The position numbers and the translations under genes were made by a program. From positions 1,020,873 through 1,084,872 of the forward strand of contig NZ_KQ033919.1 of assembly GCF_000969825.1 (NCBI RefSeq): a stretch of DNA of 64,000 bases. The letters are read 5' to 3'. Below are positions 1 to 64,000 of the stretch, one piece after another. The first letter of the stretch is position 1; the number at the start of each line of letters is the position of its first letter. Source of the stretch: Parabacteroides gordonii MS-1 = DSM 23371. Lineage in GTDB: Bacteria; Bacteroidota; Bacteroidia; Bacteroidales; Tannerellaceae. The notes below the pieces were generated by a model. It was not told the origin of the DNA and made no database searches. It saw only the letters and a program-made list of their open reading frames with translations.

Positions 1-486
1 CGTCTCTTCGATAGCAAAGGCATTGAAAACTACCTGATCGACATTGGTGGCGAAACGACAGCCAAAGGCGTCAACCCCAAAGGGGAATGCTGGCGTATAG
101 GCATTACCAAACCATCCGACGATCCTATGGGAACCAATCGGGAATTACAGGAGATCGTCCGCCTATGTGGTCGTCACGGCCTGGCCACTTCAGGCGATTA
201 CCGTAACTTCTACATCAAAGATGGCAAGAAATATGCCCACACCATCGATCCGCGTACCGGTTATCCAGCCGCCCAACCCATCCTCAGCGCTACCGTCATT
301 GCCCCCGACTGCATGACCGCCGATGCTTACGCTACCGCCTTTATGGCTATGGGTCGTGAGGAAGCCCGCAAAATCCAGCAGGAACATCCCGAACTGGAAT
401 ATCTCTTCATCTATGCGGATGAGAACGGGGATTACCGCACGGACTACTCCGACGGTTTCCGGCAGTATCTTGTTTCCACAGAATAA
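1..486 (+). CDS. apbE: FAD:protein FMN transferase (ApbE family), 3' part only
   Basis: The reading frame is open from the first base and ends with TAA at 484-486, so the N-terminal part lies outside the window. The visible 161 residues contain the ApbE hallmarks: an early LIDIGGE block, the SGDYRNF block, and HTIDPRTGYPA, which is the family's metal/FAD-binding H-x-DP-x-TG-x-P signature. The late TADAYATAFMAMG helix is also typical. ApbE enzymes attach FMN covalently to a threonine of extracytoplasmic flavoproteins such as NqrB/NqrC and RnfG. Whether this copy has a lipobox or signal peptide cannot be seen. The next gene starts about 100 bases downstream on the same strand. Confidence 0.9.
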   Translation, partial: RLFDSKGIENYLIDIGGETTAKGVNPKGECWRIGITKPSDDPMGTNRELQEIVRLCGRHGLATSGDYRNFYIKDGKKYAHTIDPRTGYPAAQPILSATVIAPDCMTADAYATAFMAMGREEARKIQQEHPELEYLFIYADENGDYRTDYSDGFRQYLVSTE

Positions 487-585
487 AAGACGAAGAAACA
501 ATCTTTTAAATCAAGGCTTTAGCATTCTTATTTATCAACTTATTCCTCTGTTCAATTGTTTTACAATAAACTAAAACATAAAGAT

Positions 586-1872
586 ATGGGGTTCAATATA
601 GCAAAAACAAATAAGAAACGGGTAGTCATCATAGGGGGTGGCTTCGGGGGGCTAAAGTTGGCCAATAAGCTGAGAGGAAGTAACTTTCAGGTTGTCCTGA
701 TCGATAAAAACAATTTCCACCAGTTCCCGCCTTTGTTGTATCAGGTAGCATCTTCCGGACTGGAACCGGGATCGATCATATTTCCTTTCCGTAAAATATT
801 CCAGAAACAAAAAGATTTCTATTTCCGGATGGCGGAAGTGAAAGCCGTTATCGCCGAACGTAACCTGATCGAGACTTCCATCGGCGAATTGACCTACGAT
901 TATCTGGTAATCGCCTCCGGAACCATCACCAACTTCTTTGGAAACAAAACCATTGAAGAAAAGGCATTGCCAATGAAGACTATCCAGGAAGCTCTCGAAC
1001 TCAGAAACACACTCCTTTCCAACTTCGAGAAAGCGACAATCTGCACCGATCCGGAAGAACGGCAGGCACTGATGAATGTCGTTATTGTAGGCGGTGGTGC
1101 AACAGGAGTTGAAGTATCCGGTGTTCTGGCCGAAATGAAAAAGTTCGTCATGCCGAAAGATTATCCGGATTTGAAGCCATCGGATATGAATATCTATCTG
1201 ATAGAAGGCTCCCCGAAATTGCTCGGAGTAATGTCACCCGAGGCTTCTGCCAACGCTGAAAAGTTCCTGAAAGAAATGGGGGTGAATATTATACTCAACA
1301 AGCGGGTTATAGATTACCAGGACGGAAAAGTCATATTGGACGATAACTCCACTATCACAACAAAAACACTCGTATGGGTCAGCGGTGTAACAGCCACCCA
1401 CTTCGACCATATCGATAAAGAACTATTGAACCGCGGCGGTCGGATCACCGTAAACGAGTTCAACCAGATGCAGGGAAAGACGAATGTATTCGCTATCGGT
1501 GATGTCTGTTTCCAGACAGAAGAAGAATATCCGAACGGCCATCCACAAGTTGCCCAGGTCGCTATCCAGCAAGGGAACCTCCTGGCTGAGAATCTCAAAC
1601 AACTGGAAGCCGGTAAAAAACTAAAGCCCTTCCATTACGTGAACCTCGGTACACTCGCAACCGTAGGACGTAACAAAGCCGTTGCCGACCTGAAAAAGTT
1701 AAAATTACAAGGGTTTATCGCCTGGATGGTATGGATGCTGGTACATCTTCGTTCCATCCTGGGAATCAAGAATAAACTGATGGTACTGATAGAATGGGTA
1801 TGGAGTTACTTCACTTACGATCAGTCCATCCGCCTGATAATTTATATCCCTAAAAGAAAAAAGGATGAGTAA
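586..1872 (+). CDS. ndh: Type II NADH dehydrogenase (NAD(P)/FAD oxidoreductase)
   Basis: The protein of 428 residues begins with a Rossmann FAD motif (VVIIGGGFGGLKLA, residues about 12-25). A second dinucleotide fold for NADH follows (VVIVGGGATGVEVSG, about 168-182), and a late VFAIGDVC FAD-contact motif completes the pattern. The C-terminus holds a hydrophobic/amphipathic stretch (FIAWMVWMLVHLRSILG) that in this family anchors the enzyme to the inner face of the membrane. Such single-subunit enzymes oxidise NADH and reduce menaquinone without proton pumping. ATG at 586 is chosen; the frame can be extended to a TTG at 556, but the extra residues are lysine/asparagine rich and precede the FAD motif by too much. 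A terminator hairpin follows directly. Confidence 0.92.
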   Translation: MGFNIAKTNKKRVVIIGGGFGGLKLANKLRGSNFQVVLIDKNNFHQFPPLLYQVASSGLEPGSIIFPFRKIFQKQKDFYFRMAEVKAVIAERNLIETSIGELTYDYLVIASGTITNFFGNKTIEEKALPMKTIQEALELRNTLLSNFEKATICTDPEERQALMNVVIVGGGATGVEVSGVLAEMKKFVMPKDYPDLKPSDMNIYLIEGSPKLLGVMSPEASANAEKFLKEMGVNIILNKRVIDYQDGKVILDDNSTITTKTLVWVSGVTATHFDHIDKELLNRGGRITVNEFNQMQGKTNVFAIGDVCFQTEEEYPNGHPQVAQVAIQQGNLLAENLKQLEAGKKLKPFHYVNLGTLATVGRNKAVADLKKLKLQGFIAWMVWMLVHLRSILGIKNKLMVLIEWVWSYFTYDQSIRLIIYIPKRKKDE

Positions 1873-1879
1873 AACACAA

Positions 1880-1908
1880 GAAGTCCCCGTGCCTGGCACG
1901 AGGACTTC
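1880..1908. terminator. Bidirectional terminator between convergent genes
   Basis: A near-perfect inverted repeat has arms 1880-1893 and 1895-1908 with one mismatch. It lies 7 bases after the ndh stop and 3 bases before the stop of the convergent receptor gene. It can fold in either transcript. Confidence 0.75.
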
Positions 1909-1911
1909 TTG

Positions 1912-3978
1912 TTATAAGCTATATGTCAATGTCAGCCACGTAACCCGTGCATCACGATTACGGATCTGTTCCATCTGCATTTTATCAGTATCGATAATAG
2001 TCGTCTCTTCCAGGCCGTCAAATATATTATTGATGCTTAAATTAGCACGTAACTTACGATTCATAAAATACTGGGAAAGCCCGGCATTCACACTGCTGTG
2101 GCTTTTCACTTTCCCCTGCGGTGTCAGCTGATCTGAAATATAGAAACCATCCAGCTGTAATTCCGTAGTAGAAGTGATATTGAAAGTTATGCTCCCCTTC
2201 AGGTCGGTACAAACCATCGATTTCTTCGCGTCATATCCTACCGTACGACCGTCGATCTCATCCCGATACACATTACCGGAAAAACCGATAGAAAGAAGAC
2301 GGATCAGATCCCAGTTCCCTGAAAGTTCGAAACCTAACGCCTCACTATGACCGACATTCGTCTTTTGCCAAATAGACTCGTCATTCACCACTTCCATTAT
2401 ACGGTTCGACTTATTACGATAATACACTGTCGGAGATAAACGGAAGCGATCAGCAGTCAGCAAATAAGACAATTCCAACGAATGGACGAACTCATCTTTC
2501 AGATCAGGATTCCCCTGCACCAGATGAGTAGGATCGCTGTACTGGATGAAAGGATTAAGGTCAGCCCCATAAGGACGGATCACCCGTTGCAGATAACTTA
2601 AAGACAGGTTACCGGTCTTTCCGGTCTGCAACGACAACTTCACACGGGGATATACATGGAAACGGGTAGTTTCCTCTTTCAACGTATTTGCTTTCAGTTC
2701 CTGTGAATTGACTTCCCCCTGTACACCTGCTTCGGCGGAGAAACGATGCCAACGTTTATCGACGGAAGCATACAATAAATGAGTATTACGGTTGAATGAA
2801 TAATCGTATGACTTATTGGCAACAGGCACCCAACTATCATCACTCATATTAATATCGTTCGTCTCCGTGTTATACTTTTCATCTTTGAATCGTCCGATAT
2901 AGCCGGCTTTAAAGTACCAGTCATCCGCAAATAACTTACTGAATGCGGCAGACAGGAAGTAATTATGCTTATCCTGGTTGATGAACATATTATCCTTTTT
3001 CAGAATTGTACCTGTTCCCGGCTTCTCATTCTCATAATAGTTATCCTCATCATATCCGAAATCGTTATAGTTGAATGTGATATTCAACTGATCCTGCGGA
3101 TTGGCAAAACGATGGTTCCAACGTGCCTCCAAAGCATAGGCATCCTGGCGCTGGTCATTATAACGATGACGTGTCATCTGGTTCTTTACGCTGCCATCCG
3201 GATTCAGAACCTTATTATTGATACCACCGTAACGGCTGTAATCCATCAGATGATACAGACCATATACTGTCAACAGGTCATTCGAAGTCAGGTCGTAGCC
3301 GACACTCAGGTCTGCCAGATGTACATCTGGGCGGGCGGTAGCATTATTATTCATAAGGGTTGTCCCTGTCTCCGTCTTTGTCGTTTTATCGAACGAACGC
3401 TTGCGGTATTCCTTCCGATAGTTATATTTCCCCACGATGTGGAACTTACCCGGATGCAGATTGACGATTGCTCCGGCATTATAGCGTTCCTGCAATCCGG
3501 CTCCCAACGTAACGGTCAGCGGCGAATCTTCCTTCGTATAGTTTGCCGACGCAAGATTCAACAACCCTGCATCCCCGTCAGGTACAAAGGATATATCTGG
3601 CAAAGCTGACATGGAAATCCGGTTAAAGAATAAAGCCGGCAATTGTATCAAAACATCCCCGCTGTATTCTTCCAGCAGTCCATACGGAATACCGTTGATA
3701 AGCATCCCGGCTTTACTGGAACCACGGTAGGTTACGCCTCCTTCGATATCCGTAACCAGCGAAGGCATCTGACGAAAAGCATCCGACACCGTATTGGTCA
3801 GGCTACTCAGATTGTTTTCAACCTGCAGGCGCTTGACTTCTCCTCCGCTAAGTCCGGCAAAACGTTTGCCTTGTATCTCTACATTCTGTAATGACAGGTT
3901 CATATCGACCGGTGTCTGTGCACCGACAGTATGACTTAATAATGCTATTGCGGGAAAGATGAGTAAATTTCTTTTCAT
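1912..3978 (-). CDS. TonB-dependent outer-membrane receptor
   Basis: The 688-residue protein has a cleavable signal peptide (cut near ...SHTVGAQ, residue about 21). A short plug domain follows (about 40-125, with a SDAFRQMPSLV block and an RGSSKAGMLINGIPYG block). The rest is an outer-membrane barrel of alternating aromatic strands that ends in WLTLTYSL. It lacks the N-terminal carboxypeptidase-regulatory-like domain of SusC proteins, so it belongs to the shorter Bacteroidetes TonB-receptor/OMP-barrel group. The substrate cannot be predicted: no SusD partner or metal/siderophore gene adjoins it. It is transcribed alone between two terminators. No TAnnTTTG element is evident upstream. Confidence 0.82.
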   Translation of the reverse strand: MKRNLLIFPAIALLSHTVGAQTPVDMNLSLQNVEIQGKRFAGLSGGEVKRLQVENNLSSLTNTVSDAFRQMPSLVTDIEGGVTYRGSSKAGMLINGIPYGLLEEYSGDVLIQLPALFFNRISMSALPDISFVPDGDAGLLNLASANYTKEDSPLTVTLGAGLQERYNAGAIVNLHPGKFHIVGKYNYRKEYRKRSFDKTTKTETGTTLMNNNATARPDVHLADLSVGYDLTSNDLLTVYGLYHLMDYSRYGGINNKVLNPDGSVKNQMTRHRYNDQRQDAYALEARWNHRFANPQDQLNITFNYNDFGYDEDNYYENEKPGTGTILKKDNMFINQDKHNYFLSAAFSKLFADDWYFKAGYIGRFKDEKYNTETNDINMSDDSWVPVANKSYDYSFNRNTHLLYASVDKRWHRFSAEAGVQGEVNSQELKANTLKEETTRFHVYPRVKLSLQTGKTGNLSLSYLQRVIRPYGADLNPFIQYSDPTHLVQGNPDLKDEFVHSLELSYLLTADRFRLSPTVYYRNKSNRIMEVVNDESIWQKTNVGHSEALGFELSGNWDLIRLLSIGFSGNVYRDEIDGRTVGYDAKKSMVCTDLKGSITFNITSTTELQLDGFYISDQLTPQGKVKSHSSVNAGLSQYFMNRKLRANLSINNIFDGLEETTIIDTDKMQMEQIRNRDARVTWLTLTYSL

Positions 3979-3999
3979 ATTGTTATACCGTATATAAAC

Positions 4000-4031
4000 A
4001 AAAAAAGTCTGTATGTTTAAGCATACAGACT
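4000..4031 (-). terminator. Intrinsic terminator of the small lipoprotein gene
   Basis: Ten-base perfect arms (4006-4015 and 4022-4031) close a 6-base loop. On the minus strand the stem is followed by a run of T, which appears as the A run at 4000-4006 on the plus strand. It lies 25 bases past the stop of the gene at 4057. Confidence 0.85.
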
Positions 4032-4056
4032 GTCCTTTTAACTGGATTACTGAATA

Positions 4057-4278
4057 TTATTCAGCAGGAGCAGCTTCTGTTTCAGTAGCAACAGCAGTTG
4101 AATCACCTTCAGCAGGAGCAACTTCTTCTGTTACAGTTTCTTCTTCTACAACTGCAGGAGTTTCTTCTACAGTAGTTTCAGTTTCAGCAACTTCAGCATT
4201 TGATTCTGCAGATTTGTTACCACATGATGTGAAAGAAACGGCTGCAACAATAGCAGCAAATGCAACTAACTTTTTCAT
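4057..4278 (-). CDS. Small acidic repeat-rich lipoprotein
   Basis: The protein has 73 residues. An N-terminal hydrophobic helix runs into a lipobox (FTSCG, Cys about 19), so it should be lipid-anchored. The mature part is almost only Ala, Glu, Thr and Val (TETTVEETPAVVEEE...), so it is low-complexity, strongly acidic and probably disordered. I recognise no family with a defined function; similar short Glu/Ala-rich lipoproteins are common in Bacteroidetes. A good -7 element, a palindrome upstream and a strong terminator downstream make it a well-insulated single gene, which argues that it is real and probably well expressed. Confidence 0.8.
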   Translation of the reverse strand: MKKLVAFAAIVAAVSFTSCGNKSAESNAEVAETETTVEETPAVVEEETVTEEVAPAEGDSTAVATETEAAPAE

Positions 4279-4328
4279 TTTGTCTTTAATTTAAACGGTC
4301 TATAATGTCTTCTTGTTGTAAAACGATG

Positions 4329-4365
4329 CAAATGTATGTATTAATTATATATGTTGTACAACATA
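4329..4365 (-). promoter_or_regulatory. Promoter -7 element with overlapping palindromic operator
   Basis: The minus strand carries TACATTTG at 4336-4329, a perfect TAnnTTTG, about 50 bases before the small lipoprotein start at 4278. A perfect 16 bp palindrome (core ATGTTGTACAACAT, 4350-4365) occupies the -33 region, where a bound protein would block the sigma factor. Confidence 0.6.
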
Positions 4366-4466
4366 AGACATTTTTTTTTCAACTATTTTTTGATAGAGGA
4401 GCAACTATCTGTGTATCAAGATAATTCTCATAGCTAGTTTATTCATATAGAACCTTAACCTAAATT

Positions 4467-5267
4467 CTATGGAATACTAAATGGCTCCACTGTATATAAG
4501 GCTATATTCATCGATTTGATTTGTGTTTTGATATTTGATGGAATATTATTGTCGGTCACAACTGTATGAATTTTGTTTACAGGAGCAATAAATACAAAGT
4601 TACGTTTATTGAATTTACTTGAGTCTAATACTGCAATGACCTCTTTTGACATAGAAAACATAGTCTGATTAATATTAGCTTCTTCAATATCATGTGTAGA
4701 TAACCCAAATTCAATGTTGAAACTATCCACACCTAGAAAAAGTTTGTCACAATAAAAAACTTTCAGGTTTGATTCTGCTAAAGGACCGACAGTAGAATGC
4801 GATACTTCGCGTAAATGACCTCCAAGCAAGATCACATTAAATCTTTTATACTTTAAAAGTTCAATTGCAGTATCAAGAGCATTCGTAATAACTGTCAAAT
4901 GTTTTAAATGATGAAGATTTTTTGCAATTTCAAAAGTTGTGGTTCCTGAATCAAGCAAAATAGTCTCGCCATCACGAATCAAAGAGGCTGCAAATTTTCC
5001 AATGGCCAACTTCTCTTTAAAATTATACAAGCCCTTTAATTTTAAGGATGTTTCATTATTTTTCCCATTGGTATTTGGTAACCGGATCGCACCGCCTCGA
5101 GTACGTAACAAAAGATTTCGTTCATGAAGAATATTCAAATCCTTTCGAATAGTCACTTCCGAAACATTAAATTTCTTACACATACTTTCGATAGAAATCT
5201 CTGGATTCTCATTCAAATCCTGTAAAATAGTAGCTCTACGCTCTTTTGCCGACCCTATTGATTTCAT
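4467..5267 (-). CDS. DeoR/AgaR-type transcriptional regulator
   Basis: The 266-residue protein has an N-terminal DeoR helix-turn-helix (about residues 10-65; SIESMCKKFNVSEVTIRKDLNIL). The C-terminal sugar-phosphate sensor domain contains GETILLDSGTTT, TVITNALD, LLGG and FLGVDSF blocks typical of the family. DeoR proteins usually repress a sugar catabolic operon until a phosphorylated intermediate binds. It is transcribed divergently from the isomerase/aldolase/kinase operon at 5537, as AgaR is next to aga genes in other bacteria, so that operon is the likely target. TTTCGAAA sites in the shared intergenic region are candidate operators and would allow autoregulation. Confidence 0.9.
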   Translation of the reverse strand: MKSIGSAKERRATILQDLNENPEISIESMCKKFNVSEVTIRKDLNILHERNLLLRTRGGAIRLPNTNGKNNETSLKLKGLYNFKEKLAIGKFAASLIRDGETILLDSGTTTFEIAKNLHHLKHLTVITNALDTAIELLKYKRFNVILLGGHLREVSHSTVGPLAESNLKVFYCDKLFLGVDSFNIEFGLSTHDIEEANINQTMFSMSKEVIAVLDSSKFNKRNFVFIAPVNKIHTVVTDNNIPSNIKTQIKSMNIALYTVEPFSIP

Positions 5268-5307
5268 TACTGTTACAATTTTTGTTGTTAGAAATAAGAA
5301 TTATTTG

Positions 5308-5315
5308 CAAAAATA
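5308..5315 (-). promoter_or_regulatory. -7 element of the DeoR-type regulator
   Basis: TATTTTTG reads on the minus strand, 40 bases before the regulator start at 5267. A TTTG at 5342-5339 could be the -33 element with a somewhat long spacer. Confidence 0.6.
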
Positions 5316-5353
5316 ATAATTTTATTGAGTAAAAAGAACAAATAGAATATTAA

Positions 5354-5371
5354 TTTCGAAACATTTCGAAA
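5354..5371. promoter_or_regulatory. Two TTTCGAAA palindromes, candidate operator
   Basis: The 8 bp palindrome TTTCGAAA occurs at 5354-5361 and 5364-5371, centre to centre 10 bp, one helical turn. It sits upstream of the regulator promoter. A third copy lies at 5453-5460. Confidence 0.5.
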
Positions 5372-5452
5372 TGTTTTTATTTCATCGCATAAAAACAGAC
5401 AACACACGCATTTACAGTATATTACAATATAATCCAAAGGGATTGTTTAATT

Positions 5453-5460
5453 TTTCGAAA
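5453..5460. promoter_or_regulatory. Third TTTCGAAA palindrome, candidate operator
   Basis: This is the same 8 bp palindrome as at 5354-5371, here about 43 bases upstream of the -7 element of the catabolic operon. Distribution on both sides of the divergent region fits control of both promoters by one repressor. Confidence 0.45.
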
Positions 5461-5503
5461 TAAAAAACAAATGTTTTGACTCTTTTTCTGTAAAGAAATG
5501 AAA

Positions 5504-5511
5504 TATTTTTG
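5504..5511 (+). promoter_or_regulatory. -7 element of the sugar catabolic operon
   Basis: TATTTTTG is a perfect match to TAnnTTTG, and TTTG at 5475-5478 may serve as -33 with a long spacer. The element overlaps an upstream in-frame ATG at 5498, so translation must begin downstream, at 5537. Confidence 0.65.
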
Positions 5512-5536
5512 CCCAAAAGAAAACAATAATAAAAAG

Positions 5537-6664
5537 ATGAAAGACAATCAATTTTTTACTTACAAAGAAATTATGCAACAACCAGAAATGTGGTTGAAAG
5601 TATATGAATTAGTATTGCAACAACGTGTGAGGATCGAGTCTTTTATTTCCCAATATACCGACCGGAACTACCAGATTATCTATACTGGTGCCGGAACATC
5701 AGCCTATATCGGGAATATCTTAGAGATAGTCTTGTCGGAAAGTAATTTTCGGGGAGCAAGATCAGTTTCGACCACAGATCTTATCACTAACCACCATGCT
5801 TACATCAATGAAAATCAACCGGTTTTATTGATTTCATTTGCCAGATCAGGAAATAGTCCGGAAAGTGCAGGAGCGATCAAAATTGTAAATACATACTGTA
5901 AACATACGGCACATATTTACATTACATGTAACAAAGAAGGGGAACTTGCAAAGAATGCAGACAAAGAGAATACTTTGCTCCTGTTGTTACCTCCCGAAAC
6001 AAACGATTTGGGCTTAGCGATGACCAGCAGCTTTTCAAGTATGCTCCTCACAGCCCTGCTAGTCGCAAATATACAACATGTAGATACCCAATTGCCCTAT
6101 ATCCAGTCACTGACCCTAAAAGCTCAAAAAATACTGTCCACTTATGCTCCGATTATCCGGGAAATCATGAAACGTGAATTTTCACGTGTAGTCTTCTTAG
6201 GATCAGGAGAGTTGAAAGGAATCGCAGAAGAATCACGACTGAAACTACAGGAATTAACCGATGGAAAAATTGTTTGCCAATTCGATTCTTTCCTTGGCTT
6301 CCGTCATGGACCAAAAGCTATTATTAACAAAGAAACGGTCCTGGTCTATCTATTTTCCGGAGATGAACATATCCGTCGGTATGAAACCGACCTTGTGAAA
6401 CAAATCAACACTAATAATAAAGTGACGGCACAGATTATAGTTTCGGAAACACCGGTAAAGACAACAGGTATAAAATCTGATCTCGAAGTGATTTTCGGTG
6501 AAGGCGATAGTCCATCCATATACGACTGTATTCCGTACGTTATCGTAGCACAACTGATGGGATTCTACAAATCGCTTGAAATCGGCCTCAACCCCGACAC
6601 TCCCTCTGTTTCCGGAAATATTTCAAGGATCGTGGAAGGAGTTATCTTGTATGACAACCTATAA
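5537..6664 (+). CDS. SIS-domain sugar isomerase/deaminase, AgaS-like
   Basis: The 375-residue protein has two SIS sugar-phosphate-binding domains. The first (about 30-190) has IYTGAGTSAYIGN and SFARSGNSPESAG; the second (about 200-350) has VFLGSGELKGIAEESRLKLQELTDG, followed by FRHGPKAII. This matches the AgaS/GlmS-isomerase-like family, in which AgaS converts galactosamine-6-phosphate to tagatose-6-phosphate with loss of ammonia. The first gene of the operon, it is followed 11 bases later by the GatZ-like gene. ATG 5537 is preferred to the in-frame ATG at 5498 because the latter overlaps the promoter. Ketose/aldose isomerase activity on another sugar phosphate remains possible. Confidence 0.85.
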   Translation: MKDNQFFTYKEIMQQPEMWLKVYELVLQQRVRIESFISQYTDRNYQIIYTGAGTSAYIGNILEIVLSESNFRGARSVSTTDLITNHHAYINENQPVLLISFARSGNSPESAGAIKIVNTYCKHTAHIYITCNKEGELAKNADKENTLLLLLPPETNDLGLAMTSSFSSMLLTALLVANIQHVDTQLPYIQSLTLKAQKILSTYAPIIREIMKREFSRVVFLGSGELKGIAEESRLKLQELTDGKIVCQFDSFLGFRHGPKAIINKETVLVYLFSGDEHIRRYETDLVKQINTNNKVTAQIIVSETPVKTTGIKSDLEVIFGEGDSPSIYDCIPYVIVAQLMGFYKSLEIGLNPDTPSVSGNISRIVEGVILYDNL

Positions 6665-6675
6665 TAAAAACTAAT

Positions 6676-7905
6676 ATGACAAAGACAGAACATTTATTAA
6701 ACCAGATTTCAAAACTCGAACAGCAGACAGGAGTTAAACGAACAATTTTCGCCGTATGCCCAAACTCAATAGCAGTTATTAAAGCTTCTTTTCGCTCGGC
6801 CAAACGAAATAATGCTCCAATCTATTTTGCTGCAACCCTAAATCAAGTAGATAGTGACGGAGGTTATACCGGTCTAACCCAAAAGCAATTTGTAAAACTT
6901 CTCGCACAGGAAGCCGCTGCTGTCGATTACGACGGTACCTATATTATAGCGATCGATCATGGAGGTCCATGGTTGAAGGATATCCAATCCAAAGAACACT
7001 GGAGTTTGGAAAAAGTGATGAATGGCGTTAAAAAATCGTTTGAAGATGCAATATTGGCCGGCTACGATCTGATCCATGTAGATCCTACCGTCGATATTTT
7101 TCTCCCGGACGGAGAAACGATCGATATAAAAGTAGTTGTCGAACGGACAGTGGAACTTATTGAGCATACGGAACGATTCCGACGTGCCCGATCTTTACCT
7201 GCAATATCGTACGAAGTAGGAACTGAAGAAGTACATGGAGGATTGGCAGACGAAGCAGTTTTCGATACTTTTCTTGAAAATCTGAAAGCAGGTCTGGACT
7301 CTTGTGGGCTTTCTGATGTATGGCCCTGTTTTATTGTCGGCAAAGTCGGTACAGATCTGCACACCACAACCTTTGACACGTCCGTAGCCCGTAAACTCAC
7401 AAAAAAAGTAAGACCGCTGGGTAGCTATATAAAGGGACATTATACTGATGGAGTTTCAAACCCGGAAGCATACCCATTAGCCGGGGTCGGAGCTGCAAAT
7501 GTCGGACCCGAATTTACAATCAGTGAATATGAAGGGTTAGCAGAGCTGGAACAAATAGAGAGAGCACGGGATAAGGAGGGACAGATCGCTCAATTATCCA
7601 ATATAACTTCAACACTCGAGCGTTTGGTTGGAGAATCCGGTCGTTGGCAAAAATGGCTTCAGCCCGAGGAAAAACTCTGCAGTTTTAAAGAGCTCCAAGC
7701 AGACCGCCGCGCGTGGATCATAAAAACCTGTTGTCGATATATCTGGCAACACCCTGAAGCCTTTATGGCCCGTCAAATTCTTTTCGATAACTTGACACGT
7801 CTTGGCATGGACCCACATACGACCCTCTCCTGCCGTATTGAACATGATATGGATAAATATTTTCAAGCTTTTAATCTGGTAAACCTAAATAACTCATTGT
7901 TATGA
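6676..7905 (+). CDS. Tagatose-bisphosphate aldolase non-catalytic subunit, GatZ/KbaZ-like
   Basis: The 409-residue protein is of full length for the GatZ/KbaZ family (TIM-barrel fold). It shows the family blocks AIDHGGPW, LIHVDPT, SYEVGTEEVHGG and FIVGKVGTDLHTTTFD. In E. coli this subunit has no aldolase activity of its own but stabilises and activates the class II aldolase GatY/KbaY, whose homologue lies two genes downstream (8881). Its stop codon overlaps the start of the kinase gene by ATGA, indicating translational coupling. The pair points to cleavage of a ketohexose 1,6-bisphosphate of the tagatose type into dihydroxyacetone phosphate and glyceraldehyde 3-phosphate. Confidence 0.9.
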   Translation: MTKTEHLLNQISKLEQQTGVKRTIFAVCPNSIAVIKASFRSAKRNNAPIYFAATLNQVDSDGGYTGLTQKQFVKLLAQEAAAVDYDGTYIIAIDHGGPWLKDIQSKEHWSLEKVMNGVKKSFEDAILAGYDLIHVDPTVDIFLPDGETIDIKVVVERTVELIEHTERFRRARSLPAISYEVGTEEVHGGLADEAVFDTFLENLKAGLDSCGLSDVWPCFIVGKVGTDLHTTTFDTSVARKLTKKVRPLGSYIKGHYTDGVSNPEAYPLAGVGAANVGPEFTISEYEGLAELEQIERARDKEGQIAQLSNITSTLERLVGESGRWQKWLQPEEKLCSFKELQADRRAWIIKTCCRYIWQHPEAFMARQILFDNLTRLGMDPHTTLSCRIEHDMDKYFQAFNLVNLNNSLL

Positions 7906-8858
7906 AAAAGTTTGATATAATAGCGATTGGTGAACTCAATGTTGATCTGATTCTGAATCATATCCAAAGCATGCCGGTTATTGGCAAAGAAATATTTGCA
8001 GACGATATGCTCCTTACGCTGGGCAGTTCCACTGCGATTTTTGCAGCCAATGCTGCTTCCCTAGGTATGAAAGTAGCTTTTGTGGGAATGATCGGGAAAG
8101 ATAACTTCGGCGAACTGGTAAAAACAAGCCTAGAAAAACGATCTGTCTCCACCCGTTATTTAATCGAAACAGACCAATACGCTACCGGAGCGACGATTGT
8201 CTTGGCGTACGCAGAAGACCGGGCCAATATTACCTATCAAGGTAGTATGGACACAATGGGATTCAATGATATTGATCCATCGGTTTTCGAAATCACGAAA
8301 CATATCCATATCTCATCGATATTTATTCAATCAGGGCTCAAACGCGATTTGCTTCGCATACTCAAGCTAGCTAAAGAGCGCGGCATAACTGTTTCACTCG
8401 ATACCCAATGGGACCCAATGGAAAAATGGGACCTTGATTACACTGAGATTTTGCCTTATGTCACACTTTTTATGCCAAATGAAACCGAATTGAAAGGTTT
8501 GGCTGGTACTTCAGACTTACATGAAGCAATCGAAAAGATCCGTCCATATATTGGAGAAGCCTGTATTGTAAAATGTGGTAGCCAAGGTTCCATTCTGTTC
8601 CAAAAAGATGGAACAACCCTAGAAGCATCTCCTTTCCTCAATACAGAAGTGATAGATACGATCGGTGCCGGCGACAGTTTCAATGCAGGCTTTGTTTACA
8701 GTTATGTAAAAGGATACTCTCTGGCAGAATGTCAGCGGCTGGGAAATCTGACTGGAGCGATCAATACAACCGCAGCCGGTGGCATTGGAGCCTTTACCGA
8801 TAAAAATGAGATCGAAAAAAGAGCTTTGGAAATCTTCGGTCAAACCATTCAGTTATAA
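7902..8858 (+). CDS. PfkB-family carbohydrate kinase
   Basis: The 318-residue ribokinase/PfkB-fold kinase starts with IAIGELNVDLIL. It ends with the C-terminal PfkB signature DTIGAGDSFNAGF, whose catalytic base is Asp258. The second signature region (about 35-60: TLGSSTAIFAANAASLG) is present. Given its place between the two aldolase subunits, the simplest role is phosphorylation of tagatose-6-phosphate (or fructose-6-phosphate) at C1 to make the aldolase substrate. Family members differ in sugar specificity and the sequence alone does not fix it. It is coupled to the GatZ-like gene by a 4-base ATGA overlap. Confidence 0.88.
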   Translation: MKKFDIIAIGELNVDLILNHIQSMPVIGKEIFADDMLLTLGSSTAIFAANAASLGMKVAFVGMIGKDNFGELVKTSLEKRSVSTRYLIETDQYATGATIVLAYAEDRANITYQGSMDTMGFNDIDPSVFEITKHIHISSIFIQSGLKRDLLRILKLAKERGITVSLDTQWDPMEKWDLDYTEILPYVTLFMPNETELKGLAGTSDLHEAIEKIRPYIGEACIVKCGSQGSILFQKDGTTLEASPFLNTEVIDTIGAGDSFNAGFVYSYVKGYSLAECQRLGNLTGAINTTAAGGIGAFTDKNEIEKRALEIFGQTIQL

Positions 8859-8880
8859 CTTTTATTTTCCACAAAGAAAC

Positions 8881-9705
8881 ATGAAAAGCAGCATACAGGA
8901 AACACTGAAAACATGCCGGCAAAACCGATCAGCTGTTTTGGCTACCAATTTCTATAATTACGAAACATTGTGGGCTATTCTGCAAGCGGCATCCCAAACG
9001 CAGTCAGTTGTTATTTTACAACTGACTAAAAGCTCGATCGACTACATGGGACTTGAGATGGCTGTTACGATGGGACGCCAGGGACTTGCCGATTTCGGTT
9101 TGCAAGGATGGTTACATTTGGACCATGCCAATTCCGTTCCCTTTATAAAAAGATGTCTTGATGCCGGATTCGATTCTGTGATGATCGATGCCAGTGAAAA
9201 AGATTTCGATGAAAATGTAGCCCTTACCAAGACTGTAGTGGCAATGGCCCGGCCGTATGGTGCTAATGTAGAGGCGGAACTGGGGTATATTGCTAAACTC
9301 GGGCAACCGCAACAAGGTGGCTTCACTACCCCCGAAGAGGCCCGGAAATTTGCAACACTTACAAAAGTTGATGCACTGGCGGTTGCGATTGGTTCAGCGC
9401 ATGGATTTTATAAAGAAACACCACAGCTTGCAATCGACAGATTAGCCGAAATCCGTGAGGCGACAGAAGTTCCACTGGTTTTACACGGAAGTTCCGGCAT
9501 CCCTTCTGTACAGGTAAGAGAGGCTATTCGTCACGGAATATGCAAAGTAAACCTGGCTACCGAAATAAAAGACCATTTCATGCAAGCACTCAAGCGAATT
9601 TTACCGGACAGTCAAGAAATAGATTTACGCAAAGTATTTCCTGCAGCAGTAGCACCGGTAGTCGAAATGTTGAAAAAGAAATACGAAATGGTAAACCTTC
9701 GATAA
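8881..9705 (+). CDS. Class II ketose-bisphosphate aldolase, GatY/KbaY-like
   Basis: The 274-residue zinc aldolase shows the expected catalytic aspartate and metal histidine in LHLDHANS (Asp81, His82). Two further zinc ligands lie in AHGFY (His174) and LHGSSG (His202). The phosphate-binding NLATEIKD block near residue 230 is also present. With the GatZ-like partner it should split a tagatose- or fructose-1,6-bisphosphate. ATG 8881 is used because extension upstream would overlap the kinase gene and add a stretch unlike the family. It is separated from the kinase by 22 bases and from the first amidohydrolase by 10. Confidence 0.9.
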   Translation: MKSSIQETLKTCRQNRSAVLATNFYNYETLWAILQAASQTQSVVILQLTKSSIDYMGLEMAVTMGRQGLADFGLQGWLHLDHANSVPFIKRCLDAGFDSVMIDASEKDFDENVALTKTVVAMARPYGANVEAELGYIAKLGQPQQGGFTTPEEARKFATLTKVDALAVAIGSAHGFYKETPQLAIDRLAEIREATEVPLVLHGSSGIPSVQVREAIRHGICKVNLATEIKDHFMQALKRILPDSQEIDLRKVFPAAVAPVVEMLKKKYEMVNLR

Positions 9706-9715
9706 TTAACAAGAA

Positions 9716-10822
9716 ATGAAATACAGATTTTTTATGAATAAAACTATTTGGATTTTTTACCTGCTGATTATAGTGCACCAGGGGGTAGTAAGGGCACAGA
9801 ATGTGGAGAATCTGCTACTGAAAGATTACCGTCCGGTTTCTGCATTCCGCATACCACAGGTAGAAGTAAAGAAAGCCCGATGTCCGGTGATAGATGCCCA
9901 TTCGCATGATTATGCCAAGAGTAAGGAAGAGGTAGATGAATGGGTCAATACCATGGATTCGGTAGGCATCGCATTTACTCATATTATGAGTTGCAACTGG
10001 ATAGGTGAACCGATCGATGTTTTTATGGAACGATATCGTGATTATCCGGATCGTTTCGGCTTTTGGTGTAGTTTCGATTATACAGGATTTGATGAACCGG
10101 ATTGGGAAAAAAGAGCAATAGCTTCACTAGTACACTACCATAAACTAGGAGTGATCGGCGTAGGAGAAATGGGAGATAAAGGAGAGGGCGACCTTTATGG
10201 CTATCCTGTAGAAGGGCGAGGTATTCATATAGACCATCCACGATTGAAGCCATTGCTTGAAAAATGTGCCAGCCTTGGTATGCCAGTCAATATTCATGTG
10301 GGCGAACCGATATGGATGTACCTGCCGATAGATGCAAACAACGACGGATTAATGAACTCTGCCAATTGGCGGATCGATACTACTAAAACAAATTGCTTGG
10401 GATATGACGGCTTAATGTTACATTTCGAAAATGCATTGAAAGCAAACCCGAAAACAACCTTTATCGCCTGTCATTACCTGAATATGAATCATGATCTGCC
10501 ACGTTTGGGACGGCTACTCGACCAGTACCCCAATCTCTACCTCGATATTTCGGCCCGTGTATCGGAATCGGCAGCAACCCCTCGTGCCACGCGCGAATTC
10601 ATTATCCGATATGCCGACCGCATTCTTTTCGGTACGGATAACGGCCGACGTGCACAGATGTATCGGTCAGTATTTCGAATACTGGAAAGTAACGACGAAC
10701 ATATCATCACTCCCGGCAACAGCCATTACTGGCCGTTGAGTGGTTTCGAGCTGCCCGACGATGTACTGAAGAAAATTTACAGAAGTAATGCTGAAAAACT
10801 TTTTAAAATTAAATCATTATGA
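9716..10822 (+). CDS. Secreted amidohydrolase (Amidohydro_2-type), copy 1
   Basis: The 368-residue protein has an N-terminal signal peptide (hydrophobic core FYLLIIVHQGVV, cut near ...RAQ), so it should act in the periplasm. The metal-dependent TIM-barrel pattern is clear: DAHSHDY (HxH after strand 1), VGEMGDKG, INIHVGEP-like NIHVGEP, IACHYLNM, and FGTDNG with the late aspartate. The family hydrolyses or decarboxylates diverse small substrates (lactones, amides, ring acids). A second, closely similar copy follows with a 4-base ATGA overlap. Start could be ATG 9716 or ATG 9734; both keep the signal peptide. The substrate is unknown. Confidence 0.82.
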   Translation: MKYRFFMNKTIWIFYLLIIVHQGVVRAQNVENLLLKDYRPVSAFRIPQVEVKKARCPVIDAHSHDYAKSKEEVDEWVNTMDSVGIAFTHIMSCNWIGEPIDVFMERYRDYPDRFGFWCSFDYTGFDEPDWEKRAIASLVHYHKLGVIGVGEMGDKGEGDLYGYPVEGRGIHIDHPRLKPLLEKCASLGMPVNIHVGEPIWMYLPIDANNDGLMNSANWRIDTTKTNCLGYDGLMLHFENALKANPKTTFIACHYLNMNHDLPRLGRLLDQYPNLYLDISARVSESAATPRATREFIIRYADRILFGTDNGRRAQMYRSVFRILESNDEHIITPGNSHYWPLSGFELPDDVLKKIYRSNAEKLFKIKSL

Positions 10823-11916
10823 GAAAGCTTTCAATTAAGTTATTTATCTGTGCCCTATTAGGGGGTTCCCTGAACCAGATATCGGGTCAGGATGTGGAAC
10901 ATTTGTTGTTGAAAGACTACAAACCGATTTCCGTATTCAATATTCCTGCAACCTTTCCTCAAAAGGCCAAGTATCCAGTATTCGATGCGCATTCGCACAA
11001 TTATGCGAAAGATAAAAAAGAAGTTGCGGAATGGGTAAAATCCATGGATGCTGCGGGAGTTCAAGTTACAAGTATCCTCAATAACAGCAAGGGGGAAGCA
11101 TTCGAGGTATTGGTCGAAAAATATAGCGATTACAAAGATCGCTTTGCATTATGGTGCAGTTTCGATTATACAGGTTTTGATGAACCGGATTGGGAAAAAA
11201 GAGCTATACAAGCACTGGAAAGAAACCATCGTATGGGAGCTGTCGGAATCGGAGAAATGGGTGACAAAGGTGATGGCGACCTTTATGCCTTTCCGACAAA
11301 AGGGAAGGGCGTTCATCTGGACCATCCGCGACTGAAACCTTTGCTCGAAAAATGTGGAGAGCTCGGTATGCCAATCAGCATTCATATGGCTGATCCGATT
11401 TGGATGTACTTACCAATCGACAAAACGAATGACGGCTTAATGAACGCTTCACGGTGGAAAGTAGATACGACTCAGGTAGAATTGGGATACGAAGGACTGA
11501 TGCAAAGTTTTGAACGTGCCGTAGCAGCTAATCCGAAAACAACTTTTATTGCCTGCCATTATCTCAATATGAGTCACGATCTGTCACGCCTCAGTACACT
11601 GCTCGATAAATATCCCAACCTGTATGTCGATCTGGCGGCCCGTGTATCGGAATCGGCAGCAACTCCGCGAGCAACCCGCGCATTTATCCTGAAATATGCC
11701 GACCGGATCTTGTTCGGTACCGACAACGGAATGAGCGTAAACATGTATCGCTCCGTCTATCGGATACTGGAAACGGCTGATGAACACATCATCCGCCCTG
11801 GAAACAGCTATTACTGGCCTTTGAGTGGTTTTTATCTGCCCGACGATGTCTTGAAAAAGATCTATTGGGAGAATGCGGCTAAACTATTAAAACGAAAACA
11901 ACAGCAAGAGTTTTAA
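10819..11916 (+). CDS. Secreted amidohydrolase (Amidohydro_2-type), copy 2
   Basis: The 365-residue paralogue of the preceding gene has a signal peptide cut near ...QISGQ. The order of metal motifs is the same: DAHSHNY, IGEMGDKG, ISIHMADP, IACHYLNM, FGTDNG. Long segments are identical in the two proteins (for example SFDYTGFDEPDWEKRAI and ARVSESAATPRATR), showing a tandem duplication. Differences cluster around the active-site loops: NIHVGEP in copy 1 is SIHMADP here, and MSCNWIGEPIDV is ILNNSKGEAFEV. Substrate preference may therefore have diverged. It overlaps copy 1 by ATGA and lies 4 bases before the permease gene. Confidence 0.82.
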   Translation: MRKLSIKLFICALLGGSLNQISGQDVEHLLLKDYKPISVFNIPATFPQKAKYPVFDAHSHNYAKDKKEVAEWVKSMDAAGVQVTSILNNSKGEAFEVLVEKYSDYKDRFALWCSFDYTGFDEPDWEKRAIQALERNHRMGAVGIGEMGDKGDGDLYAFPTKGKGVHLDHPRLKPLLEKCGELGMPISIHMADPIWMYLPIDKTNDGLMNASRWKVDTTQVELGYEGLMQSFERAVAANPKTTFIACHYLNMSHDLSRLSTLLDKYPNLYVDLAARVSESAATPRATRAFILKYADRILFGTDNGMSVNMYRSVYRILETADEHIIRPGNSYYWPLSGFYLPDDVLKKIYWENAAKLLKRKQQQEF

Positions 11917-11920
11917 TAAT

Positions 11921-12793
11921 ATGAAGAATCGTAAATGGTTGTTATTCATCAGTATCACAATGATAACATGGGGTATCTGGGGAGCATTCAGCGAAATTCC
12001 TGAAAAAGCGGGATTTCCGGCTACTTTTACCTATATTGCCTGGGCTTTGGCCATGATCCCATGCGCCATTGGTGCCCTCTGTACAGCTAAATGGAAATTC
12101 GATTTTAATGCCCGATCAATTCTACTCGGCTGTATGATCGGTTTTCTCGGTGCGGGTGGGCAATTACTTCTTTTCGAGGCACTCCGTTTCGGTCCAGCTT
12201 ATATTGTCTTTCCTTTTATATCCATGGCTCCTGTGGTGACGATCACGCTTTCGATGGTTTTCTTGAAAGAACGGGCGGGCCGTATACAATTATTCGGTAT
12301 TGCAGCAGCACTCTGTGCGATCCTTTTCCTTTCGTTGCAGGGTGACAAGTCCGATAGTCACGTAACCGGTTATCTATGGCTGTTTTTTGCCTTATTGATC
12401 TTTATCATGTGGGGTATTCAGGGATTTACAATGAAATTCGCGAATAAGACCGAAATGCAAGCCGAAAGTATCTTCGTCTATATGGCCTTCACTGCTATAT
12501 GCCTAATTCCTGTCGCTTATTATATGACCAATTGGCAAGCAGAAGGGATTAATCTCAGTTGGGAATGGGCAATAAAAAGTTTTTTAATCCAGCTACTCAA
12601 TGCCGTCGGTGCGTTAACACTAGTTTATGCTTATCGATATGGAAAAGCCATTCTGGTATCTCCAATGGAAGGATTGGCTCCTTTATTTACCATGGTATTG
12701 TCACTTATCATATATGCGGTGGTTCCGGATATCGTCACACAGATTGGCATGGGGCTAGCTGTTTTAGCGATGATTACTATGTCGATAGAATAA
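11921..12793 (+). CDS. EamA/DMT-type inner-membrane permease
   Basis: The 290-residue integral membrane protein has about ten hydrophobic helices in two halves, the drug/metabolite transporter layout. The second EamA repeat starts near residue 145 (YLWLFFALLIFIMWGIQGF). Related permeases carry sugars or sugar derivatives. No other inner-membrane sugar transporter lies in this locus, so this is the natural candidate to bring the periplasmic product of the GH and amidohydrolases into the cell. Specificity is inferred from context only. It starts 4 bases after the second amidohydrolase. Confidence 0.82.
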   Translation: MKNRKWLLFISITMITWGIWGAFSEIPEKAGFPATFTYIAWALAMIPCAIGALCTAKWKFDFNARSILLGCMIGFLGAGGQLLLFEALRFGPAYIVFPFISMAPVVTITLSMVFLKERAGRIQLFGIAAALCAILFLSLQGDKSDSHVTGYLWLFFALLIFIMWGIQGFTMKFANKTEMQAESIFVYMAFTAICLIPVAYYMTNWQAEGINLSWEWAIKSFLIQLLNAVGALTLVYAYRYGKAILVSPMEGLAPLFTMVLSLIIYAVVPDIVTQIGMGLAVLAMITMSIE

Positions 12794-12869
12794 AGCGCTT
12801 TTTAGTCCTCCGATGATGTATTTAAGAGAACAAACAGAGATAAAGCAAACAAATTAAAAAGAATAAATC

Positions 12870-14900
12870 ATGAAAGAACAACGAAGCATTATATCGCTTT
12901 TATTATTAATAGTGCTATGTACAGGATGCAGTAAAGGCATAATAATAAAAAACGGCGACTTGCAACTGGAGATAGATGAGATGATGAGAGCAAGGTTAAC
13001 GTCTCTCAATAATTCGACCTCATCTTTTCATAATAATTTCATCGAATCAGATGCTTTAATAGCCACAGAGTTTACAGCCTCACTCTTTAAATTAACAAAT
13101 GTATCAGAATTTAAAGAAGGAAATACGTCCGGTTATTCATTAACAGGAACTTATAACAAAGGTGGCTTTTGTATCGAAAAACATCAAAAAATAACTATTC
13201 CGGAAAATTTAGAAAAAATACTCCTGATCGAAACCTATTACATAAACAGAGGGAGTAAAGATATTACTGTAAATGGCTGGAAAATGAATGAATTACATAT
13301 AGATGTAGCCGATACATCCGTTTGGTCGTTCCAACCGACATCCACCAGTCGTCGAATGGATTGGATTCTGGAAGTAAAACCCGGATATTACAAAAAAAAT
13401 TTCCTGGGAATGAACGATTCTGATTACGGAGGTGGTATACCAATGATCGATCTCTGGCGTCGTGATGGTGGTATCGTAACTGGACTGACTGAGAAAACAT
13501 TGAAAATGATATCAATGCCTGTCCAATGGCTCACTCATGATAATCATGCATCTATTGCATTAACTTACGAATCAAAAGAAGGACGTGAAATACTTGCTGC
13601 TGGTGATACCCTACGGACTTACAATTCATTTATCGGCATTCACACCGGAGATTTTTACGAACCTCTGGATCGTTTTTCCCGTTATATGGAAACTCAAGGC
13701 ATAGTCTTTCCCAAGCCCGAACCTGAAGCTTATGAAGCTGTTTGGTGCGCATGGGGATATGAACGCACATTTACTATTGAGGAAATAATCGGGACTCTTC
13801 CTAAAGTTAAGGAATTAGGATTCAAATGGGTCGATGTAGATGACGGATTTCAGATAGCAGAAGGAGACTGGGAAACAAATTCTCGTTTCCCCGGAGGTGA
13901 CAAAGACATGCGTCAAATTACCGATGCAATACATCAGTATGGAATGAAAGCCAAATTATGGTGGGCTCCCTTGGCGGCAGACCCGGGAACAAAGGTCTTA
14001 CAAGAAAACCCGGGAATAAAACTTAAAACCCAATGGGGATCTCCACAATATATCACATGGTGGGATAGTTATTATTTATCTCCTATTAATCCTATAACGG
14101 AGAAATATACAAACAATCTGTTAGAACGTTTTATTGTTACATGGAACTTTGACGGTCTTAAACTCGATGGACAGCACATGAATTGTTGTTTACCGGATTA
14201 CAATCGCACCAGCAAACTGGAATATCCGGAACAATCGTCTGAGCTAATGCCTACATATTTCCAAAACATTTACGAAAAAGCACGAACATACAAACCCAAT
14301 GCAGTCGTACAATTTTGTCCATGCGGTTGTGCAATCAACTACTTTATGATTCCATTTATGAATCAGGCAGTATCATCAGATCCTACATCCAGTTGGCAAA
14401 TACGGCATAAAGCAAAGACCTATAGAGCAATTTCTGATAAACTGGCATATTATGCCGATCATGTCGAATTGAGTGACAATGGAAATGATTTTGGTACCCA
14501 GATCGGAATCGGAGGTGTTATCGGTTCAAAATTTACCTATCCCAAAGATAACCCCAATGTTCGTAAAAGTTACGTTCTGACACCAGAAAAAGAAAAGCTT
14601 TACAAAAAATGGGTAAGTATTTATAATGACAAAATGATCTCTACAGGAAACTATATCAACCTGTATGATATTGCATATGATAAGCCGGAAACCCATGTAA
14701 TTAATAAAGACGGGAAAATGTATTATGCATTTTATGCCGATCAATGGAATGGCGAGCCTATCGAATTACGTGGTTTGGAAAAACGTAAATATACCGTTTG
14801 CGAATATACTTCCGATGAAAAGAAAACTTACGAAATTGACGGAGAAAATCCTGTGATAACCCCCTATTTCACAAGAAACTACCTGATAGAAGTATATTGA
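12870..14900 (+). CDS. Lipoprotein glycoside hydrolase, clan GH-D (GH36-like alpha-galactosidase)
   Basis: The 676-residue protein has a lipobox (LCTGC, Cys20), so it is lipid-anchored, probably periplasmic or surface-facing. An N-terminal beta-sandwich (about 25-270) is followed by a TIM-barrel with WVDVDDGFQ. The nucleophile motif is FDGLKLDG (Asp433), and SSDPTSSWQIR (Asp504) matches the acid/base region of GH36/GH27 enzymes. The C-terminal part is beta-rich. Clan GH-D enzymes release alpha-linked galactose or N-acetylgalactosamine, and context (GatYZ-type aldolase, AgaS-like isomerase) agrees. Exact family number and substrate are uncertain. It sits 76 bases after the permease and upstream of SusC. 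Confidence 0.78.
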   Translation: MKEQRSIISLLLLIVLCTGCSKGIIIKNGDLQLEIDEMMRARLTSLNNSTSSFHNNFIESDALIATEFTASLFKLTNVSEFKEGNTSGYSLTGTYNKGGFCIEKHQKITIPENLEKILLIETYYINRGSKDITVNGWKMNELHIDVADTSVWSFQPTSTSRRMDWILEVKPGYYKKNFLGMNDSDYGGGIPMIDLWRRDGGIVTGLTEKTLKMISMPVQWLTHDNHASIALTYESKEGREILAAGDTLRTYNSFIGIHTGDFYEPLDRFSRYMETQGIVFPKPEPEAYEAVWCAWGYERTFTIEEIIGTLPKVKELGFKWVDVDDGFQIAEGDWETNSRFPGGDKDMRQITDAIHQYGMKAKLWWAPLAADPGTKVLQENPGIKLKTQWGSPQYITWWDSYYLSPINPITEKYTNNLLERFIVTWNFDGLKLDGQHMNCCLPDYNRTSKLEYPEQSSELMPTYFQNIYEKARTYKPNAVVQFCPCGCAINYFMIPFMNQAVSSDPTSSWQIRHKAKTYRAISDKLAYYADHVELSDNGNDFGTQIGIGGVIGSKFTYPKDNPNVRKSYVLTPEKEKLYKKWVSIYNDKMISTGNYINLYDIAYDKPETHVINKDGKMYYAFYADQWNGEPIELRGLEKRKYTVCEYTSDEKKTYEIDGENPVITPYFTRNYLIEVY

Positions 14901-14973
14901 CACAATACATCCTTATCATAAAATCCGAGAATCAATTATTTACTTTATTTATAAACCATCTAAATTTAATACC

Positions 14974-17900
14974 ATGGATCTACAATTATTCAGAAAAGTG
15001 CATTTAATTTGTATAGGAATTCTTTTCCTTACAATCGGAACTGCATTTGCCCAGAAAACTGTAACAGGAAAGGTAACTTCGTCCGATGGGAACGAAACCT
15101 TACCCGGAGTTAATATTTTAATTAAAGGAACCTCTTCTGGAACAGTTACAGATATTGACGGAGGATACACACTCAGCGATGTACCTTCTGATGCGACATT
15201 AGTCTTTTCATATGTCGGATACACTACAGTCGAAGAAATCGTAGGAGACAGGACTACAATTAATGTAGTCATGGGGTCCAGTGAAGTTCTGGATGAAGTT
15301 GTCGTTATCGGATATACAAGCGTAAGAAAGGCTGTAATGACAAGTTCGGCAACCACATTGAACAGCGAAGCCATAACTGACAACGTTACATCAGACTTCG
15401 GCTCAATGCTTCAAGGTAAAGTCTCTGGATTGATGGTAACCAACAGCAGTGGTGCCCCTGGTTCGGAGGCTAATTTAGTTATTCGCGGCGTGGGAACTAT
15501 TACCGCCGGGAAAAGTCCCTTATTCGTAGTTGACGGTATCCCGGGGGGTACCTACGATCCCAACGACGTAGAAACAGTAACAGTCTTAAAAGATGTCGGT
15601 TCTACTGCCATCTATGGAGCAGAAGGAGCAAACGGTGTTATCGTAATTACCACCAAACAAGGAAAACGGAATCAGGCACCCAAAATAACAGTAAGAGTGA
15701 ATGCAGCCCTTACTCAAGCTCTTTTCGGCAGATTCAAGCCCATGGATGGAGAAGAACTCTACAATCTATGGGAATCATGGGGGATACCTAATTTCGAAGC
15801 AGACTTTCCACAAACTCTCAAACAACGGAATTATGATTGGTTAGGCAACACATTCAAAACAGGTAATGCCCAAGATTACTATGCCTCAGTTACAGGTGGA
15901 ACAAAAAACACCTCGTATATGGTCAGTCTCAACCATTACAATCAAAAAGGGACAATGCCCGGTACATCCTATAAACGAAGCAACATACGTTTAAATTTCA
16001 ACGCACAACTTTCCAGTACTCTTGATCTAAGCGTTCGCATGAACATGCGTGAAAACAAGAAAAACAACCTTTGGTCAAACACATTCAGTGAAATGGCTTA
16101 TCGCGGTATTCCCTGGGATAACCCATTCGACGAAAACGGCGATCCTGTCAATATTGCAGGGATACCGACAGCAGACCAAAGATGGTTTTATGCGAACCGC
16201 CAGAATCCCTGGCACGGTTACCAATATAATTATAATAAGGAAGGCGGCACGCGCATGAACCTTGATCTTGTGCTTAATTGGCATATTCTCCCATGGTTAA
16301 CAGCAACCAATACCGTACGTTTAGAACGGGCACAACGTTGGGAAAAAGTTTATTATGATTCACGAGATGCCAGCCAGACTTGGAACGGTATCACTCAAGG
16401 AAGTCATATAGAAGATAACTCCTCCTATCCGCTAGGCGGTTATAAAAACACAACGCTCCTCAAAGCTTCACATCGCATAGGGAACCATGATTTGGGAGGT
16501 CTTGTAGGATATGAGTTCAGTGAAGACAAAGGGGATTATAGATTTGGAGCAACTGCCGATCAACAACCAATAGGAATGGAAATTGTATCCGCCGGTGCTG
16601 CAACCACTATGCGTGCAACAGGCGGTTATGCAACTCCGAGAGCGACCTGGTCTGCCTTTACGCAGTTAAACTACTCTTATTCCGACAAATACATCGCAAC
16701 AGCATCATTTCGCGCAGATGCAAGCAGTCGTTTTGCCCCCAATAATCGTGTAGGTTTCTTTCCTTCTATGAGTGTCGGATGGCTAGCCTCCAACGAAAAA
16801 TTTCTTAAAGGAAACAAAGTTTTGACATTCCTCAAAATTCGCGGAAGCTTTGGTTTAACAGGTAATGCCGATATTGGTGATTTTGCCTATATGGACGCTT
16901 ACACATTTTCAGGTGTTACTTATCTAGGTAATCCGGGAGCTCAACCCTCGAGCCTTGCAAACCCAGACCTTGGATGGGAAAAATGTTTAATGACATCAGG
17001 AGGTATAGATTTTAAGCTTTTCAACTGGCTTGAAGGTAGTATCGATCTTTACAGAAACCTCAACTCGGATCTTCTGTTTAGTGCTCCAGAAGCTCCCAGC
17101 ACCGGTTTTTACAGCTACTTGAGAAATATCGGAAAGATCAGTAACAAGGGTATTGAAGTTCAATTAACCAGTACAAATATTGAAAATAAAAACCTAAAGT
17201 GGACAACCTCATTCAATATCGGGTTCAATAAAAACCGAGTGGAAAAATTACCCGGAGGTGAACCAGGAAAACCCGGTACACCTATCATGGTCGGTGCGGC
17301 AGACGCTGCACGGCAACGATTGGAAGAAGGGCATGAATTATATGCTTGGTATATGCCGGAATGGCGTGGAGTAGACCCGGCTAACGGAGATCCCCTTTGG
17401 ACTTCAGAAGACGGAGGCGTAACCAATGACTATTCAAAAGCTAAAATCGATTGGCTGGGCTCTTCTCCTACTCCTAAATTTTCAGGAGGTTTACTAAATA
17501 ACTTATCTTATAAAGGCTTCACTTTCGGTATGAACATTTTATTCGTATATGGAAATAAGATTTATAACGGAGCACGCGCTTCCATGGATAATGACGGCCG
17601 TCAGGCCCAATATAATCAGATGTCATTAGATAATGGTCTAGGATGGAGCAGATGGGAAAAACCCGGAGATATTGCCACTCACCCGCTACCGGTTTATGGT
17701 GGTAACAAAAATTCCACAAACCCTTCATCCCGTTTCCTGGAAAATGGAAGTTATTTACGTATACGTAATATCAATATTGGGTACAATATACCGGAAAAGG
17801 TGCTAAGCAAGTTGTATATCAAAAATGCCAGAGTATTTCTCAGTGGTGACAATCTGCTAACATTCAGCAAATTCTCAGGTCCTGATCCGGAAACAGATCT

Positions 17901-17994
17901 TACGGCAAGTGGCATCTCCAATGTCGCAGGTTCTATTAACTATATATACCCGTCTAACCGAACTTTTTCACTCGGTGTTGAATTAAATTTCTAA
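14974..17994 (+). CDS. SusC/RagA-type TonB-linked outer-membrane transporter
   Basis: The 1006-residue protein has a signal peptide cut near ...GTAFAQ, a carboxypeptidase-regulatory-like domain (about 28-105; KVTSSDGNETLPGVNI) and the TonB-box region DEVVVIGY (about 106-113). The plug carries NLVIRGVGTI, PLFVVDGIPGG and ANGVIVITTKQG, and a 22-strand-type barrel ends ...FSLGVELNF. It imports oligosaccharides across the outer membrane together with the SusD-like lipoprotein encoded 25 bases downstream. Its presence makes the locus a polysaccharide-utilisation-type system, though without the usual HTCS or sigma/anti-sigma regulator; the DeoR-type protein may replace it. Confidence 0.95.
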   Translation: MDLQLFRKVHLICIGILFLTIGTAFAQKTVTGKVTSSDGNETLPGVNILIKGTSSGTVTDIDGGYTLSDVPSDATLVFSYVGYTTVEEIVGDRTTINVVMGSSEVLDEVVVIGYTSVRKAVMTSSATTLNSEAITDNVTSDFGSMLQGKVSGLMVTNSSGAPGSEANLVIRGVGTITAGKSPLFVVDGIPGGTYDPNDVETVTVLKDVGSTAIYGAEGANGVIVITTKQGKRNQAPKITVRVNAALTQALFGRFKPMDGEELYNLWESWGIPNFEADFPQTLKQRNYDWLGNTFKTGNAQDYYASVTGGTKNTSYMVSLNHYNQKGTMPGTSYKRSNIRLNFNAQLSSTLDLSVRMNMRENKKNNLWSNTFSEMAYRGIPWDNPFDENGDPVNIAGIPTADQRWFYANRQNPWHGYQYNYNKEGGTRMNLDLVLNWHILPWLTATNTVRLERAQRWEKVYYDSRDASQTWNGITQGSHIEDNSSYPLGGYKNTTLLKASHRIGNHDLGGLVGYEFSEDKGDYRFGATADQQPIGMEIVSAGAATTMRATGGYATPRATWSAFTQLNYSYSDKYIATASFRADASSRFAPNNRVGFFPSMSVGWLASNEKFLKGNKVLTFLKIRGSFGLTGNADIGDFAYMDAYTFSGVTYLGNPGAQPSSLANPDLGWEKCLMTSGGIDFKLFNWLEGSIDLYRNLNSDLLFSAPEAPSTGFYSYLRNIGKISNKGIEVQLTSTNIENKNLKWTTSFNIGFNKNRVEKLPGGEPGKPGTPIMVGAADAARQRLEEGHELYAWYMPEWRGVDPANGDPLWTSEDGGVTNDYSKAKIDWLGSSPTPKFSGGLLNNLSYKGFTFGMNILFVYGNKIYNGARASMDNDGRQAQYNQMSLDNGLGWSRWEKPGDIATHPLPVYGGNKNSTNPSSRFLENGSYLRIRNINIGYNIPEKVLSKLYIKNARVFLSGDNLLTFSKFSGPDPETDLTASGISNVAGSINYIYPSNRTFSLGVELNF

Positions 17995-18018
17995 TATAAA
18001 CTAAAATGATCATTTATC

Positions 18019-19794
18019 ATGAAAAATAAATTTTTAATACTAGCAACCACTATTTTAGGCATATCCTTGTCATCTTGTGTGGATATGGATTTGACTCCTG
18101 AGTCAACTATGACTTCAGACCAATTGGCCAATGATCCAACAGGTATCGAATATGCTACTATAGGAGCTTACAGATGGTTCAAAACAAATCGTTCGGGAAT
18201 GGCCGGCGGTTCATCCAGCAGAGACGTTTATGCAAGAAATTGGTTTCAAATGAACGAATTCCGGGGTGACAACGTTTTTATTGCCGGAGTTACCACCGAC
18301 CCTTTTATGAAATCATATGAATATACGGATCAGAATACTGAAGCGACATGTCGTTATATGTGGTACTCTTCTTATTCTATACTGAATATTTTAAATACAA
18401 ATATTAGAATAGGAACTGAAGGACTGTCCGAAAAAAATGATCATATTCTTGGAGAAAACTATTTTCTACGTGCCCTAGTATATATGAATCTTTGCGACCT
18501 GTTTGCTCGTCCATATTCCCAGGGCGCAGACAATCCCGCAGTCGTACTTCGTACTGAAGAATCTATAACCGGTGAAATAACAAGGGCATCTATTGGAGAA
18601 GTTTATGCCCAAATCGAAAAAGATCTTAATAAGGCAATTCAACTAATGGGTAATTATCGTCGTTCAGACAATGCTAGTTACGCATGGAAAGGTTCTGCCC
18701 AAGGTCTTTTATCCAGATTATACCTCTATATGGGCCGAAATCAAGATGTTGTAAATATCGTAAATGAAATGTTAAATGGTAAAACTCCGGAAGACGTTCT
18801 CGATCCTGATCTTGCCACTTACTTCACACGGACACAGACCTCACGGGAAACACTCTGGTGCATTGGATACCTTGCAAACGAAACTCAAGGGAATAGTTCT
18901 GTTGCCTCCATGTATCTCAATGATCCAGCAAGTGGTGCTGGTTGGGGTGAGATTTATCCGTCCGATCCTATGTACGAATTATTCAACCGATATGCAGACG
19001 ATGATATACGTTGGAAAGACTTCCATCTATTCCAGCCGATCCCTACTCCTGGAGTTACTTTCAATGGTGAAAATGTCAAATGGATGGCTAATTGGCCGGT
19101 TCCTAATCCCACCAGTAGGTATTACGGATCTCAATATCGTTATCTCGCAGAAGATGCCGGGGGGAAATATATTATCTTCAGTAATAATCCCGGATTAAAC
19201 AATCCTGTCCCTGATGATTATTTCACTAACACTAGTGCTAAAATATATATTAAGGAAGAAATAATAAATACTTATCCCAAATACTTCTTCACATACAATG
19301 GGAATAAGATTAACGTAACAATTACCCCTGCAACCAATAATCGTATGAGCTACAGAAAAATATTCAACACGAAGTTCTCATATCAGGATGGGGATGCCAT
19401 GTTATGTTCTTATCCGATGATCAGATGGGGAGAGATAATCTTAAACCGAGCAGAAGCTTATGCAAAATTAAACAATTCCACAGCAGCATTAGCTGACGTG
19501 AATGTTATTCGTAGCCGTGCCGGTCTTTCCGGAGAGCAGTTAATGACAACCAGTAATATGACAGCCCGGGGATATACGGATATATTGGATGTTGTCCTTG
19601 ACGAACGTCGCCTTGAACTAGCATATGAGGGTTTCCGCTGGAAAGATCTTTTCCGCAATAATAAACCGATGGATCGTCGTTACGCCGGTACACATCCCTG
19701 GGAGATTATCCAGCCAACCGACTTACGAATACCACATCAGATATCCGGAGACGAGACACTGATTAATCCCGGTGTCGTGCCTAATCCCAGATAA
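18019..19794 (+). CDS. SusD/RagB-type glycan-binding lipoprotein
   Basis: The 591-residue protein has a lipobox (LSSCVD, Cys about 20) and SusD features. These are an N-terminal SusD-like domain with an EATCRYMWYSSYSILNILN-type TPR helix, ALVYMNLCDLFARPY, and the C-terminal RagB/SusD domain with RWGEIILNRAEAYAKL and LDVVLDERRLELAYEGFRWKDLFR. It caps the SusC transporter on the cell surface and selects the glycan. It is the last gene of the catabolic locus and is followed by a bidirectional terminator. Confidence 0.95.
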   Translation: MKNKFLILATTILGISLSSCVDMDLTPESTMTSDQLANDPTGIEYATIGAYRWFKTNRSGMAGGSSSRDVYARNWFQMNEFRGDNVFIAGVTTDPFMKSYEYTDQNTEATCRYMWYSSYSILNILNTNIRIGTEGLSEKNDHILGENYFLRALVYMNLCDLFARPYSQGADNPAVVLRTEESITGEITRASIGEVYAQIEKDLNKAIQLMGNYRRSDNASYAWKGSAQGLLSRLYLYMGRNQDVVNIVNEMLNGKTPEDVLDPDLATYFTRTQTSRETLWCIGYLANETQGNSSVASMYLNDPASGAGWGEIYPSDPMYELFNRYADDDIRWKDFHLFQPIPTPGVTFNGENVKWMANWPVPNPTSRYYGSQYRYLAEDAGGKYIIFSNNPGLNNPVPDDYFTNTSAKIYIKEEIINTYPKYFFTYNGNKINVTITPATNNRMSYRKIFNTKFSYQDGDAMLCSYPMIRWGEIILNRAEAYAKLNNSTAALADVNVIRSRAGLSGEQLMTTSNMTARGYTDILDVVLDERRLELAYEGFRWKDLFRNNKPMDRRYAGTHPWEIIQPTDLRIPHQISGDETLINPGVVPNPR

Positions 19795-19813
19795 TACAGA
19801 GAGGTAAATACAT

Positions 19814-19872
19814 AAAAAGAGAGTATCTTAAAATGCTATATCAAAAAGTTTTTTTAAGCATACTCTCTTTTC
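19814..19872. terminator. Bidirectional terminator after SusD and the acyl-CoA ligase
   Basis: A long inverted repeat has arms rich in AAAGAGAGTAT / ATACTCTCTTT around an A/T-rich loop that itself can pair. It lies between the convergent SusD-like gene and the ligase gene. Confidence 0.7.
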
Positions 19873-19918
19873 TATAAATCCAAACGAATATGTTTGGTAT
19901 GATTATCCTGAATATTTA

Positions 19919-21583
19919 TCAGTAATTACTGTATAAATACCTCTTTATGCTCTTCTTCGGTGTTTTCTCAAACTCTGTAGGATACAATTGTATTTCCGAA
20001 ACAAATTCATACGAAGCCAACTGTTTATTCAGTTCAGTCCGGTTCTGCTCCATAATGACCGGAAGGTCGGTATGCGAGATCCCGGTACCGTCCACAGTGT
20101 CATAATCGGGATAGACCAAAGCCACCAGTTTGCCGTTTTTCTCGATAACGATACTTTCCATCACGAAAGGCAGGTTGTTTATCTTCGACTCGATCTCTTC
20201 CGGATAGATATTCTGTCCGCTTGCACCCAGGATCATCGTCTTGCTACGGCCACGGATAAAGATACGGTTATCATGATCGATCGTACCCAGGTCGCCGGTA
20301 TGGAGCCAGCCGTCTTCGGTAAAGGCATTCTTCGTTGCCTCTTCATTCTTATAATATCCTTTCATCACATTCTCTCCGCGAACCTGGATCTCCCCTACCT
20401 TATTATATGGATCGTCGGAATCGATGCGGACTTCCATTATTCCTTTCAGTACCTGTCCACAAGAACCCGGAACGTATTCATCGTTATGATCGTAGCTGAT
20501 CAGCGGGCCGCACTCTGTCATTCCGTAACCGATCGTAAAAGGGAATTTGATCTTATAAAGGAAATCCGTCACCTCCTGGTTCATGGCGGCACCACCGACA
20601 ATCACTTCACGGAAACGGCCTCCCATTGCATCCACGAGATGTTTGCGTATCTGCGCATAGATACGTGAGTCCAACAAAGGTATATTCAAGGCCAGCTTCA
20701 TCGTCGTCTTGCTCAGCTGGGGAAGGATCATTTTCTTATAGATCTTTTCAAGGATCAACGGGACAGTCAGGATCAGGTTCGGCTTCACCTCTTCAAATGC
20801 TTTCAACAGGATCTTCGGGGAAGGAACTTTACCCAACATATATACATGGGCTCCCACAGCCATCGGCACAAGGAAGTTGAAAGCACAGCTATAAGCATGA
20901 GCCAACGGAAGGAAACATAATTCGCGGTCGCCGCGATACATCAGGTCGAGTGTCATGGCATACGTCACATTCCCTGCCAGGTTATTACCGGTCAGCATGA
21001 CGCCTTTACTGAAACCGGTGGTTCCGGAAGTATAGTTCAGCAATACCACCTTGTCATTATCCAGCTCGGCATATTTGATATCCTCTTTGGAAAATCCTTT
21101 CGGATACTTCTCCGCCATTTTTTCATCCATCGACTTCATCAGCTTCTGGATACTCTCGCCGTCACGCTGATGCAGGCAACGGAAATCGGAAAGGGAAAAT
21201 ACACCGCGTATCTCCTCGATCTTATCTTCTTCCAGTGAATCCCAGATACGGTCGCTGACAAAAAGGAATACAGATTCGGAATGGTTGATTATATGATGTA
21301 CATCATTCGGATTGAAGTCCTGCAGGATAGGCACAATAATCGCTCCATACGTAACAGCCGCCATATAGACAATGCACCAACGGGCACTGTCTTTCCCGAT
21401 CAGAGCAATCTTGTCGCCCCGGCGGATCTGACATTCCTCAAACAGAATATGGATGCGGGCAATTTCCTTCGCCACATCTTCAAATGTAAAAGTAACGTTC
21501 TTACTATAGTCGGTCAGAGCAGGTAATGACCAGTTCTCTTTGAAACTGTTCTCGTATATCTTAATGAAGTTTTCTTGTATCAT
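19919..21583 (-). CDS. AMP-dependent synthetase/ligase (acyl-CoA ligase type)
   Basis: The 554-residue adenylating enzyme has the P-loop-like signature LNYTSGTTGFSKGV (about 185-200). The A5 motif is GYGMTECGP and the C-terminal hinge is GWLHTGDLG ... IFIRGRSKTMILGASGQNIYPEEIE. The closest functional group is long-chain fatty-acid-CoA ligase; substrate chain length cannot be read from the sequence. ATG 21583 is chosen. The frame is open to an ATG at 21637, but that extension covers a perfect TAnnTTTG promoter element (21607-21614) and encodes a cysteine-rich stretch unlike the family. Confidence 0.87.
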   Translation of the reverse strand: MIQENFIKIYENSFKENWSLPALTDYSKNVTFTFEDVAKEIARIHILFEECQIRRGDKIALIGKDSARWCIVYMAAVTYGAIIVPILQDFNPNDVHHIINHSESVFLFVSDRIWDSLEEDKIEEIRGVFSLSDFRCLHQRDGESIQKLMKSMDEKMAEKYPKGFSKEDIKYAELDNDKVVLLNYTSGTTGFSKGVMLTGNNLAGNVTYAMTLDLMYRGDRELCFLPLAHAYSCAFNFLVPMAVGAHVYMLGKVPSPKILLKAFEEVKPNLILTVPLILEKIYKKMILPQLSKTTMKLALNIPLLDSRIYAQIRKHLVDAMGGRFREVIVGGAAMNQEVTDFLYKIKFPFTIGYGMTECGPLISYDHNDEYVPGSCGQVLKGIMEVRIDSDDPYNKVGEIQVRGENVMKGYYKNEEATKNAFTEDGWLHTGDLGTIDHDNRIFIRGRSKTMILGASGQNIYPEEIESKINNLPFVMESIVIEKNGKLVALVYPDYDTVDGTGISHTDLPVIMEQNRTELNKQLASYEFVSEIQLYPTEFEKTPKKSIKRYLYSNY

Positions 21584-21606
21584 AGCACAAATGCTTATAT
21601 TTTGTG

Positions 21607-21614
21607 CAAAAATA
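21607..21614 (-). promoter_or_regulatory. -7 element of the acyl-CoA ligase gene
   Basis: TATTTTTG reads on the minus strand, 23 bases before the start codon at 21583. It lies within the longer in-frame extension and so decides the start. Confidence 0.6.
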
Positions 21615-21651
21615 AAGACTCTCCGGCAGATACACAACAGATAGACTGAGT

Positions 21652-22815
21652 TTAACCCTTATACTTCACCAACATGACCACCGGATTCGATTCTTCATCC
21701 AACTCAGCCGCAATTTCTTTCAGCTTGCCTTTCAACTCTCCCTTTTCGTAGGCTTCAACAAGCTCCGGGGCATCTAAAGAATAACAGGTAGCTATCTTCT
21801 GATCCACGGTTCCTTCTATTTCCTGTCCTAATGAGACTTGTTTCTTTTTTGAATAATCATCATTGTAGACGGTATATTGGAAAATAGCATTTTCCTGCTT
21901 GTCATACATCAGGTCGGTATTGGGGAATCCTTTGAACGTTGTAAAGTTTACTTCCTTTTTCATAGCGCGCATGAAACAATAACGGTCGGTAATAACAGTC
22001 GGGAACAGAAATACCTTAGTCTCCATAGCGTGTATAGAAGGAGTTCTTACAATAAAGGGAGTCAGGTTATTATCCGGCGAATAATTATATATCGTATCGG
22101 ACGACGTATTTACAAGTGCCCAGTTGCCACGACTGGGAGATGTCAGGAAGTATGCAGGCATAATAGTCAACTCATCCTTTGTTATGACCGGTGTTTCATA
22201 TTCTTTAAAAGGAATACGAATTTCATGGGTGACACTTCCATCCTGCTTTGAGATAATCAGATGACAGGCCTGTTCGTCTTCTTTCGGGGTATAATATTTC
22301 TTATAGCAAATCAGATGATCCCGGTCATAATTGAAAATGTCATCATAATAACCGGTATCTGCAAATTTGAAACTTCTCTTAAAGTTACCGGATAAGTCAT
22401 ACACCAGTATTTTTCTGGGAGAATGGTCTTTGACATAGATTTCGTTGTTATCCTCATCAAGAATAATCCTTGAAACCGATGAATATTCCTCAGCACCTTG
22501 TCCCAGACGGTTTATCTTTCTTACCCCTTTCCCTGTCCGGTCAAAAACAAAGATATTCCCGTCATTCCGGTTTCTTATCAATAGGACATGCTTACCGACC
22601 GCTTCCACTATACCGTGGGTAATAAACTCGTCGGAAGTTTCCAGCGGAATGTATTCTACATCCATAAAGTCCTGAAGGATCAGTTCTTTTTCAGGATAAC
22701 TTGCGGTGACATCGACCGTGATAATCTCGTCTGTTTGGGAACCGGACTGATTGCATCCCGTGCATCCTACTATTGTAAGAAGGATGATTGCCAGATTTGC
22801 ATTTAATTTTTTCAT
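21652..22815 (-). CDS. 6-bladed beta-propeller lipoprotein
   Basis: The 387-residue protein has a lipobox (VGCTGC, Cys at about 18 or 21). It belongs by pattern to the Bacteroidetes 6-bladed beta-propeller lipoproteins: the opening segment DVTASYPEKELILQDFMDVEYIPLETS is characteristic, followed by repeated strands such as NIFVFDRTGKG, EIYVKDHSPRKILVYDLSG and HLICYKKYYTP. Function is unknown; such proteins are numerous in gut Bacteroidetes and are thought to be extracytoplasmic binding scaffolds. It is monocistronic, with palindromic DNA about 50-75 bases upstream of the start. Confidence 0.8.
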   Translation of the reverse strand: MKKLNANLAIILLTIVGCTGCNQSGSQTDEIITVDVTASYPEKELILQDFMDVEYIPLETSDEFITHGIVEAVGKHVLLIRNRNDGNIFVFDRTGKGVRKINRLGQGAEEYSSVSRIILDEDNNEIYVKDHSPRKILVYDLSGNFKRSFKFADTGYYDDIFNYDRDHLICYKKYYTPKEDEQACHLIISKQDGSVTHEIRIPFKEYETPVITKDELTIMPAYFLTSPSRGNWALVNTSSDTIYNYSPDNNLTPFIVRTPSIHAMETKVFLFPTVITDRYCFMRAMKKEVNFTTFKGFPNTDLMYDKQENAIFQYTVYNDDYSKKKQVSLGQEIEGTVDQKIATCYSLDAPELVEAYEKGELKGKLKEIAAELDEESNPVVMLVKYKG

Positions 22816-22861
22816 GACTTCTTGTTTGTTGTGAATACATTATTACAAACGCATACTGAAA

Positions 22862-22889
22862 TACGAATAATTCGTACGAAATATACGTA
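22862..22889. promoter_or_regulatory. Cluster of overlapping palindromes upstream of the propeller gene
   Basis: TACGAATAATTCGTA (22862-22876) has 6-base arms around TAA. It overlaps the perfect 10 bp palindrome TTCGTACGAA (22871-22880), which runs into a TACG...CGTA dyad ending at 22889. The location 47-74 bases upstream of the start at 22815 suits an operator. No clear TAnnTTTG accompanies it. Confidence 0.4.
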
Positions 22890-23093
22890 CTATAAGAAAA
22901 ACAAACAACTAAATAGACATTACGCCCTCTACTATTAACAATCTTTATTGGTCTATTCCCCTATTATTAAGAAATTGTTTTGAATTTATAATCTGATTCG
23001 TTTTTTGCCAGAGATGAGCCTTCAAACCCTTGTCAGGGTTCCGCACTATTTCAGCCTCACTATTTTCTATATTTAATCGCGAAGCCTGGTTTT
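22890..23093. other. Noncoding stretch without recognised gene
   Basis: This is the middle of a 518-base gap between the propeller gene and mtaB. It contains a short hairpin AACCCT/AGGGTT (23025-23040) and no supported reading frame or RNA. The rest of the gap holds the palindromes before it and the 22 bp array after it. Confidence 0.5.
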
Positions 23094-23115
23094 AACTTCC
23101 TTATAGTAGGTATTT

Positions 23116-23206
23116 CCCCATTACAGTGGGTATTTTCCCCCATTATAATGGGTATTATTCCCCATTGTAGTGGGGAAAGTTCCCCACGCAAGTGAAAAAT
23201 GTGGGG
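23116..23206. repeat. Tandem array of 22 bp imperfect palindromes (4 units)
   Basis: CCCCA starts recur at exactly 22 bp spacing: 23116, 23138, 23160 and 23182. Units 1-3 share the core CCCCATTAyArTGGG, nearly self-complementary, followed by TATT-rich or AAAG-rich linkers. Unit 4 has diverged but regains a GTGGGG arm at 23201-23206. A partial unit (TTATAGTAGGTATTT) lies just upstream at 23101. It is noncoding and ends about 100 bases before the mtaB promoter. Confidence 0.8.
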
Positions 23207-23307
23207 AGTTTATGATAGGGAAAAACATTCCTTGGCTATTAGTTATCTAAATGGCATGCACTGAACCCACATAAAGCGTCTACAACATACATGTCAATAA
23301 TTTTCGC

Positions 23308-23315
23308 TACATTTG
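23308..23315 (+). promoter_or_regulatory. -7 element of the mtaB operon
   Basis: TACATTTG is a perfect TAnnTTTG match 18 bases before ATG 23334. It overlaps the TTG at 23313 from which a longer frame could start, ruling that start out. Confidence 0.65.
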
Positions 23316-23333
23316 CGCGATAATTCAATCGCA

Positions 23334-24662
23334 ATGATAGACAAAACCGTATTTGAAAATAAGATAGCTGCTTATTATACCCTGGGCTGTAAGCTCAATT
23401 TCGCAGAAACCTCTACCATCGGGAAGGTACTGGCAGAACAGGGCGTACGCAAAGCCCGTGCGGGTGAAAAAGCAGATATTTGTGTTGTAAATACCTGCTC
23501 GGTAACGGAACTGGCCGATAAGAAATGCCGCCAGGCCATCCGCCGGATCAGCAAGCAGCATCCCGGAGCCTTTATGGTAGTGACCGGTTGCTATGCGCAG
23601 CTCAAGCCCGAAGAAGTAGCCCATATCGAAGGAGTCGACCTGGTATTGGGCGCCGAACAAAAGCTGGATATATTAATGTATCTGGACGACCTGAAAAAGA
23701 AAGAAAGTGATGGCGCCATCATCGCTTCCGAAAGTAAAGATATCCGTAGCTTCTCTCCTTCCTGCTCGGCAGACGACCGCACCCGCCATTTCCTGAAAGT
23801 ACAGGACGGATGCGACTACTACTGCTCCTACTGTACCATACCTTTTGCCCGCGGACGAAGCCGCAACGGTACTATCGCCAGCATGGTGGAGCAGGCCCGG
23901 GAAGTAGCCCGCAAAGGCGGAAAAGAGATCGTATTGACGGGAGTCAATATCGGCGACTTCGGTAAGTCTACCGGTGAAACATTCATCGACCTGATCCGCG
24001 CCCTCGACGAAGTGGAAGGTATCGTACGCTACCGTATCTCTTCCATCGAGCCCAACCTGATTACGGACGAGGCCATCGACTTCGTAGCTTCCAGCAAACG
24101 TTTCGCCCCGCATTTCCATATCCCTCTACAAAGCGGAAGCGACGACGTACTGAAACTGATGCGCCGCCGTTACGATACCGAACTGTTCCGTCATAAGATA
24201 GAAAAGATCAAAGAAATCATGCCGCACGCCTTTATCGGCGTGGATGTGATTGTCGGTACCCGTGGCGAGACAGACGAGTTCTTCGAAGATGCCCGTACCT
24301 TTATCGACAGCCTGGATATAAGCCAGCTGCATGTGTTCAGCTATTCCGAACGTCCCGGCACACAGGCGCTGAAGATCGCCCATTCGGTAGACCCGAAAGT
24401 GAAACATGCCCGCAGCCAGCAACTGTTGGATATCTCCGACAGGAAACTACATGCCTTTTATGACGCCCATATCGGTAGCCAGGCGGAAGTCCTGTTCGAG
24501 CATACCCGCAAAGACGGCCGGATGCACGGCTTTACTGAGAACTATATTAAAGTAGAGATACCTTACGACAATTCACTGGTTAACGAAACCCGCCGGGTGA
24601 CGCTGACCGGATGGAATGAAGACCGTACCGCACTGAATTGCGAACTAGTAACTATCGGTTGA
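23334..24662 (+). CDS. mtaB: tRNA ms2t6A37 methylthiotransferase MtaB
   Basis: The 442-residue radical-SAM methylthiotransferase has the N-terminal UPF0004 domain with cluster cysteines in TLGCKLN (Cys19), VVNTCSV (Cys55) and TGCYAQ (Cys86). The radical-SAM motif CDYYCSYC follows (Cys160, 164, 167), with a C-terminal TRAM-like segment. The GCKLNFAET start is characteristic of MtaB rather than MiaB or RimO. The enzyme adds a methylthio group to t6A37 of ANN-decoding tRNAs. It leads an operon: the acyltransferase starts one base after its stop. Confidence 0.93.
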   Translation: MIDKTVFENKIAAYYTLGCKLNFAETSTIGKVLAEQGVRKARAGEKADICVVNTCSVTELADKKCRQAIRRISKQHPGAFMVVTGCYAQLKPEEVAHIEGVDLVLGAEQKLDILMYLDDLKKKESDGAIIASESKDIRSFSPSCSADDRTRHFLKVQDGCDYYCSYCTIPFARGRSRNGTIASMVEQAREVARKGGKEIVLTGVNIGDFGKSTGETFIDLIRALDEVEGIVRYRISSIEPNLITDEAIDFVASSKRFAPHFHIPLQSGSDDVLKLMRRRYDTELFRHKIEKIKEIMPHAFIGVDVIVGTRGETDEFFEDARTFIDSLDISQLHVFSYSERPGTQALKIAHSVDPKVKHARSQQLLDISDRKLHAFYDAHIGSQAEVLFEHTRKDGRMHGFTENYIKVEIPYDNSLVNETRRVTLTGWNEDRTALNCELVTIG

Positions 24663-24663
24663 T

Positions 24664-25554
24664 ATGTGGAATAAAATTCAATATGGATTGATCTTTGCAT
24701 GGGCCAAGCTCCATGCATTCTTACCGATGCCGGTGCTTTATGTACTGTCTGATATCCTGTACGTACTTATATACAGAGTGATCCGTTACAGGTTACGGGT
24801 CGTACGCCGTAATATGGAAGCCTCTTTCCCCGACAAATCAGAAATAGAGCTGCGCCGATTGGAGAAAGCCTTCTATCATCATTTCGCCGACTACATTGTC
24901 GAGACCATCAAACTGGCACATATCTCCCCCGAAGAGGTATTGCGCCGTGCCCACATCAAGAACCCGGAAGTGGCGACCCGCCTGCAGGCTGAAGGACAGA
25001 ATACGGTCATGATGCTGATGGGACACTACGGCAACTGGGAATGGTTCAGCGCCTCCAGCCTGGTGTTCACCGACTCCCGTTTATGGCAGATCTACCGCCC
25101 GTTGAACAATAAGGCAGTCGACCGCCTGTTCATCTACCTGCGCACCCGCTTCGGTTCGTATGGGATGAAGAAGAACGACACGGTTCGCGACATGATGACG
25201 CTGAAACGTGAAAACAGCAAGAACATCGTTATCTTCATAGCCGACCAGACACCGAGCAAGGCCAACTTGCATTACTGGACTACTTTCCTCAACCAGGACA
25301 CCGCCATACTGAACGGTGCCGAACGCATCGCCCGTAAGCTGGATCTCCCGGTTATCTTCCTGGATGTCCAGAAGGTGAAACGAGGTTATTATACAGTCGA
25401 ATTCAAGCTAATGACCGCCCACGCTAAAGAGACTGCCGAAAACGAGATCACCGAATCATACGCCCGTATGACTGAAAAGATGATCCTTCGCAACCCGGCC
25501 TACTGGCTCTGGACACATAAACGCTGGAAATACAAACGTGAAGATGCAGAGTAA
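24664..25554 (+). CDS. Lysophospholipid/lipid A acyltransferase (LpxL/HtrB family)
   Basis: The 296-residue protein has an N-terminal membrane helix (about 10-35) and the acyltransferase catalytic motif as GHYGNWEW (H-x4-E, about residue 120). A later block is IFIADQTPSKANLHYW, as in LpxL/LpxM. These enzymes add a secondary acyl chain to lipid A at the inner membrane. It starts one base after mtaB and overlaps the following glycosyltransferase by 11 bases, so the three are cotranscribed. Confidence 0.88.
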   Translation: MWNKIQYGLIFAWAKLHAFLPMPVLYVLSDILYVLIYRVIRYRLRVVRRNMEASFPDKSEIELRRLEKAFYHHFADYIVETIKLAHISPEEVLRRAHIKNPEVATRLQAEGQNTVMMLMGHYGNWEWFSASSLVFTDSRLWQIYRPLNNKAVDRLFIYLRTRFGSYGMKKNDTVRDMMTLKRENSKNIVIFIADQTPSKANLHYWTTFLNQDTAILNGAERIARKLDLPVIFLDVQKVKRGYYTVEFKLMTAHAKETAENEITESYARMTEKMILRNPAYWLWTHKRWKYKREDAE

Positions 25555-26587
25555 TACTAAAAAAGTCGCCGTCGTCATCCTCAACTGGAATGGAGCGAAG
25601 CTGATGGAAGAATTCCTGCCGTCGGTAATGGATTATAGCCCGGCCGAGCTGGCAGAAGTAATCGTTGCCGACAACGGTTCTACCGATGCGTCCGTCGATA
25701 TGCTGAAAGAGAAATTTCCTGCCGTACGGATCATCCAACTGGACAAGAACTACGGATTTGCCGAAGGATATAACCAGGCATTGAAGCAGATCAACAACGA
25801 ATACACCGTCCTGCTGAACAGCGATGTCGAAGTAACTCCGGGATGGCTCGACGCCCCGCTGGCCGCAATGGAAGCCGACTCTACCATCGTTGCCGCCCAA
25901 CCCAAGATCAGGGCACAGCGTAACAAGGATTATTTCGAATATGCCGGAGCTGCCGGCGGCTATATGGATATCTACGGATACCCTTATTGCCGGGGACGCC
26001 TGTTGCATGTTGTAGAAAAAGACGAAGGCCAGTACGACACACCTGCAGATATCCTCTGGGCTACCGGAGCCTGCCTGTTTATCCGTACCACTATCTACAA
26101 GGAAGTTGGCGGACTCGATGCCGGCTTCTTCGCCCACCAGGAAGAGATCGATATGTGCTGGCGGCTGCGTTCGCGGGGGTATCGCCTGGTATGTACGCCC
26201 CAGTCGGTCGTTTACCACGTTGGCGGTGCCACTCTGCAGGTAGAAAGCCCGCGCAAGACCTTCCTCAACTTCCGTAACAACCTGTTGATGCTTTATAAGA
26301 ATCTGCCGGAAAAAGACTTGAAGCATGTGATGCGTGCCCGCTTCTGGCTCGACTATATTGCTGCAACGAAGTTCCTGCTGTGCGGCCACGTTCAGAATGC
26401 CAAAGCAGTATACGAAGCAAGAAAAGCTTTCTTCGATATGAAACCTGAATATGCAGAGAAACGCCGGGAGAATCTGGCTAAGACGACGCTCGGCACTATC
26501 CCGGAGTTGATAAATGATAGCTTGATTATTGGTTTTTATTTAAAAGGGAAGAAGAAGTTTGCAGATATTAATAATCGTAAAACTTAA
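25544..26587 (+). CDS. Family 2 glycosyltransferase
   Basis: The 347-residue GT-A enzyme begins VAVVILNWNGAKLMEEFLPS and has VIVADNGSTDAS, then the metal-binding LNSDVEVTPGWLD and the late HQEEIDMCWRLRSRGYRL block. It resembles rhamnosyl-type GT2 enzymes of envelope glycan synthesis. The acceptor is unknown. ATG 25544 is preferred to the GTG at 25538. Its TAA overlaps the TAA of the convergent VapC-like gene by four bases (TTAA). Position after a lipid A acyltransferase suggests an envelope role. Confidence 0.87.
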   Translation: MQSNTKKVAVVILNWNGAKLMEEFLPSVMDYSPAELAEVIVADNGSTDASVDMLKEKFPAVRIIQLDKNYGFAEGYNQALKQINNEYTVLLNSDVEVTPGWLDAPLAAMEADSTIVAAQPKIRAQRNKDYFEYAGAAGGYMDIYGYPYCRGRLLHVVEKDEGQYDTPADILWATGACLFIRTTIYKEVGGLDAGFFAHQEEIDMCWRLRSRGYRLVCTPQSVVYHVGGATLQVESPRKTFLNFRNNLLMLYKNLPEKDLKHVMRARFWLDYIAATKFLLCGHVQNAKAVYEARKAFFDMKPEYAEKRRENLAKTTLGTIPELINDSLIIGFYLKGKKKFADINNRKT

Positions 26588-27000
26588 CCATTCCTAATTA
26601 TCCAGTTTTCAAGACGAATACCGGATAGATTTTGAAAGTCTTTCAAATTTTCTGTTACCATTATCATTTTATGAGCTATAGCAGTACAGCCTATCAACAA
26701 ATCAAAGTTGTCTTCTGCCGGAGTACCGGCCAAACGTAACCGAACCTTTTCAGATGCGAACAAATTAAGAGTACCCGTTATTGGTAAAACATGAATAGAA
26801 GATATAAACTCGTCCAAACTCTGCTGCCGATGATGTAATCCTTGTCTACGTCCTAATTCGGCACCATACTTCAACTCCGCAACTGTTATCTCGGATATAT
26901 AACAATTATCCAATCCTACTGTATCTATTTTCTTATTAACATTGTATTTTCCCCGTAAAAGAAATATACAAATATTTGTATCAAGTAAATACTTCTTCAT
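26584..27000 (-). CDS. PIN-domain ribonuclease toxin (VapC-like)
   Basis: The 138-residue PIN domain has the acidic metal-binding residues in place: LDTNICI (Asp7), VAELKYG (Glu42) and NFDLLIGCTA (Asp100), then VTENLKDF. VapC toxins cleave tRNA or rRNA when not bound by antitoxin. The gene begins 4 bases after the small upstream gene at 27005-27247, the expected antitoxin. The pair is convergent with, and overlaps, the glycosyltransferase gene. Confidence 0.85.
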   Translation of the reverse strand: MKKYLLDTNICIFLLRGKYNVNKKIDTVGLDNCYISEITVAELKYGAELGRRQGLHHRQQSLDEFISSIHVLPITGTLNLFASEKVRLRLAGTPAEDNFDLLIGCTAIAHKMIMVTENLKDFQNLSGIRLENWIIRNG

Positions 27001-27004
27001 AACT

Positions 27005-27247
27005 TCAGAATGCTTTTATATCATCCTTAAACTTCCGTGACGATTTAATAGTCTCATTCAGCAAATCGGCATCATCCGAATCACCATCTTTCCATACACC
27101 ATAAAAGCTATCAGCAGAAACAACTTTTTCCTTGTCTTTATGAAGCAGAGAATTACTTAAGCGAGCTATCAAATCAAGTTTTGCCTCTTTGCTCAAATCT
27201 TTCAGCACACTCCAATAATTATTTGTGTTATTAATTGCAGTATCCAT
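27005..27247 (-). CDS. Probable antitoxin partner of the VapC-like toxin
   Basis: The protein has 80 residues and is charged. The N-terminus WSVLKDLSKEAKLDLIARLSNSLL resembles the dimerising helix of small antitoxins in this order. The C-terminal half (KSSRKFKDDIKAF) would wrap the toxin. Start ATG 27247 is supported by an AGGAG sequence 9-13 bases upstream on the minus strand; a longer frame to 27277 lacks this. A TACCTTTG -7 element lies at 27330-27323. I infer antitoxin from position and size; there is no diagnostic DNA-binding motif. Confidence 0.7.
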   Translation of the reverse strand: MDTAINNTNNYWSVLKDLSKEAKLDLIARLSNSLLHKDKEKVVSADSFYGVWKDGDSDDADLLNETIKSSRKFKDDIKAF

Positions 27248-27322
27248 ATAACTGTTCTCCTTTCTATTTTTTAGCAAATATGCATTTCTCTTTATTTCTT
27301 ACCCGACAAGTATCGGAAGAGA

Positions 27323-27330
27323 CAAAGGTA
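27323..27330 (-). promoter_or_regulatory. -7 element of the toxin-antitoxin pair
   Basis: TACCTTTG reads on the minus strand, about 76 bases before the antitoxin start. Confidence 0.5.
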
Positions 27331-27492
27331 GCCAATAAATCCAAAAGAGGCAAAAGAGCGGAGGTTTTAACTTATACTCGCCTGTTCTGCGGCAAAGGCT
27401 GGGACAGGCAGGTTTACTTATGATAGGCGATATGACACACGGTAAATCGGTAATTCTTCGGTCAGAGCCATAAAATATTTTCTTTCCATATT

Positions 27493-28185
27493 TTAAGACA
27501 GTAGTGAAATTACATCCCACAAAGAGTCTACGGAATAAAAACGCGGGCTTACGACCGGTTCATCTACTAATTCGTGTGCCCAGGTGGTATGATAAGGGAC
27601 ATGGATGGCATAACTACCGAGATTTAGCGGGGGAATAATATCGGAACGTACAGAGTTGCCTATCATCAGGAACTCTTCCGGGCGGATATCGAGGTGGTTG
27701 AGCAGGGCGCGGTATTCGCGGTCGGTCTTATCGCTCATGATCTCGACGTGATGGAACAGATGTTCGATACCGGAACGGCGTAGTTTCTGCTCCTGGTCGA
27801 GCAGGTCGCCTTTGGTTACAACGATCAGGCGGTAGCGGCCAACGAGGGCGTTCAGGGTGTCTTCTACCCCGTCCAATAACTCCACAGGTTTGGTGAGTTG
27901 TTCTTTTCCGAGCATAAGGATCTGTTCGAGTATACCGGCGGGTACTTTACCGTCGGTGATGCGGATGGCCGTTTCAATCACAGAAAGGATATAGGCTTTC
28001 ACGCCATAGCCGTAGAGAGGCATGTTACGGCTTTCCGTACGGAAAAGTTCGGCCGAGACAGTTTCGCTGTCTACATAAGGGGCAAGCAAAAGACGGAGCT
28101 TCTGCTCCGTCTCCAGAAAATAAGTTTCGTTTATCCAAAGTGTGTCGTCGGCATCAAAGCCGATCACCTGTATTCCTTCTATCAT
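27493..28185 (-). CDS. HAD-superfamily hydrolase (YjjG-like phosphatase)
   Basis: The 230-residue HAD enzyme has motif I FDADDTLW (Asp nucleophile about residue 12) and motif II VVTKGD. Lys of motif III lies in MSDKTDREY, and motif IV is MIGNSVRSDI. A helical cap is inserted after motif I, as in the YjjG/haloacid dehalogenase subgroup that dephosphorylates nucleotides or small metabolites. The substrate is unknown. It overlaps the upstream marC-like gene by four bases (ATGA), so the two are cotranscribed. Confidence 0.85.
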   Translation of the reverse strand: MIEGIQVIGFDADDTLWINETYFLETEQKLRLLLAPYVDSETVSAELFRTESRNMPLYGYGVKAYILSVIETAIRITDGKVPAGILEQILMLGKEQLTKPVELLDGVEDTLNALVGRYRLIVVTKGDLLDQEQKLRRSGIEHLFHHVEIMSDKTDREYRALLNHLDIRPEEFLMIGNSVRSDIIPPLNLGSYAIHVPYHTTWAHELVDEPVVSPRFYSVDSLWDVISLLS

Positions 28186-28826
28186 AAGTTAGCTTGTTGC
28201 AATATATCGACCATTATCGGCTTGAAACCGCTTACAAAGCATTCCACGGCAATAACCATCAGGATAAGCCCCATCAGACGCATCATCACGTTGTTGCCTG
28301 TCTCCCCCATATACTTGTTCAGCCGGGTCGATGCCCGAAGGATCAGGAAGGTGATGAAGTAGACGGAAGCGATCACGCTTACTAGCAGTATCTTCTTTAT
28401 CAGCGTATTCGCATCTTCCATCAGCATGATACCGTTGGCGATTGCACCGGGGCCGCAAAGCATCGGGATGGCTAGCGGGGTGACGGAGATATCGTTCACA
28501 TAGGTTTTCACCTCATCGTCTTTGAGTTTTGCCTTGGAATAACGTGCCTGAAGCATGTCAAATCCGATGGTAAAGATAATAATACCTCCGGCAATACGGA
28601 AACCGTTCGTAGAAATACCGAAGAATTTAAACAGGAATTGTCCGGAGAAGGTAAAAACCATCAGGGTGATGAAGGAGACGATGGTGGCACGGCGTACGAT
28701 GGTTTTGCGTTCGTCGTCGCTCATGCCGTTGGTCATTGTCAGGAACACGGGCATGGTGCCTAACGGGTTTGTCAACGTGAAAAAAGAGGTGAAGCACAAA
28801 AGGGCGAAAGGTAATAATGTATCCAT
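28182..28826 (-). CDS. MarC-family integral membrane protein
   Basis: The 214-residue protein has six hydrophobic helices. The family blocks are FFTLTNPLGTMPVFL near the N-terminus and AIPMLCGPGAIANGIML in the middle. Members were once linked to multiple antibiotic resistance in E. coli but their transport substrate is not established. It is encoded upstream of, and overlapping, the HAD hydrolase. Confidence 0.88.
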   Translation of the reverse strand: MDTLLPFALLCFTSFFTLTNPLGTMPVFLTMTNGMSDDERKTIVRRATIVSFITLMVFTFSGQFLFKFFGISTNGFRIAGGIIIFTIGFDMLQARYSKAKLKDDEVKTYVNDISVTPLAIPMLCGPGAIANGIMLMEDANTLIKKILLVSVIASVYFITFLILRASTRLNKYMGETGNNVMMRLMGLILMVIAVECFVSGFKPIMVDILQQANL

Positions 28827-28852
28827 AATAATAATGATTTAACAGGTTGATA

Positions 28853-28927
28853 GTAGAGGCGGGGTTGGCCCGCCCTCACCGGATTGTCACATTATTGTTG
28901 CAAAGGGCGGGCAGACCCCGCCCCTAC
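28853..28927. repeat. REP-like GC-rich inverted repeat
   Basis: Two 24-base arms (28853-28876 and 28904-28927) are complementary at 21 positions around a 27-base loop. The arms are much more GC-rich (GGCGGGG...CCCGCC) than the neighbourhood. It lies between the marC-like start and the PNGase stop, and looks like a dispersed extragenic palindrome or small nonautonomous element rather than a terminator, since no T tract follows. Confidence 0.6.
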
Positions 28928-28932
28928 CATAA

Positions 28933-30174
28933 TCATTCATCCCAAACCAGATAGGCGGAAACCAGCCAATGGTTCAGCTTATTACCGTCTACTTGCTGGG
29001 CTTCGGGGATGCTGACTGTCAGCGTATGTTCACCCGGTTGGATATCGGTCAGTTCGACCTCTTCAGGAACGACATCGGAACCCGGACACCAGTTGGAACG
29101 GGAGAAGTCGGACGAAGCAACAGGTTCTTCCACCTCTTTTTCCGTATATCCTTTTTCACCGATATAAGAAGCCAGACGTTTCTCCAGCCACACCCCCGTA
29201 GCAGGGTTGAAACGGCGGAAAGAGGCACAGTCGTTACGCCAGGGGATAAAGTCCAGCACTTCCTTCCCATCCACCGAGATAATATTTTGCTTCTGGACGA
29301 ACTCGTCACCGCCGTTATGCCCGCCATGTCCGGTTACGATATATTTCAAACGTACATTCTTCGCACTTTCCGGTATCACGAAATCGGTGGATACGTCTTT
29401 GCGGGCAAAGATATCGGGATAGGATTGTCCGATGTAGTAAACAGTGTTCATCAACGGCTCGACATGTCTCTTTGTCAATGCGTCGCAAGAGATATCCGAC
29501 TCGTCCACATCGATCGTCACGCTAGCGATATAGCCTTCGGGAGTCCATGTGTCGATAAAGATACCCACATAAGCGCCGCCTTCCAATAAAGGATAAAGGT
29601 CGGTGATGTTCTGTTCCCAACTTACACTGTCGGCCCACTGGTCGATATAAACCGGCTTGCGTTTACGGCTCAGGCTATCGTCCTCACTGCTGTAATGGCC
29701 TACACCGAACGGTGTCATGAAACGCATCAGTTCGACTGTCGGCTCGTAATCTTCACCGGAAACGATACCGATCATATTTTCCAGTTTCGTACTGTCTACA
29801 GCAGGGAATTGCTTCTCTCCTTTCGCGATATTCAGCAGATTGATCGCCGACGCTTTCGGCAGGATGAAACAGGAACCTGATTTATCCCAGCGGTCGCCGT
29901 TGGAAGCGATCGTCACTTTCAGGTTCACGGAAACGTTGCGTTTGTAATCGGGCAAGGTTACCTTCTTCAGAATGATACGCCCGTTCACCAGGTGATAGAT
30001 ACTGTCTGCACCTGCCTCGTTATACCCTTCGTATTGGTCGGGAGCAAACTTCACCGGCGTATCGTGGAATACCTGCACGGAGTAATCCCCCATTGCCGGC
30101 AATTCCCGGTGGCCGCATGCAGTCAGCAGCAGAGCACCCGCCAGTGAAAAGGAGAATAAGATTTTCTTTGTCAT
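28933..30174 (-). CDS. PNGase F-like peptide-N4-(N-acetylglucosaminyl)asparagine amidase, lipoprotein
   Basis: The 413-residue protein has a lipobox (LLTACG, Cys about 20). The C-terminal half carries PNGase F blocks: [35 protein letters not shown] and [11 protein letters not shown]. The N-terminal half contains the first jelly-roll ([34 protein letters not shown]). PNGase F removes whole N-glycans from glycoproteins by hydrolysing the Asn side-chain amide, giving a gut bacterium access to host glycans. It begins 6 bases after the stop of the [FeFe]-hydrogenase-like gene, so it is probably cotranscribed with that unrelated gene. Confidence 0.85.
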
Positions 30175-30180
30175 TGTCGT

Positions 30181-31617
30181 TTAGTATTTAGTAAGTTCTT
30201 TTACCAGCTGCTTCTGTCCGGTTACCTTATCCGTATGGGTACAAGGGCCGGTCACACAACCACCCTCACAGGCCATTACTTCGATAAACTGTGCCGGCGC
30301 TTTGCCAGTCTTGGCATAGGCACGAAGCAGGGCGACGTTCTTTTTTGTCAGGTTGGCTACCTGTACGGCGTTTACATCCGCCTCTTTCAGATAGACCTTG
30401 ACGGCGTTTATCACTCCCCCGCTCTGGGCAAAACCATGTGCTTCGCGAACGGAGTTGTAAAGTATGGAGAATGGTTTTGCCTCTTCCACTTTGATATCGA
30501 GTCCTTCCAGGATAGAACCGATCTCCTCGAATGTCAGCGTAAAGTCGACAGCCGGATCCATTTTCACCTCTTTGCGCTTGGCTACGCACGGGCCGATAAA
30601 TACGACCTTGCAATCCGGATATTTCTCTTTGACAAGGCGTGCCGTATAATACATCGGAGAACCTGTGGAAGAGATATACTTCTTCAGATCCGGAATATGC
30701 TTTTCGGCCAACTGTACGTATGAGGGACAACAACTGGTTGTCATGAATGGTTGTCCTTCCTCTAGTTTTTCTTTCAGTTCTTCTGCTTCACGGCGGGTAG
30801 TTTCCATCGCTCCCTGGGCGACTTCCACAATCTCTTCAAATCCCATCGCCTTGATCGCACCGTATACTTTTTCGACCGGAGCACTGAACTGTGCCAGGAT
30901 AGAAGGCGCCACGATAGCGATCATCTGTTCCTTGTTACGCAGGCGTTGCAGGATATCGAAGACCTGGGATATCTCGAAGATTGCTCCGAACGGGCAGGCG
31001 TTGATACATTTACCGCAGTAGATACATTTCGACTCGTCGATATGCTCCACCCCATACTCGTCTTTGCTGATGGCTTTCACCGGACACACCTCTTCACAAG
31101 GGATGGGAATATAGACGATAGCATGGTAAGGGCAGTTCTGATGGCATTTACCACAGCTGATACAGGTATCATGGTCGATCCGTGCCTGCCCGTTCTTCTT
31201 GAACTGGATGGCATCTTTCGGACAGTTCATGTAGCAGCTGCGTGCCACGCAACCACGGCAAAGGTTGGTGATCTCATAGTTCACCTGCACACAGGAAGAA
31301 CAGGCTTCGTCGACCACACACATCAGGTTCTCTTTCTTGTTCTCCGGACGCAACAAAGCCCGTTTAGCGTACTCCGATAGCGGCGTCAGCTCATCTATCT
31401 CGTCCTGCATGTCAAATCCCAGCAGGGGAAGTGTTTTGTATTTCCACACGGCACGCTCCTTATGTACGCAGCAACGGCCTATTACTTTCGATTTACGGGG
31501 ACTGAGTTCTATGGGCAAACGGTCGATCTCATCGAGCAGACGGTTCTCTTTCCAAAGTCTCACTAACTTCGCCATCAAGCCGTGGCGAACGATCATTACG
31601 TTATTGGTAAATGCCAT
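30181..31617 (-). CDS. Monomeric [FeFe]-hydrogenase-like iron-sulfur protein
   Basis: The 478-residue protein starts with an array of ferredoxin-type Cys motifs (CRGCVARSC, CISCGKCHQNC, CEEVC, CIYCGKCINAC; about 120-215). The [FeFe]-hydrogenase H domain then shows L1 TTSCCPSYV, L2 GPCVAKRKE and L3 EVMACEGGCVTGP. All four H-cluster cysteines are visible, but the L2 Met-Pro-Cys is Gly-Pro-Cys and L1 is not the classical TSCCPGW. It resembles the monomeric 'group B' proteins; hydrogen catalysis is likely but a sensory role is possible. ATG 31617 is used because a promoter element lies at 31646-31653. No maturases are in the window. Confidence 0.85.
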   Translation of the reverse strand: MAFTNNVMIVRHGLMAKLVRLWKENRLLDEIDRLPIELSPRKSKVIGRCCVHKERAVWKYKTLPLLGFDMQDEIDELTPLSEYAKRALLRPENKKENLMCVVDEACSSCVQVNYEITNLCRGCVARSCYMNCPKDAIQFKKNGQARIDHDTCISCGKCHQNCPYHAIVYIPIPCEEVCPVKAISKDEYGVEHIDESKCIYCGKCINACPFGAIFEISQVFDILQRLRNKEQMIAIVAPSILAQFSAPVEKVYGAIKAMGFEEIVEVAQGAMETTRREAEELKEKLEEGQPFMTTSCCPSYVQLAEKHIPDLKKYISSTGSPMYYTARLVKEKYPDCKVVFIGPCVAKRKEVKMDPAVDFTLTFEEIGSILEGLDIKVEEAKPFSILYNSVREAHGFAQSGGVINAVKVYLKEADVNAVQVANLTKKNVALLRAYAKTGKAPAQFIEVMACEGGCVTGPCTHTDKVTGQKQLVKELTKY

Positions 31618-31645
31618 GGTGTATATTATTTGTGCTTTAAAAATG

Positions 31646-31653
31646 CAAAGATA
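31646..31653 (-). promoter_or_regulatory. -7 element of the hydrogenase/PNGase operon
   Basis: TATCTTTG on the minus strand lies 28 bases before ATG 31617. It falls inside the in-frame extension to 31668 and so excludes that longer start. Confidence 0.6.
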
Positions 31654-31671
31654 GACAAAGTTATTCAAATA

Positions 31672-32034
31672 CTAGCTGTAGGTTTCTTCCAGAATTACAG
31701 AGGCACTGTAAACATCCCCGCCAAAAGGGGGATTCAGCTTGGAGAGCTTCAGCCTGATAGCCAGCAGTTGGGGAAATGCTCTTTTGAGCGCATTTAGGAT
31801 TCGTCCGGCTGCATGCTCCAGTAACTTCGACGGGATAGCCATTTCTTCCTTGACAATTGCATACACTTCGGCATAATTGATCGTGTCATCCAGATCATCG
31901 CTGGCAACGGCGTTTTCAAGGGGAGCAGTCAGGATCAGGTTCACCACAAACGTGTTCCCGACACGTGTCTCCTGGGGGGATACTCCATGCCAGGCATAGA
32001 ATTTCATTGTTTCCAGCTCTATTTGTACTGTCAT
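31672..32034 (-). CDS. folB: Dihydroneopterin aldolase
   Basis: The 120-residue protein is of full length for FolB. Blocks are MKFYAWHGVSPQETRVGNTFVVNL, DLDDTINYAEVY, LLEHAAGRI and the final KLNPPFGGDVYSASV. The conserved Glu in the HGV...E segment and the Tyr and Lys of the active site are present. It converts 7,8-dihydroneopterin to 6-hydroxymethyl-dihydropterin and glycolaldehyde in folate synthesis. It is divergent from the bactofilin gene. Confidence 0.92.
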   Translation of the reverse strand: MTVQIELETMKFYAWHGVSPQETRVGNTFVVNLILTAPLENAVASDDLDDTINYAEVYAIVKEEMAIPSKLLEHAAGRILNALKRAFPQLLAIRLKLSKLNPPFGGDVYSASVILEETYS

Positions 32035-32093
32035 TTTACGTTATTTTATCTGTAAAAGTAGATAAAGAAGTCCTCTCTGCAAAAAAAATAGCC

Positions 32094-32101
32094 TATATTT
32101 G
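32094..32101 (+). promoter_or_regulatory. -7 element of the bactofilin gene
   Basis: TATATTTG lies 24 bases before the ATG pair at 32126/32129 and overlaps the TTG at 32099, so the longer start is excluded. Confidence 0.6.
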
Positions 32102-32125
32102 CGAGACAAGCAACAAAGTATTTAT

Positions 32126-32488
32126 ATGATGGGAATAAAACAAAAAGACGAAAATTCCGCCGGTGGCCTACATAACACCCTAGCCGCCGGAACCACCGTT
32201 AAAGGTAATATTATTACAGAAACCGATTTCAGACTGGATGGTCAGGTAGAAGGAGATATCAACTGCAACGGGAAAATAGTGATCGGCCCCAAAGGACGTG
32301 TGACCGGTAATATTATTTCAGCCAATGCCGAGGTGCTGGGAGAAGTGGAAGGCTCCGTACGTGTCAGTGAAAAACTGGTACTGAAAGCTACTGCCAATAT
32401 TAAAGGGGATGTATTTGCACAATCGCTGGAAATCGAGCCGAACGCTCGTTTCAACGGGGTTTGCAATATGTCAGGGGAAAAAGCCTGA
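32126..32488 (+). CDS. Bactofilin (polymer-forming cytoskeletal protein)
   Basis: The protein has 120 residues. A short disordered N-terminus (GIKQKDENSAGG) is followed by the right-handed beta-helix repeats of bactofilins (TTVKGNIITETDFRLDGQVEGDINCNGKIVIGPKG... with hydrophobic residues at alternate positions). Bactofilins self-assemble into filaments without nucleotide and organise cell-wall or surface machineries. Start is ATG 32126 (or 32129). It is convergent with the large surface-protein gene; a terminator separates them. Confidence 0.9.
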   Translation: MMGIKQKDENSAGGLHNTLAAGTTVKGNIITETDFRLDGQVEGDINCNGKIVIGPKGRVTGNIISANAEVLGEVEGSVRVSEKLVLKATANIKGDVFAQSLEIEPNARFNGVCNMSGEKA

Positions 32489-32510
32489 ACCAATCACATC
32501 TACAAAAATA

Positions 32511-32560
32511 AAAGGGTATGCTCAAAACGCCTTCCGACGTCCGGCATACCCTCCTTATTT
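32511..32560. terminator. Bidirectional terminator after bactofilin and surface-protein genes
   Basis: Nine-base perfect arms AGGGTATGC (32513-32521) and GCATACCCT (32544-32552) lie between the two convergent stops, flanked by A- and T-rich sequence. Confidence 0.65.
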
Positions 32561-32585
32561 CATGCTGCTTCGTTTAGAAGCCCAC

Positions 32586-35500
32586 CTAATTCATAAGTTT
32601 GAAAACTTCTCCTTTGATCAGTACAAGATAGATGCCTTTCGGAAGATCCGTTTCGGTGACGTGTCCTAAGACGGTCAACGTCTTATGGAGGCGGCCGTCG
32701 AACGTGATGATCCGCGCTACTTCCTTTGTTTCGCAATACAACCTCAACACACCCTCATGGCTCCAAACCCGGAGGGGCATATTGATATTGGCATTCGAAG
32801 TCGGAAGATCAGGCGTGATGCCGGTGATCGAGATCGTCAGGTCACGAGAGACATCCGCAAACGTGTAGCGGCCGTCGGCATCAGGCTGCAACGTCTCGTT
32901 GCCGGCTTTCACTACCGGGGCGGACTGGCTGTATCCGGCATCCAAAGTCAGCGTGAAACTGAAGCTGCTTCCCTCCTCTACCGTATAATCTCCGGCAACC
33001 GGATCAGTCGTAGCACCGACCACAGACGGCAAGGTGATCGTGTAACTGTCCACCGTGGGAGTGGGATCAGGTTCAGGCTCCGCTTTCGATTCTACCGTCA
33101 CCGTGCCGTAAACGCTTAGCGTGGTAGAGACCGCTGTTCCACCGGTTACTTCCCGCTTAATCCGGCAGCGATACTCATAAGTACCGGGAGCGTTCAATGG
33201 CTCGCTGTAACTATTCGTATAAGTAACAGCTTCCGGCTCGGTATCAAGCTTCATTGCTCGCGTAACCACCGGAGTCTGTTCCGGGTAGGCCGTTGGTTCT
33301 CCGATATTCGTCCATGTACCTGCGTTTCCGCGTTGCCATTGGAAAGTGACGGTTGCACCGGCCGGAACGGTTGCTTTCGCACTTAAAAAGGCGGTTTCAC
33401 CTGGTGTGATATTTTTATCTGCATCTTCTTCTTTTAGCACGGAAAGAAGCGGGGTTTCGTCTTCGTCCAGCACTTCCGTGATCAACCCGGTGTTGTCGAT
33501 TAATGTACCGGTGTTGATGACCCTGGCTGTCAATGACACTTCTGCGGCATTATCACCCTTTTCGATGGTCACGTTGCCATTGTTGGTGAGCGTTCCGAGG
33601 TTGTTCGTTCCCGACAATTTGAGGATGACGTTTGCCTCTTCGGTGATGGTCGTTTTGGCCTCGAGGGTTTCGCCGCCTTCGCCCTCCTCTTTCGGTTGGA
33701 CGGTTACGTTACCGATTTCCACGACTGCCGGTTCATTTTCTTCCGAGCCGGGCGCGGAGATTTCCACATTGTCCACGCTTGTGATTTCATCCGATCCTCC
33801 CAATACGGTGGTATCATTTTCGATATACAACGTGTCGAGACGGAACCGGGCAACCAGTTCGATGGATTTTTGTGCCAGAAACTTGTGCTCTTCATTCGCC
33901 TTTATATCTTCCCGCGGAATGGAATCGAGCTTCTCCACCCCCTCTTCCAGTTTCTTCACGACTTCCACGACATCCACCAACGTAGCTCCCTTGCCGGGCT
34001 TAGGCGTAACGTGGAAAGTTCTTGCATTTGTAAAAATGATCGTGGTGTCGGCCTGGAAATCATGTTTTTCCTCCTCATCCTCTTCTCCCGTCAGATAATA
34101 GCCCTCGAATGTGCCGGGGCCTTCTGCTTTCAGGGTGAGGGGAAAATCGATGACGGAGAAGCTATTCTTATAAACCGGACCATTACTTCCTACCTCCCAT
34201 TCTTTCCACTCGATTTCACCTTCAAGCAATGCTGCATTATGGGCAGCCACATTTTCATTTAGGGTAGTTTCGCTAACTTCATCTCCGATGTAACAAGTAC
34301 TGCAATCGACTTTCCCATAATTTCCTCCGATAAAATCATTATCTCTGACTATCTTTACACCTTCTGGGCATGAAGCATTCACAGATCCATTAAAATAACA
34401 ATTCCCTACATATTTGGTCTCATAGGAAGTATTACTACTGTATCCCACAAGCCCACCGATATACCCTTTACGCGGATCTATAGGGTTTGGAAGTTTGTGT
34501 TCATCCAATATTAACCGAACGTTTATGTCAGCATTCACATAACAGTTTTGGACAGATGTAGCATACGAAGCAATCAAACCTCCAATATAATAATCACGTG
34601 ATGCCTTTCCGTCGTAGAGATTAATAGTACTCTGTTCAACACCACAGTTAATCATACAACCATGACAAGATATCGCTAATCCAGCCACAGCTCCACCACC
34701 CCAAGGATAAGCGTCTTCGATATACTCAAATGTACCGGAAACAATCAAATTGTAAACATCACGACAACTATAGAAAAACGCTGCATCTGCTTGCTTTACC
34801 TTCACTCCGTTTATTCTATGTCCTTGCCCGTCAAATGTAACATTCAAATCTAATGGAATCCAATCATAAGAAGACATATCCAAATCTTTAGTAAGTACGA
34901 TGTCCGAGTATGGAGAGATTTCATTATGCCTGCCACCCTCCACAGTCAAATACTCTATTCCATTATAATCATTATCACCGGAAATTCCAACATAACCGCT
35001 AAGAGCAATAGCCATCCAGCATAAGCCGACTTCCGAATTTATTTCATAGCGATAAACAGTAGAATAAGAATAGTCATCATTGCGAATTACCCTGACATCA
35101 CGTCCGTTGGGACCGATATTTGCTTTTTTAGCAGCCTCAAAAATCGCATTCGTGTAAATACCCGCATTCGTTTTGTTCTTCACTTGTACACCATCAACGA
35201 GATAATTAATCTTATTATCTTTCAGTAGAGAAGCTGAAAAAGGTAAATCGGGGCGGAATCTTCTATCCCACGTATAATAGCCAAAACCAGAGGCCAATAC
35301 ATTTTCAGGCACAATCGGATCCGAGATATTAATACTGCGATATTTACCGCCGGATAAAGAGACCACAGCAGTACCTCCAACATTTAACCTATCAATAATA
35401 CCATCCGAGATGTTCAATGTTCCACCTTTTGCATCCACTCCTAGGATATTGCTCCCTCCGGTAATGTTCAATACACCAGTACTCCCTTCAGGCAAATTCA

Positions 35501-36302
35501 ATTGGGACACATTACCGCTGAAATTCATAGTTCCACCATTAATAGAGAAGTTACCAGCAACATCGCCAGGGCCTTCTGTTATAGTGGACATTCCACCCGA
35601 CATAAGCAAAGTAGAGCTAAACATGACCCGTTTTGCGAAAAGTTCACCATTGGTCATTGTTAAATCTTTAATGCTAACATTTTCCAAATTAACAGTTCCT
35701 CCGGCTACGATTACTTTTCCATCAATCTCAAGGTCTTTTACGTTCAAACATCCGCCATTTTTAACATCAAAGAGAACACTATACAAGCTAATCTCTTCTC
35801 CTCCCTCAGAACAGATGGTAACATATCCTTCTATATTTATGTTTGATATATTATAACAGCCTATCGTTTCGCTTATTACACAAACACCATCTTGCAGCGT
35901 AGCGACCTCTATATTATCTGTTCTTTTAAATAGTTGTGCTGCATAATTCAGACCTGCAATCAGAGTTTCATTATCTTTGATAGATTTAGAAATACTGGGA
36001 GATATTGATAATAACCCCTCATCAAATTGGGATGCTTTCACTGTTGTAGTATAAATACCATCTTTAGACAACAATTCACCTGTATACGAATAATAATATT
36101 CAAGCCCTTTGTCCATTTTGTAAACAATAGGAACATCCTCATCGTCTCTATAATCTCCACCTTTCACTTCAATAGTATACCCTATCTCATCACGGGTAAA
36201 AGAAGGGATTTCAACATTCCCCCATGCCCTATCCGGCAAAAGCATCATCGCCCCCATCAGGCAAAGCAGCCAGAGGTGGTATTTCTGTATTATTTGTTTC
36301 AT
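32586..36302 (-). CDS. Large secreted surface protein with GLUG-like repeats and T9SS-type tail
   Basis: The protein has 1238 residues. A signal peptide (cut near ...DRAWGN, about 28) precedes beta-helix-like segments (NINIEGYVTICSEGGEE..., NISGGSNILGVDAKGG; about 120-340). GLUG-like repeats follow (YIGGLIASYATSVQNCYVNAD, YIGGLVGYSSNTS; about 560-650), then an acidic middle, Ig-like FQWQRG and VTVESKAEP stretches. The last about 65 residues (LRVWSHEGVLRLYCETKEVARIITFDG ... LPKGIYLVLIKG) match the Por/type IX C-terminal sorting fold. It is probably exported by T9SS and attached to the surface. It has no TAnnTTTG promoter of its own; transcription likely comes from the invertible promoter via the upstream gene. 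Confidence 0.82.
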   Translation of the reverse strand: MKQIIQKYHLWLLCLMGAMMLLPDRAWGNVEIPSFTRDEIGYTIEVKGGDYRDDEDVPIVYKMDKGLEYYYSYTGELLSKDGIYTTTVKASQFDEGLLSISPSISKSIKDNETLIAGLNYAAQLFKRTDNIEVATLQDGVCVISETIGCYNISNINIEGYVTICSEGGEEISLYSVLFDVKNGGCLNVKDLEIDGKVIVAGGTVNLENVSIKDLTMTNGELFAKRVMFSSTLLMSGGMSTITEGPGDVAGNFSINGGTMNFSGNVSQLNLPEGSTGVLNITGGSNILGVDAKGGTLNISDGIIDRLNVGGTAVVSLSGGKYRSINISDPIVPENVLASGFGYYTWDRRFRPDLPFSASLLKDNKINYLVDGVQVKNKTNAGIYTNAIFEAAKKANIGPNGRDVRVIRNDDYSYSTVYRYEINSEVGLCWMAIALSGYVGISGDNDYNGIEYLTVEGGRHNEISPYSDIVLTKDLDMSSYDWIPLDLNVTFDGQGHRINGVKVKQADAAFFYSCRDVYNLIVSGTFEYIEDAYPWGGGAVAGLAISCHGCMINCGVEQSTINLYDGKASRDYYIGGLIASYATSVQNCYVNADINVRLILDEHKLPNPIDPRKGYIGGLVGYSSNTSYETKYVGNCYFNGSVNASCPEGVKIVRDNDFIGGNYGKVDCSTCYIGDEVSETTLNENVAAHNAALLEGEIEWKEWEVGSNGPVYKNSFSVIDFPLTLKAEGPGTFEGYYLTGEEDEEEKHDFQADTTIIFTNARTFHVTPKPGKGATLVDVVEVVKKLEEGVEKLDSIPREDIKANEEHKFLAQKSIELVARFRLDTLYIENDTTVLGGSDEITSVDNVEISAPGSEENEPAVVEIGNVTVQPKEEGEGGETLEAKTTITEEANVILKLSGTNNLGTLTNNGNVTIEKGDNAAEVSLTARVINTGTLIDNTGLITEVLDEDETPLLSVLKEEDADKNITPGETAFLSAKATVPAGATVTFQWQRGNAGTWTNIGEPTAYPEQTPVVTRAMKLDTEPEAVTYTNSYSEPLNAPGTYEYRCRIKREVTGGTAVSTTLSVYGTVTVESKAEPEPDPTPTVDSYTITLPSVVGATTDPVAGDYTVEEGSSFSFTLTLDAGYSQSAPVVKAGNETLQPDADGRYTFADVSRDLTISITGITPDLPTSNANINMPLRVWSHEGVLRLYCETKEVARIITFDGRLHKTLTVLGHVTETDLPKGIYLVLIKGEVFKLMN

Positions 36303-36382
36303 AAATAAATGCTTGTTTATATTGTACTAGTTCTTTGATATTTGCGCAGGTTACGCAAATCGATCCGTTTCGTTCCGTGCAT

Positions 36383-36497
36383 ATACGATTGTCGTATGCG
36401 CTCGTATACGGACATCGTATGTTCCCGTATACGACGGTCGTATGTGAGAGGATACGATCATCGTATACGGGCGCATACGGTGATCGTATAAAAAGTA
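36383..36497. repeat. Tandem array of five 23 bp palindromic units
   Basis: Five units begin at 36383, 36406, 36429, 36452 and 36475, exactly 23 bp apart. Each has the 15-base dyad ATACG-N4-TCGTAT, followed by 8 variable bases. Fixed positions are identical in all five; the central and linker bases differ in each. The array lies between two same-strand genes and ends just before the stop of the upstream gene. In RNA each unit could form a small 5 bp hairpin. No frame through it is supported, as 23 is not a multiple of 3. Confidence 0.92.
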
Positions 36498-37277
36498 TCA
36501 TTCAATTACAGGACGATCGTCCTCGCCAGCATCCCCCACTGTCAGCAGGTAAGGGAAACGGTTACGGCGTACGTCTTTCAACAATTGTTTGGTGTTTCCG
36601 CCATATTGGGAAGCTATTTCCAAATAATATTTACCATCGGCCAATGCCGGGATAATGAAAGAGAAATAAGAAGGATCGTTACGCGAAACGGCTGTCATTG
36701 GAACAGCGGTTTCCGCTTCGGTTTCCGAGTTGACAAAGAAGAAACCGACGGTGTTACCTTCAGCTCCCACGATCTTGACACGCTTGCCTTCACCGTTGAG
36801 GGTGTTGCTCGGGGTGATTTTAGCATTTACAGAGCCGGAGAATACATCAGTCACTTTAGTGATGGTCGGAAGGCCTTCCACTACTTCACCTACGATTACA
36901 TTGATACCTTTCATATCCGTTTTCACTTCCTTAATAGGCGTGCTGCGGAGGGTCACATTATTCTTTGCCGGATCGAATTTGGCATTCGGGCCGATGAAAG
37001 GGCCGTCTATCCCAAGCGAGTTATTTGTCAAGCCGAATTCCACGGTAGAACCTGAGTATAATTCTTCTTTGGCAGTTGCTTTCAGGTCGTTGTGGGCGGC
37101 CAGTAATTCGGATGCAGTGAACTTGCTTTTGCCGTTTGCTGCAATATTACAGAGGTCTTCAATAGAGCGATTTGCCACGTAAGTGACGTTGGCTGTGAAG
37201 TCGTCTTCACGCTCTGTCAGCATGTTAGCTACGAGGGTGGCGACGATGCTGCGTTTTTTGGGTTCATTTAATGCCAT
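36498..37277 (-). CDS. HU-like DNA-binding domain / DUF4469 protein
   Basis: The 259-residue protein starts MALNEPKKRSIVATLVANMLTERE and has an HU/IHF-like N-terminal domain (about 1-125; SIEDLCNIAANGKSKFTASELLAAHNDLKA, GPNAKFDPAKN). A C-terminal DUF4469 Ig-like domain follows (about 140-240; PSNTLNGEGKRVKIVGAEGNTVGFFFVNSETE). Such proteins are common in gut Bacteroidetes and their role is unknown; they lack a signal peptide. ATG 37277 is chosen because the longer frame to 37322 runs through an inverted repeat of the invertible segment. It lies upstream of the surface-protein gene and shares its presumed promoter. Confidence 0.8.
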   Translation of the reverse strand: MALNEPKKRSIVATLVANMLTEREDDFTANVTYVANRSIEDLCNIAANGKSKFTASELLAAHNDLKATAKEELYSGSTVEFGLTNNSLGIDGPFIGPNAKFDPAKNNVTLRSTPIKEVKTDMKGINVIVGEVVEGLPTITKVTDVFSGSVNAKITPSNTLNGEGKRVKIVGAEGNTVGFFFVNSETEAETAVPMTAVSRNDPSYFSFIIPALADGKYYLEIASQYGGNTKQLLKDVRRNRFPYLLTVGDAGEDDRPVIE

Positions 37278-37297
37278 AAGCTTTATTAGTTTTAATG

Positions 37298-37317
37298 AGT
37301 TCTGCATGAACTCTGGT
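37298..37317. repeat. Left 20 bp inverted repeat of invertible segment (IRL)
   Basis: AGTTCTGCATGAACTCTGGT is the exact reverse complement of 37546-37565. Identity stops at both ends of the 20 bases. It lies 20 bases upstream of the HU-like gene start. Confidence 0.92.
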
Positions 37318-37528
37318 ATCAACCATGAAAATTAATCTTTGGAAGTATTAATATCTTTTGATAGTCCCATGAACATGAATAAAGACCAATTCATAGAACT
37401 ATGACAAGGTTTGCCTCGTGATACCATAACAGTACTTTCGACAGGGGAGAAAAACAGATAAATAACTGTTCTTTTTATAGAAACCTTGATTATTAGCTAT
37501 TATAAATGCAGTATTTGTCGATAATTCT

Positions 37529-37536
37529 TATCTTTG
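37529..37536 (+). promoter_or_regulatory. -7 element inside the invertible segment
   Basis: TATCTTTG lies 9 bases from the inner edge of the right repeat. It points away from the HU-like and surface-protein genes in this assembly. Confidence 0.7.
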
Positions 37537-37545
37537 CCCAAAATA

Positions 37546-37565
37546 ACCAGAGTTCATGCAGAACT
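37546..37565. repeat. Right 20 bp inverted repeat of invertible segment (IRR)
   Basis: ACCAGAGTTCATGCAGAACT is the exact reverse complement of 37298-37317. Within it AGTTC-N5-GAACT forms a shorter dyad. Confidence 0.92.
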
Positions 37566-37582
37566 ATGGTATTTTACTAAGA

Positions 37583-37627
37583 ATAAAAAAACTGTGCCGA
37601 AAGTGCTATTTAATACTTTCGACACAG
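37583..37627 (-). terminator. Intrinsic terminator of malQ
   Basis: Thirteen-base arms with one mismatch (37592-37604, 37615-37627) are followed on the minus strand by a T run (A run 37584-37591). It lies 45 bases beyond the malQ stop and also faces the outward promoter of the invertible segment. Confidence 0.85.
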
Positions 37628-37671
37628 CCCTTTGTGAGATGTTTTCCGACGCTTATATGTCCAACGGATAT

Positions 37672-40365
37672 CTATCGTCTTCCGGACTTTCTAATTAGTT
37701 CCGCAATTTTGTTGTTCAGGCTGTCTGCCTCGATCAGTTTCTCCAAAGGCATATGCATCCGGTAACGCCAGTAATGATTGGGGATAGCCGGGATGTTGAT
37801 CCGTTCGGACTCGATATCTTTTCTCTTTACCGCATCATCGATAGCAAACCAGTCCTGTATCGGAATAATGGTCAGCATGGAATTGGTAGCCAGATGATTC
37901 GTGACGATCTGGGTAGCTATATCTTCCGTACATTCTTCCGGTGCCTGTCCTTCGCGCAACAATACATTATTATAATAACGCTGTATCTTCTCACGGTCTT
38001 CCTTCCACCAATTGCGGAGCGGAGTCATATCGTGTGTCGATGTCGTACAAACCGAATGGTAGGGCAGGTTGAACATATCCGTAAACTCCCGCTGGGGGGT
38101 CTTCGGCATCCGCTCGATCTCCAGGCTAAGTATCTGAAGTTTATTCATAACATCGGGCACTGATTCGGGGATCATTCCCAAGTCTTCCCCGCATACCAGC
38201 ATATTGGTACTTGCCACCAAAGGCGTCAGACGTTTAAATGCCTGCGCTTTCCAGAAGTCATTATGACGATGATAGAAGAATTCCCAATATAATTGATCGA
38301 ATGCATATCTGTCGGATGTACTCAGTTCACTGTACATATAGGACTGGCTGGCCGAAATACGGGGATGGAATTTATCCTTTTCCTGCGGGTCACGAAGGAA
38401 TAAAACCTCATTAGCAATAGAGAACAGTCCTTCCTTTATCTGCAGAGAGGCTTCATCGGTCTTTCCGGCAAACAAGGCTTCGATCTTCCGCTGCGTATCA
38501 CAGAATGATTTCAGCACAAAATGATTGGAAGATGATTGTGCCAAATAAGTTCCTACGACTTCTTCCGACAGGGTACCGAATAATTCCGGCAGGAATTTAT
38601 GGTTGATATGCGGAGTCGTAAAGCGGGCTTCATTGAAAGTAAAACCATATTGCTCTATCTCCTCTTTTGTCAGGGGAAGCGCCGGATTGAAATGACCGCA
38701 AAGTCCCTGGACATAATCCTGCGGCACTTCCCAGATACGGAAGAAGCCTAAGATGTGGTCGATACGGAAACTATCGAAGTAATCGCTCATCTTGCGGAAA
38801 CGCCTCTTCCACCAGGAGTAATTATCTTTCTCCATCACCTCCCAGTTGTAGGTCGGGAACATCCAGTTCTGACCGTTCACCGAGAAATCATCGGGGGGAG
38901 CTCCTGCCTGACCGTTCATATTGAAGTATTGCGGTTCTATCCAGGCATCAATACTGGTGCGGTTCACACCGATCGGGAGATCACCTTTCAGGACAATGCC
39001 ATTCTTACGTGCATAGTCGGATACTGACTTGAATTGTGTATGCAGGATATACTGCAGGAAATAATAGAAAGATATTTCCGGATAAGCTCCGTTGTCTTCC
39101 GAACATAGTTCACGTATCTGCGATTTATTATAGGTCGCATTATTTCCCCAACAGGTAAAGTCGGATGTTTTATATTTATCACGAAGATAGCTGTAAGCGG
39201 CATAAGGGACTAACCAGGACTGGCTTTGAGCAAAGAACTCCTGATATTCCGGACTGGACAGGATAGCGGAACCTTCCTGGCTGAAAAATTCCCGGCAATA
39301 AGCCAGTTTATATTTTACCGCTTCCTCGTAGTCGACAGCATCTTTCGCATTCAACTCTTCCTGCTTTGCCTTGTAAAAGGCAGTCCTTCCCGCATCTTTC
39401 AGCTCTCCCATCAACGGCAAGCTGATATACATCGGATGGAGTGCATAAATAGAAATGGCACTGTATGGATAAGAGTCTCCTTTCGTATGGCTCATCGTCG
39501 TATCATTCATAGGCAAGACTTGTATGATACGCTGGCGGGTTTTCTTTGCCCAGTCGACCAGCATACGGAGATCGCCAAGATCACCTACCCCGAACCCTTG
39601 CTCGGAGCGGAGAGAGAATACCGGTATTACGGTTCCCGCACATCTCCATAAAGGAAGGTTGTCGCGGAAATAGAGTCCGGATACAGTAACTGTTTCTCCA
39701 AAATCCTGCGGGGGAAGTTCGAGCTTTCTGTTTTCATCTTCTTCCCAGTATAACGGCTGATGTTTGTCGTTATCGTAGACCAGGAATTTGTATTCCAACG
39801 GATAGACTATATCATTTGCATCCAGGTCGATATGCCAGTCAGGGAAGGTGTCGCAACTGAGGATCAGCGCTTTGTCAGGATGCCAGTTTCCCAGACACTC
39901 CTGATTACCGGTGATGGCAACGCTTTGATTCTTTTCCACCCGGGGAGCCGATATCTTAATCGTCAGCCTCTTCCCGCTTTTGACCACCCGTTCATAGGTG
40001 TTACAGGGATGAGCAAACAGGCTTTTCGTGAAAGCTGAAGAGTAGAAAGCCAGATTAGCCGGACGTATCTGCCAGTAGTCATACAAGGTATAATGATTGG
40101 CATGTCCTTCAAATACTATCTGATGGTTTTTCTCCCATTCTTCAAATACCTGCTTGTCATTTATACTTAAAAAGTAACGATATTCTATAGTCTGTTGAGG
40201 CGATGTAAGTTCCAGATCCAGCTCAAGCTGCCAGTTTCCATCCCCTTTGTAGTTCATTTCTTTAGCCAAAGCGGGCTCCCATGAGCCAAGCTCCGGAATA
40301 GATCCTACTACACATAACTTCTGCCCCCAAACGGTATGGAAGTTTATATTAAAGGTGACTTTCAT
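37672..40365 (-). CDS. malQ: 4-alpha-glucanotransferase (amylomaltase, GH77) with N-terminal starch-binding domains
   Basis: The protein has 897 residues. Two CBM20-type starch-binding modules come first (about 1-110: MKVTFNINFHTVWGQKLCVVGSIPELGSWEP-type start; about 120-250: ...VAITGNQECLGNWHPDKAL). The GH77 catalytic domain (about 270-880) follows, with RSEQGFGVGDLGDL, RIDHILGFFRIWEVP (nucleophile Asp), ANEVLFLRDP, CGEDLGMIPESV (acid/base Glu) and TSTHDMTPLRNWW. It transfers maltooligosaccharide chains in starch or glycogen metabolism. ATG 40365 is preferred to the frame extension to 40425, which runs through the terminator of nrdJ. Confidence 0.92.
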   Translation of the reverse strand: MKVTFNINFHTVWGQKLCVVGSIPELGSWEPALAKEMNYKGDGNWQLELDLELTSPQQTIEYRYFLSINDKQVFEEWEKNHQIVFEGHANHYTLYDYWQIRPANLAFYSSAFTKSLFAHPCNTYERVVKSGKRLTIKISAPRVEKNQSVAITGNQECLGNWHPDKALILSCDTFPDWHIDLDANDIVYPLEYKFLVYDNDKHQPLYWEEDENRKLELPPQDFGETVTVSGLYFRDNLPLWRCAGTVIPVFSLRSEQGFGVGDLGDLRMLVDWAKKTRQRIIQVLPMNDTTMSHTKGDSYPYSAISIYALHPMYISLPLMGELKDAGRTAFYKAKQEELNAKDAVDYEEAVKYKLAYCREFFSQEGSAILSSPEYQEFFAQSQSWLVPYAAYSYLRDKYKTSDFTCWGNNATYNKSQIRELCSEDNGAYPEISFYYFLQYILHTQFKSVSDYARKNGIVLKGDLPIGVNRTSIDAWIEPQYFNMNGQAGAPPDDFSVNGQNWMFPTYNWEVMEKDNYSWWKRRFRKMSDYFDSFRIDHILGFFRIWEVPQDYVQGLCGHFNPALPLTKEEIEQYGFTFNEARFTTPHINHKFLPELFGTLSEEVVGTYLAQSSSNHFVLKSFCDTQRKIEALFAGKTDEASLQIKEGLFSIANEVLFLRDPQEKDKFHPRISASQSYMYSELSTSDRYAFDQLYWEFFYHRHNDFWKAQAFKRLTPLVASTNMLVCGEDLGMIPESVPDVMNKLQILSLEIERMPKTPQREFTDMFNLPYHSVCTTSTHDMTPLRNWWKEDREKIQRYYNNVLLREGQAPEECTEDIATQIVTNHLATNSMLTIIPIQDWFAIDDAVKRKDIESERINIPAIPNHYWRYRMHMPLEKLIEADSLNNKIAELIRKSGRR

Positions 40366-40371
40366 GTGTAT

Positions 40372-40379
40372 CAAATTTA
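40372..40379 (-). promoter_or_regulatory. Possible -7 element very close to the malQ start
   Basis: TAAATTTG on the minus strand ends 6 bases before ATG 40365. If used, the transcript would be nearly leaderless. It lies just downstream of the nrdJ terminator. Confidence 0.35.
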
Positions 40380-40395
40380 GTTCCAGCCACGAAGA

Positions 40396-40426
40396 TATAA
40401 AAAATGCGGAAATTTCTCTCCGCATT
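40396..40426 (-). terminator. Intrinsic terminator of nrdJ
   Basis: Arms AATGCGGA (40403-40410) and TCCGCATT (40419-40426) are followed on the minus strand by a T-rich run. It is placed 27 bases after the nrdJ stop. Confidence 0.8.
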
Positions 40427-40452
40427 CATTAAAAATATTTGTTATACTACAC

Positions 40453-42993
40453 TTATCCACACTTTGATGCTCCGCAGTTTGTGCAAATCAAACATCCTTC
40501 CTGATAGATAAGAGTTTCCTGTCCACAGTTCGGACATTTCTGTCCTTTCAGTTCCGTACCGTTCGGCAGGTACTTTTTCAATGCACGTTCCACACCGTTC
40601 TTCCAGGTATTGATAGACTCGTTGTTCAGTTCCATTCCCTGAACCAGCTTGATAACCTGATCAATAGGCATACCATAACGCAGCACGCCGGAGATCAGTT
40701 TTGCATAGTTCCAGAATTCGGGGTCGAACTTACCGTCCAATCCTTCGATGGTCATCTTGTAACCACGTTTATTCTTGAACTGGAAGTCATAATGTTTCTG
40801 TCCATCTTCATCATAGCTCTTGATGATCGATCCTTTCGATACATTCTTCGGAAGCATGATACCTTCGTCGTCATCTGCAAGACCGGTAAAGATCTCATAA
40901 GGACGGCCATTCAGCAAGCCGACAAAGGCAATCCATTTTTCGCGATTGTTCTGGAATTTAACAACATCAGCTTCCAGTTCACGCGGACGGGTAGCTACGA
41001 TAACAGGCGGTTCCATGCAATTGCAATCGTCTTTCTTGCCCTTCTTCTCAGTCGACAACAATACACCTGAACGCGAACCGTCACGATAAACGGTACAACC
41101 TTTACATCCGCACTTCCATGCTTCCACATACAGAGAATCGACCAGATCCTCCGACACATCAGCCGGCAGGTTGATGGTTACGCTGATAGAATGGTCTACC
41201 CATTTCTGGATACGTCCCTGCATACGTACTTTCTGCAACCAGTCCACATCGTTGGAGGTCGCTTTATAATACGGAGATTTAGCAACCAACTCGTCAATCT
41301 CTTCCTGCGTATATTTCTTGATAACGGAATATCCGTTAGCCTGCATCCAGGTTACGAACTTATGGTGGAATACTACATATTCCTCGAATGCATCGCCTGT
41401 TTCGTCAACAAAGTCGACACGTGCATCAGCATCATTCGGGTTTACTTTACGGCGACGTCTGTACACCGGAAGGAAGACCGGTTCGATACCGGAAGTCGTT
41501 TGTGTCATCAAACTGGTTGTACCTGTAGGTGCAATCGTCAGACAGGCAATGTTGCGACGTCCGTATTTCAACATTTCTTCATATAGTCCCGGATCAGCTT
41601 CACGCAGACGGTTGATGAACGGGTTCTTTTCTTCACGTTTTGAATCGTAAATTTCAAAAGCACCGCGTTCCTTAGCCATCATTACAGAAGAACGGTAAGC
41701 TTCCAACGCCAATGTTTTCTGAATTTCTTCAGCACATTCGGTGGCTTCTTCCGTACCGTAACGCAGACCTAAAGCAGCGATCATATCTCCTTCTGCCGTG
41801 ATACCTACACCAGTACGACGTCCCTGCAATGTTTTCTTCTGTATCTTTTCCCACAAATGACGTTCAGTTTCCTTCACTTCCATCGATTCAGGGTCAGAGT
41901 CTATTTTTTCGAGGATCTTTTCTATCTTTTCAGATTCAAGATCAATAATATCATCCATGATACGCTGTGCCAGTGCTACATGCTTTCTGAACAGGTCAAA
42001 ATCAAAATAAGCATCCTTTGTAAACGGATTCACCACGTATGAATAAAGATTAATAGCCAGCAAACGACAGCTATCATACGGACAAAGAGGTATCTCACCG
42101 CAAGGATTGGTAGAAACCGTACGGAAACCCAGGTCTGCATACGAATCGGGAACTGATTCACGCAAAATAGTATCCCAGAACAGAACGCCCGGTTCGGCTG
42201 ATTTCCAGGCATTGTGAATGATCTTCTTCCACAAAGCCGGAGCGTCTATTTCTTTTACCGTAGTAGGTTCCTGCGAATCGATCGGATATTGTTGTTTATA
42301 TGAAGTACCGTTCACTACGGAGTTCATAAAGTCGTCATCAATCTTCACCGACACGTTTGCACCGGTTACTTTTCCTTCTGTCATCTTTGCATCGATAAAG
42401 GATTCAGAATCCGGATGCTTGATCGACACACTCAACATTAACGCCCCACGACGTCCATCCTGTGCTACCTCACGGGTAGAATTAGAGTAACGTTCCATGA
42501 ACGGCACCAGTCCGGTTGAAGTAAGAGCCGAATTCTTTACGGGAGATCCTTTCGGGCGGATATGAGATAAATCATGTCCTACACCTCCACGACGTTTCAT
42601 CAACTGAACCTGTTCTTCATCGATCCGAATAATTGCGCCATAGGAATCGGCTTCTCCATCTAACCCTATCACAAAACAATTAGAGAGTGAGGCAATCTGG
42701 TAGTCATTGCCAATTCCCGTCATCGGACTTCCTTGCGGAACGATATAGCGGAAATGATCAAATAGGTCGAAAAGCTCCTGTTCCGATAACGGATTAGGAT
42801 ACTTTTTCTCTACACGGGCAATTTCACTTGCCAACCGACGATGCATATCATTAGGGGATTCCTCATAAATGTTCCCGAATGCATCCTTCAAAGCATACTT
42901 GTTTACCCATACTTTAGCGGCAAGCTCGTCGCCTGTAAAGTAGTCCAGTGAAGCCTTAAATGCTTCATCGAATGTGTAAGTTTTATGGTTCAC
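40453..42993 (-). CDS. nrdJ: Adenosylcobalamin-dependent (class II) ribonucleoside-diphosphate reductase
   Basis: The 846-residue protein shows RNR blocks: MTGIGNDYQIASLSNCFVIG, RRGGVGHDLSHIRPKGS, SANPCGE-like STNPCGEIPLCPYDSC, ERGAFEIYDSKR and ACLTIAPTGTTSLM. A C-terminal zinc-ribbon-like tail carries CPNCGQETLIYQEGCLICTNCG. It fits the large vitamin B12-dependent class (NrdJ), which makes deoxyribonucleotides with or without oxygen. It is single, with its own terminator. No cobalamin riboswitch was recognisable upstream (42994-43248). Confidence 0.92.
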   Translation of the reverse strand: MNHKTYTFDEAFKASLDYFTGDELAAKVWVNKYALKDAFGNIYEESPNDMHRRLASEIARVEKKYPNPLSEQELFDLFDHFRYIVPQGSPMTGIGNDYQIASLSNCFVIGLDGEADSYGAIIRIDEEQVQLMKRRGGVGHDLSHIRPKGSPVKNSALTSTGLVPFMERYSNSTREVAQDGRRGALMLSVSIKHPDSESFIDAKMTEGKVTGANVSVKIDDDFMNSVVNGTSYKQQYPIDSQEPTTVKEIDAPALWKKIIHNAWKSAEPGVLFWDTILRESVPDSYADLGFRTVSTNPCGEIPLCPYDSCRLLAINLYSYVVNPFTKDAYFDFDLFRKHVALAQRIMDDIIDLESEKIEKILEKIDSDPESMEVKETERHLWEKIQKKTLQGRRTGVGITAEGDMIAALGLRYGTEEATECAEEIQKTLALEAYRSSVMMAKERGAFEIYDSKREEKNPFINRLREADPGLYEEMLKYGRRNIACLTIAPTGTTSLMTQTTSGIEPVFLPVYRRRRKVNPNDADARVDFVDETGDAFEEYVVFHHKFVTWMQANGYSVIKKYTQEEIDELVAKSPYYKATSNDVDWLQKVRMQGRIQKWVDHSISVTINLPADVSEDLVDSLYVEAWKCGCKGCTVYRDGSRSGVLLSTEKKGKKDDCNCMEPPVIVATRPRELEADVVKFQNNREKWIAFVGLLNGRPYEIFTGLADDDEGIMLPKNVSKGSIIKSYDEDGQKHYDFQFKNKRGYKMTIEGLDGKFDPEFWNYAKLISGVLRYGMPIDQVIKLVQGMELNNESINTWKNGVERALKKYLPNGTELKGQKCPNCGQETLIYQEGCLICTNCGASKCG

Positions 42994-43196
42994 GATAATT
43001 ACTGTATTTAATAATAGTGCAAGTTTAAGAATACTTTATTTATTAGCCAAATTATTCAACAACTAAAATCGGAAATAATAGAAAGTTTTCCGTTTCAAAA
43101 TACACCACCTATGAAAATCAACATATTAACTTTCGAAGCCACATAAAAAGTTTTCCAAAATAAAAACCTCTTACATTTCATGGTTTCCCAAAACAG

Positions 43197-43227
43197 AAAA
43201 GGACACCACATAAAATGGCATCCTTTT
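43197..43227 (-). terminator. Terminator hairpin after dnaA
   Basis: Twelve-base arms with two wobble pairs (43197-43208 and 43216-43227) lie 22 bases past the dnaA stop. The minus-strand side continues with CTG then TTTTGGG. Confidence 0.6.
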
Positions 43228-43248
43228 CTACTATATTTTAAGGCTTTT

Positions 43249-44646
43249 TCAGCCCTTCAGCTTAACTTCGATTTCTTCGACAGACGAACGGAAAGACTTG
43301 CTTGTTTCCATCTGGTCTTTGATCGTTTTACAGGCATGCAAAACGGTGGCATGATCTTTCTTTCCGACAATCTTTCCGATATGGGAGAATGAACAGTCGG
43401 TATACTTTTTTGCAAGATACATCGTTATCTGACGAGCCTGCACAATTTCACGCTTTCTGGAACGCGTCTGAATAACCGCCTGATCGAGATTGAAGTAATT
43501 ACATACAATTTCCTGAATCATCTGAACGGACAGTTGCTTCTTTTCAAGACGAACAGCCTGGCTAACCACACGTTTAGTCAAAGGCAGGTCTATTTCCTTA
43601 TTATTGATAACAGCATTCGCCATCAGGGATACGAGAATACCTTCCAGGTCGCGAACATTTTCTGTTACATTATTTGCAATAAAGTTGAATACTTCATCCG
43701 GAATAACAATTCCGTCATGATTGATCTTATTCTTAAGGATCTTCTTCCGCAGGTCGAGATCCGGACGGCTCAACTCAGCAGTCAACCCCCATTTCAAACG
43801 AGTGATCAAACGTTCTTCCATCCCCTGTAAGTCGACAGGAGCCTTATCGGATGTAAGGATCAACTGTTTTCCTAATTGGTGAAGATGGTTGAATATATGG
43901 AAGAATGTATTCTGAGTTTTATCCATACCGATCAATTCCTGGATATCATCCAGCAACAGGACATCGATATTCTGATAAAAGTTCAGGAAGTCATTCGTTG
44001 TATTTTTACGGATCGCATCAGTAAACTGTACGCGGAAAAGATGAGACGAAACATACAATACCTTCTTTTCCGGATGAAGCTCACGGATACGGGTACCAAT
44101 TGCATGACACAAGTGTGTTTTGCCTACTCCCGAAGGGCCGAATATGAATAAAGGATTAAATGTTGTCTTTCCGGGATTCTGGGCAACGGCTTCACCCGCA
44201 GTACGCACCAACTTATTACTGGTTCCTTCAAAATAGTTCTCAAAGTTATATTTGGGATTCAACTGAGGATCTAAATCCTGAGGTGCAGTCTGTACAAATG
44301 GATTAGGAGCCTTGTTTGCATCTTTGGGAGTTATCTTCTTTACTGCTACTGAACCATTCTCTGCCGGATAATCTACTGTACCGCCAGTCGTCTTATCTAC
44401 CATAACACGGTAGTTAAGAATTGTCCCCTGACCGATAACACGATATAATGTAACCTTCAGTACATTTACGTATTTCTCTTCAAGATATTCGTAAAAGAAC
44501 TGGCTCGGTACCTGAATCGTAAATTTATTATCCTCATACGATAGAGGTATGATCGGCATGAACCATGTGTTAAAAGCGGCCTCCGGCACGATGTCTTTTA
44601 TAACAGCGAGGCATTTATTCCACAATGTCTGATATTCAGTCTGCAT
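43249..44646 (-). CDS. dnaA: Chromosomal replication initiator DnaA
   Basis: The 465-residue protein has an N-terminal domain I with [13 protein letters not shown] and a variable linker (about 90-125). The AAA+ ATPase follows with Walker [11 protein letters not shown] (about 168-177), Walker B VLLLDDIQ and sensor blocks. Domain IV carries the DnaA signature [14 protein letters not shown] near the C-terminus. It melts oriC and loads the helicase. It is transcribed away from a 368-base intergenic region that contains DnaA boxes. Confidence 0.97.
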
Positions 44647-45014
44647 GATTTATTACTCTCCCAACTATAGCTTTTATATTTCTTTTCGACTACAAAGTTT
44701 AGAAATTAATTCGGAAAAAAAAAGCTCCGAATTATTTGGTTCTTTTGAATGTTTAATATCCCATTTAGTGTCAGACAGTTATGAAAACACACCTGACTAG
44801 CAAGCACTTATCCACAACTCCGATCAAGAGCCCTTTATTTTGGGACACTTTTGCTATCCACACTACGTTCCTCTTTCTCATGCAAAAAGACCTCAAGAAT
44901 AGGTTATCCTCCTCTATCTAAAGGCCTTAAGCAAGTCTGAAATCAGGGTTGTATATTTTTTTCTTTAATTGGAATAATTCTAAATAACATTAGATGTTTT
45001 AATATTCCTTTCAG
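44647..45014. other. dnaA upstream region with DnaA boxes, possible oriC element or dnaA operator
   Basis: This noncoding 368-base stretch contains a perfect DnaA box TTATCCACAA (44808-44817), a one-mismatch box CTATCCACA (44854-44862) and a TTATCC half-site near 44903. It also has an AT-rich part and an 8 bp inverted repeat AATTCGGA/TCCGAATT (44708-44733). Two good boxes suit dnaA autoregulation; an origin would normally carry more. No gene seen. Confidence 0.5.
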
Positions 45015-45899
45015 TTAAAAAACAGAAAAATGAACATATCTTTTCGGGTTCTTCTTCAGGTCTATCAACAAATTGGATGCATTCACCATCGTACTATCCA
45101 AATTATCATATAAACTCCTGTCATTCAACAATAAGCCCAGACTATTATCCTTCTTATTCAGCTTGTCTGTAGTAAGCTGAAGGTTAGCCAAAGTAGCATT
45201 TATCGAATTTACTGTTGTTGCCAGATCCAACTCCTTCAAACCGGAACTTACTTCAGTAAAATTTCCTGTTATCACTTTCAGATCAGAAACAATACCCGGA
45301 ACCTCTTTACTCAGGAGCGTATTCAACTGACGGGTAGATACCTCCAGATTACCCGTTGTCTTTTCAATATGATCCAATGACTGAGCAATGGCCGGATGGG
45401 TAATCAGCGTTTGCAGGCCTCCCAGGATCGAATCGATCTTTGGTAGAAGCTCTGCCACACCGGGCAAGATCTTCTCCTGCACCGCCTGCATCATATCTTC
45501 TTCCATTCGTCCTTCAAGGGTTGCCCCGGGCTTCAGGTAATCTTTTACATATTTATTCAGATGTATATGAAGCTCACCTCCACTCAGCAATGTCTTAATA
45601 ATCGTAATATAACTGCCGGATGTCAGTTTCATCTCATCATCCAGGCTGATCTCCACCGTTATTTTATCCGTATTTTCATAATCATAGACAATACTCCTAA
45701 CCAATCCAACTTTAAAACCATCAATATAAACAGGACTGGAGACAGTCACATCTTTTACATTATGAAATGTAACGAAATAATGATTTACCGGTTTAAATAA
45801 ATTTATCCCTTTCAGATAATTAATCCCGAAATACAGCAATGCCAGACTGATAATACTTACAAGTCCGATCTTTGCCTCTTTGGTCAGTATACTTTTCAT
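45015..45899 (-). CDS. MCE-domain protein (MlaD-like)
   Basis: The 294-residue protein has an N-terminal membrane helix (VSIISLALLYFGINYL, about 13-28) and an MCE domain (about 35-125; FVTFHNVKDVTVSSPVYIDGFKVGLVRSI). A long helical region follows, as in MlaD-type lipid transporters. These assemble hexameric rings that move phospholipids between membranes with an MlaE/MlaF ABC unit, which is not in the window. It starts 25 bases after the amidase gene and is probably cotranscribed with it. Confidence 0.88.
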   Translation of the reverse strand: MKSILTKEAKIGLVSIISLALLYFGINYLKGINLFKPVNHYFVTFHNVKDVTVSSPVYIDGFKVGLVRSIVYDYENTDKITVEISLDDEMKLTSGSYITIIKTLLSGGELHIHLNKYVKDYLKPGATLEGRMEEDMMQAVQEKILPGVAELLPKIDSILGGLQTLITHPAIAQSLDHIEKTTGNLEVSTRQLNTLLSKEVPGIVSDLKVITGNFTEVSSGLKELDLATTVNSINATLANLQLTTDKLNKKDNSLGLLLNDRSLYDNLDSTMVNASNLLIDLKKNPKRYVHFSVF

Positions 45900-45924
45900 T
45901 CCTTTAAATTATATGTTTCTCTAT

Positions 45925-47154
45925 TTAATATTTCACCTTTTTGTCATCTTTAAATGCTACGATAAACGCATCTTTAAAGTCCTTAGCCACCTGTCGACGC
46001 AACTTTCTGATAGAATCAAAATCCGTTGTTTCGCCATAAGTATATTTATAAATTCCTTTTTCTACAAAGAAGTTCACATTCTTATATCCTTTAAACACTT
46101 TAGCCCCCGGAGAAAGTTTTTTATCGGACGTAAGAATTTGCACTTTATAGATTATTTTACCTGTCGTATCCGACTTTCCTTTAGTCGATGCCGCAGGCTG
46201 CGATTGCTTTCTTTGCGAAGAGGTTGAGGTATTCTTTTTCCTGTTAAGAATATACTCCTCACTACCGACCGGAGCATCGGAGAGGTTATCCTGCGTTTCC
46301 GGTTCACTGCTTACTTCCGGGACACTGCGTGTCTGCGATGAAGCAACCCGGGTATTAGCTCCCGCAGAAACTCCTCCCTGTTTCCTGTCGTATTCCTTTT
46401 TATATTTGGTAAAAGCATCACTGAGCGCATTTGCCAGTTTATTCTGCCCGTCGGACGATTTCATAAAGCGCTCTTCTTCCCGGTTGGAGATATACCCTAA
46501 TTCGACCAGGACACTCGGCATACTTGTTTTCCTCAATACCAAGAAACCGGCCTGCCTTACACCTCTGTCGCCACGGTTGGCCGATGTAAAACACTTCTGT
46601 ATCTCTGAAGCCAAGCTGATACTTTGCTCCATATGCTTGTTCTGCATAAACTCGAAGATAATATACGACTCAGAGGAATTCGGGTCGAACCCTTCATATT
46701 TCTGAAGATAATTATCTTCCAGAAGAATAGCGGAGTTCTCACGCATAGCTACAGCCAGGTTTTCATCGGTACGGGCCAAACCTAATGTATAAGTTTCCGT
46801 ACCACGAGCTGTACTTCCTTTTTTTACGGAATTAGTATGTATCGATATAAACAAATCAGCTTTATTCCTATTCGCAATATTAGCACGTTCATCCAACTCG
46901 ATAAAACGATCCGTTTTACGGGTATAGATAACTTTTACATCGTCATGATTGGCCGAGATTTTATCTCCCAGCTTTAAAGCCACAGACAGATTGATCACCT
47001 TTTCATCGATAACAGTACCACGTGCGCCCGGGTCTTTACCACCATGACCGGCATCGATCACAACAGTAAATGTCTTCTCCCTGGCCTGAACTACAGGCAG
47101 AGTCAGAAACAAGGCTATCAGCAGATTTATATATAGAAAAGATATTTTTGCCAC
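45925..47154 (-). CDS. N-acetylmuramoyl-L-alanine amidase (Amidase_3)
   Basis: The 409-residue protein has a signal peptide (cut near ...PVVQA) and an Amidase_3 zinc domain (about 30-235) with VIDAGHGGKDPGA, the Glu of VIDEKVINL, FISIHTNS and VLVELGYISNREE. A Ser/Thr-rich linker and a C-terminal SPOR-like domain follow (about 325-400; KVQILTSDKKLSPGAKVFKG). It cuts the amide between muramic acid and the stem peptide, for daughter-cell separation; SPOR-like domains bind denuded septal peptidoglycan. Confidence 0.9.
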   Translation of the reverse strand: MAKISFLYINLLIALFLTLPVVQAREKTFTVVIDAGHGGKDPGARGTVIDEKVINLSVALKLGDKISANHDDVKVIYTRKTDRFIELDERANIANRNKADLFISIHTNSVKKGSTARGTETYTLGLARTDENLAVAMRENSAILLEDNYLQKYEGFDPNSSESYIIFEFMQNKHMEQSISLASEIQKCFTSANRGDRGVRQAGFLVLRKTSMPSVLVELGYISNREEERFMKSSDGQNKLANALSDAFTKYKKEYDRKQGGVSAGANTRVASSQTRSVPEVSSEPETQDNLSDAPVGSEEYILNRKKNTSTSSQRKQSQPAASTKGKSDTTGKIIYKVQILTSDKKLSPGAKVFKGYKNVNFFVEKGIYKYTYGETTDFDSIRKLRRQVAKDFKDAFIVAFKDDKKVKY

Positions 47155-47180
47155 CTTAAAGTTTTATTGCAAATTTGGGG

Positions 47181-47188
47181 CAAATGTA
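47181..47188 (-). promoter_or_regulatory. -7 element of the amidase-MCE operon
   Basis: TACATTTG on the minus strand lies 26 bases before the amidase start codon. Confidence 0.6.
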
Positions 47189-47218
47189 GTGTTTTTTTAC
47201 TGATTAATAGTTCATAAA

Positions 47219-47251
47219 ACAAAAAAAAGCGAACCCCAAAGGATTCGCTTT
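47219..47251 (-). terminator. Terminator of the rpsF-rpsR-rplI operon
   Basis: A hairpin with arms AAAGCGAATCC/GGTTCGCTTT-type (47225-47234, 47240-47250) is followed by a T run on the minus strand, 25 bases after the rplI stop. Confidence 0.85.
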
Positions 47252-47275
47252 CTTACTTTATCTTGTGTTACTGAA

Positions 47276-47719
47276 TTATTCAGAAACCACTTCGAAAGGA
47301 ATTTCAACAGAAACTTCTTTGTGAAGTTTAAGGATAGCCTTGTAGCTACCAACTTCTTTAACAGCTTCTTTGATATAGATAATCTTACGTTCTACTTCGT
47401 GACCAGCTTTTGCCAAAGCTTCAGCAACCTGGATATTTGTTACAGAACCAAAGATTGTACCTGTTGAGCTGGTCTTTGCACCGATAGTCAGTGAAACACC
47501 TTCCAACTTTGCAGCCAATGCCTGAGCATCTTCTTTGATCTTAGCCAATTTGTGAGCACGTTGTCTCATGTTTTCAGCCAATACTTTCTTTGCAGACTCA
47601 GAAGCGATAACTGCCTTACCCTGGGGGATTAGAAAGTTACGTCCGTAACCGTCTTTTACTGTTACGATATCGTCTTTGTAACCTAAGTTGATTACATCTT
47701 CTTTCAAAATAACTTGCAT
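47276..47719 (-). CDS. rplI: 50S ribosomal protein L9
   Basis: The protein has 147 residues. It has the L9 N-terminal rRNA-binding domain [36 protein letters not shown], a long central helix and a C-terminal domain ending [10 protein letters not shown]. Third gene of the S6-S18-L9 operon, 21 bases after rpsR. Confidence 0.97.
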
Positions 47720-47740
47720 ATTCTGTCTCCTCTCTTTATT

Positions 47741-48010
47741 TTATTTCATTAAATCGGTTACGTAAGGAAGCAACGCCAAGTGACGAGCTCTTTTTACAGC
47801 CTGAGCGATACGACGCTGGAATTTCAAAGAAGTACCAGTGATACGACGCGGAAGAATTTTACCCTGTTCGTTCAGGAATTTCTTCAGGAATTCAGGATCT
47901 TTGTAATCGATATACTTGATACCGTTCTTTTTGAAACGGCAATATTTCTTTTTCTTAACGTCTACTGAAGGCGGAGTTAAATATCTGATTTCTGATTGAG
48001 TTGCTGCCAT
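47741..48010 (-). CDS. rpsR: 30S ribosomal protein S18
   Basis: The 89-residue protein has [27 protein letters not shown] and the C-terminal [29 protein letters not shown] of S18. It pairs with S6 on the platform of the small subunit. Two bases separate it from rpsF. Confidence 0.97.
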
Positions 48011-48012
48011 GA

Positions 48013-48366
48013 TTAATTCTCCTTTACTGTTTCTTTAGATGATTTCAGATTTCTTCTCTTAGCGGCATATTCTGCTGCATATTTATCCTGGCGGAAAGTC
48101 AGGAAGCGGATTACACGTTCGTCACGACGGAAGTTTACTTCCAGAGTAGCGATAGTTTCCGGATTTGCCTTGAATTCAACCAGCTGATAGAAGCCTGTTG
48201 TTTTCTTGTCGATAGGATAAGCTAATTTGCGCAATCCCCAATTTTCTTCGTTCACGATTTCTGCACCCTGTTCTTTCAGGATGTTCGTGAATTTTTCTAC
48301 CGCTTCCTTCATCTGTGCGTCAGACAAAACGGGAGTTAAAATGAAAACGGTTTCATAATTGTTCAT
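48013..48366 (-). CDS. rpsF: 30S ribosomal protein S6
   Basis: The 117-residue protein starts [16 protein letters not shown] and has the S6 blocks [19 protein letters not shown] and [14 protein letters not shown]. First gene of the rpsF-rpsR-rplI operon; a full promoter (TTG, 19 bases, TACCTTTG) lies 44 bases upstream. Confidence 0.97.
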
Positions 48367-48409
48367 AAAACGCTGTTTTATATTTGTTAGTACTTAAAAA
48401 TTTGCGGGG

Positions 48410-48439
48410 CAAAGGTAAGAAGTTTTTCCGAGTATACAA
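48410..48439 (-). promoter_or_regulatory. Promoter of the rpsF operon
   Basis: The minus strand shows TTG at 48439-48437, a 19-base spacer and TACCTTTG at 48417-48410. This is the standard Bacteroidetes -33/-7 arrangement, 44 bases before the rpsF start. Confidence 0.75.
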
Positions 48440-48484
48440 CACATTACGTGTTATTTTTTCTCTAAGTTTCTGTTACTCCCTCTT

Positions 48485-49993
48485 TTAATAAACCGGCCTC
48501 AACACATTCCCCTTCGCATCTTCCGGGTAAAGTGCTCCTTCGGCATCGAGTTGGGTTGTCATTGCTTTTACCATCTTGACCAGTAATTTGGGATTTCTTT
48601 CCGATACATCGAGTGATTCGCCCGGATCTTTCTTCAAGTTATACAGACGGCAACGGGGTTCAGACGGATTTTCCGGATTATAATAATAGATCAGTTTCCA
48701 ATCTCCTTCTATATAAGTTGTAAAGTAACTTCCCCTGTGGCTATGCGGGAAATGCATCAGTACAGTCTCCGGACGGCTATTGTTTCTCTTCCCTTCCAAT
48801 TGATCCCGCAGGTCGACGCCATCGACAATATGTCCCTTCGGATTTTTTGCTCCGCTCAAAGAGACAAGTGTCGGGTAAATATCCATTACAGTTCCCATCT
48901 GCAACTGGACTCCTCCCACTTCAATCGGTAATTGCTTCTGAACCGAATTATTCATATCCGGCTTACCCCAGCAGGCAATAAACGGAACGCGGACTCCTCC
49001 TTCAAATTCGGAACCTTTCTTTCCACGCAAAGGAGCTGAAGAAGTGTAACCTTTATCATCCCCCAGAGGAGCATCGGAACCATTATCTCCCAGGAATATT
49101 ATTAACGTATTCTCGGCAATGCCCAATTCTTCCAGATGATCCATAATATCGCCCAACGATTTATCCATTCCTTCGATCAAGGTAGCAAAATCAGCCGCCA
49201 CTTTAGGCTTCTCCGAAACATTGTAATGACCGGCAAAACGTTTATCTGCCTCAAAAGGAGAATGAACGGCATAGTGAGACATATATAAGAAGAAAGGTTT
49301 CTTTTCCCCTACAGCCTGGGTGATCTGCTCATTCGCTTCCAAGGTTAGGGCTTCACTCAGGAAGGTATCCGTACCATGATACTTTTCTAATCCCGGTACG
49401 GCACGGGCCTTTTGCCCTTTAATGTTTCCATATCCGTTCTCACCGTAATAACTTCCCGGATGCCCGATAGAAGAACCGGCTATATTCACGTCGAAACCGA
49501 TATTCTGCGGAAGTTCCCCATCGCTGTTCTGGCAACCGAAATGCGCTTTGCCTACATGGATCGTTTTATATCCGGCCTCATGCAGTACACGGGGCAATGT
49601 TACATCATTCTTCGAGATACCTTTCCAGTTCCAGTCTGTCGGGCCGAAAGGAGTTTTGTTATTCGTTTCAGAATTGATCCAGTTAGTCGTCCTGTGACGG
49701 GTCGAGTTTTGTCCGGTCATGATGGATGCACGGGAAGGGGAGCTGACACTTTGCGCATAGAAAGTAGAGAAGCGGATTCCCTGACGAGCCATACGCTCCA
49801 TATTCGGTGTCTGATACCAGTCGTTCAGCGGATAACGAACCGGATTACCAGCCTCATCCGTCAGAAACGGCAACGAGGTATCCATCAGGCCCATATCATC
49901 GACCAGAAAAACAATAACATTCGGACGTTCCTGTGCCATAAGCGGCTGTCCGGCTAAAAGCAATAATGCAGAAGTACACAGAGTTTTTTTCAT
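48485..49993 (-). CDS. Secreted sulfatase, serine-type formylglycine motif
   Basis: The 502-residue protein has a signal peptide (cut near ...QPLMAQ) and the sulfatase N-terminus VIVFLVDDMG. The modification motif is SSPSR (Ser84-Ser85-Pro86-Ser87-Arg88), followed by ASIMTGQNSTRHRTTNW. Serine at 84 means maturation by a radical-SAM anaerobic sulfatase-maturing enzyme. LGDNGSDAPLGDDKG and a short C-terminal subdomain complete the fold. It removes sulfate from a glycan or other ester; the substrate is not evident. It follows the phosphodiesterase gene after 18 bases. Confidence 0.9.
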   Translation of the reverse strand: MKKTLCTSALLLLAGQPLMAQERPNVIVFLVDDMGLMDTSLPFLTDEAGNPVRYPLNDWYQTPNMERMARQGIRFSTFYAQSVSSPSRASIMTGQNSTRHRTTNWINSETNNKTPFGPTDWNWKGISKNDVTLPRVLHEAGYKTIHVGKAHFGCQNSDGELPQNIGFDVNIAGSSIGHPGSYYGENGYGNIKGQKARAVPGLEKYHGTDTFLSEALTLEANEQITQAVGEKKPFFLYMSHYAVHSPFEADKRFAGHYNVSEKPKVAADFATLIEGMDKSLGDIMDHLEELGIAENTLIIFLGDNGSDAPLGDDKGYTSSAPLRGKKGSEFEGGVRVPFIACWGKPDMNNSVQKQLPIEVGGVQLQMGTVMDIYPTLVSLSGAKNPKGHIVDGVDLRDQLEGKRNNSRPETVLMHFPHSHRGSYFTTYIEGDWKLIYYYNPENPSEPRCRLYNLKKDPGESLDVSERNPKLLVKMVKAMTTQLDAEGALYPEDAKGNVLRPVY

Positions 49994-50011
49994 ACTATTT
50001 ATTTTATATAC

Positions 50012-51232
50012 CTATTTTTCCAACCAGCGATTCAGATGATTACCCGGAGCAGCGACAACAAACTTATAGAACTTCGATGCCGGCAAAGCTTGCAGGTCGA
50101 CCGTATAATTTTTCGTCCCGGCCGGCAGCGTCGCCAGTTTGATCCATTCATCTTCCCCACCCTCTTTGAATTTATTTGCGGCGGCGGCATAAACACTCAC
50201 CGGAGCATCTTCCGAATAACATTTCCAGGACAGCCCGACCGTATTGTCATAAGGCATTGTCTGCAAATCATAAATATCGGCATCCCCGACAAAAGACATG
50301 CCATCCTGCTCCCACAAGACAGGCTGCGGAACCTCAAAACCCATGAACCGGCAAATGGAAGGCGCAATATCGGTGATCGCCAAACTGCCGGATGTGAAAT
50401 GGCTGTTTACCGGCACATTCGTTGAAACCCAGGTAGTACGTTCGCGCCAGGACTGTCCCCCGTGGCCGTGACCATTCTCTCCGCGTCCGTGATCCGTAGT
50501 GATTACGACCATCCACTCTTCATCAAAATTGGCCTCGCGATACTTCACGGCTTCCCAGATACGGGCAACCTGATCGTCCGCTTTCCGTACATATTCATCG
50601 AAAAAGGCTCCGTTGCCGGCAATATGCCCCGCATCGTCGGTATACCACAGATATACCCAGCTCAGGTCGGGCGCATCCTTACGGATACCTTCTGCCGCAT
50701 CTTTCGAGATTTGTTCGTCTATATCGAAGATATGCAAATCCTTCTCTTTCTTCGGGAAACGGATGGTGTCCAGGTCGTAACCGTCTTTCACGTAGTCGAT
50801 CTTGAGATAGTTTGTCTCCTTTTTCCCCTCCCCGATCAGGACAGTCCGGTTATCCGTCCAGCTGGAATAGATGGCCGTTTTATATTCTTTCGGTTGCTCT
50901 TTGGCTATCCGGAAGATTGTCCAGTAGTTATAATTCGGTTGCAGGTCGGAGTTGCCGCCTACATTATGTTTATTGAACCAGGTCGATGTCAGCAGATTGG
51001 TATAACCTATGGCCGAGATCGTCGCCGTCTGTGAATATCCGCCTATCTCCCCTCCGGTATATGCCCGGCTATAAGCGCCTTTCGAAGCTATATCGAATAT
51101 GGCCGGCGTATGAAGCCTTTCGATTTGATCGGCCGGAACCCCATCGACAATTACATACACCGCTTTCTTGGTCTTAGCGAACAAACCGGCACAACACAAG
51201 CTAACCAGCAACAGATAATAAAAACGTCTCAT
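50012..51232 (-). CDS. Alkaline phosphatase/phosphodiesterase superfamily protein, secreted
   Basis: The 406-residue protein has a signal peptide (MRRFYYLLLVSLCCAGLFA). The core shows VYVIVDGVPADQIE (metal Asp), GGYSQTATISAIGYTNLL (candidate Thr nucleophile), YTDDAGHIAG and TTDHGRGENGHGHGG, the zinc sites of the type I phosphodiesterase/nucleotide pyrophosphatase family. A C-terminal fibronectin-like segment (VGLSWKCYSEDAPVSVYAAA) follows. The enzyme should act on a phosphate mono- or diester in the periplasm. It is cotranscribed with the sulfatase, which shares the same fold superfamily. Confidence 0.85.
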   Translation of the reverse strand: MRRFYYLLLVSLCCAGLFAKTKKAVYVIVDGVPADQIERLHTPAIFDIASKGAYSRAYTGGEIGGYSQTATISAIGYTNLLTSTWFNKHNVGGNSDLQPNYNYWTIFRIAKEQPKEYKTAIYSSWTDNRTVLIGEGKKETNYLKIDYVKDGYDLDTIRFPKKEKDLHIFDIDEQISKDAAEGIRKDAPDLSWVYLWYTDDAGHIAGNGAFFDEYVRKADDQVARIWEAVKYREANFDEEWMVVITTDHGRGENGHGHGGQSWRERTTWVSTNVPVNSHFTSGSLAITDIAPSICRFMGFEVPQPVLWEQDGMSFVGDADIYDLQTMPYDNTVGLSWKCYSEDAPVSVYAAAANKFKEGGEDEWIKLATLPAGTKNYTVDLQALPASKFYKFVVAAPGNHLNRWLEK

Positions 51233-51305
51233 AACTATCTTCCCTTATTGATTTAACAAAGTCTTAAATATACATATTTCTTTCATTCCACAAAAAAACA
51301 AACGA

Positions 51306-51929
51306 CTATTCAGCGGCTTGTACCGACTTTTCCTGAATGCGTCTGATCGAAACCACCCGTCGATGTGCCTCTTTCAGCAGATTCAACTCCTTTAAAGTCA
51401 GGATAATTTCGCACGTCTGCGAACAATACGGAAAACTCGCCTGTAAAACCTGGGTCTGCTTATTATCTGCGTTATAACAAACCACCTCCACTTGATTATC
51501 GACCTCAATAACATCATCCGTAAAGATCACGACATTCTTATCTATCGTAGATACTCCCAGATAGGAAACCTTCGTGAAGTTCTGCTTTCCGTTCTCAAAT
51601 TCCACCGGAGAATACAACGTATTTTGAAGTCCTTCGATAAGTCCGGCACTCCCCTTCCCTAATATCTCCCCGGCAACTTTCCCTATCGAGTCGGCATTCT
51701 TCGTCAGCAATTTACTTAAAGATTTCCCGACGCCTTTTCCTACTTCTCCTAAACCATCGGCAGCTTTCTCTCCGGTTTCTTCCCCCCGGTCTTTCAGCGC
51801 GTCCGATATTCCATCGATCACATCCAGCGTTTTCTCGGTAACTTTCTTTGAACTATCCCGTGTGCTACAAGAAATCACAGGCAACAAAATCAGGATACTT
51901 CCCAAAACAATAAACCACCTTTTGATCAT
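51306..51929 (-). CDS. Lipoprotein of unknown function
   Basis: The 207-residue protein has a hydrophobic leader and lipobox (LPVISCST, Cys about 21). Glycine/lysine-rich amphipathic segments follow (GEVGKGVGKSLSKLLTKNADSIGKVAGEILGKG, about 60-95). A beta-rich C-terminal half (YLGVSTIDKNVVIFTDDVIEVDNQVEVVCY) ends in a helix. I do not recognise a family. It is monocistronic, placed between the phosphodiesterase and the repeat array upstream of the alpha/beta hydrolase. Confidence 0.65.
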   Translation of the reverse strand: MIKRWFIVLGSILILLPVISCSTRDSSKKVTEKTLDVIDGISDALKDRGEETGEKAADGLGEVGKGVGKSLSKLLTKNADSIGKVAGEILGKGSAGLIEGLQNTLYSPVEFENGKQNFTKVSYLGVSTIDKNVVIFTDDVIEVDNQVEVVCYNADNKQTQVLQASFPYCSQTCEIILTLKELNLLKEAHRRVVSIRRIQEKSVQAAE

Positions 51930-52111
51930 AATAACAGGAGTTTAATTAACACTAATGAGTTTGTTTTCGCATCATTTATCAATGAAGTTCTAAAAGTACA
52001 CAAATCTTTTATTTTATGAAACAAAGCGTACCTCTTATTATTTTATTTGTCTGGACGGTACTCTTTAGTTTGTACATAAAATGCTTTTAATATTTTGTTC
52101 CTATATTTTTA

Positions 52112-52119
52112 TACTTTTG
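52112..52119 (+). promoter_or_regulatory. -7-like element at the edge of the 22 bp array
   Basis: TACTTTTG matches TAnnTTTG. A transcript from it would start near 52126, inside the first repeat unit, and run toward the alpha/beta hydrolase gene. Confidence 0.35.
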
Positions 52120-52121
52120 CC

Positions 52122-52209
52122 CATGCTAAAAATCAATTTTGAGCTAGCTCAAAATTAAATTTATGCTAGCTCGAAATTAAATTTGGGCATGCTCAAAATA
52201 ATAATAATA
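52122..52209. repeat. Tandem array of four 22 bp units
   Basis: Units start at 52122, 52144, 52166 and 52188, exactly 22 bp apart, with consensus C(A/T)(T/A)GCTCAAAATTAAATTT plus three variable bases. Units 2 and 3 are nearly identical; 1 and 4 begin CATGCT and have drifted. The CTAGCT / GCATGC words and AAATTAAATTT are self-complementary. It is noncoding, in a 406-base gap; the remainder of the gap (51930-52111, 52210-52278) shows nothing else. Confidence 0.85.
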
Positions 52210-52278
52210 TAGATATTAAGAGTTAGTTATAAGGTAGAAAAAGATTAGAATACAAGCACTTTTCAACTAGTTGTTTCC

Positions 52279-52286
52279 TACCTTTG
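52279..52286 (+). promoter_or_regulatory. -7 element of the alpha/beta hydrolase gene
   Basis: TACCTTTG lies 50 bases before ATG 52336 and 4 bases before the TTG at 52291, making that longer start unlikely. Confidence 0.6.
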
Positions 52287-52335
52287 CCTCTTGAACAAAG
52301 GTAAACAAGATATAGTTATAAAAAGAAAAGCAGCT

Positions 52336-53340
52336 ATGATACGCAAGTTACTTCTTACTTCCCTGGTATTTCTCTTTGCAGTAAGCATTTACGCGCAATA
52401 TGTTCCCGACGTGCTCGGTGATGATTACGTGCGCCGTACTTTTCAGATGCCGGATGATTATGAAGGGAAAGTTGTCTGCACGCTTGTAAAAAAGCCGCAA
52501 CTGCCGGATGTAAAGAAAGCAGTTCTATATATTCATGGTTACAACGATTATTTCTTCCAGAAGCAATTGGGAGACAGCGTGAATGCACATGGCTACAACT
52601 TCTATGCGATGGATCTCAGGAAGTACGGCCGTTCCATCCTGCCGAACCAAACCCCGTTCTACTGCAAAAGCCTGACGGAATATTTTGCAGACATCGATAC
52701 GGCACTGGCAACCATCCGTTCGGAAGGAAATAAAAAGATACTGTTGATGGCACACTCCACCGGGGGACTTATCACGCCATTATATTTAGAAAGTAAGAAA
52801 GACAATCTCCCTGTCACCGGATTAATCTTGAACAGCCCTTTCCTGGATTGGAACTTCGGTTGGTTTATGGAAAAGGTGGCGATCCCGGTCGTTGCATTTG
52901 TCGGAAAATTTTTCCCCGACCTGACCGTGCAGGGATATGGCATTGCCTCTTATGCGCACAGTCTGCTCAAACAGTTCAAAGGGGAATGGGAATATGATAC
53001 AAACTGGAAGATGATCAACGGCTATCCTAAAAAGGCCGGCTGGATAAAAGCCATCCAGGAAGGACAGCGGCAGGTGAAAAAGGGATTGAAACTGGAATTG
53101 CCGACCCTAGTGATGTCGTCCGACAAATCTTATCCGGAAACCGCAGAATGGCATAATGAATACCTGTCTTCCGATATTGTGCTGAACGTACACGATATCC
53201 AGGAATATGCGCCTCAATTAGGCTACCTGACCGTTTGCGATACTATAACCAACGGGATGCACGACCTGATCCTTTCCGAAAAGGCAGCCAGGGATCAAAC
53301 CTACCATGTAGTCTTCGAGTGGATAAAATGGTGGCAATGA
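52336..53340 (+). CDS. Secreted alpha/beta hydrolase (serine lipase/lysophospholipase-like)
   Basis: The 334-residue protein has a signal peptide (MIRKLLLTSLVFLFAVSIYAQ). The hydrolase fold shows LYIHGYNDYFF (oxyanion region), a nucleophile elbow AHSTGG (serine about residue 155), and a late histidine in NGMHDLILS. The pattern NFYAMDLRKYGRS after the oxyanion strand is typical of monoglyceride lipase/lysophospholipase relatives (Hydrolase_4). The substrate is not determined. Its stop lies 2 bases from the stop of the convergent kinase-like gene. Confidence 0.85.
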   Translation: MIRKLLLTSLVFLFAVSIYAQYVPDVLGDDYVRRTFQMPDDYEGKVVCTLVKKPQLPDVKKAVLYIHGYNDYFFQKQLGDSVNAHGYNFYAMDLRKYGRSILPNQTPFYCKSLTEYFADIDTALATIRSEGNKKILLMAHSTGGLITPLYLESKKDNLPVTGLILNSPFLDWNFGWFMEKVAIPVVAFVGKFFPDLTVQGYGIASYAHSLLKQFKGEWEYDTNWKMINGYPKKAGWIKAIQEGQRQVKKGLKLELPTLVMSSDKSYPETAEWHNEYLSSDIVLNVHDIQEYAPQLGYLTVCDTITNGMHDLILSEKAARDQTYHVVFEWIKWWQ

Positions 53341-53342
53341 TC

Positions 53343-54728
53343 TTACTTTCTCCTTGGGGACGTCACATGCAGCTTGGTCATATTATTCATGTCGTCCAGA
53401 ATGTAACGGTTCACGTAGTTAAAGCTAAAGCGGAAAAAGTAATCCTTTAACGTACAAATATTAGCCGGACTGATCAGGCTATGCAGATGGTTTAATGCGA
53501 TAAAGACATATCCTTCCCGGGGGATTCGGTTGTAGAACTCGATCTTGTTCCGGTCTAAGGCGATGATGTCGCCCTCACATTCCGCAAAACCGTTCATCGC
53601 TTCTTCCCAGGTGATAAGCATGTGATCTTCATAAACAGCCCAACGGTAGACATCTTTGCCGTTCACCTTCTCCGGAAGCGTGTTGGAGTGATGTACGAGG
53701 ATATAGTCGTTCCGCATATCATTATCGCTGTGGATCCAGATATCGAGTACCCGGAACTGCGACGAGTTGTCGAATTTGATATAGCCGTTCTTACAGATCT
53801 GAGGAGCAAACACATGCCTGTCTACATCGGTAAAGTAAACAAGGTTGCTTCCGAAAAACTCTTTCTTCCCGACAAACTCCGAGAATAGCTTGACAATCTT
53901 GGCCTGATCCGAGCAATGCACAAACTCCGGCAATTCTTTCGGAAAGTTTTTACGGCAGATCAGGCTGAACTCCTTCAGCAAGTCGTTCGGATCCCGTTCT
54001 TTCTGGATTTCTGCGAAAGCCAGCATCTCATCCACCGTATGGAAACGTTGCTGAGTATCCTGCGTCAGGCAGCGTTCTACTATGCGGTCGTAAAATTTCA
54101 GGGCGGGGAATACCTTACTGATAGCCGTATCGTTATTCGTATTGCCGAATGCATACCACTGCAAGGTTTCTCCTATCGCTGTTATGTCGGAATTGTCCGG
54201 ATCGGCAGTCTCCGCCATTGCAATATCCGTCAGCACAAAATCATTATGGTCGTCTACGAGTATGTTGCGGGGTTTGATGGCTCCATGCACAATGCCCATG
54301 CTATGCAGGAACTGAACCGTATTAGTAAGGAAACGGAATAGCTTAAGAAAAGAGTCCACAGACAGGACACTTCTATATTCTTCCAGCGAACATCTGTACA
54401 ACTTCATAACCAGCACGGGGATTACCTGTCCCTGCACGGTCACAGTATCAAAGTCTGCATACTGTACAATATTACTTCTTGTCTCCAACAGGGATATTGT
54501 CAGATACTTTGCTTTAAGCTTATTTAACCACTTCTCCTTTCCCGAACCGTCTCCTTTATACAAAAAGAACTTTAAGGCAACGTCGTTCCCATTCATGCGG
54601 CCCTTGAAGACTATGCCTGTTTCGCTCTTGCCCAAAGGCTTGGTGTCGAGCTGGCATTCGCCCAAAGATAATGAAAGTCTACGCTTTTCGATTTCAAGAA
54701 ATTCAAATAATAACTGTTTTTCATCCAT
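53343..54728 (-). CDS. Eukaryotic-like protein kinase domain protein, probable pseudokinase
   Basis: The 461-residue cytoplasmic protein has an N-terminal kinase fold (about 25-245): ATP-lysine in VALKF (Lys53), HGAIKPRN where kinases have HRDxKPxN (the catalytic Asp is Ala150), and TDIA for DFG (Asp168 kept). Loss of the catalytic aspartate points to a pseudokinase. The C-terminal half (about 250-461) is unassigned and contains ITWEEAMNGFAECEGDIIALDRNKIEFYNRI. It is divergent from a Wzi-like gene. It could be a signalling scaffold, or have unusual catalysis. Confidence 0.78.
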   Translation of the reverse strand: MDEKQLLFEFLEIEKRRLSLSLGECQLDTKPLGKSETGIVFKGRMNGNDVALKFFLYKGDGSGKEKWLNKLKAKYLTISLLETRSNIVQYADFDTVTVQGQVIPVLVMKLYRCSLEEYRSVLSVDSFLKLFRFLTNTVQFLHSMGIVHGAIKPRNILVDDHNDFVLTDIAMAETADPDNSDITAIGETLQWYAFGNTNNDTAISKVFPALKFYDRIVERCLTQDTQQRFHTVDEMLAFAEIQKERDPNDLLKEFSLICRKNFPKELPEFVHCSDQAKIVKLFSEFVGKKEFFGSNLVYFTDVDRHVFAPQICKNGYIKFDNSSQFRVLDIWIHSDNDMRNDYILVHHSNTLPEKVNGKDVYRWAVYEDHMLITWEEAMNGFAECEGDIIALDRNKIEFYNRIPREGYVFIALNHLHSLISPANICTLKDYFFRFSFNYVNRYILDDMNNMTKLHVTSPRRK

Positions 54729-54757
54729 ATCAAACGTTGTAAATCAAGGAACGGAAA

Positions 54758-54765
54758 CAAAGGTA
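54758..54765 (-). promoter_or_regulatory. -7 element of the kinase-like gene
   Basis: TACCTTTG on the minus strand is 29 bases before the start at 54728. Confidence 0.6.
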
Positions 54766-54838
54766 CAATTATATTTGAATTTTTATATTGCTTAAGCTTC
54801 TTTTTTAAATCTCCCGGCAGAGAGATTATTTTAATCAT

Positions 54839-54846
54839 TACCTTTG
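54839..54846 (+). promoter_or_regulatory. -7 element of the Wzi-like gene
   Basis: TACCTTTG lies 22 bases before ATG 54869; together with the divergent copy at 54758-54765 it defines a compact divergent promoter region. Confidence 0.6.
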
Positions 54847-54868
54847 TTGCGAACAAAAAATCAATTGA

Positions 54869-56353
54869 ATGAAAGCCTTACGCATTATACTTGCAGGAAT
54901 AATTTTATATGGCATATCGAACGACAGTTATTCCCAGACAACCGATATCCAGGATGCTACAATCTATAAAACAGAATTGTTTGGTTCAGCTGCAACCGGA
55001 TCGAATACGCCGTTCTGGATGGTTAGCAACCGTTACGGCATTGTTCCGCAAGAGGCAGGCAACGGTTTGCTGAATGCAGGCGTATTCCATAACCAACATT
55101 TCGGCAAAGGTTTTCGCTGGGGGGCCGGACTGGATGTTGTAGCCGCCGTGCCCCGCTATCGTAATGTATTCATTCAGCAGGCGTATGCGGAGATAGGTTA
55201 TAAAAGTTTGTTGTTCAGTGTGGGGAGTAAGGAAAGATATAATTCACTGTGGGATCGGAATCTGAGCTCCGGTGATATGGTACAATCCACCAATGCGCGC
55301 CCCATACCGGAAGTCAACCTGAGTATGCCGGAGTTTACCTTGGTTCCCCTGACTAAAGGCTGGTTGCAGGTAAGAGGTGATTTCGCTATCGGCAGGTCAT
55401 TCGATACGGACTATCTGAAAGACTTCGCTAATTCCAAACAAGTCTATATCAAGAATGTGCTTTGGCATCATAAGTCTTTCTTCTTCCGAATTAAAGATAC
55501 GGAAAATGATTTTCCCTTGTCTCTCACAGCCGGTGTCCAACACTATGCCCAATGGGGAGGAACTTCTACCGATCCGAAGATCGGAAAACAACCTCAATCT
55601 TTTAAAGATATGATACGGGTGATATGTGGACAAAAAGGTGGTAGTGATGCTACATTGTCCGATCAGATCAATGTATTGGGAAGCCATTACGGTTCGTACG
55701 ACTTCAAATTAAGCTACACGGAGAAAGACTGGGGAGCTCATATTTATTATCAGCATTATTTCAACGATAAGTCGGGCATGGAGTTTGCCAATAAAACAGA
55801 CGGGCTGTGGGGATTACAGTTCGACCTGCCTTTCCTTCCCTGGCTGAACAAAGTGGTTGCCGAATATCTCGTAACAATGAATCAAAGCGGCCCTATGCAT
55901 TTTATCCTGTTCGACCGTGATAAATGGCAAGGCGGACGTGGAGGCGGAAACGACGATTATTATAACAATGGTGAGTATACGACAGGTTTTTCTTATTTCA
56001 ACAGAGGGATAGGTTCTCCGCTGATCCCGTCTCCGGAATATAATACCGACGGTTCTTTAGGTTTCAAAAACAACCGCGTTAAAAGCTGGCATTTCGCAGC
56101 AGAAGGGGATATTAATACACAGTTATCTTATCGTGTCTTATTTACTGCGATGAATGGTTGGGGGACTTCTTATTTCCCTTTCCTGAATAAAAAATTCGGC
56201 ACATCCAGCTTGATTGATATCAACTATACCCACCCTAAGTTGCAGGGATGGAAATTCTCCGGATCGGTCGCAGCAGACACAGGAACCATGTTAGGCAAAA
56301 GCGTTGGTTTCAGCCTGGGCGTCACCAAGACGGGGATATTAAAAGCCTGGTAA
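54869..56353 (+). CDS. Capsule assembly Wzi-family outer-membrane protein
   Basis: The 494-residue protein has a signal peptide (cut near ...SNDSYSQ) and a beta-barrel rich in aromatic girdle residues. The opening ETELFGSAATGSNTPFWMVSNRYG-type block and QAYAEIGYKSLLFSVGSKE resemble the Bacteroidetes Wzi/capsule assembly family, as does HIYYQHYFNDKSGMEF. In E. coli Wzi binds capsule polysaccharide at the surface; in Bacteroidetes the role is inferred. It is separated by 7 bases from the convergent plsC-like gene. Confidence 0.8.
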   Translation: MKALRIILAGIILYGISNDSYSQTTDIQDATIYKTELFGSAATGSNTPFWMVSNRYGIVPQEAGNGLLNAGVFHNQHFGKGFRWGAGLDVVAAVPRYRNVFIQQAYAEIGYKSLLFSVGSKERYNSLWDRNLSSGDMVQSTNARPIPEVNLSMPEFTLVPLTKGWLQVRGDFAIGRSFDTDYLKDFANSKQVYIKNVLWHHKSFFFRIKDTENDFPLSLTAGVQHYAQWGGTSTDPKIGKQPQSFKDMIRVICGQKGGSDATLSDQINVLGSHYGSYDFKLSYTEKDWGAHIYYQHYFNDKSGMEFANKTDGLWGLQFDLPFLPWLNKVVAEYLVTMNQSGPMHFILFDRDKWQGGRGGGNDDYYNNGEYTTGFSYFNRGIGSPLIPSPEYNTDGSLGFKNNRVKSWHFAAEGDINTQLSYRVLFTAMNGWGTSYFPFLNKKFGTSSLIDINYTHPKLQGWKFSGSVAADTGTMLGKSVGFSLGVTKTGILKAW

Positions 56354-56360
56354 CAAGAAA

Positions 56361-57098
56361 TTATTTATATTTATCCCATAAAGCGGAAGCAATGATCTCC
56401 TGCGTATGATCCGCAAACTGTTGCATTCCTTTATGGGAGGTATCCATATCATTCGTCGAGATAGCCGGATGAATGATCATTTCCATCTTATGCCGGTGTA
56501 TATCCAGCGAACCGATCGGCAGCACGTCGAAAGGGCCATTCAAAGTAATCGGAACAACTGGCAGACGCTGATCCAAAGCCATCTGGTAAGCTCCCTTCTT
56601 GAAACGGATCATCTTACCGTCATACGTTCGTGAACCTTCCGGAAAGACAACAACAGAAGCCCCGTTCTTCAGACAACGTTCAGCTTCCACCACACTACGG
56701 GCAGCCGCTTTAGGTGTTGAATTATCCACAAAGATGAAACCGGCAGCCCGGCAGGCAGCCCCGACGAAAGGTATCTTCCCTATCCCCGCTTTCATAACCC
56801 ATTTGATAGGAACGCCCAGGAAACCATAGATCAAAAAGATGTCGAAGGCGCCCTGATGATTGGACACAAATACATAAGATTGTTTACGGTCTATATTCTC
56901 CCGTCCTTTCACTTTTACCGGACAGAGAGCCAGATAACAGGTCAGCCTCGACCAGATCATCCCGGGATAATAGGCAAATATCTTCTCACCTCCCAGCAGG
57001 CATCCGATGATAACAGTTAAGGCTGTAAGTATAGTCAGCACCACAAAGACAGGTACAAAAAACAGCCATAAATAAACCAAGTAAAGTATTCGTATCAT
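56361..57098 (-). CDS. plsC: 1-acyl-sn-glycerol-3-phosphate acyltransferase
   Basis: The 245-residue protein has an N-terminal membrane region (about 5-40) and the acyltransferase motif NHQGAFD (H-x4-D). The glycerol-phosphate-binding block FPEGSRTYDG and a final PVVPITLNGP block are also present. It makes phosphatidic acid from lysophosphatidic acid. Start ATG 57098 is fixed by a TATATTTG promoter at 57126-57119; the frame remains open to 57335 but would be antisense to a better small gene on the other strand. Confidence 0.9.
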   Translation of the reverse strand: MIRILYLVYLWLFFVPVFVVLTILTALTVIIGCLLGGEKIFAYYPGMIWSRLTCYLALCPVKVKGRENIDRKQSYVFVSNHQGAFDIFLIYGFLGVPIKWVMKAGIGKIPFVGAACRAAGFIFVDNSTPKAAARSVVEAERCLKNGASVVVFPEGSRTYDGKMIRFKKGAYQMALDQRLPVVPITLNGPFDVLPIGSLDIHRHKMEMIIHPAISTNDMDTSHKGMQQFADHTQEIIASALWDKYK

Positions 57099-57118
57099 AT
57101 ATAACTGTGTTAGTCCTA

Positions 57119-57126
57119 CAAATATA
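57119..57126 (-). promoter_or_regulatory. -7 element of plsC
   Basis: TATATTTG on the minus strand lies 20 bases before ATG 57098. Confidence 0.65.
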
Positions 57127-57165
57127 GGAGCTAAAATCGATGGATTCATTATTTTTATTCTAAAA

Positions 57166-57173
57166 TATTTTTG
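57166..57173 (+). promoter_or_regulatory. -7 element of the 56-residue membrane-protein gene
   Basis: TATTTTTG is placed 64 bases before ATG 57238, divergent from the plsC promoter. Confidence 0.55.
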
Positions 57174-57237
57174 CAATCGGGTTATTATTACTTTATTTGC
57201 GGTAGAAAAGAAAATAATTATAAAAACATCTATAACC

Positions 57238-57408
57238 ATGAACGAGTTAATTAAAAATCTTGGGGTAATCGTACTCTTGATCGGTGTAATCATTCTTGCA
57301 GTACCGGCTATTACTGGTGGCGTAACAAATACCATCCTTATCGCTGGTTTAGGAGTTATTATTTTGGGTTACATCGGCCACATTGTTATCAACAAGAAAA
57401 TGGAGTAA
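57238..57408 (+). CDS. Small two-helix membrane protein
   Basis: The 56-residue frame is MNELIKN, then two hydrophobic helices (about 8-27 LGVIVLLIGVIILAVPAI and 30-51 NTILIAGLGVIILGYIGHIVI) ending in KKME. It has its own -7 element and ends 22 bases before a strong terminator hairpin, so it forms a complete transcription unit. Function unknown; similar tiny two-helix proteins exist across Bacteroidetes. It is antisense to the rejected upstream extension of plsC. Confidence 0.8.
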   Translation: MNELIKNLGVIVLLIGVIILAVPAITGGVTNTILIAGLGVIILGYIGHIVINKKME

Positions 57409-57430
57409 CACACACAAGTCTAGAAATTAA

Positions 57431-57469
57431 AAAAAGGATTGTTCCCTGTATTGGAAACAATCCTTTTTT
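57431..57469. terminator. Bidirectional terminator between small membrane protein and DUF3467 genes
   Basis: A perfect-looking hairpin has arms AAAGGATTGTT.CC and GG.AACAATCCTTT, with A run before and T run after, so it works on both strands. Confidence 0.85.
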
Positions 57470-57494
57470 ATTACCCGTAAAGTGCAGGGGATAT

Positions 57495-57818
57495 TTAAGC
57501 TTCTCCCTGAACTCCTCCCATCGGCGGGATAAAATCTTCAAAGTTGGCTGTCTTATTACCGCTTCCGCCTTTCATCTGCTCTTCATATTTGGCCAGGTTA
57601 TCCTGCAAAGCAAAGAATAAACGTTTTGCATTGTCGGGAGTCAGGATCACACGGCTCTTAACCTGTGCTTTAGGGGCACCGGGAACTACGCGGATGAAGT
57701 CAAGTATGAATTCAGAAGTTGAATGTGAAATAATCGCCAGGTTAGCATAAGTGCCTTGTGCCATTTCTTCAGACAGTTCTACCTGTATCTCATTAGATTG
57801 TTTGTTATCGTTCTCCAT
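57495..57818 (-). CDS. DUF3467 protein
   Basis: The 107-residue protein matches the DUF3467 pattern: IQVELSEEMAQGTYANLAIISHSTSEFILDFIRVVPG and then KSRVILTPDNAKRLFFALQDNLAKYE. Its function is not established; in Bacteroidetes it is often found near rpoC, as here. A TATATTTG element (57860-57853) lies 35 bases upstream of its start. Confidence 0.88.
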   Translation of the reverse strand: MENDNKQSNEIQVELSEEMAQGTYANLAIISHSTSEFILDFIRVVPGAPKAQVKSRVILTPDNAKRLFFALQDNLAKYEEQMKGGSGNKTANFEDFIPPMGGVQGEA

Positions 57819-57852
57819 TTCTTTTTATGTTTTATGTTTAACTAATCGGATA

Positions 57853-57860
57853 CAAATATA
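57853..57860 (-). promoter_or_regulatory. -7 element of the DUF3467 gene
   Basis: TATATTTG on the minus strand lies 34 bases before the start at 57818. Confidence 0.6.
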
Positions 57861-57892
57861 CAGATATAAGAGGTTTCCATGAAATATATTGT

Positions 57893-58053
57893 AAATAAAA
57901 AGGGCCACCTTCACAGGCGACCCTTTTCCAGTTGTGTTTTTAATTCTCAATTCTTTAGACCAATGTAAAAAAAATACCTTATTGTGTTTAATATTTATTA
58001 TCCTGACTTTTAGGCTAAGGTTTTCTGTCCAGATGCATATTACTACATTTTGA
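57893..58053 (-). ncRNA. Candidate orphan small RNA (about 160 nt)
   Basis: On the minus strand a promoter (TTG at 58090-58088, 20-base spacer, TATCTTTG at 58067-58060) is followed about 160 bases later by a terminator. Its arms are 57916-57927 and 57898-57909 (12 bp, two wobbles), with T-rich sequence beyond. No convincing reading frame lies between. Start near 58053 is estimated from the -7 position. I could not match it to tmRNA, SRP RNA or a known riboswitch. It lies in the 388-base gap between the DUF3467 and endonuclease genes. Confidence 0.4.
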
Positions 58054-58059
58054 ACAATG

Positions 58060-58090
58060 CAAAGATACAAACTGTACAAAAAAACTCCAA
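58060..58090 (-). promoter_or_regulatory. Orphan promoter upstream of the candidate small RNA
   Basis: TTG, 20-base spacer and TATCTTTG read on the minus strand. No coding start follows for more than 230 bases. Confidence 0.5.
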
Positions 58091-58152
58091 GCGCAATTTA
58101 CGTATTAACTAATATTACTTCAATTATTAACAATTTAAAACACATCTAAAAA

Positions 58153-58195
58153 CTGTTGTAAATGTGATTATTATAAAGATCAATTCCTACAACAG
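58153..58195 (-). terminator. Weak terminator candidate after the endonuclease/phosphatase gene
   Basis: Eight-base perfect arms CTGTTGTA (58153-58160) and TACAACAG (58188-58195) enclose a 27-base loop, with TTTTTAG following on the minus strand. It begins 12 bases after the stop at 58207. Confidence 0.35.
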
Positions 58196-58206
58196 ATCAA
58201 TCTCTT

Positions 58207-59070
58207 CTATTGAATGATCAAAGTTGCCATGACCGGGCAGTGATCCGAAGGATAAAGATGATTCAAGGTATCGGTAAGCACTCCGTTACGTAATACCTTA
58301 ATGTCTCCTTTTACAAAAATATAATCGATCCATTCTCTCTTCTCGTTCGGTATACGGCCGTAATCGTGGAATGTCCATTCCGGGCCATATTTTAAAGAGG
58401 CTATTTCACGCGAATGAGTGACATGGCGAGGATCATTCTTATCTGTCAGCACTTTGATAGGATCATCATCCGGTGCGGCATTAAAGTCACCGGTTACAAT
58501 AACCGGAAGTCCTTTAGCCAATTTATGGGCTTCTTCCAGAACCAATGAAGCTCCTTCATGGCGTGCCACTTTTCCCATATGATCCAAATGAGTGTTCAGG
58601 AAAAAGAACTTCTTACCTGATAGCTTATCCTTAAATACGCCCCAGGTGGCAACACGTTCACAGGCGGCATCCCAGCCTTTCTTACCCACTGCATTCATAT
58701 CTTCCGCCAACCAGAAATTACCGCTATCCTCAAGAGAGAAACGATCCTTCTTATAAAATATCGGGGCATATTCTCCTTTTGTCTTACCGTCTTCACGTCC
58801 TACTCCCACATAACTATACTCCGGTAAACGTGCCAAAAGATCATTCAACTGATGGTTCAGAACTTCCTGGGCACCGAAGATATCGACTTCATGGAACTTT
58901 ACCAGATCGGCAGCCAGATCCTTACGGTTACTCCATTGATTAGCTCCATCCTCTTTTGTATCCATGCGGATATTAAATGTCATCACATGCAAAGGTGCTT
59001 CCGGTTGCTTGGCAGACATAAAACTGACAGATAATAACACTGACAGAAAACTTAACAAAATCTTTTTCAT
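58207..59070 (-). CDS. Secreted endonuclease/exonuclease/phosphatase-family hydrolase
   Basis: The 287-residue protein has a signal peptide (MKKILLSFLSVLLSVSFMSA). The EEP fold shows MTFNIRMD (Asn), FGAQEVL (metal Glu), FLNTHLDHMG (His), VTGDFNAAPDD (Asp and Asn) and the final YPSDHCPVMATL (Asp-His pair). All catalytic residues are present. In Bacteroidetes secreted members act as nucleases, sphingomyelinase-like or phosphatase enzymes; the substrate is not predicted. A TACTTTTG element (59112-59105) precedes it. Confidence 0.88.
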   Translation of the reverse strand: MKKILLSFLSVLLSVSFMSAKQPEAPLHVMTFNIRMDTKEDGANQWSNRKDLAADLVKFHEVDIFGAQEVLNHQLNDLLARLPEYSYVGVGREDGKTKGEYAPIFYKKDRFSLEDSGNFWLAEDMNAVGKKGWDAACERVATWGVFKDKLSGKKFFFLNTHLDHMGKVARHEGASLVLEEAHKLAKGLPVIVTGDFNAAPDDDPIKVLTDKNDPRHVTHSREIASLKYGPEWTFHDYGRIPNEKREWIDYIFVKGDIKVLRNGVLTDTLNHLYPSDHCPVMATLIIQ

Positions 59071-59104
59071 GATATTTAATATGTTTATTTATAAAGCCTA
59101 CATA

Positions 59105-59112
59105 CAAAAGTA
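59105..59112 (-). promoter_or_regulatory. -7 element of the endonuclease/phosphatase-family gene
   Basis: TACTTTTG on the minus strand lies 34 bases before the start at 59070. Confidence 0.5.
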
Positions 59113-59149
59113 AAGCTTATGTCCTGATTAACCAAATTACTAAAAACAA

Positions 59150-59181
59150 AAAGGCTTCCGAAAATCAATTCGGAAGCCTTT
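59150..59181 (-). terminator. Terminator after rpoC
   Basis: Perfect 12-base arms AAAGGCTTCCGA (59150-59161) and TCGGAAGCCTTT (59170-59181) are followed by a T-rich tract on the minus strand, 22 bases past the rpoC stop. Confidence 0.9.
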
Positions 59182-59203
59182 TCTATTGTACGATATTTAT
59201 TTC

Positions 59204-62200
59204 TTACTCGTCGTCTTTATCCATAGCGTTGAAATCTACTACGTTCTTACGATTAGCAAAAATACGTTCGAATTCATCCTTAGCACCAACAACCAGTTTG
59301 TCGAAGTCTCTCTGGCCTGTACCAGCCGGGATCAAGTGACCGCAGATAACGTTTTCTTTCAAACCTTCCAGACGGTCTACCTTTCCGTTGATAGCAGCTT
59401 CGTTCAATACCTTTGTTGTTTCCTGGAATGATGCAGCCGACATAAAGCTTGTTGTCTGCAATGCAGCACGTGTAATACCCTGAAGGATCTGGTTGGCAGT
59501 AGCAGGAACGGCATCACGAACTTCAACAAGTTTCATATCGCGACGTTTCAACATACTGTTTTCATCTCTCAACTTACGGGCTGTTACAATCTGACCTGCT
59601 TGTAATGTCTGAGAATCTCCTGCATCCAGAACAACTTTCTTACCCCAGATACGGTCGTTTTCATCCATTACTTCCAGTTTGTCTACAATCTGTTGTTCCA
59701 GGAAGCGAGTATCACCCGGATCGACTACTTCTACCTTACGCATCATCTGACGAACGATTACTTCGAAGTGTTTGTCGTTGATCTTCACACCCTGCAGACG
59801 GTAAACGTCCTGTACTTCATTCACAATATATTCCTGTACGGCTGTCGGGCCCTTGATAGCAAGGATATCAGATGGAGTTGTTGCACCATCGGACAACGGC
59901 ATACCAGCACGGATATAGTCATTTTCCTGAACCAAAAGCTGTTTTGACAGAGGTACCATATACTTCTTCACTTCACCCAGTTTGGAAGTTACAGTAATCT
60001 CACGGTTACCACGTTTGATCTTACCGAAACCTACTTCACCGTCGATTTCAGAAACGACAGCCGGGTTAGACGGGTTACGAGCTTCAAACAACTCAGTAAC
60101 ACGGGGAAGACCTCCGGTGATATCACCAGCCTTACCAACTGCACGCGGGATCTTAACCAAAACCTCACCAGCCTTAACCGGATCACCGTTCTCTTTGACA
60201 ACGTGAGCGCCGAGCGGCAATGAGTAGTTCTTCAGGTAGTTTCCGTTTTCATCTACGATGTGGGCAGCCGGAGCTTTTGTCTTATCTTTAGATTCGATAA
60301 TGATCTTTTCCTTCAAACCTGTAGTTTCGTCACTTTCAACTTTGTAAGTAACACCTTCTACCACGCTTTCGAACTCGATCTTACCGGAAACTTCCGATAC
60401 GATAACGGCATTGAACGGGTCCCATTCGATGATTACGTCACCCTTGCTGATCTTATCTCCGTTGTTGAAGAATAATTTAGAACCGTAAGGGATATTGTGA
60501 GTCAGCAATACGATCTTCGTATTCGGATCAACGATACGCATTTCAGCCAGACGGCTTACAACAACCTGATGTTTCTTTCCGGTTGCCGCATCAGTAGCTT
60601 CTACAGCACGGAGTTCGTCAATTTCCAGAATACCGTCATATTTAGATGTAATACTGTTTTCTGTTGCAATATTAGATGCGATACCACCGACGTGGAATGT
60701 ACGCAGTGTCAACTGTGTACCCGGCTCACCAATAGACTGAGCAGCGATAACCCCTACGACTTCACCCTTCTGAACCATACGGCCTGTTGCGAGGTTACGT
60801 CCGTAACACTTAGCACAAACACCTTTCTTGGATTCACAGGTAAGTACGGAACGGATTTCCACACTTTCGATCGGAGAATCCTGAATCATCTTAGCTGCAT
60901 CTTCGCGGATCTCTTCACCGGCAGCAACAATCAGTTCACCGGTAAGCGGATGCTGGATATCATGTACGGATACACGCCCCAGGATACGTTCGTACAGAGA
61001 AGCGATCACTTCTTCGTTATTCTTCAATTCTGTACAAATCAGACCACGCAATGTTCCACAGTCTTCTTCATTGATAATCACATCATGCGATACGTCTACC
61101 AGACGACGAGTCAGGTAACCAGCATCGGCAGTCTTCAACGCGGTATCGGCCAAACCTTTACGAGCACCGTGGGTAGAGATAAAGTACTCCAACACTGACA
61201 AACCTTCTTTAAAGTTTGAAAGGATCGGGTTTTCAATAATCTGACCACCTTCGGCACCGCTCTTCTGCGGCTTTGCCATCAAACCACGCATACCAGACAG
61301 CTGACGGATCTGTTCTTTAGAACCACGGGCTCCGGAGTCCATCATCATGTATACAGAGTTGAATCCATCGTTATCAGCAGTCAACTGCTTCATCAGGATA
61401 TTAGACAACTTACTGTTGACATGTGTCCAAGTATCGATAATCTGGTTGTAACGTTCGTTGAAGGTAATGAAACCCATGCTATAGTTAGCCAGGATCTGTT
61501 CCACTTCATCATAACCTTCCTTAACCAGTGCATCTTTTTCAGGCGGGATAAGTACGTCGGCCAGGTTGAACGACAGACCTCCCTTAAATGCCATATAGTA
61601 TCCTAAGTTCTTGATATCATCCAGGAACTGGGCTGTACGGGCAACGCCGCAAGTCTTGATTACCTTACCAATGATATCACGAAGAGATTTCTTTCCGAGT
61701 ACTTCGTTGATATAACCAACTTCAGCAGGTACGAATTCGTTTACCATCAAACGACCTACCGATGTTTCAGTCAGCACCTTAACGATCTCACCATTTTCAT
61801 TTACATCATTCACATACACTTTGATCGGAGCGTGGATGTCCACTTTCTTCTCATTGTATGCGATTGTAGCTTCTTCCGGTCCGTAGAATACTAAACCTTC
61901 TCCCAGTGTACCAGGACGCATTTTAGTAATATAGTACAAACCAAGTACCATGTCCTGAGAAGGAACGGTAATAGGCGCACCGTTAGCCGGGTTCAAAATG
62001 TTATGAGAAGCAAGCATCAACATCTGTGCTTCGAGTACAGCCTCATTTCCTAAAGGCAAGTGAACAGCCATCTGGTCACCGTCGAAGTCGGCGTTGAATG
62101 CCGTACAAGCCAACGGGTGCAACTGGATAGCCTTACCTTCGATCAGTTTCGGCTGGAATGCCTGGATACCCAAACGGTGCAGTGTCGGTGCACGGTTCAG

Positions 62201-63496
62201 CAACACAGGGTGACCTTTCATTACATATTCCAGGATATCCCAAACAACCGGTTCCTTACGGTCAACGATCTTCTTGGCAGACTTAACCGTTTTAACGATA
62301 CCGCGTTCGATCAATTTACGGATAACGAAAGGTTTATAAAGTTCGGCAGCCATATTCTTCGGCAGACCGCACTCATGCATCTTTAATTCAGGACCTACAA
62401 CGATAACCGAACGGGCAGAGTAGTCAACACGTTTACCCAACAAGTTCTGACGGAAACGACCTTGTTTACCTTTCAAACTGTCGGACAATGACTTCAACGG
62501 ACGGTTAGCATCTGTCTTAACAGCACTCGATTTACGAGAGTTGTCAAACAGAGAGTCCACAGCTTCCTGAAGCATACGCTTTTCATTACGCAGGATAACT
62601 TCCGGAGCCTTAATATCAATTAATCGTTTCAGACGGTTATTACGGATAATAACACGACGATACAAATCATTCAAGTCGGAGGTTGCGAAACGTCCACCAT
62701 CCAGCGGAACCAACGGACGCAATTCCGGCGGAATAACAGGAACGACCTTTACGATCATCCATTCCGGTTTGTTACGGCCTCTGGATGCACGGAAAGATTC
62801 AACAACCTGTAAACGTTTCAACGCTTCGTTCTTACGCTGCTGTGAACCGTCCGTACTTGCACGGTGACGCAATTCGTAAGAAAGAGAGTCAAGATCCAGA
62901 CGAGCCAGCAAATCATAAACGGCTTCAGCACCGATCTTTGCAATGAACTTATTAGGATCCGTATCTTCCAGCATCTGGTTTTCCTTAGGCAGGTTATCCA
63001 GAATCTGCAAGTATTCTTCTTCCGAAAGCAAGTCTAATTCAGCAACAGTGTCTACACAACCCGGCTGAATAACCACATAACGTTCATAGTAAATGATAGA
63101 ATCCAGTTTCTTGGTAGGCAAGCCTAACAGATAACCGATTTTATTAGGTAGAGAACGGAAATACCAGATATGAGCGACCGGAACCACCAGATGGATATGT
63201 CCCATACGTTCGCGACGCACTTTCTTCTCTGTAACTTCTACCCCGCAACGATCGCAGACAATACCTTTATAACGGATACGTTTGTATTTTCCGCAATGGC
63301 ACTCATAGTCCTTGATCGGACCGAAGATACGTTCGCAGAAAAGACCGTCACGCTCAGGTTTGTACGTACGATAGTTAATCGTTTCCGGTTTCAGAACTTC
63401 GCCGCTAGAGTTTTCAAGAATCTCTTCAGGAGAAGCCAGACCGATGGTTATTTTTGAAAAGTTACTCTTTATCTTGTTTTCTTTTCTAAAAGCCAT
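59204..63496 (-). CDS. rpoC: DNA-directed RNA polymerase subunit beta'
   Basis: The 1430-residue protein has the N-terminal zinc site [20 protein letters not shown] (about 68-88) and [15 protein letters not shown]. The catalytic [12 protein letters not shown] holds the Mg-binding aspartates, and [22 protein letters not shown] lies near the bridge helix. The second zinc site is [13 protein letters not shown], and the late trigger-loop region has [19 protein letters not shown]. It follows rpoB by 74 bases on the same strand. Confidence 0.98.
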
Positions 63497-63570
63497 ATTG
63501 TTTATTTATAAAGAGTTATCAATAGATAAAGTAGATGAGCCGAAACTCACCTACTTATATTGTTGTTGAA

Positions 63571-64000
<430 letters not shown>

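Follow-up and report, generated by a model that had tools for sequence, protein, structure and literature searches.

A predicted invertible promoter ahead of an HU-like/surface-protein operon in Parabacteroides gordonii belongs to a dispersed class of paired AGTTC-N5-GAACT sites

The window analyzed here is a 64,000-nucleotide stretch of the 6.79-Mb P. gordonii genome (G000:C1:1020873-1084872). Its central part carries an HU-like gene followed by a gene for a large surface protein, with a short segment bounded by inverted repeats upstream of both. The features are as follows.

37298..37565, no strand: predicted invertible segment, 268 bp, OFF-facing for the HU-like gene
37298..37312, plus strand: putative left recombination-site core AGTTC-TGCAT-GAACT on the gene side; the arm match extends to 37317
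37551..37565, minus strand: putative right recombination-site core, the same 15 bp inverted; the arm is 37546-37565
37529..37536, plus strand: -7 element TATCTTTG of a predicted Bacteroides-type promoter, directed away from the HU-like gene
37327..37334, minus strand: one-letter-off -7 element TAATTTTC, directed toward the HU-like gene in the current orientation
36498..37277, minus strand: HU-like gene, 259 aa, PF14848 (HU-DNA_bdg) and PF14734 (DUF4469, Ig-like)
36501..36527, minus strand: codons for the C-terminal peptide GEDDRPVIE
36383..36489, minus strand: dyad array of five ATACG-N5-CGTAT units with 8-bp spacing (23-bp period), between the HU-like and surface-protein genes
32586..36302, minus strand: surface-protein gene, 1238 aa, N-terminal hydrophobic leader (judged by eye)
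37672..40425, minus strand: 4-alpha-glucanotransferase gene (GH77), 3' end toward the segment

The first-pass annotation had described 37298-37565 as an invertible promoter captured in the OFF orientation, and the layout that it reported is borne out. The 20-nt arms (37298-37317 and 37546-37565) are 100% complementary with 228 nt between them, and a check of both strands between the cores found a single TAnnTTTG, the Bacteroides -7 consensus according to an excerpt of PMC4747536. This element, TATCTTTG at 37529-37536, lies on the plus strand and points away from the minus-strand genes, so that the predicted promoter currently points, antisense, at the 3' end of the converging GH77 gene. Inversion was computed to place it at 37327-37334, about 50 bases upstream of the ATG of the HU-like gene (37277), as the annotation had held. 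Its further statement that the segment has no minus-strand -7 element holds for perfect TAnnTTTG but calls for a caveat: at 37327-37334, the very position that the -7 would take after inversion, the minus strand carries the one-letter-off TAATTTTC, and both orthologues (genomes G012 and G037, from two related species) retain this near match. An Rfam search of the window returned no match.

The repeats have relatives throughout the genome. The window 20-mer occurs nine times with up to three mismatches, compared with no occurrence of its reversed control. With the 15-bp dyad AGTTC-N5-GAACT as the working unit, G000 contains 54 exact copies versus 2 for the reversed control, and the corresponding counts are 45 versus 2 in G012 and 46 versus 2 in G037. 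A smaller excess is found in some other genomes of the genus (21 versus 2 in G021, 14 versus 2 in G002), and in many others the count is near or below that of the control. When one-mismatch partners are counted, 48 of the 54 exact cores belong to pairs or to a multi-site group and six are isolated.

In the DNA around listed sites we counted 28 close inverted pairs and no direct one, under a filter that admits pairs whose two 15-mers differ at no more than one position and together show no more than two departures from the fixed letters. A check free of this filter gave the same picture. Among exact cores less than 1.5 kb apart in G000, 19 of 20 neighbours have reverse-complementary N5 spacers, and the lone non-matching pair consists of a contig-end site adjoining an isolated site; in G037, 13 of 14 neighbouring exact cores, counted from the list, match in the same way. 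Across the 19 loci, by contrast, only 3 of 171 spacer comparisons match. At most loci the likeness of the arms is limited to the 15-bp core, and the window arms match over 20 nt. A recombinase relying on a matched crossover region would be expected to maintain just this combination, with spacers alike inside a pair and unlike from one locus to the next.

The spacers also change together. We compared orthologous loci of G000 and G037 for which both 250-bp flanks could be aligned, under a filter that did not exclude loci with a one-letter change confined to one arm. The spacer differs at four of these ten loci, and both arms are changed in all four: the window (TGCAT to TGTAT), L079, L082 and L088.

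Several loci depart from the simple pair. The spacer TTTTA/TAAAA is shared among C2:20, C2:6629, C3:81/503/7875 and C1:3707341/3707718, and contigs C2 and C3 start 19 and 80 bases, respectively, before sites that share their spacer with C1:3707341. These contig starts might be alternative junctions that broke the assembly, as if loci with a shared spacer recombine with one another, although another cause is possible and the observation is suggestive only. At L031 (10461-11657; G000 C1:1996460-1997656), a 284-aa open frame lies inside the 1.2-kb segment between sites of this class, and inversion there would flip a piece of a gene and not a promoter alone. Three AGTTC-like sites (AGTTCTGCAAAGACT) are spread across 7.5 kb at L033 (11049-18589; G000 C4:73048-80588), possibly a shufflon.

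Two groups of genes lie next to the paired sites. Seven target proteins were scanned, of which four are SusC-type, two SusD-type and one a response regulator. The second group consists of HU/DUF4469 genes, which as a rule precede the gene of a large surface protein, and the segment layout of the window is repeated at nine further HU/DUF4469 loci in G000. In the three site-rich genomes (G000, G012 and G037) we found 43 HU/DUF4469 genes and examined 29 for segments, the G037 stretches having been chosen mostly because they contain sites. An upstream segment is present at 17 of the 29 (10 in G000, 2 in G012, 5 in G037). It lies no more than 20 bp from the chosen gene start at 13 loci and 154-333 bp away at L086, L087 and L167, and it overlaps the start at L068.

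In all 17 HU/DUF4469 segments, which are not independent loci, a -7 element lies 14-19 bp from the far core and is directed away from the gene; L087 has an additional toward-gene match 161 bp inside the segment. A perfect TAnnTTTG at this distance from the far core occurs in 16 of 16 HU-linked segments versus 5 of 742 background windows. The away-facing promoter does not always face an empty or antisense region. At six of nine HU-linked loci (L093, L030, L028, L029, L086 and L090) it faces a sense neighbour 110-197 bp off, and at these six, the orientation that is OFF for the HU gene may switch the neighbour ON. No sense neighbour is faced at the window, L068 or L087. Among the 19 pairs not linked to HU genes, eight could be read clearly, with three in the ON layout (including L076, which has a second motif) and five in the OFF layout. 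Both ON and OFF layouts are thus represented in the class.

The annotation had called the locus phase variable and silent in the sequenced majority. Its away-facing orientation recurs at every HU-linked segment examined (17/17), and a flipped copy was not encountered: of the ten orthologous loci of G000 and G037, nine have the same orientation, one is undecidable and none is flipped. The window locus also has the G000 orientation in G012, where one flank is weakly aligned, and the flipped window junction is absent from IMG/VR, which is a weak test. The promoter end is the most conserved block of the segment in the comparison with G037 (27 and 26 of 30 letters, versus 17-25 of 30 in the six blocks preceding it), which indicates that the promoter is maintained although it is directed away from the operon. 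Uniform OFF orientation at the HU loci has precedent. An excerpt of PMC3090145 states that the large-capsule promoter of B. fragilis is OFF in all three genome sequences, and an excerpt of PMC11892184 describes a near-universal preference for one orientation in some invertons.

The HU-like protein itself scores above the cut-offs of PF14848 and PF14734. Its predicted model (mean pLDDT 84) matches PDB 4FMR (BVU_2165) with an E-value of 6e-19 and a TM-score of 0.48 over the whole chain, a low value that is probably due to differing placement of the two domains in the model. In its domains and 4FMR-like predicted fold it resembles the HU-HIG and HU-DNA_bdg-DUF4469 proteins (PF18291, PF14848, PF14734), and DNA binding is predicted. 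The nearest named relative that we found is an HU-like protein of Parabacteroides goldsteinii, 94% identical, in a search that may omit very near genomes. Unlike known HU-DNA_bdg-DUF4469 proteins, the window protein ends in a lineage-specific C-terminal peptide and its gene is followed by the 23-bp dyad array.

The peptide, GEDDRPVIE, follows a Gly-rich linker; the Pfam name of PF18291 mentions a glycine-rich motif, and a Gly-rich tail as such is therefore already known. All nine HU/DUF4469 proteins picked by their position beside a pair, and not by their tail, end in GEDDRPVIE, including three that share no more than 25-30% identity with the window protein. Searched as a degenerate DNA pattern, the peptide matches 48 times in G000, 16 times in G012 and 15 times in G037, with no match in the other 35 genomes of the genus and none for reversed controls. 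At 47 of the 48 G000 matches a stop codon follows directly. The 48 coding stretches comprise 45 different DNA sequences, counted for the exact peptide and hence missing variants; the codons drift and the peptide stays constant. The exact peptide is present in 17 of the 21 DUF4469 genes of G000, and it is also carried by HU-HIG proteins (four of four scanned) and by DUF6261 proteins, which belong to a different Pfam family (three scanned). We take GEDDRPVIE to be reminiscent of the acidic C-terminal tip of SSB or of a cargo-loading peptide. The tag peptide also closes an open frame of just 36 residues at G000 C1:1328618 (L169), which might be a tag on its own or the tail of a disrupted gene.

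Three other genomes have HU-HIG tails of their own. In G004, DSESPDEI or a near variant ends 8 of the 10 proteins read (of 23 matches), and EDDRPGEL or TDDRPGEL ends 3 of 10 read (of 14) in G011 and likewise 3 of 10 (of 14) in G014. The remaining reads, which have no such tail, are other subtypes or wrong-strand open frames. Further tails occur among the best 120 of 242 database relatives.

The gap between the HU-like and surface-protein genes folds as RNA to -66 kcal/mol (z -6.6). Among tagged genes, 15 of 48 are followed by a repeated stem word (p<=0.01, 200 shuffles), and these include nine of the ten G000 genes with an invertible segment, L068 being the exception. Full-geometry arrays (5-N5-5-N8) use a distinct word at each locus, such as TGACG x4, ATAGG x4 and TTCGA x6. 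Between units, picked by their stem word, the stems agree at 84-100% and the loops and spacers at 23-50%. A grid of loops of 3-8 and periods of 16-31 was scanned over about 1.28 Mb of G000, a sample enriched for these loci in which overlaps are counted twice, and at least three units of the same word occur only at period 23, apart from two matches at 22. Of the five loop-5 arrays in the scanned part of G000, four directly follow an HU/DUF4469 gene and one (C4:68502) lies between convergent genes. All five arrays in the analyzed G037 and G012 stretches, which were chosen around such loci or sites, follow HU/DUF4469 genes. In the two orthologues, 117 and 118 of 122 positions of the window array are identical, as are 707 and 705 of 780 in the HU gene. 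A role for the HU protein in reading the array by sequence is disfavored, since stem words differ between arrays that follow HU proteins of 84-90% identity.

The surface protein is 56% identical to its G037 counterpart over 1030 columns, with residues 30-249 unaligned, and 49% identical to that of G012 over 1338 columns. Together with six paralogues it shares the last ~170 aa (38-42% identity between the window protein and the others); ahead of this region the paralogues diverge more, and the remainder changes fast. GLUG and InlB-like repeats occur in several of them. The label T9SS-type, given to the 1238-aa protein in the first-pass annotation, found no support: we rejected the protein as T9SS cargo since it matches no sorting domain, neither TIGR04183 at E<=1 nor PF18962 at E<=0.1. 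Among the six paralogues, L028 passes the TIGR04183 cut-off (23.6 versus 23 bits), four fall below it and L090 has no match.

The suggestion that the gene pair and array form a unit not described before is only partly upheld. In Treponema denticola, an excerpt of PMC12724145 reports for a trtA mutant a log2 change of -5.18 for TDE_2259 (HU/DUF4469) and of -5.69 for TDE_2258 (surface antigen), which have neighbouring locus numbers. As both fall strongly, the pairing of an HU/DUF4469 gene with a surface antigen recurs outside this lineage. The combination of invertible segment, dyad array and peptide tail was not described in the literature searched, nor were the C-terminal tail or the 23-bp array individually, and a search on DUF4469, the tail and the array yielded nothing relevant besides that report.

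The recombinase gene, for which the annotation had suggested a search, could not be singled out: of 66 PF00589 matches in G000, none of the 16 short ones inspected could be assigned to these sites, and the 55 whose distance was measured are all at least 17 kb away from the 28 pairs. A PF00589 gene at C4:86619 lies about 6 kb past the L033 sites, a C4 group that is not among the 28 pairs. Of these 16 short genes, twelve are beside CTTATT-N5-AATAAG repeats, one is beside another repeat and three have none. The twelve were set aside as candidates for a master enzyme because they flank repeats of this other kind. The CTTATT-N5-AATAAG repeats constitute a second class of inversion sites with the same five-base spacer geometry, bounding segments of 374-506 bp at L098-L102, L104-L108, L110 and L111, each beside a short tyrosine recombinase gene (12 in all), and are apparently local systems. 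The three repeat-free genes are an XerC-like and an XerD-like gene, named by length and score, and C1:56853. The last was rejected as the master recombinase, since its best matches in the site-rich G012 and G037 are only 36% identical; in the 38 genomes searched, close relatives occur only in G021 (73%, 75% and 56%).

The closest known system appears to be that of the global tyrosine invertase Tsr0667 of Bacteroides fragilis, for which Nakayama-Imaohji reportedly gave the inverted-repeat consensus AGTYYYN4GDACT in 2009. Of 56 sites, 54 fit this consensus in one direction or both, the two window sites among them. The two systems have in common dispersed inverted repeats of one class, a promoter between them and SusC/SusD targets. 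They differ in that at least ten HU/DUF4469 loci also bear the segment here and that the spacers are near-private pair labels. The Mpi-controlled promoters precede capsule genes and have other repeats. According to excerpts of PMC4747536, Tsr0667 controls the inversion of three SusC/SusD clusters and nine further regions, and Mpi is a single serine recombinase of B. fragilis that flips many dispersed promoters for surface structures, a likeness to the class proposed here. We set aside a serine-invertase (Mpi) reading of the window sites, as five matched spacer bases would fit a tyrosine recombinase better.

Invertible promoters ahead of surface-protein operons are found elsewhere in the Bacteroidales, as in the phase-variable glycoproteins of Parabacteroides distasonis and the S-layer operons of B. 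thetaiotaomicron. The latter differ in having another repeat (CCGTTACCTABVRAGTAAC) and an adjoining site-specific integrase gene, and an excerpt of PMC12118408 mentions no HU/DUF4469 gene with them. By analogy, the AGTTC class would work like the Tsr0667 system and additionally serve HU-like/surface-protein operons.

We consider it likely that 37298-37565 is a phase-variable promoter, probably flipped by a trans-acting tyrosine recombinase between identical 15-bp AGTTC-N5-GAACT sites, with the -7 element currently facing away from the HU-like and surface-protein genes. The predicted promoter inversion has good indirect support from the genome-wide paired sites, the joint spacer change in both arms and the conserved promoter, all of them features of sequence. 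The main competing view accepts the promoter and questions the silence of the present orientation: the HU-like gene would be transcribed from a weaker promoter, and the segment would set level or conditions rather than ON and OFF. In its favor, TAATTTTC lies 14 bp from the gene-side core in the window and two orthologues, mirroring the strong -7 at the far end. However, of the other 13 segments (of 16) L244 alone shows a one-letter-off match at 14-19 bp from the gene-side core, such matches are frequent in the background (192 of 742 windows), and all 17 segments have their perfect element at the far end, the additional toward-gene match of L087 lying 161 bp inside. We regard this reading as unlikely.

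A slimmer prospect is a relic or almost immobile segment that would have inverted in the past, with HU-like operons now held OFF or inversion too rare to matter. The 17 away-facing HU-like segments in three genomes and the absence of a flipped copy among the ten orthologous loci are what this view predicts. Yet both arms' spacers still change jointly, the promoter is conserved, and the operon is maintained, as seen in the 705-707 of 780 identical positions of the HU gene and the 117-118 of 122 of the array. A precedent for uniform orientation comes from B. fragilis, whose large-capsule promoter is OFF in three sequenced genomes in the excerpt of PMC3090145. It is highly improbable that the dyads are paired operators of a dimeric regulator that works with no DNA inversion. 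Each site is itself a dyad (AGTTC/GAACT), a common property of operators, and no inversion was seen among the orthologous loci compared, but a regulator needs one common sequence, and N5 matches within pairs (19/20) and rarely between loci (3/171). The 28 inverted and 0 direct close pairs (differing by at most one letter) and the presence of both ON and OFF layouts in the class also speak against operators.

If the segment is a phase-variable promoter, inversion would place the -7 element some 50 bp upstream of the HU-like start, and the HU-like gene, dyad array and surface protein would be expressed in the ON state as one transcript. The five-base spacer would have to match between partners, so each locus would be kept from recombining with most others. 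The enzyme would act like Tsr0667 of B. fragilis. ON cells are predicted to be rare in culture and to have an antigenically distinct surface. More tentatively, the locus could be a two-layer switch in which the inverting promoter controls an HU-like protein with a lineage-specific address peptide, and the protein or a peptide-reading partner acts on its own 23-bp array and thereby sets the hypervariable surface protein; the peptide might then be a general tag on dozens of proteins from at least two unrelated families.

The predicted switch would extend the known kind of global inversion system in Bacteroides to a family of HU-like/surface-protein operons. It points to a way in which numerous switches served by a single enzyme class could coexist without scrambling the genome, namely a private five-base label for each pair. 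It also exposes two testable puzzles: a nine-residue peptide that ends 47 open frames of one genome, and an array of fixed geometry with locus-specific letters.
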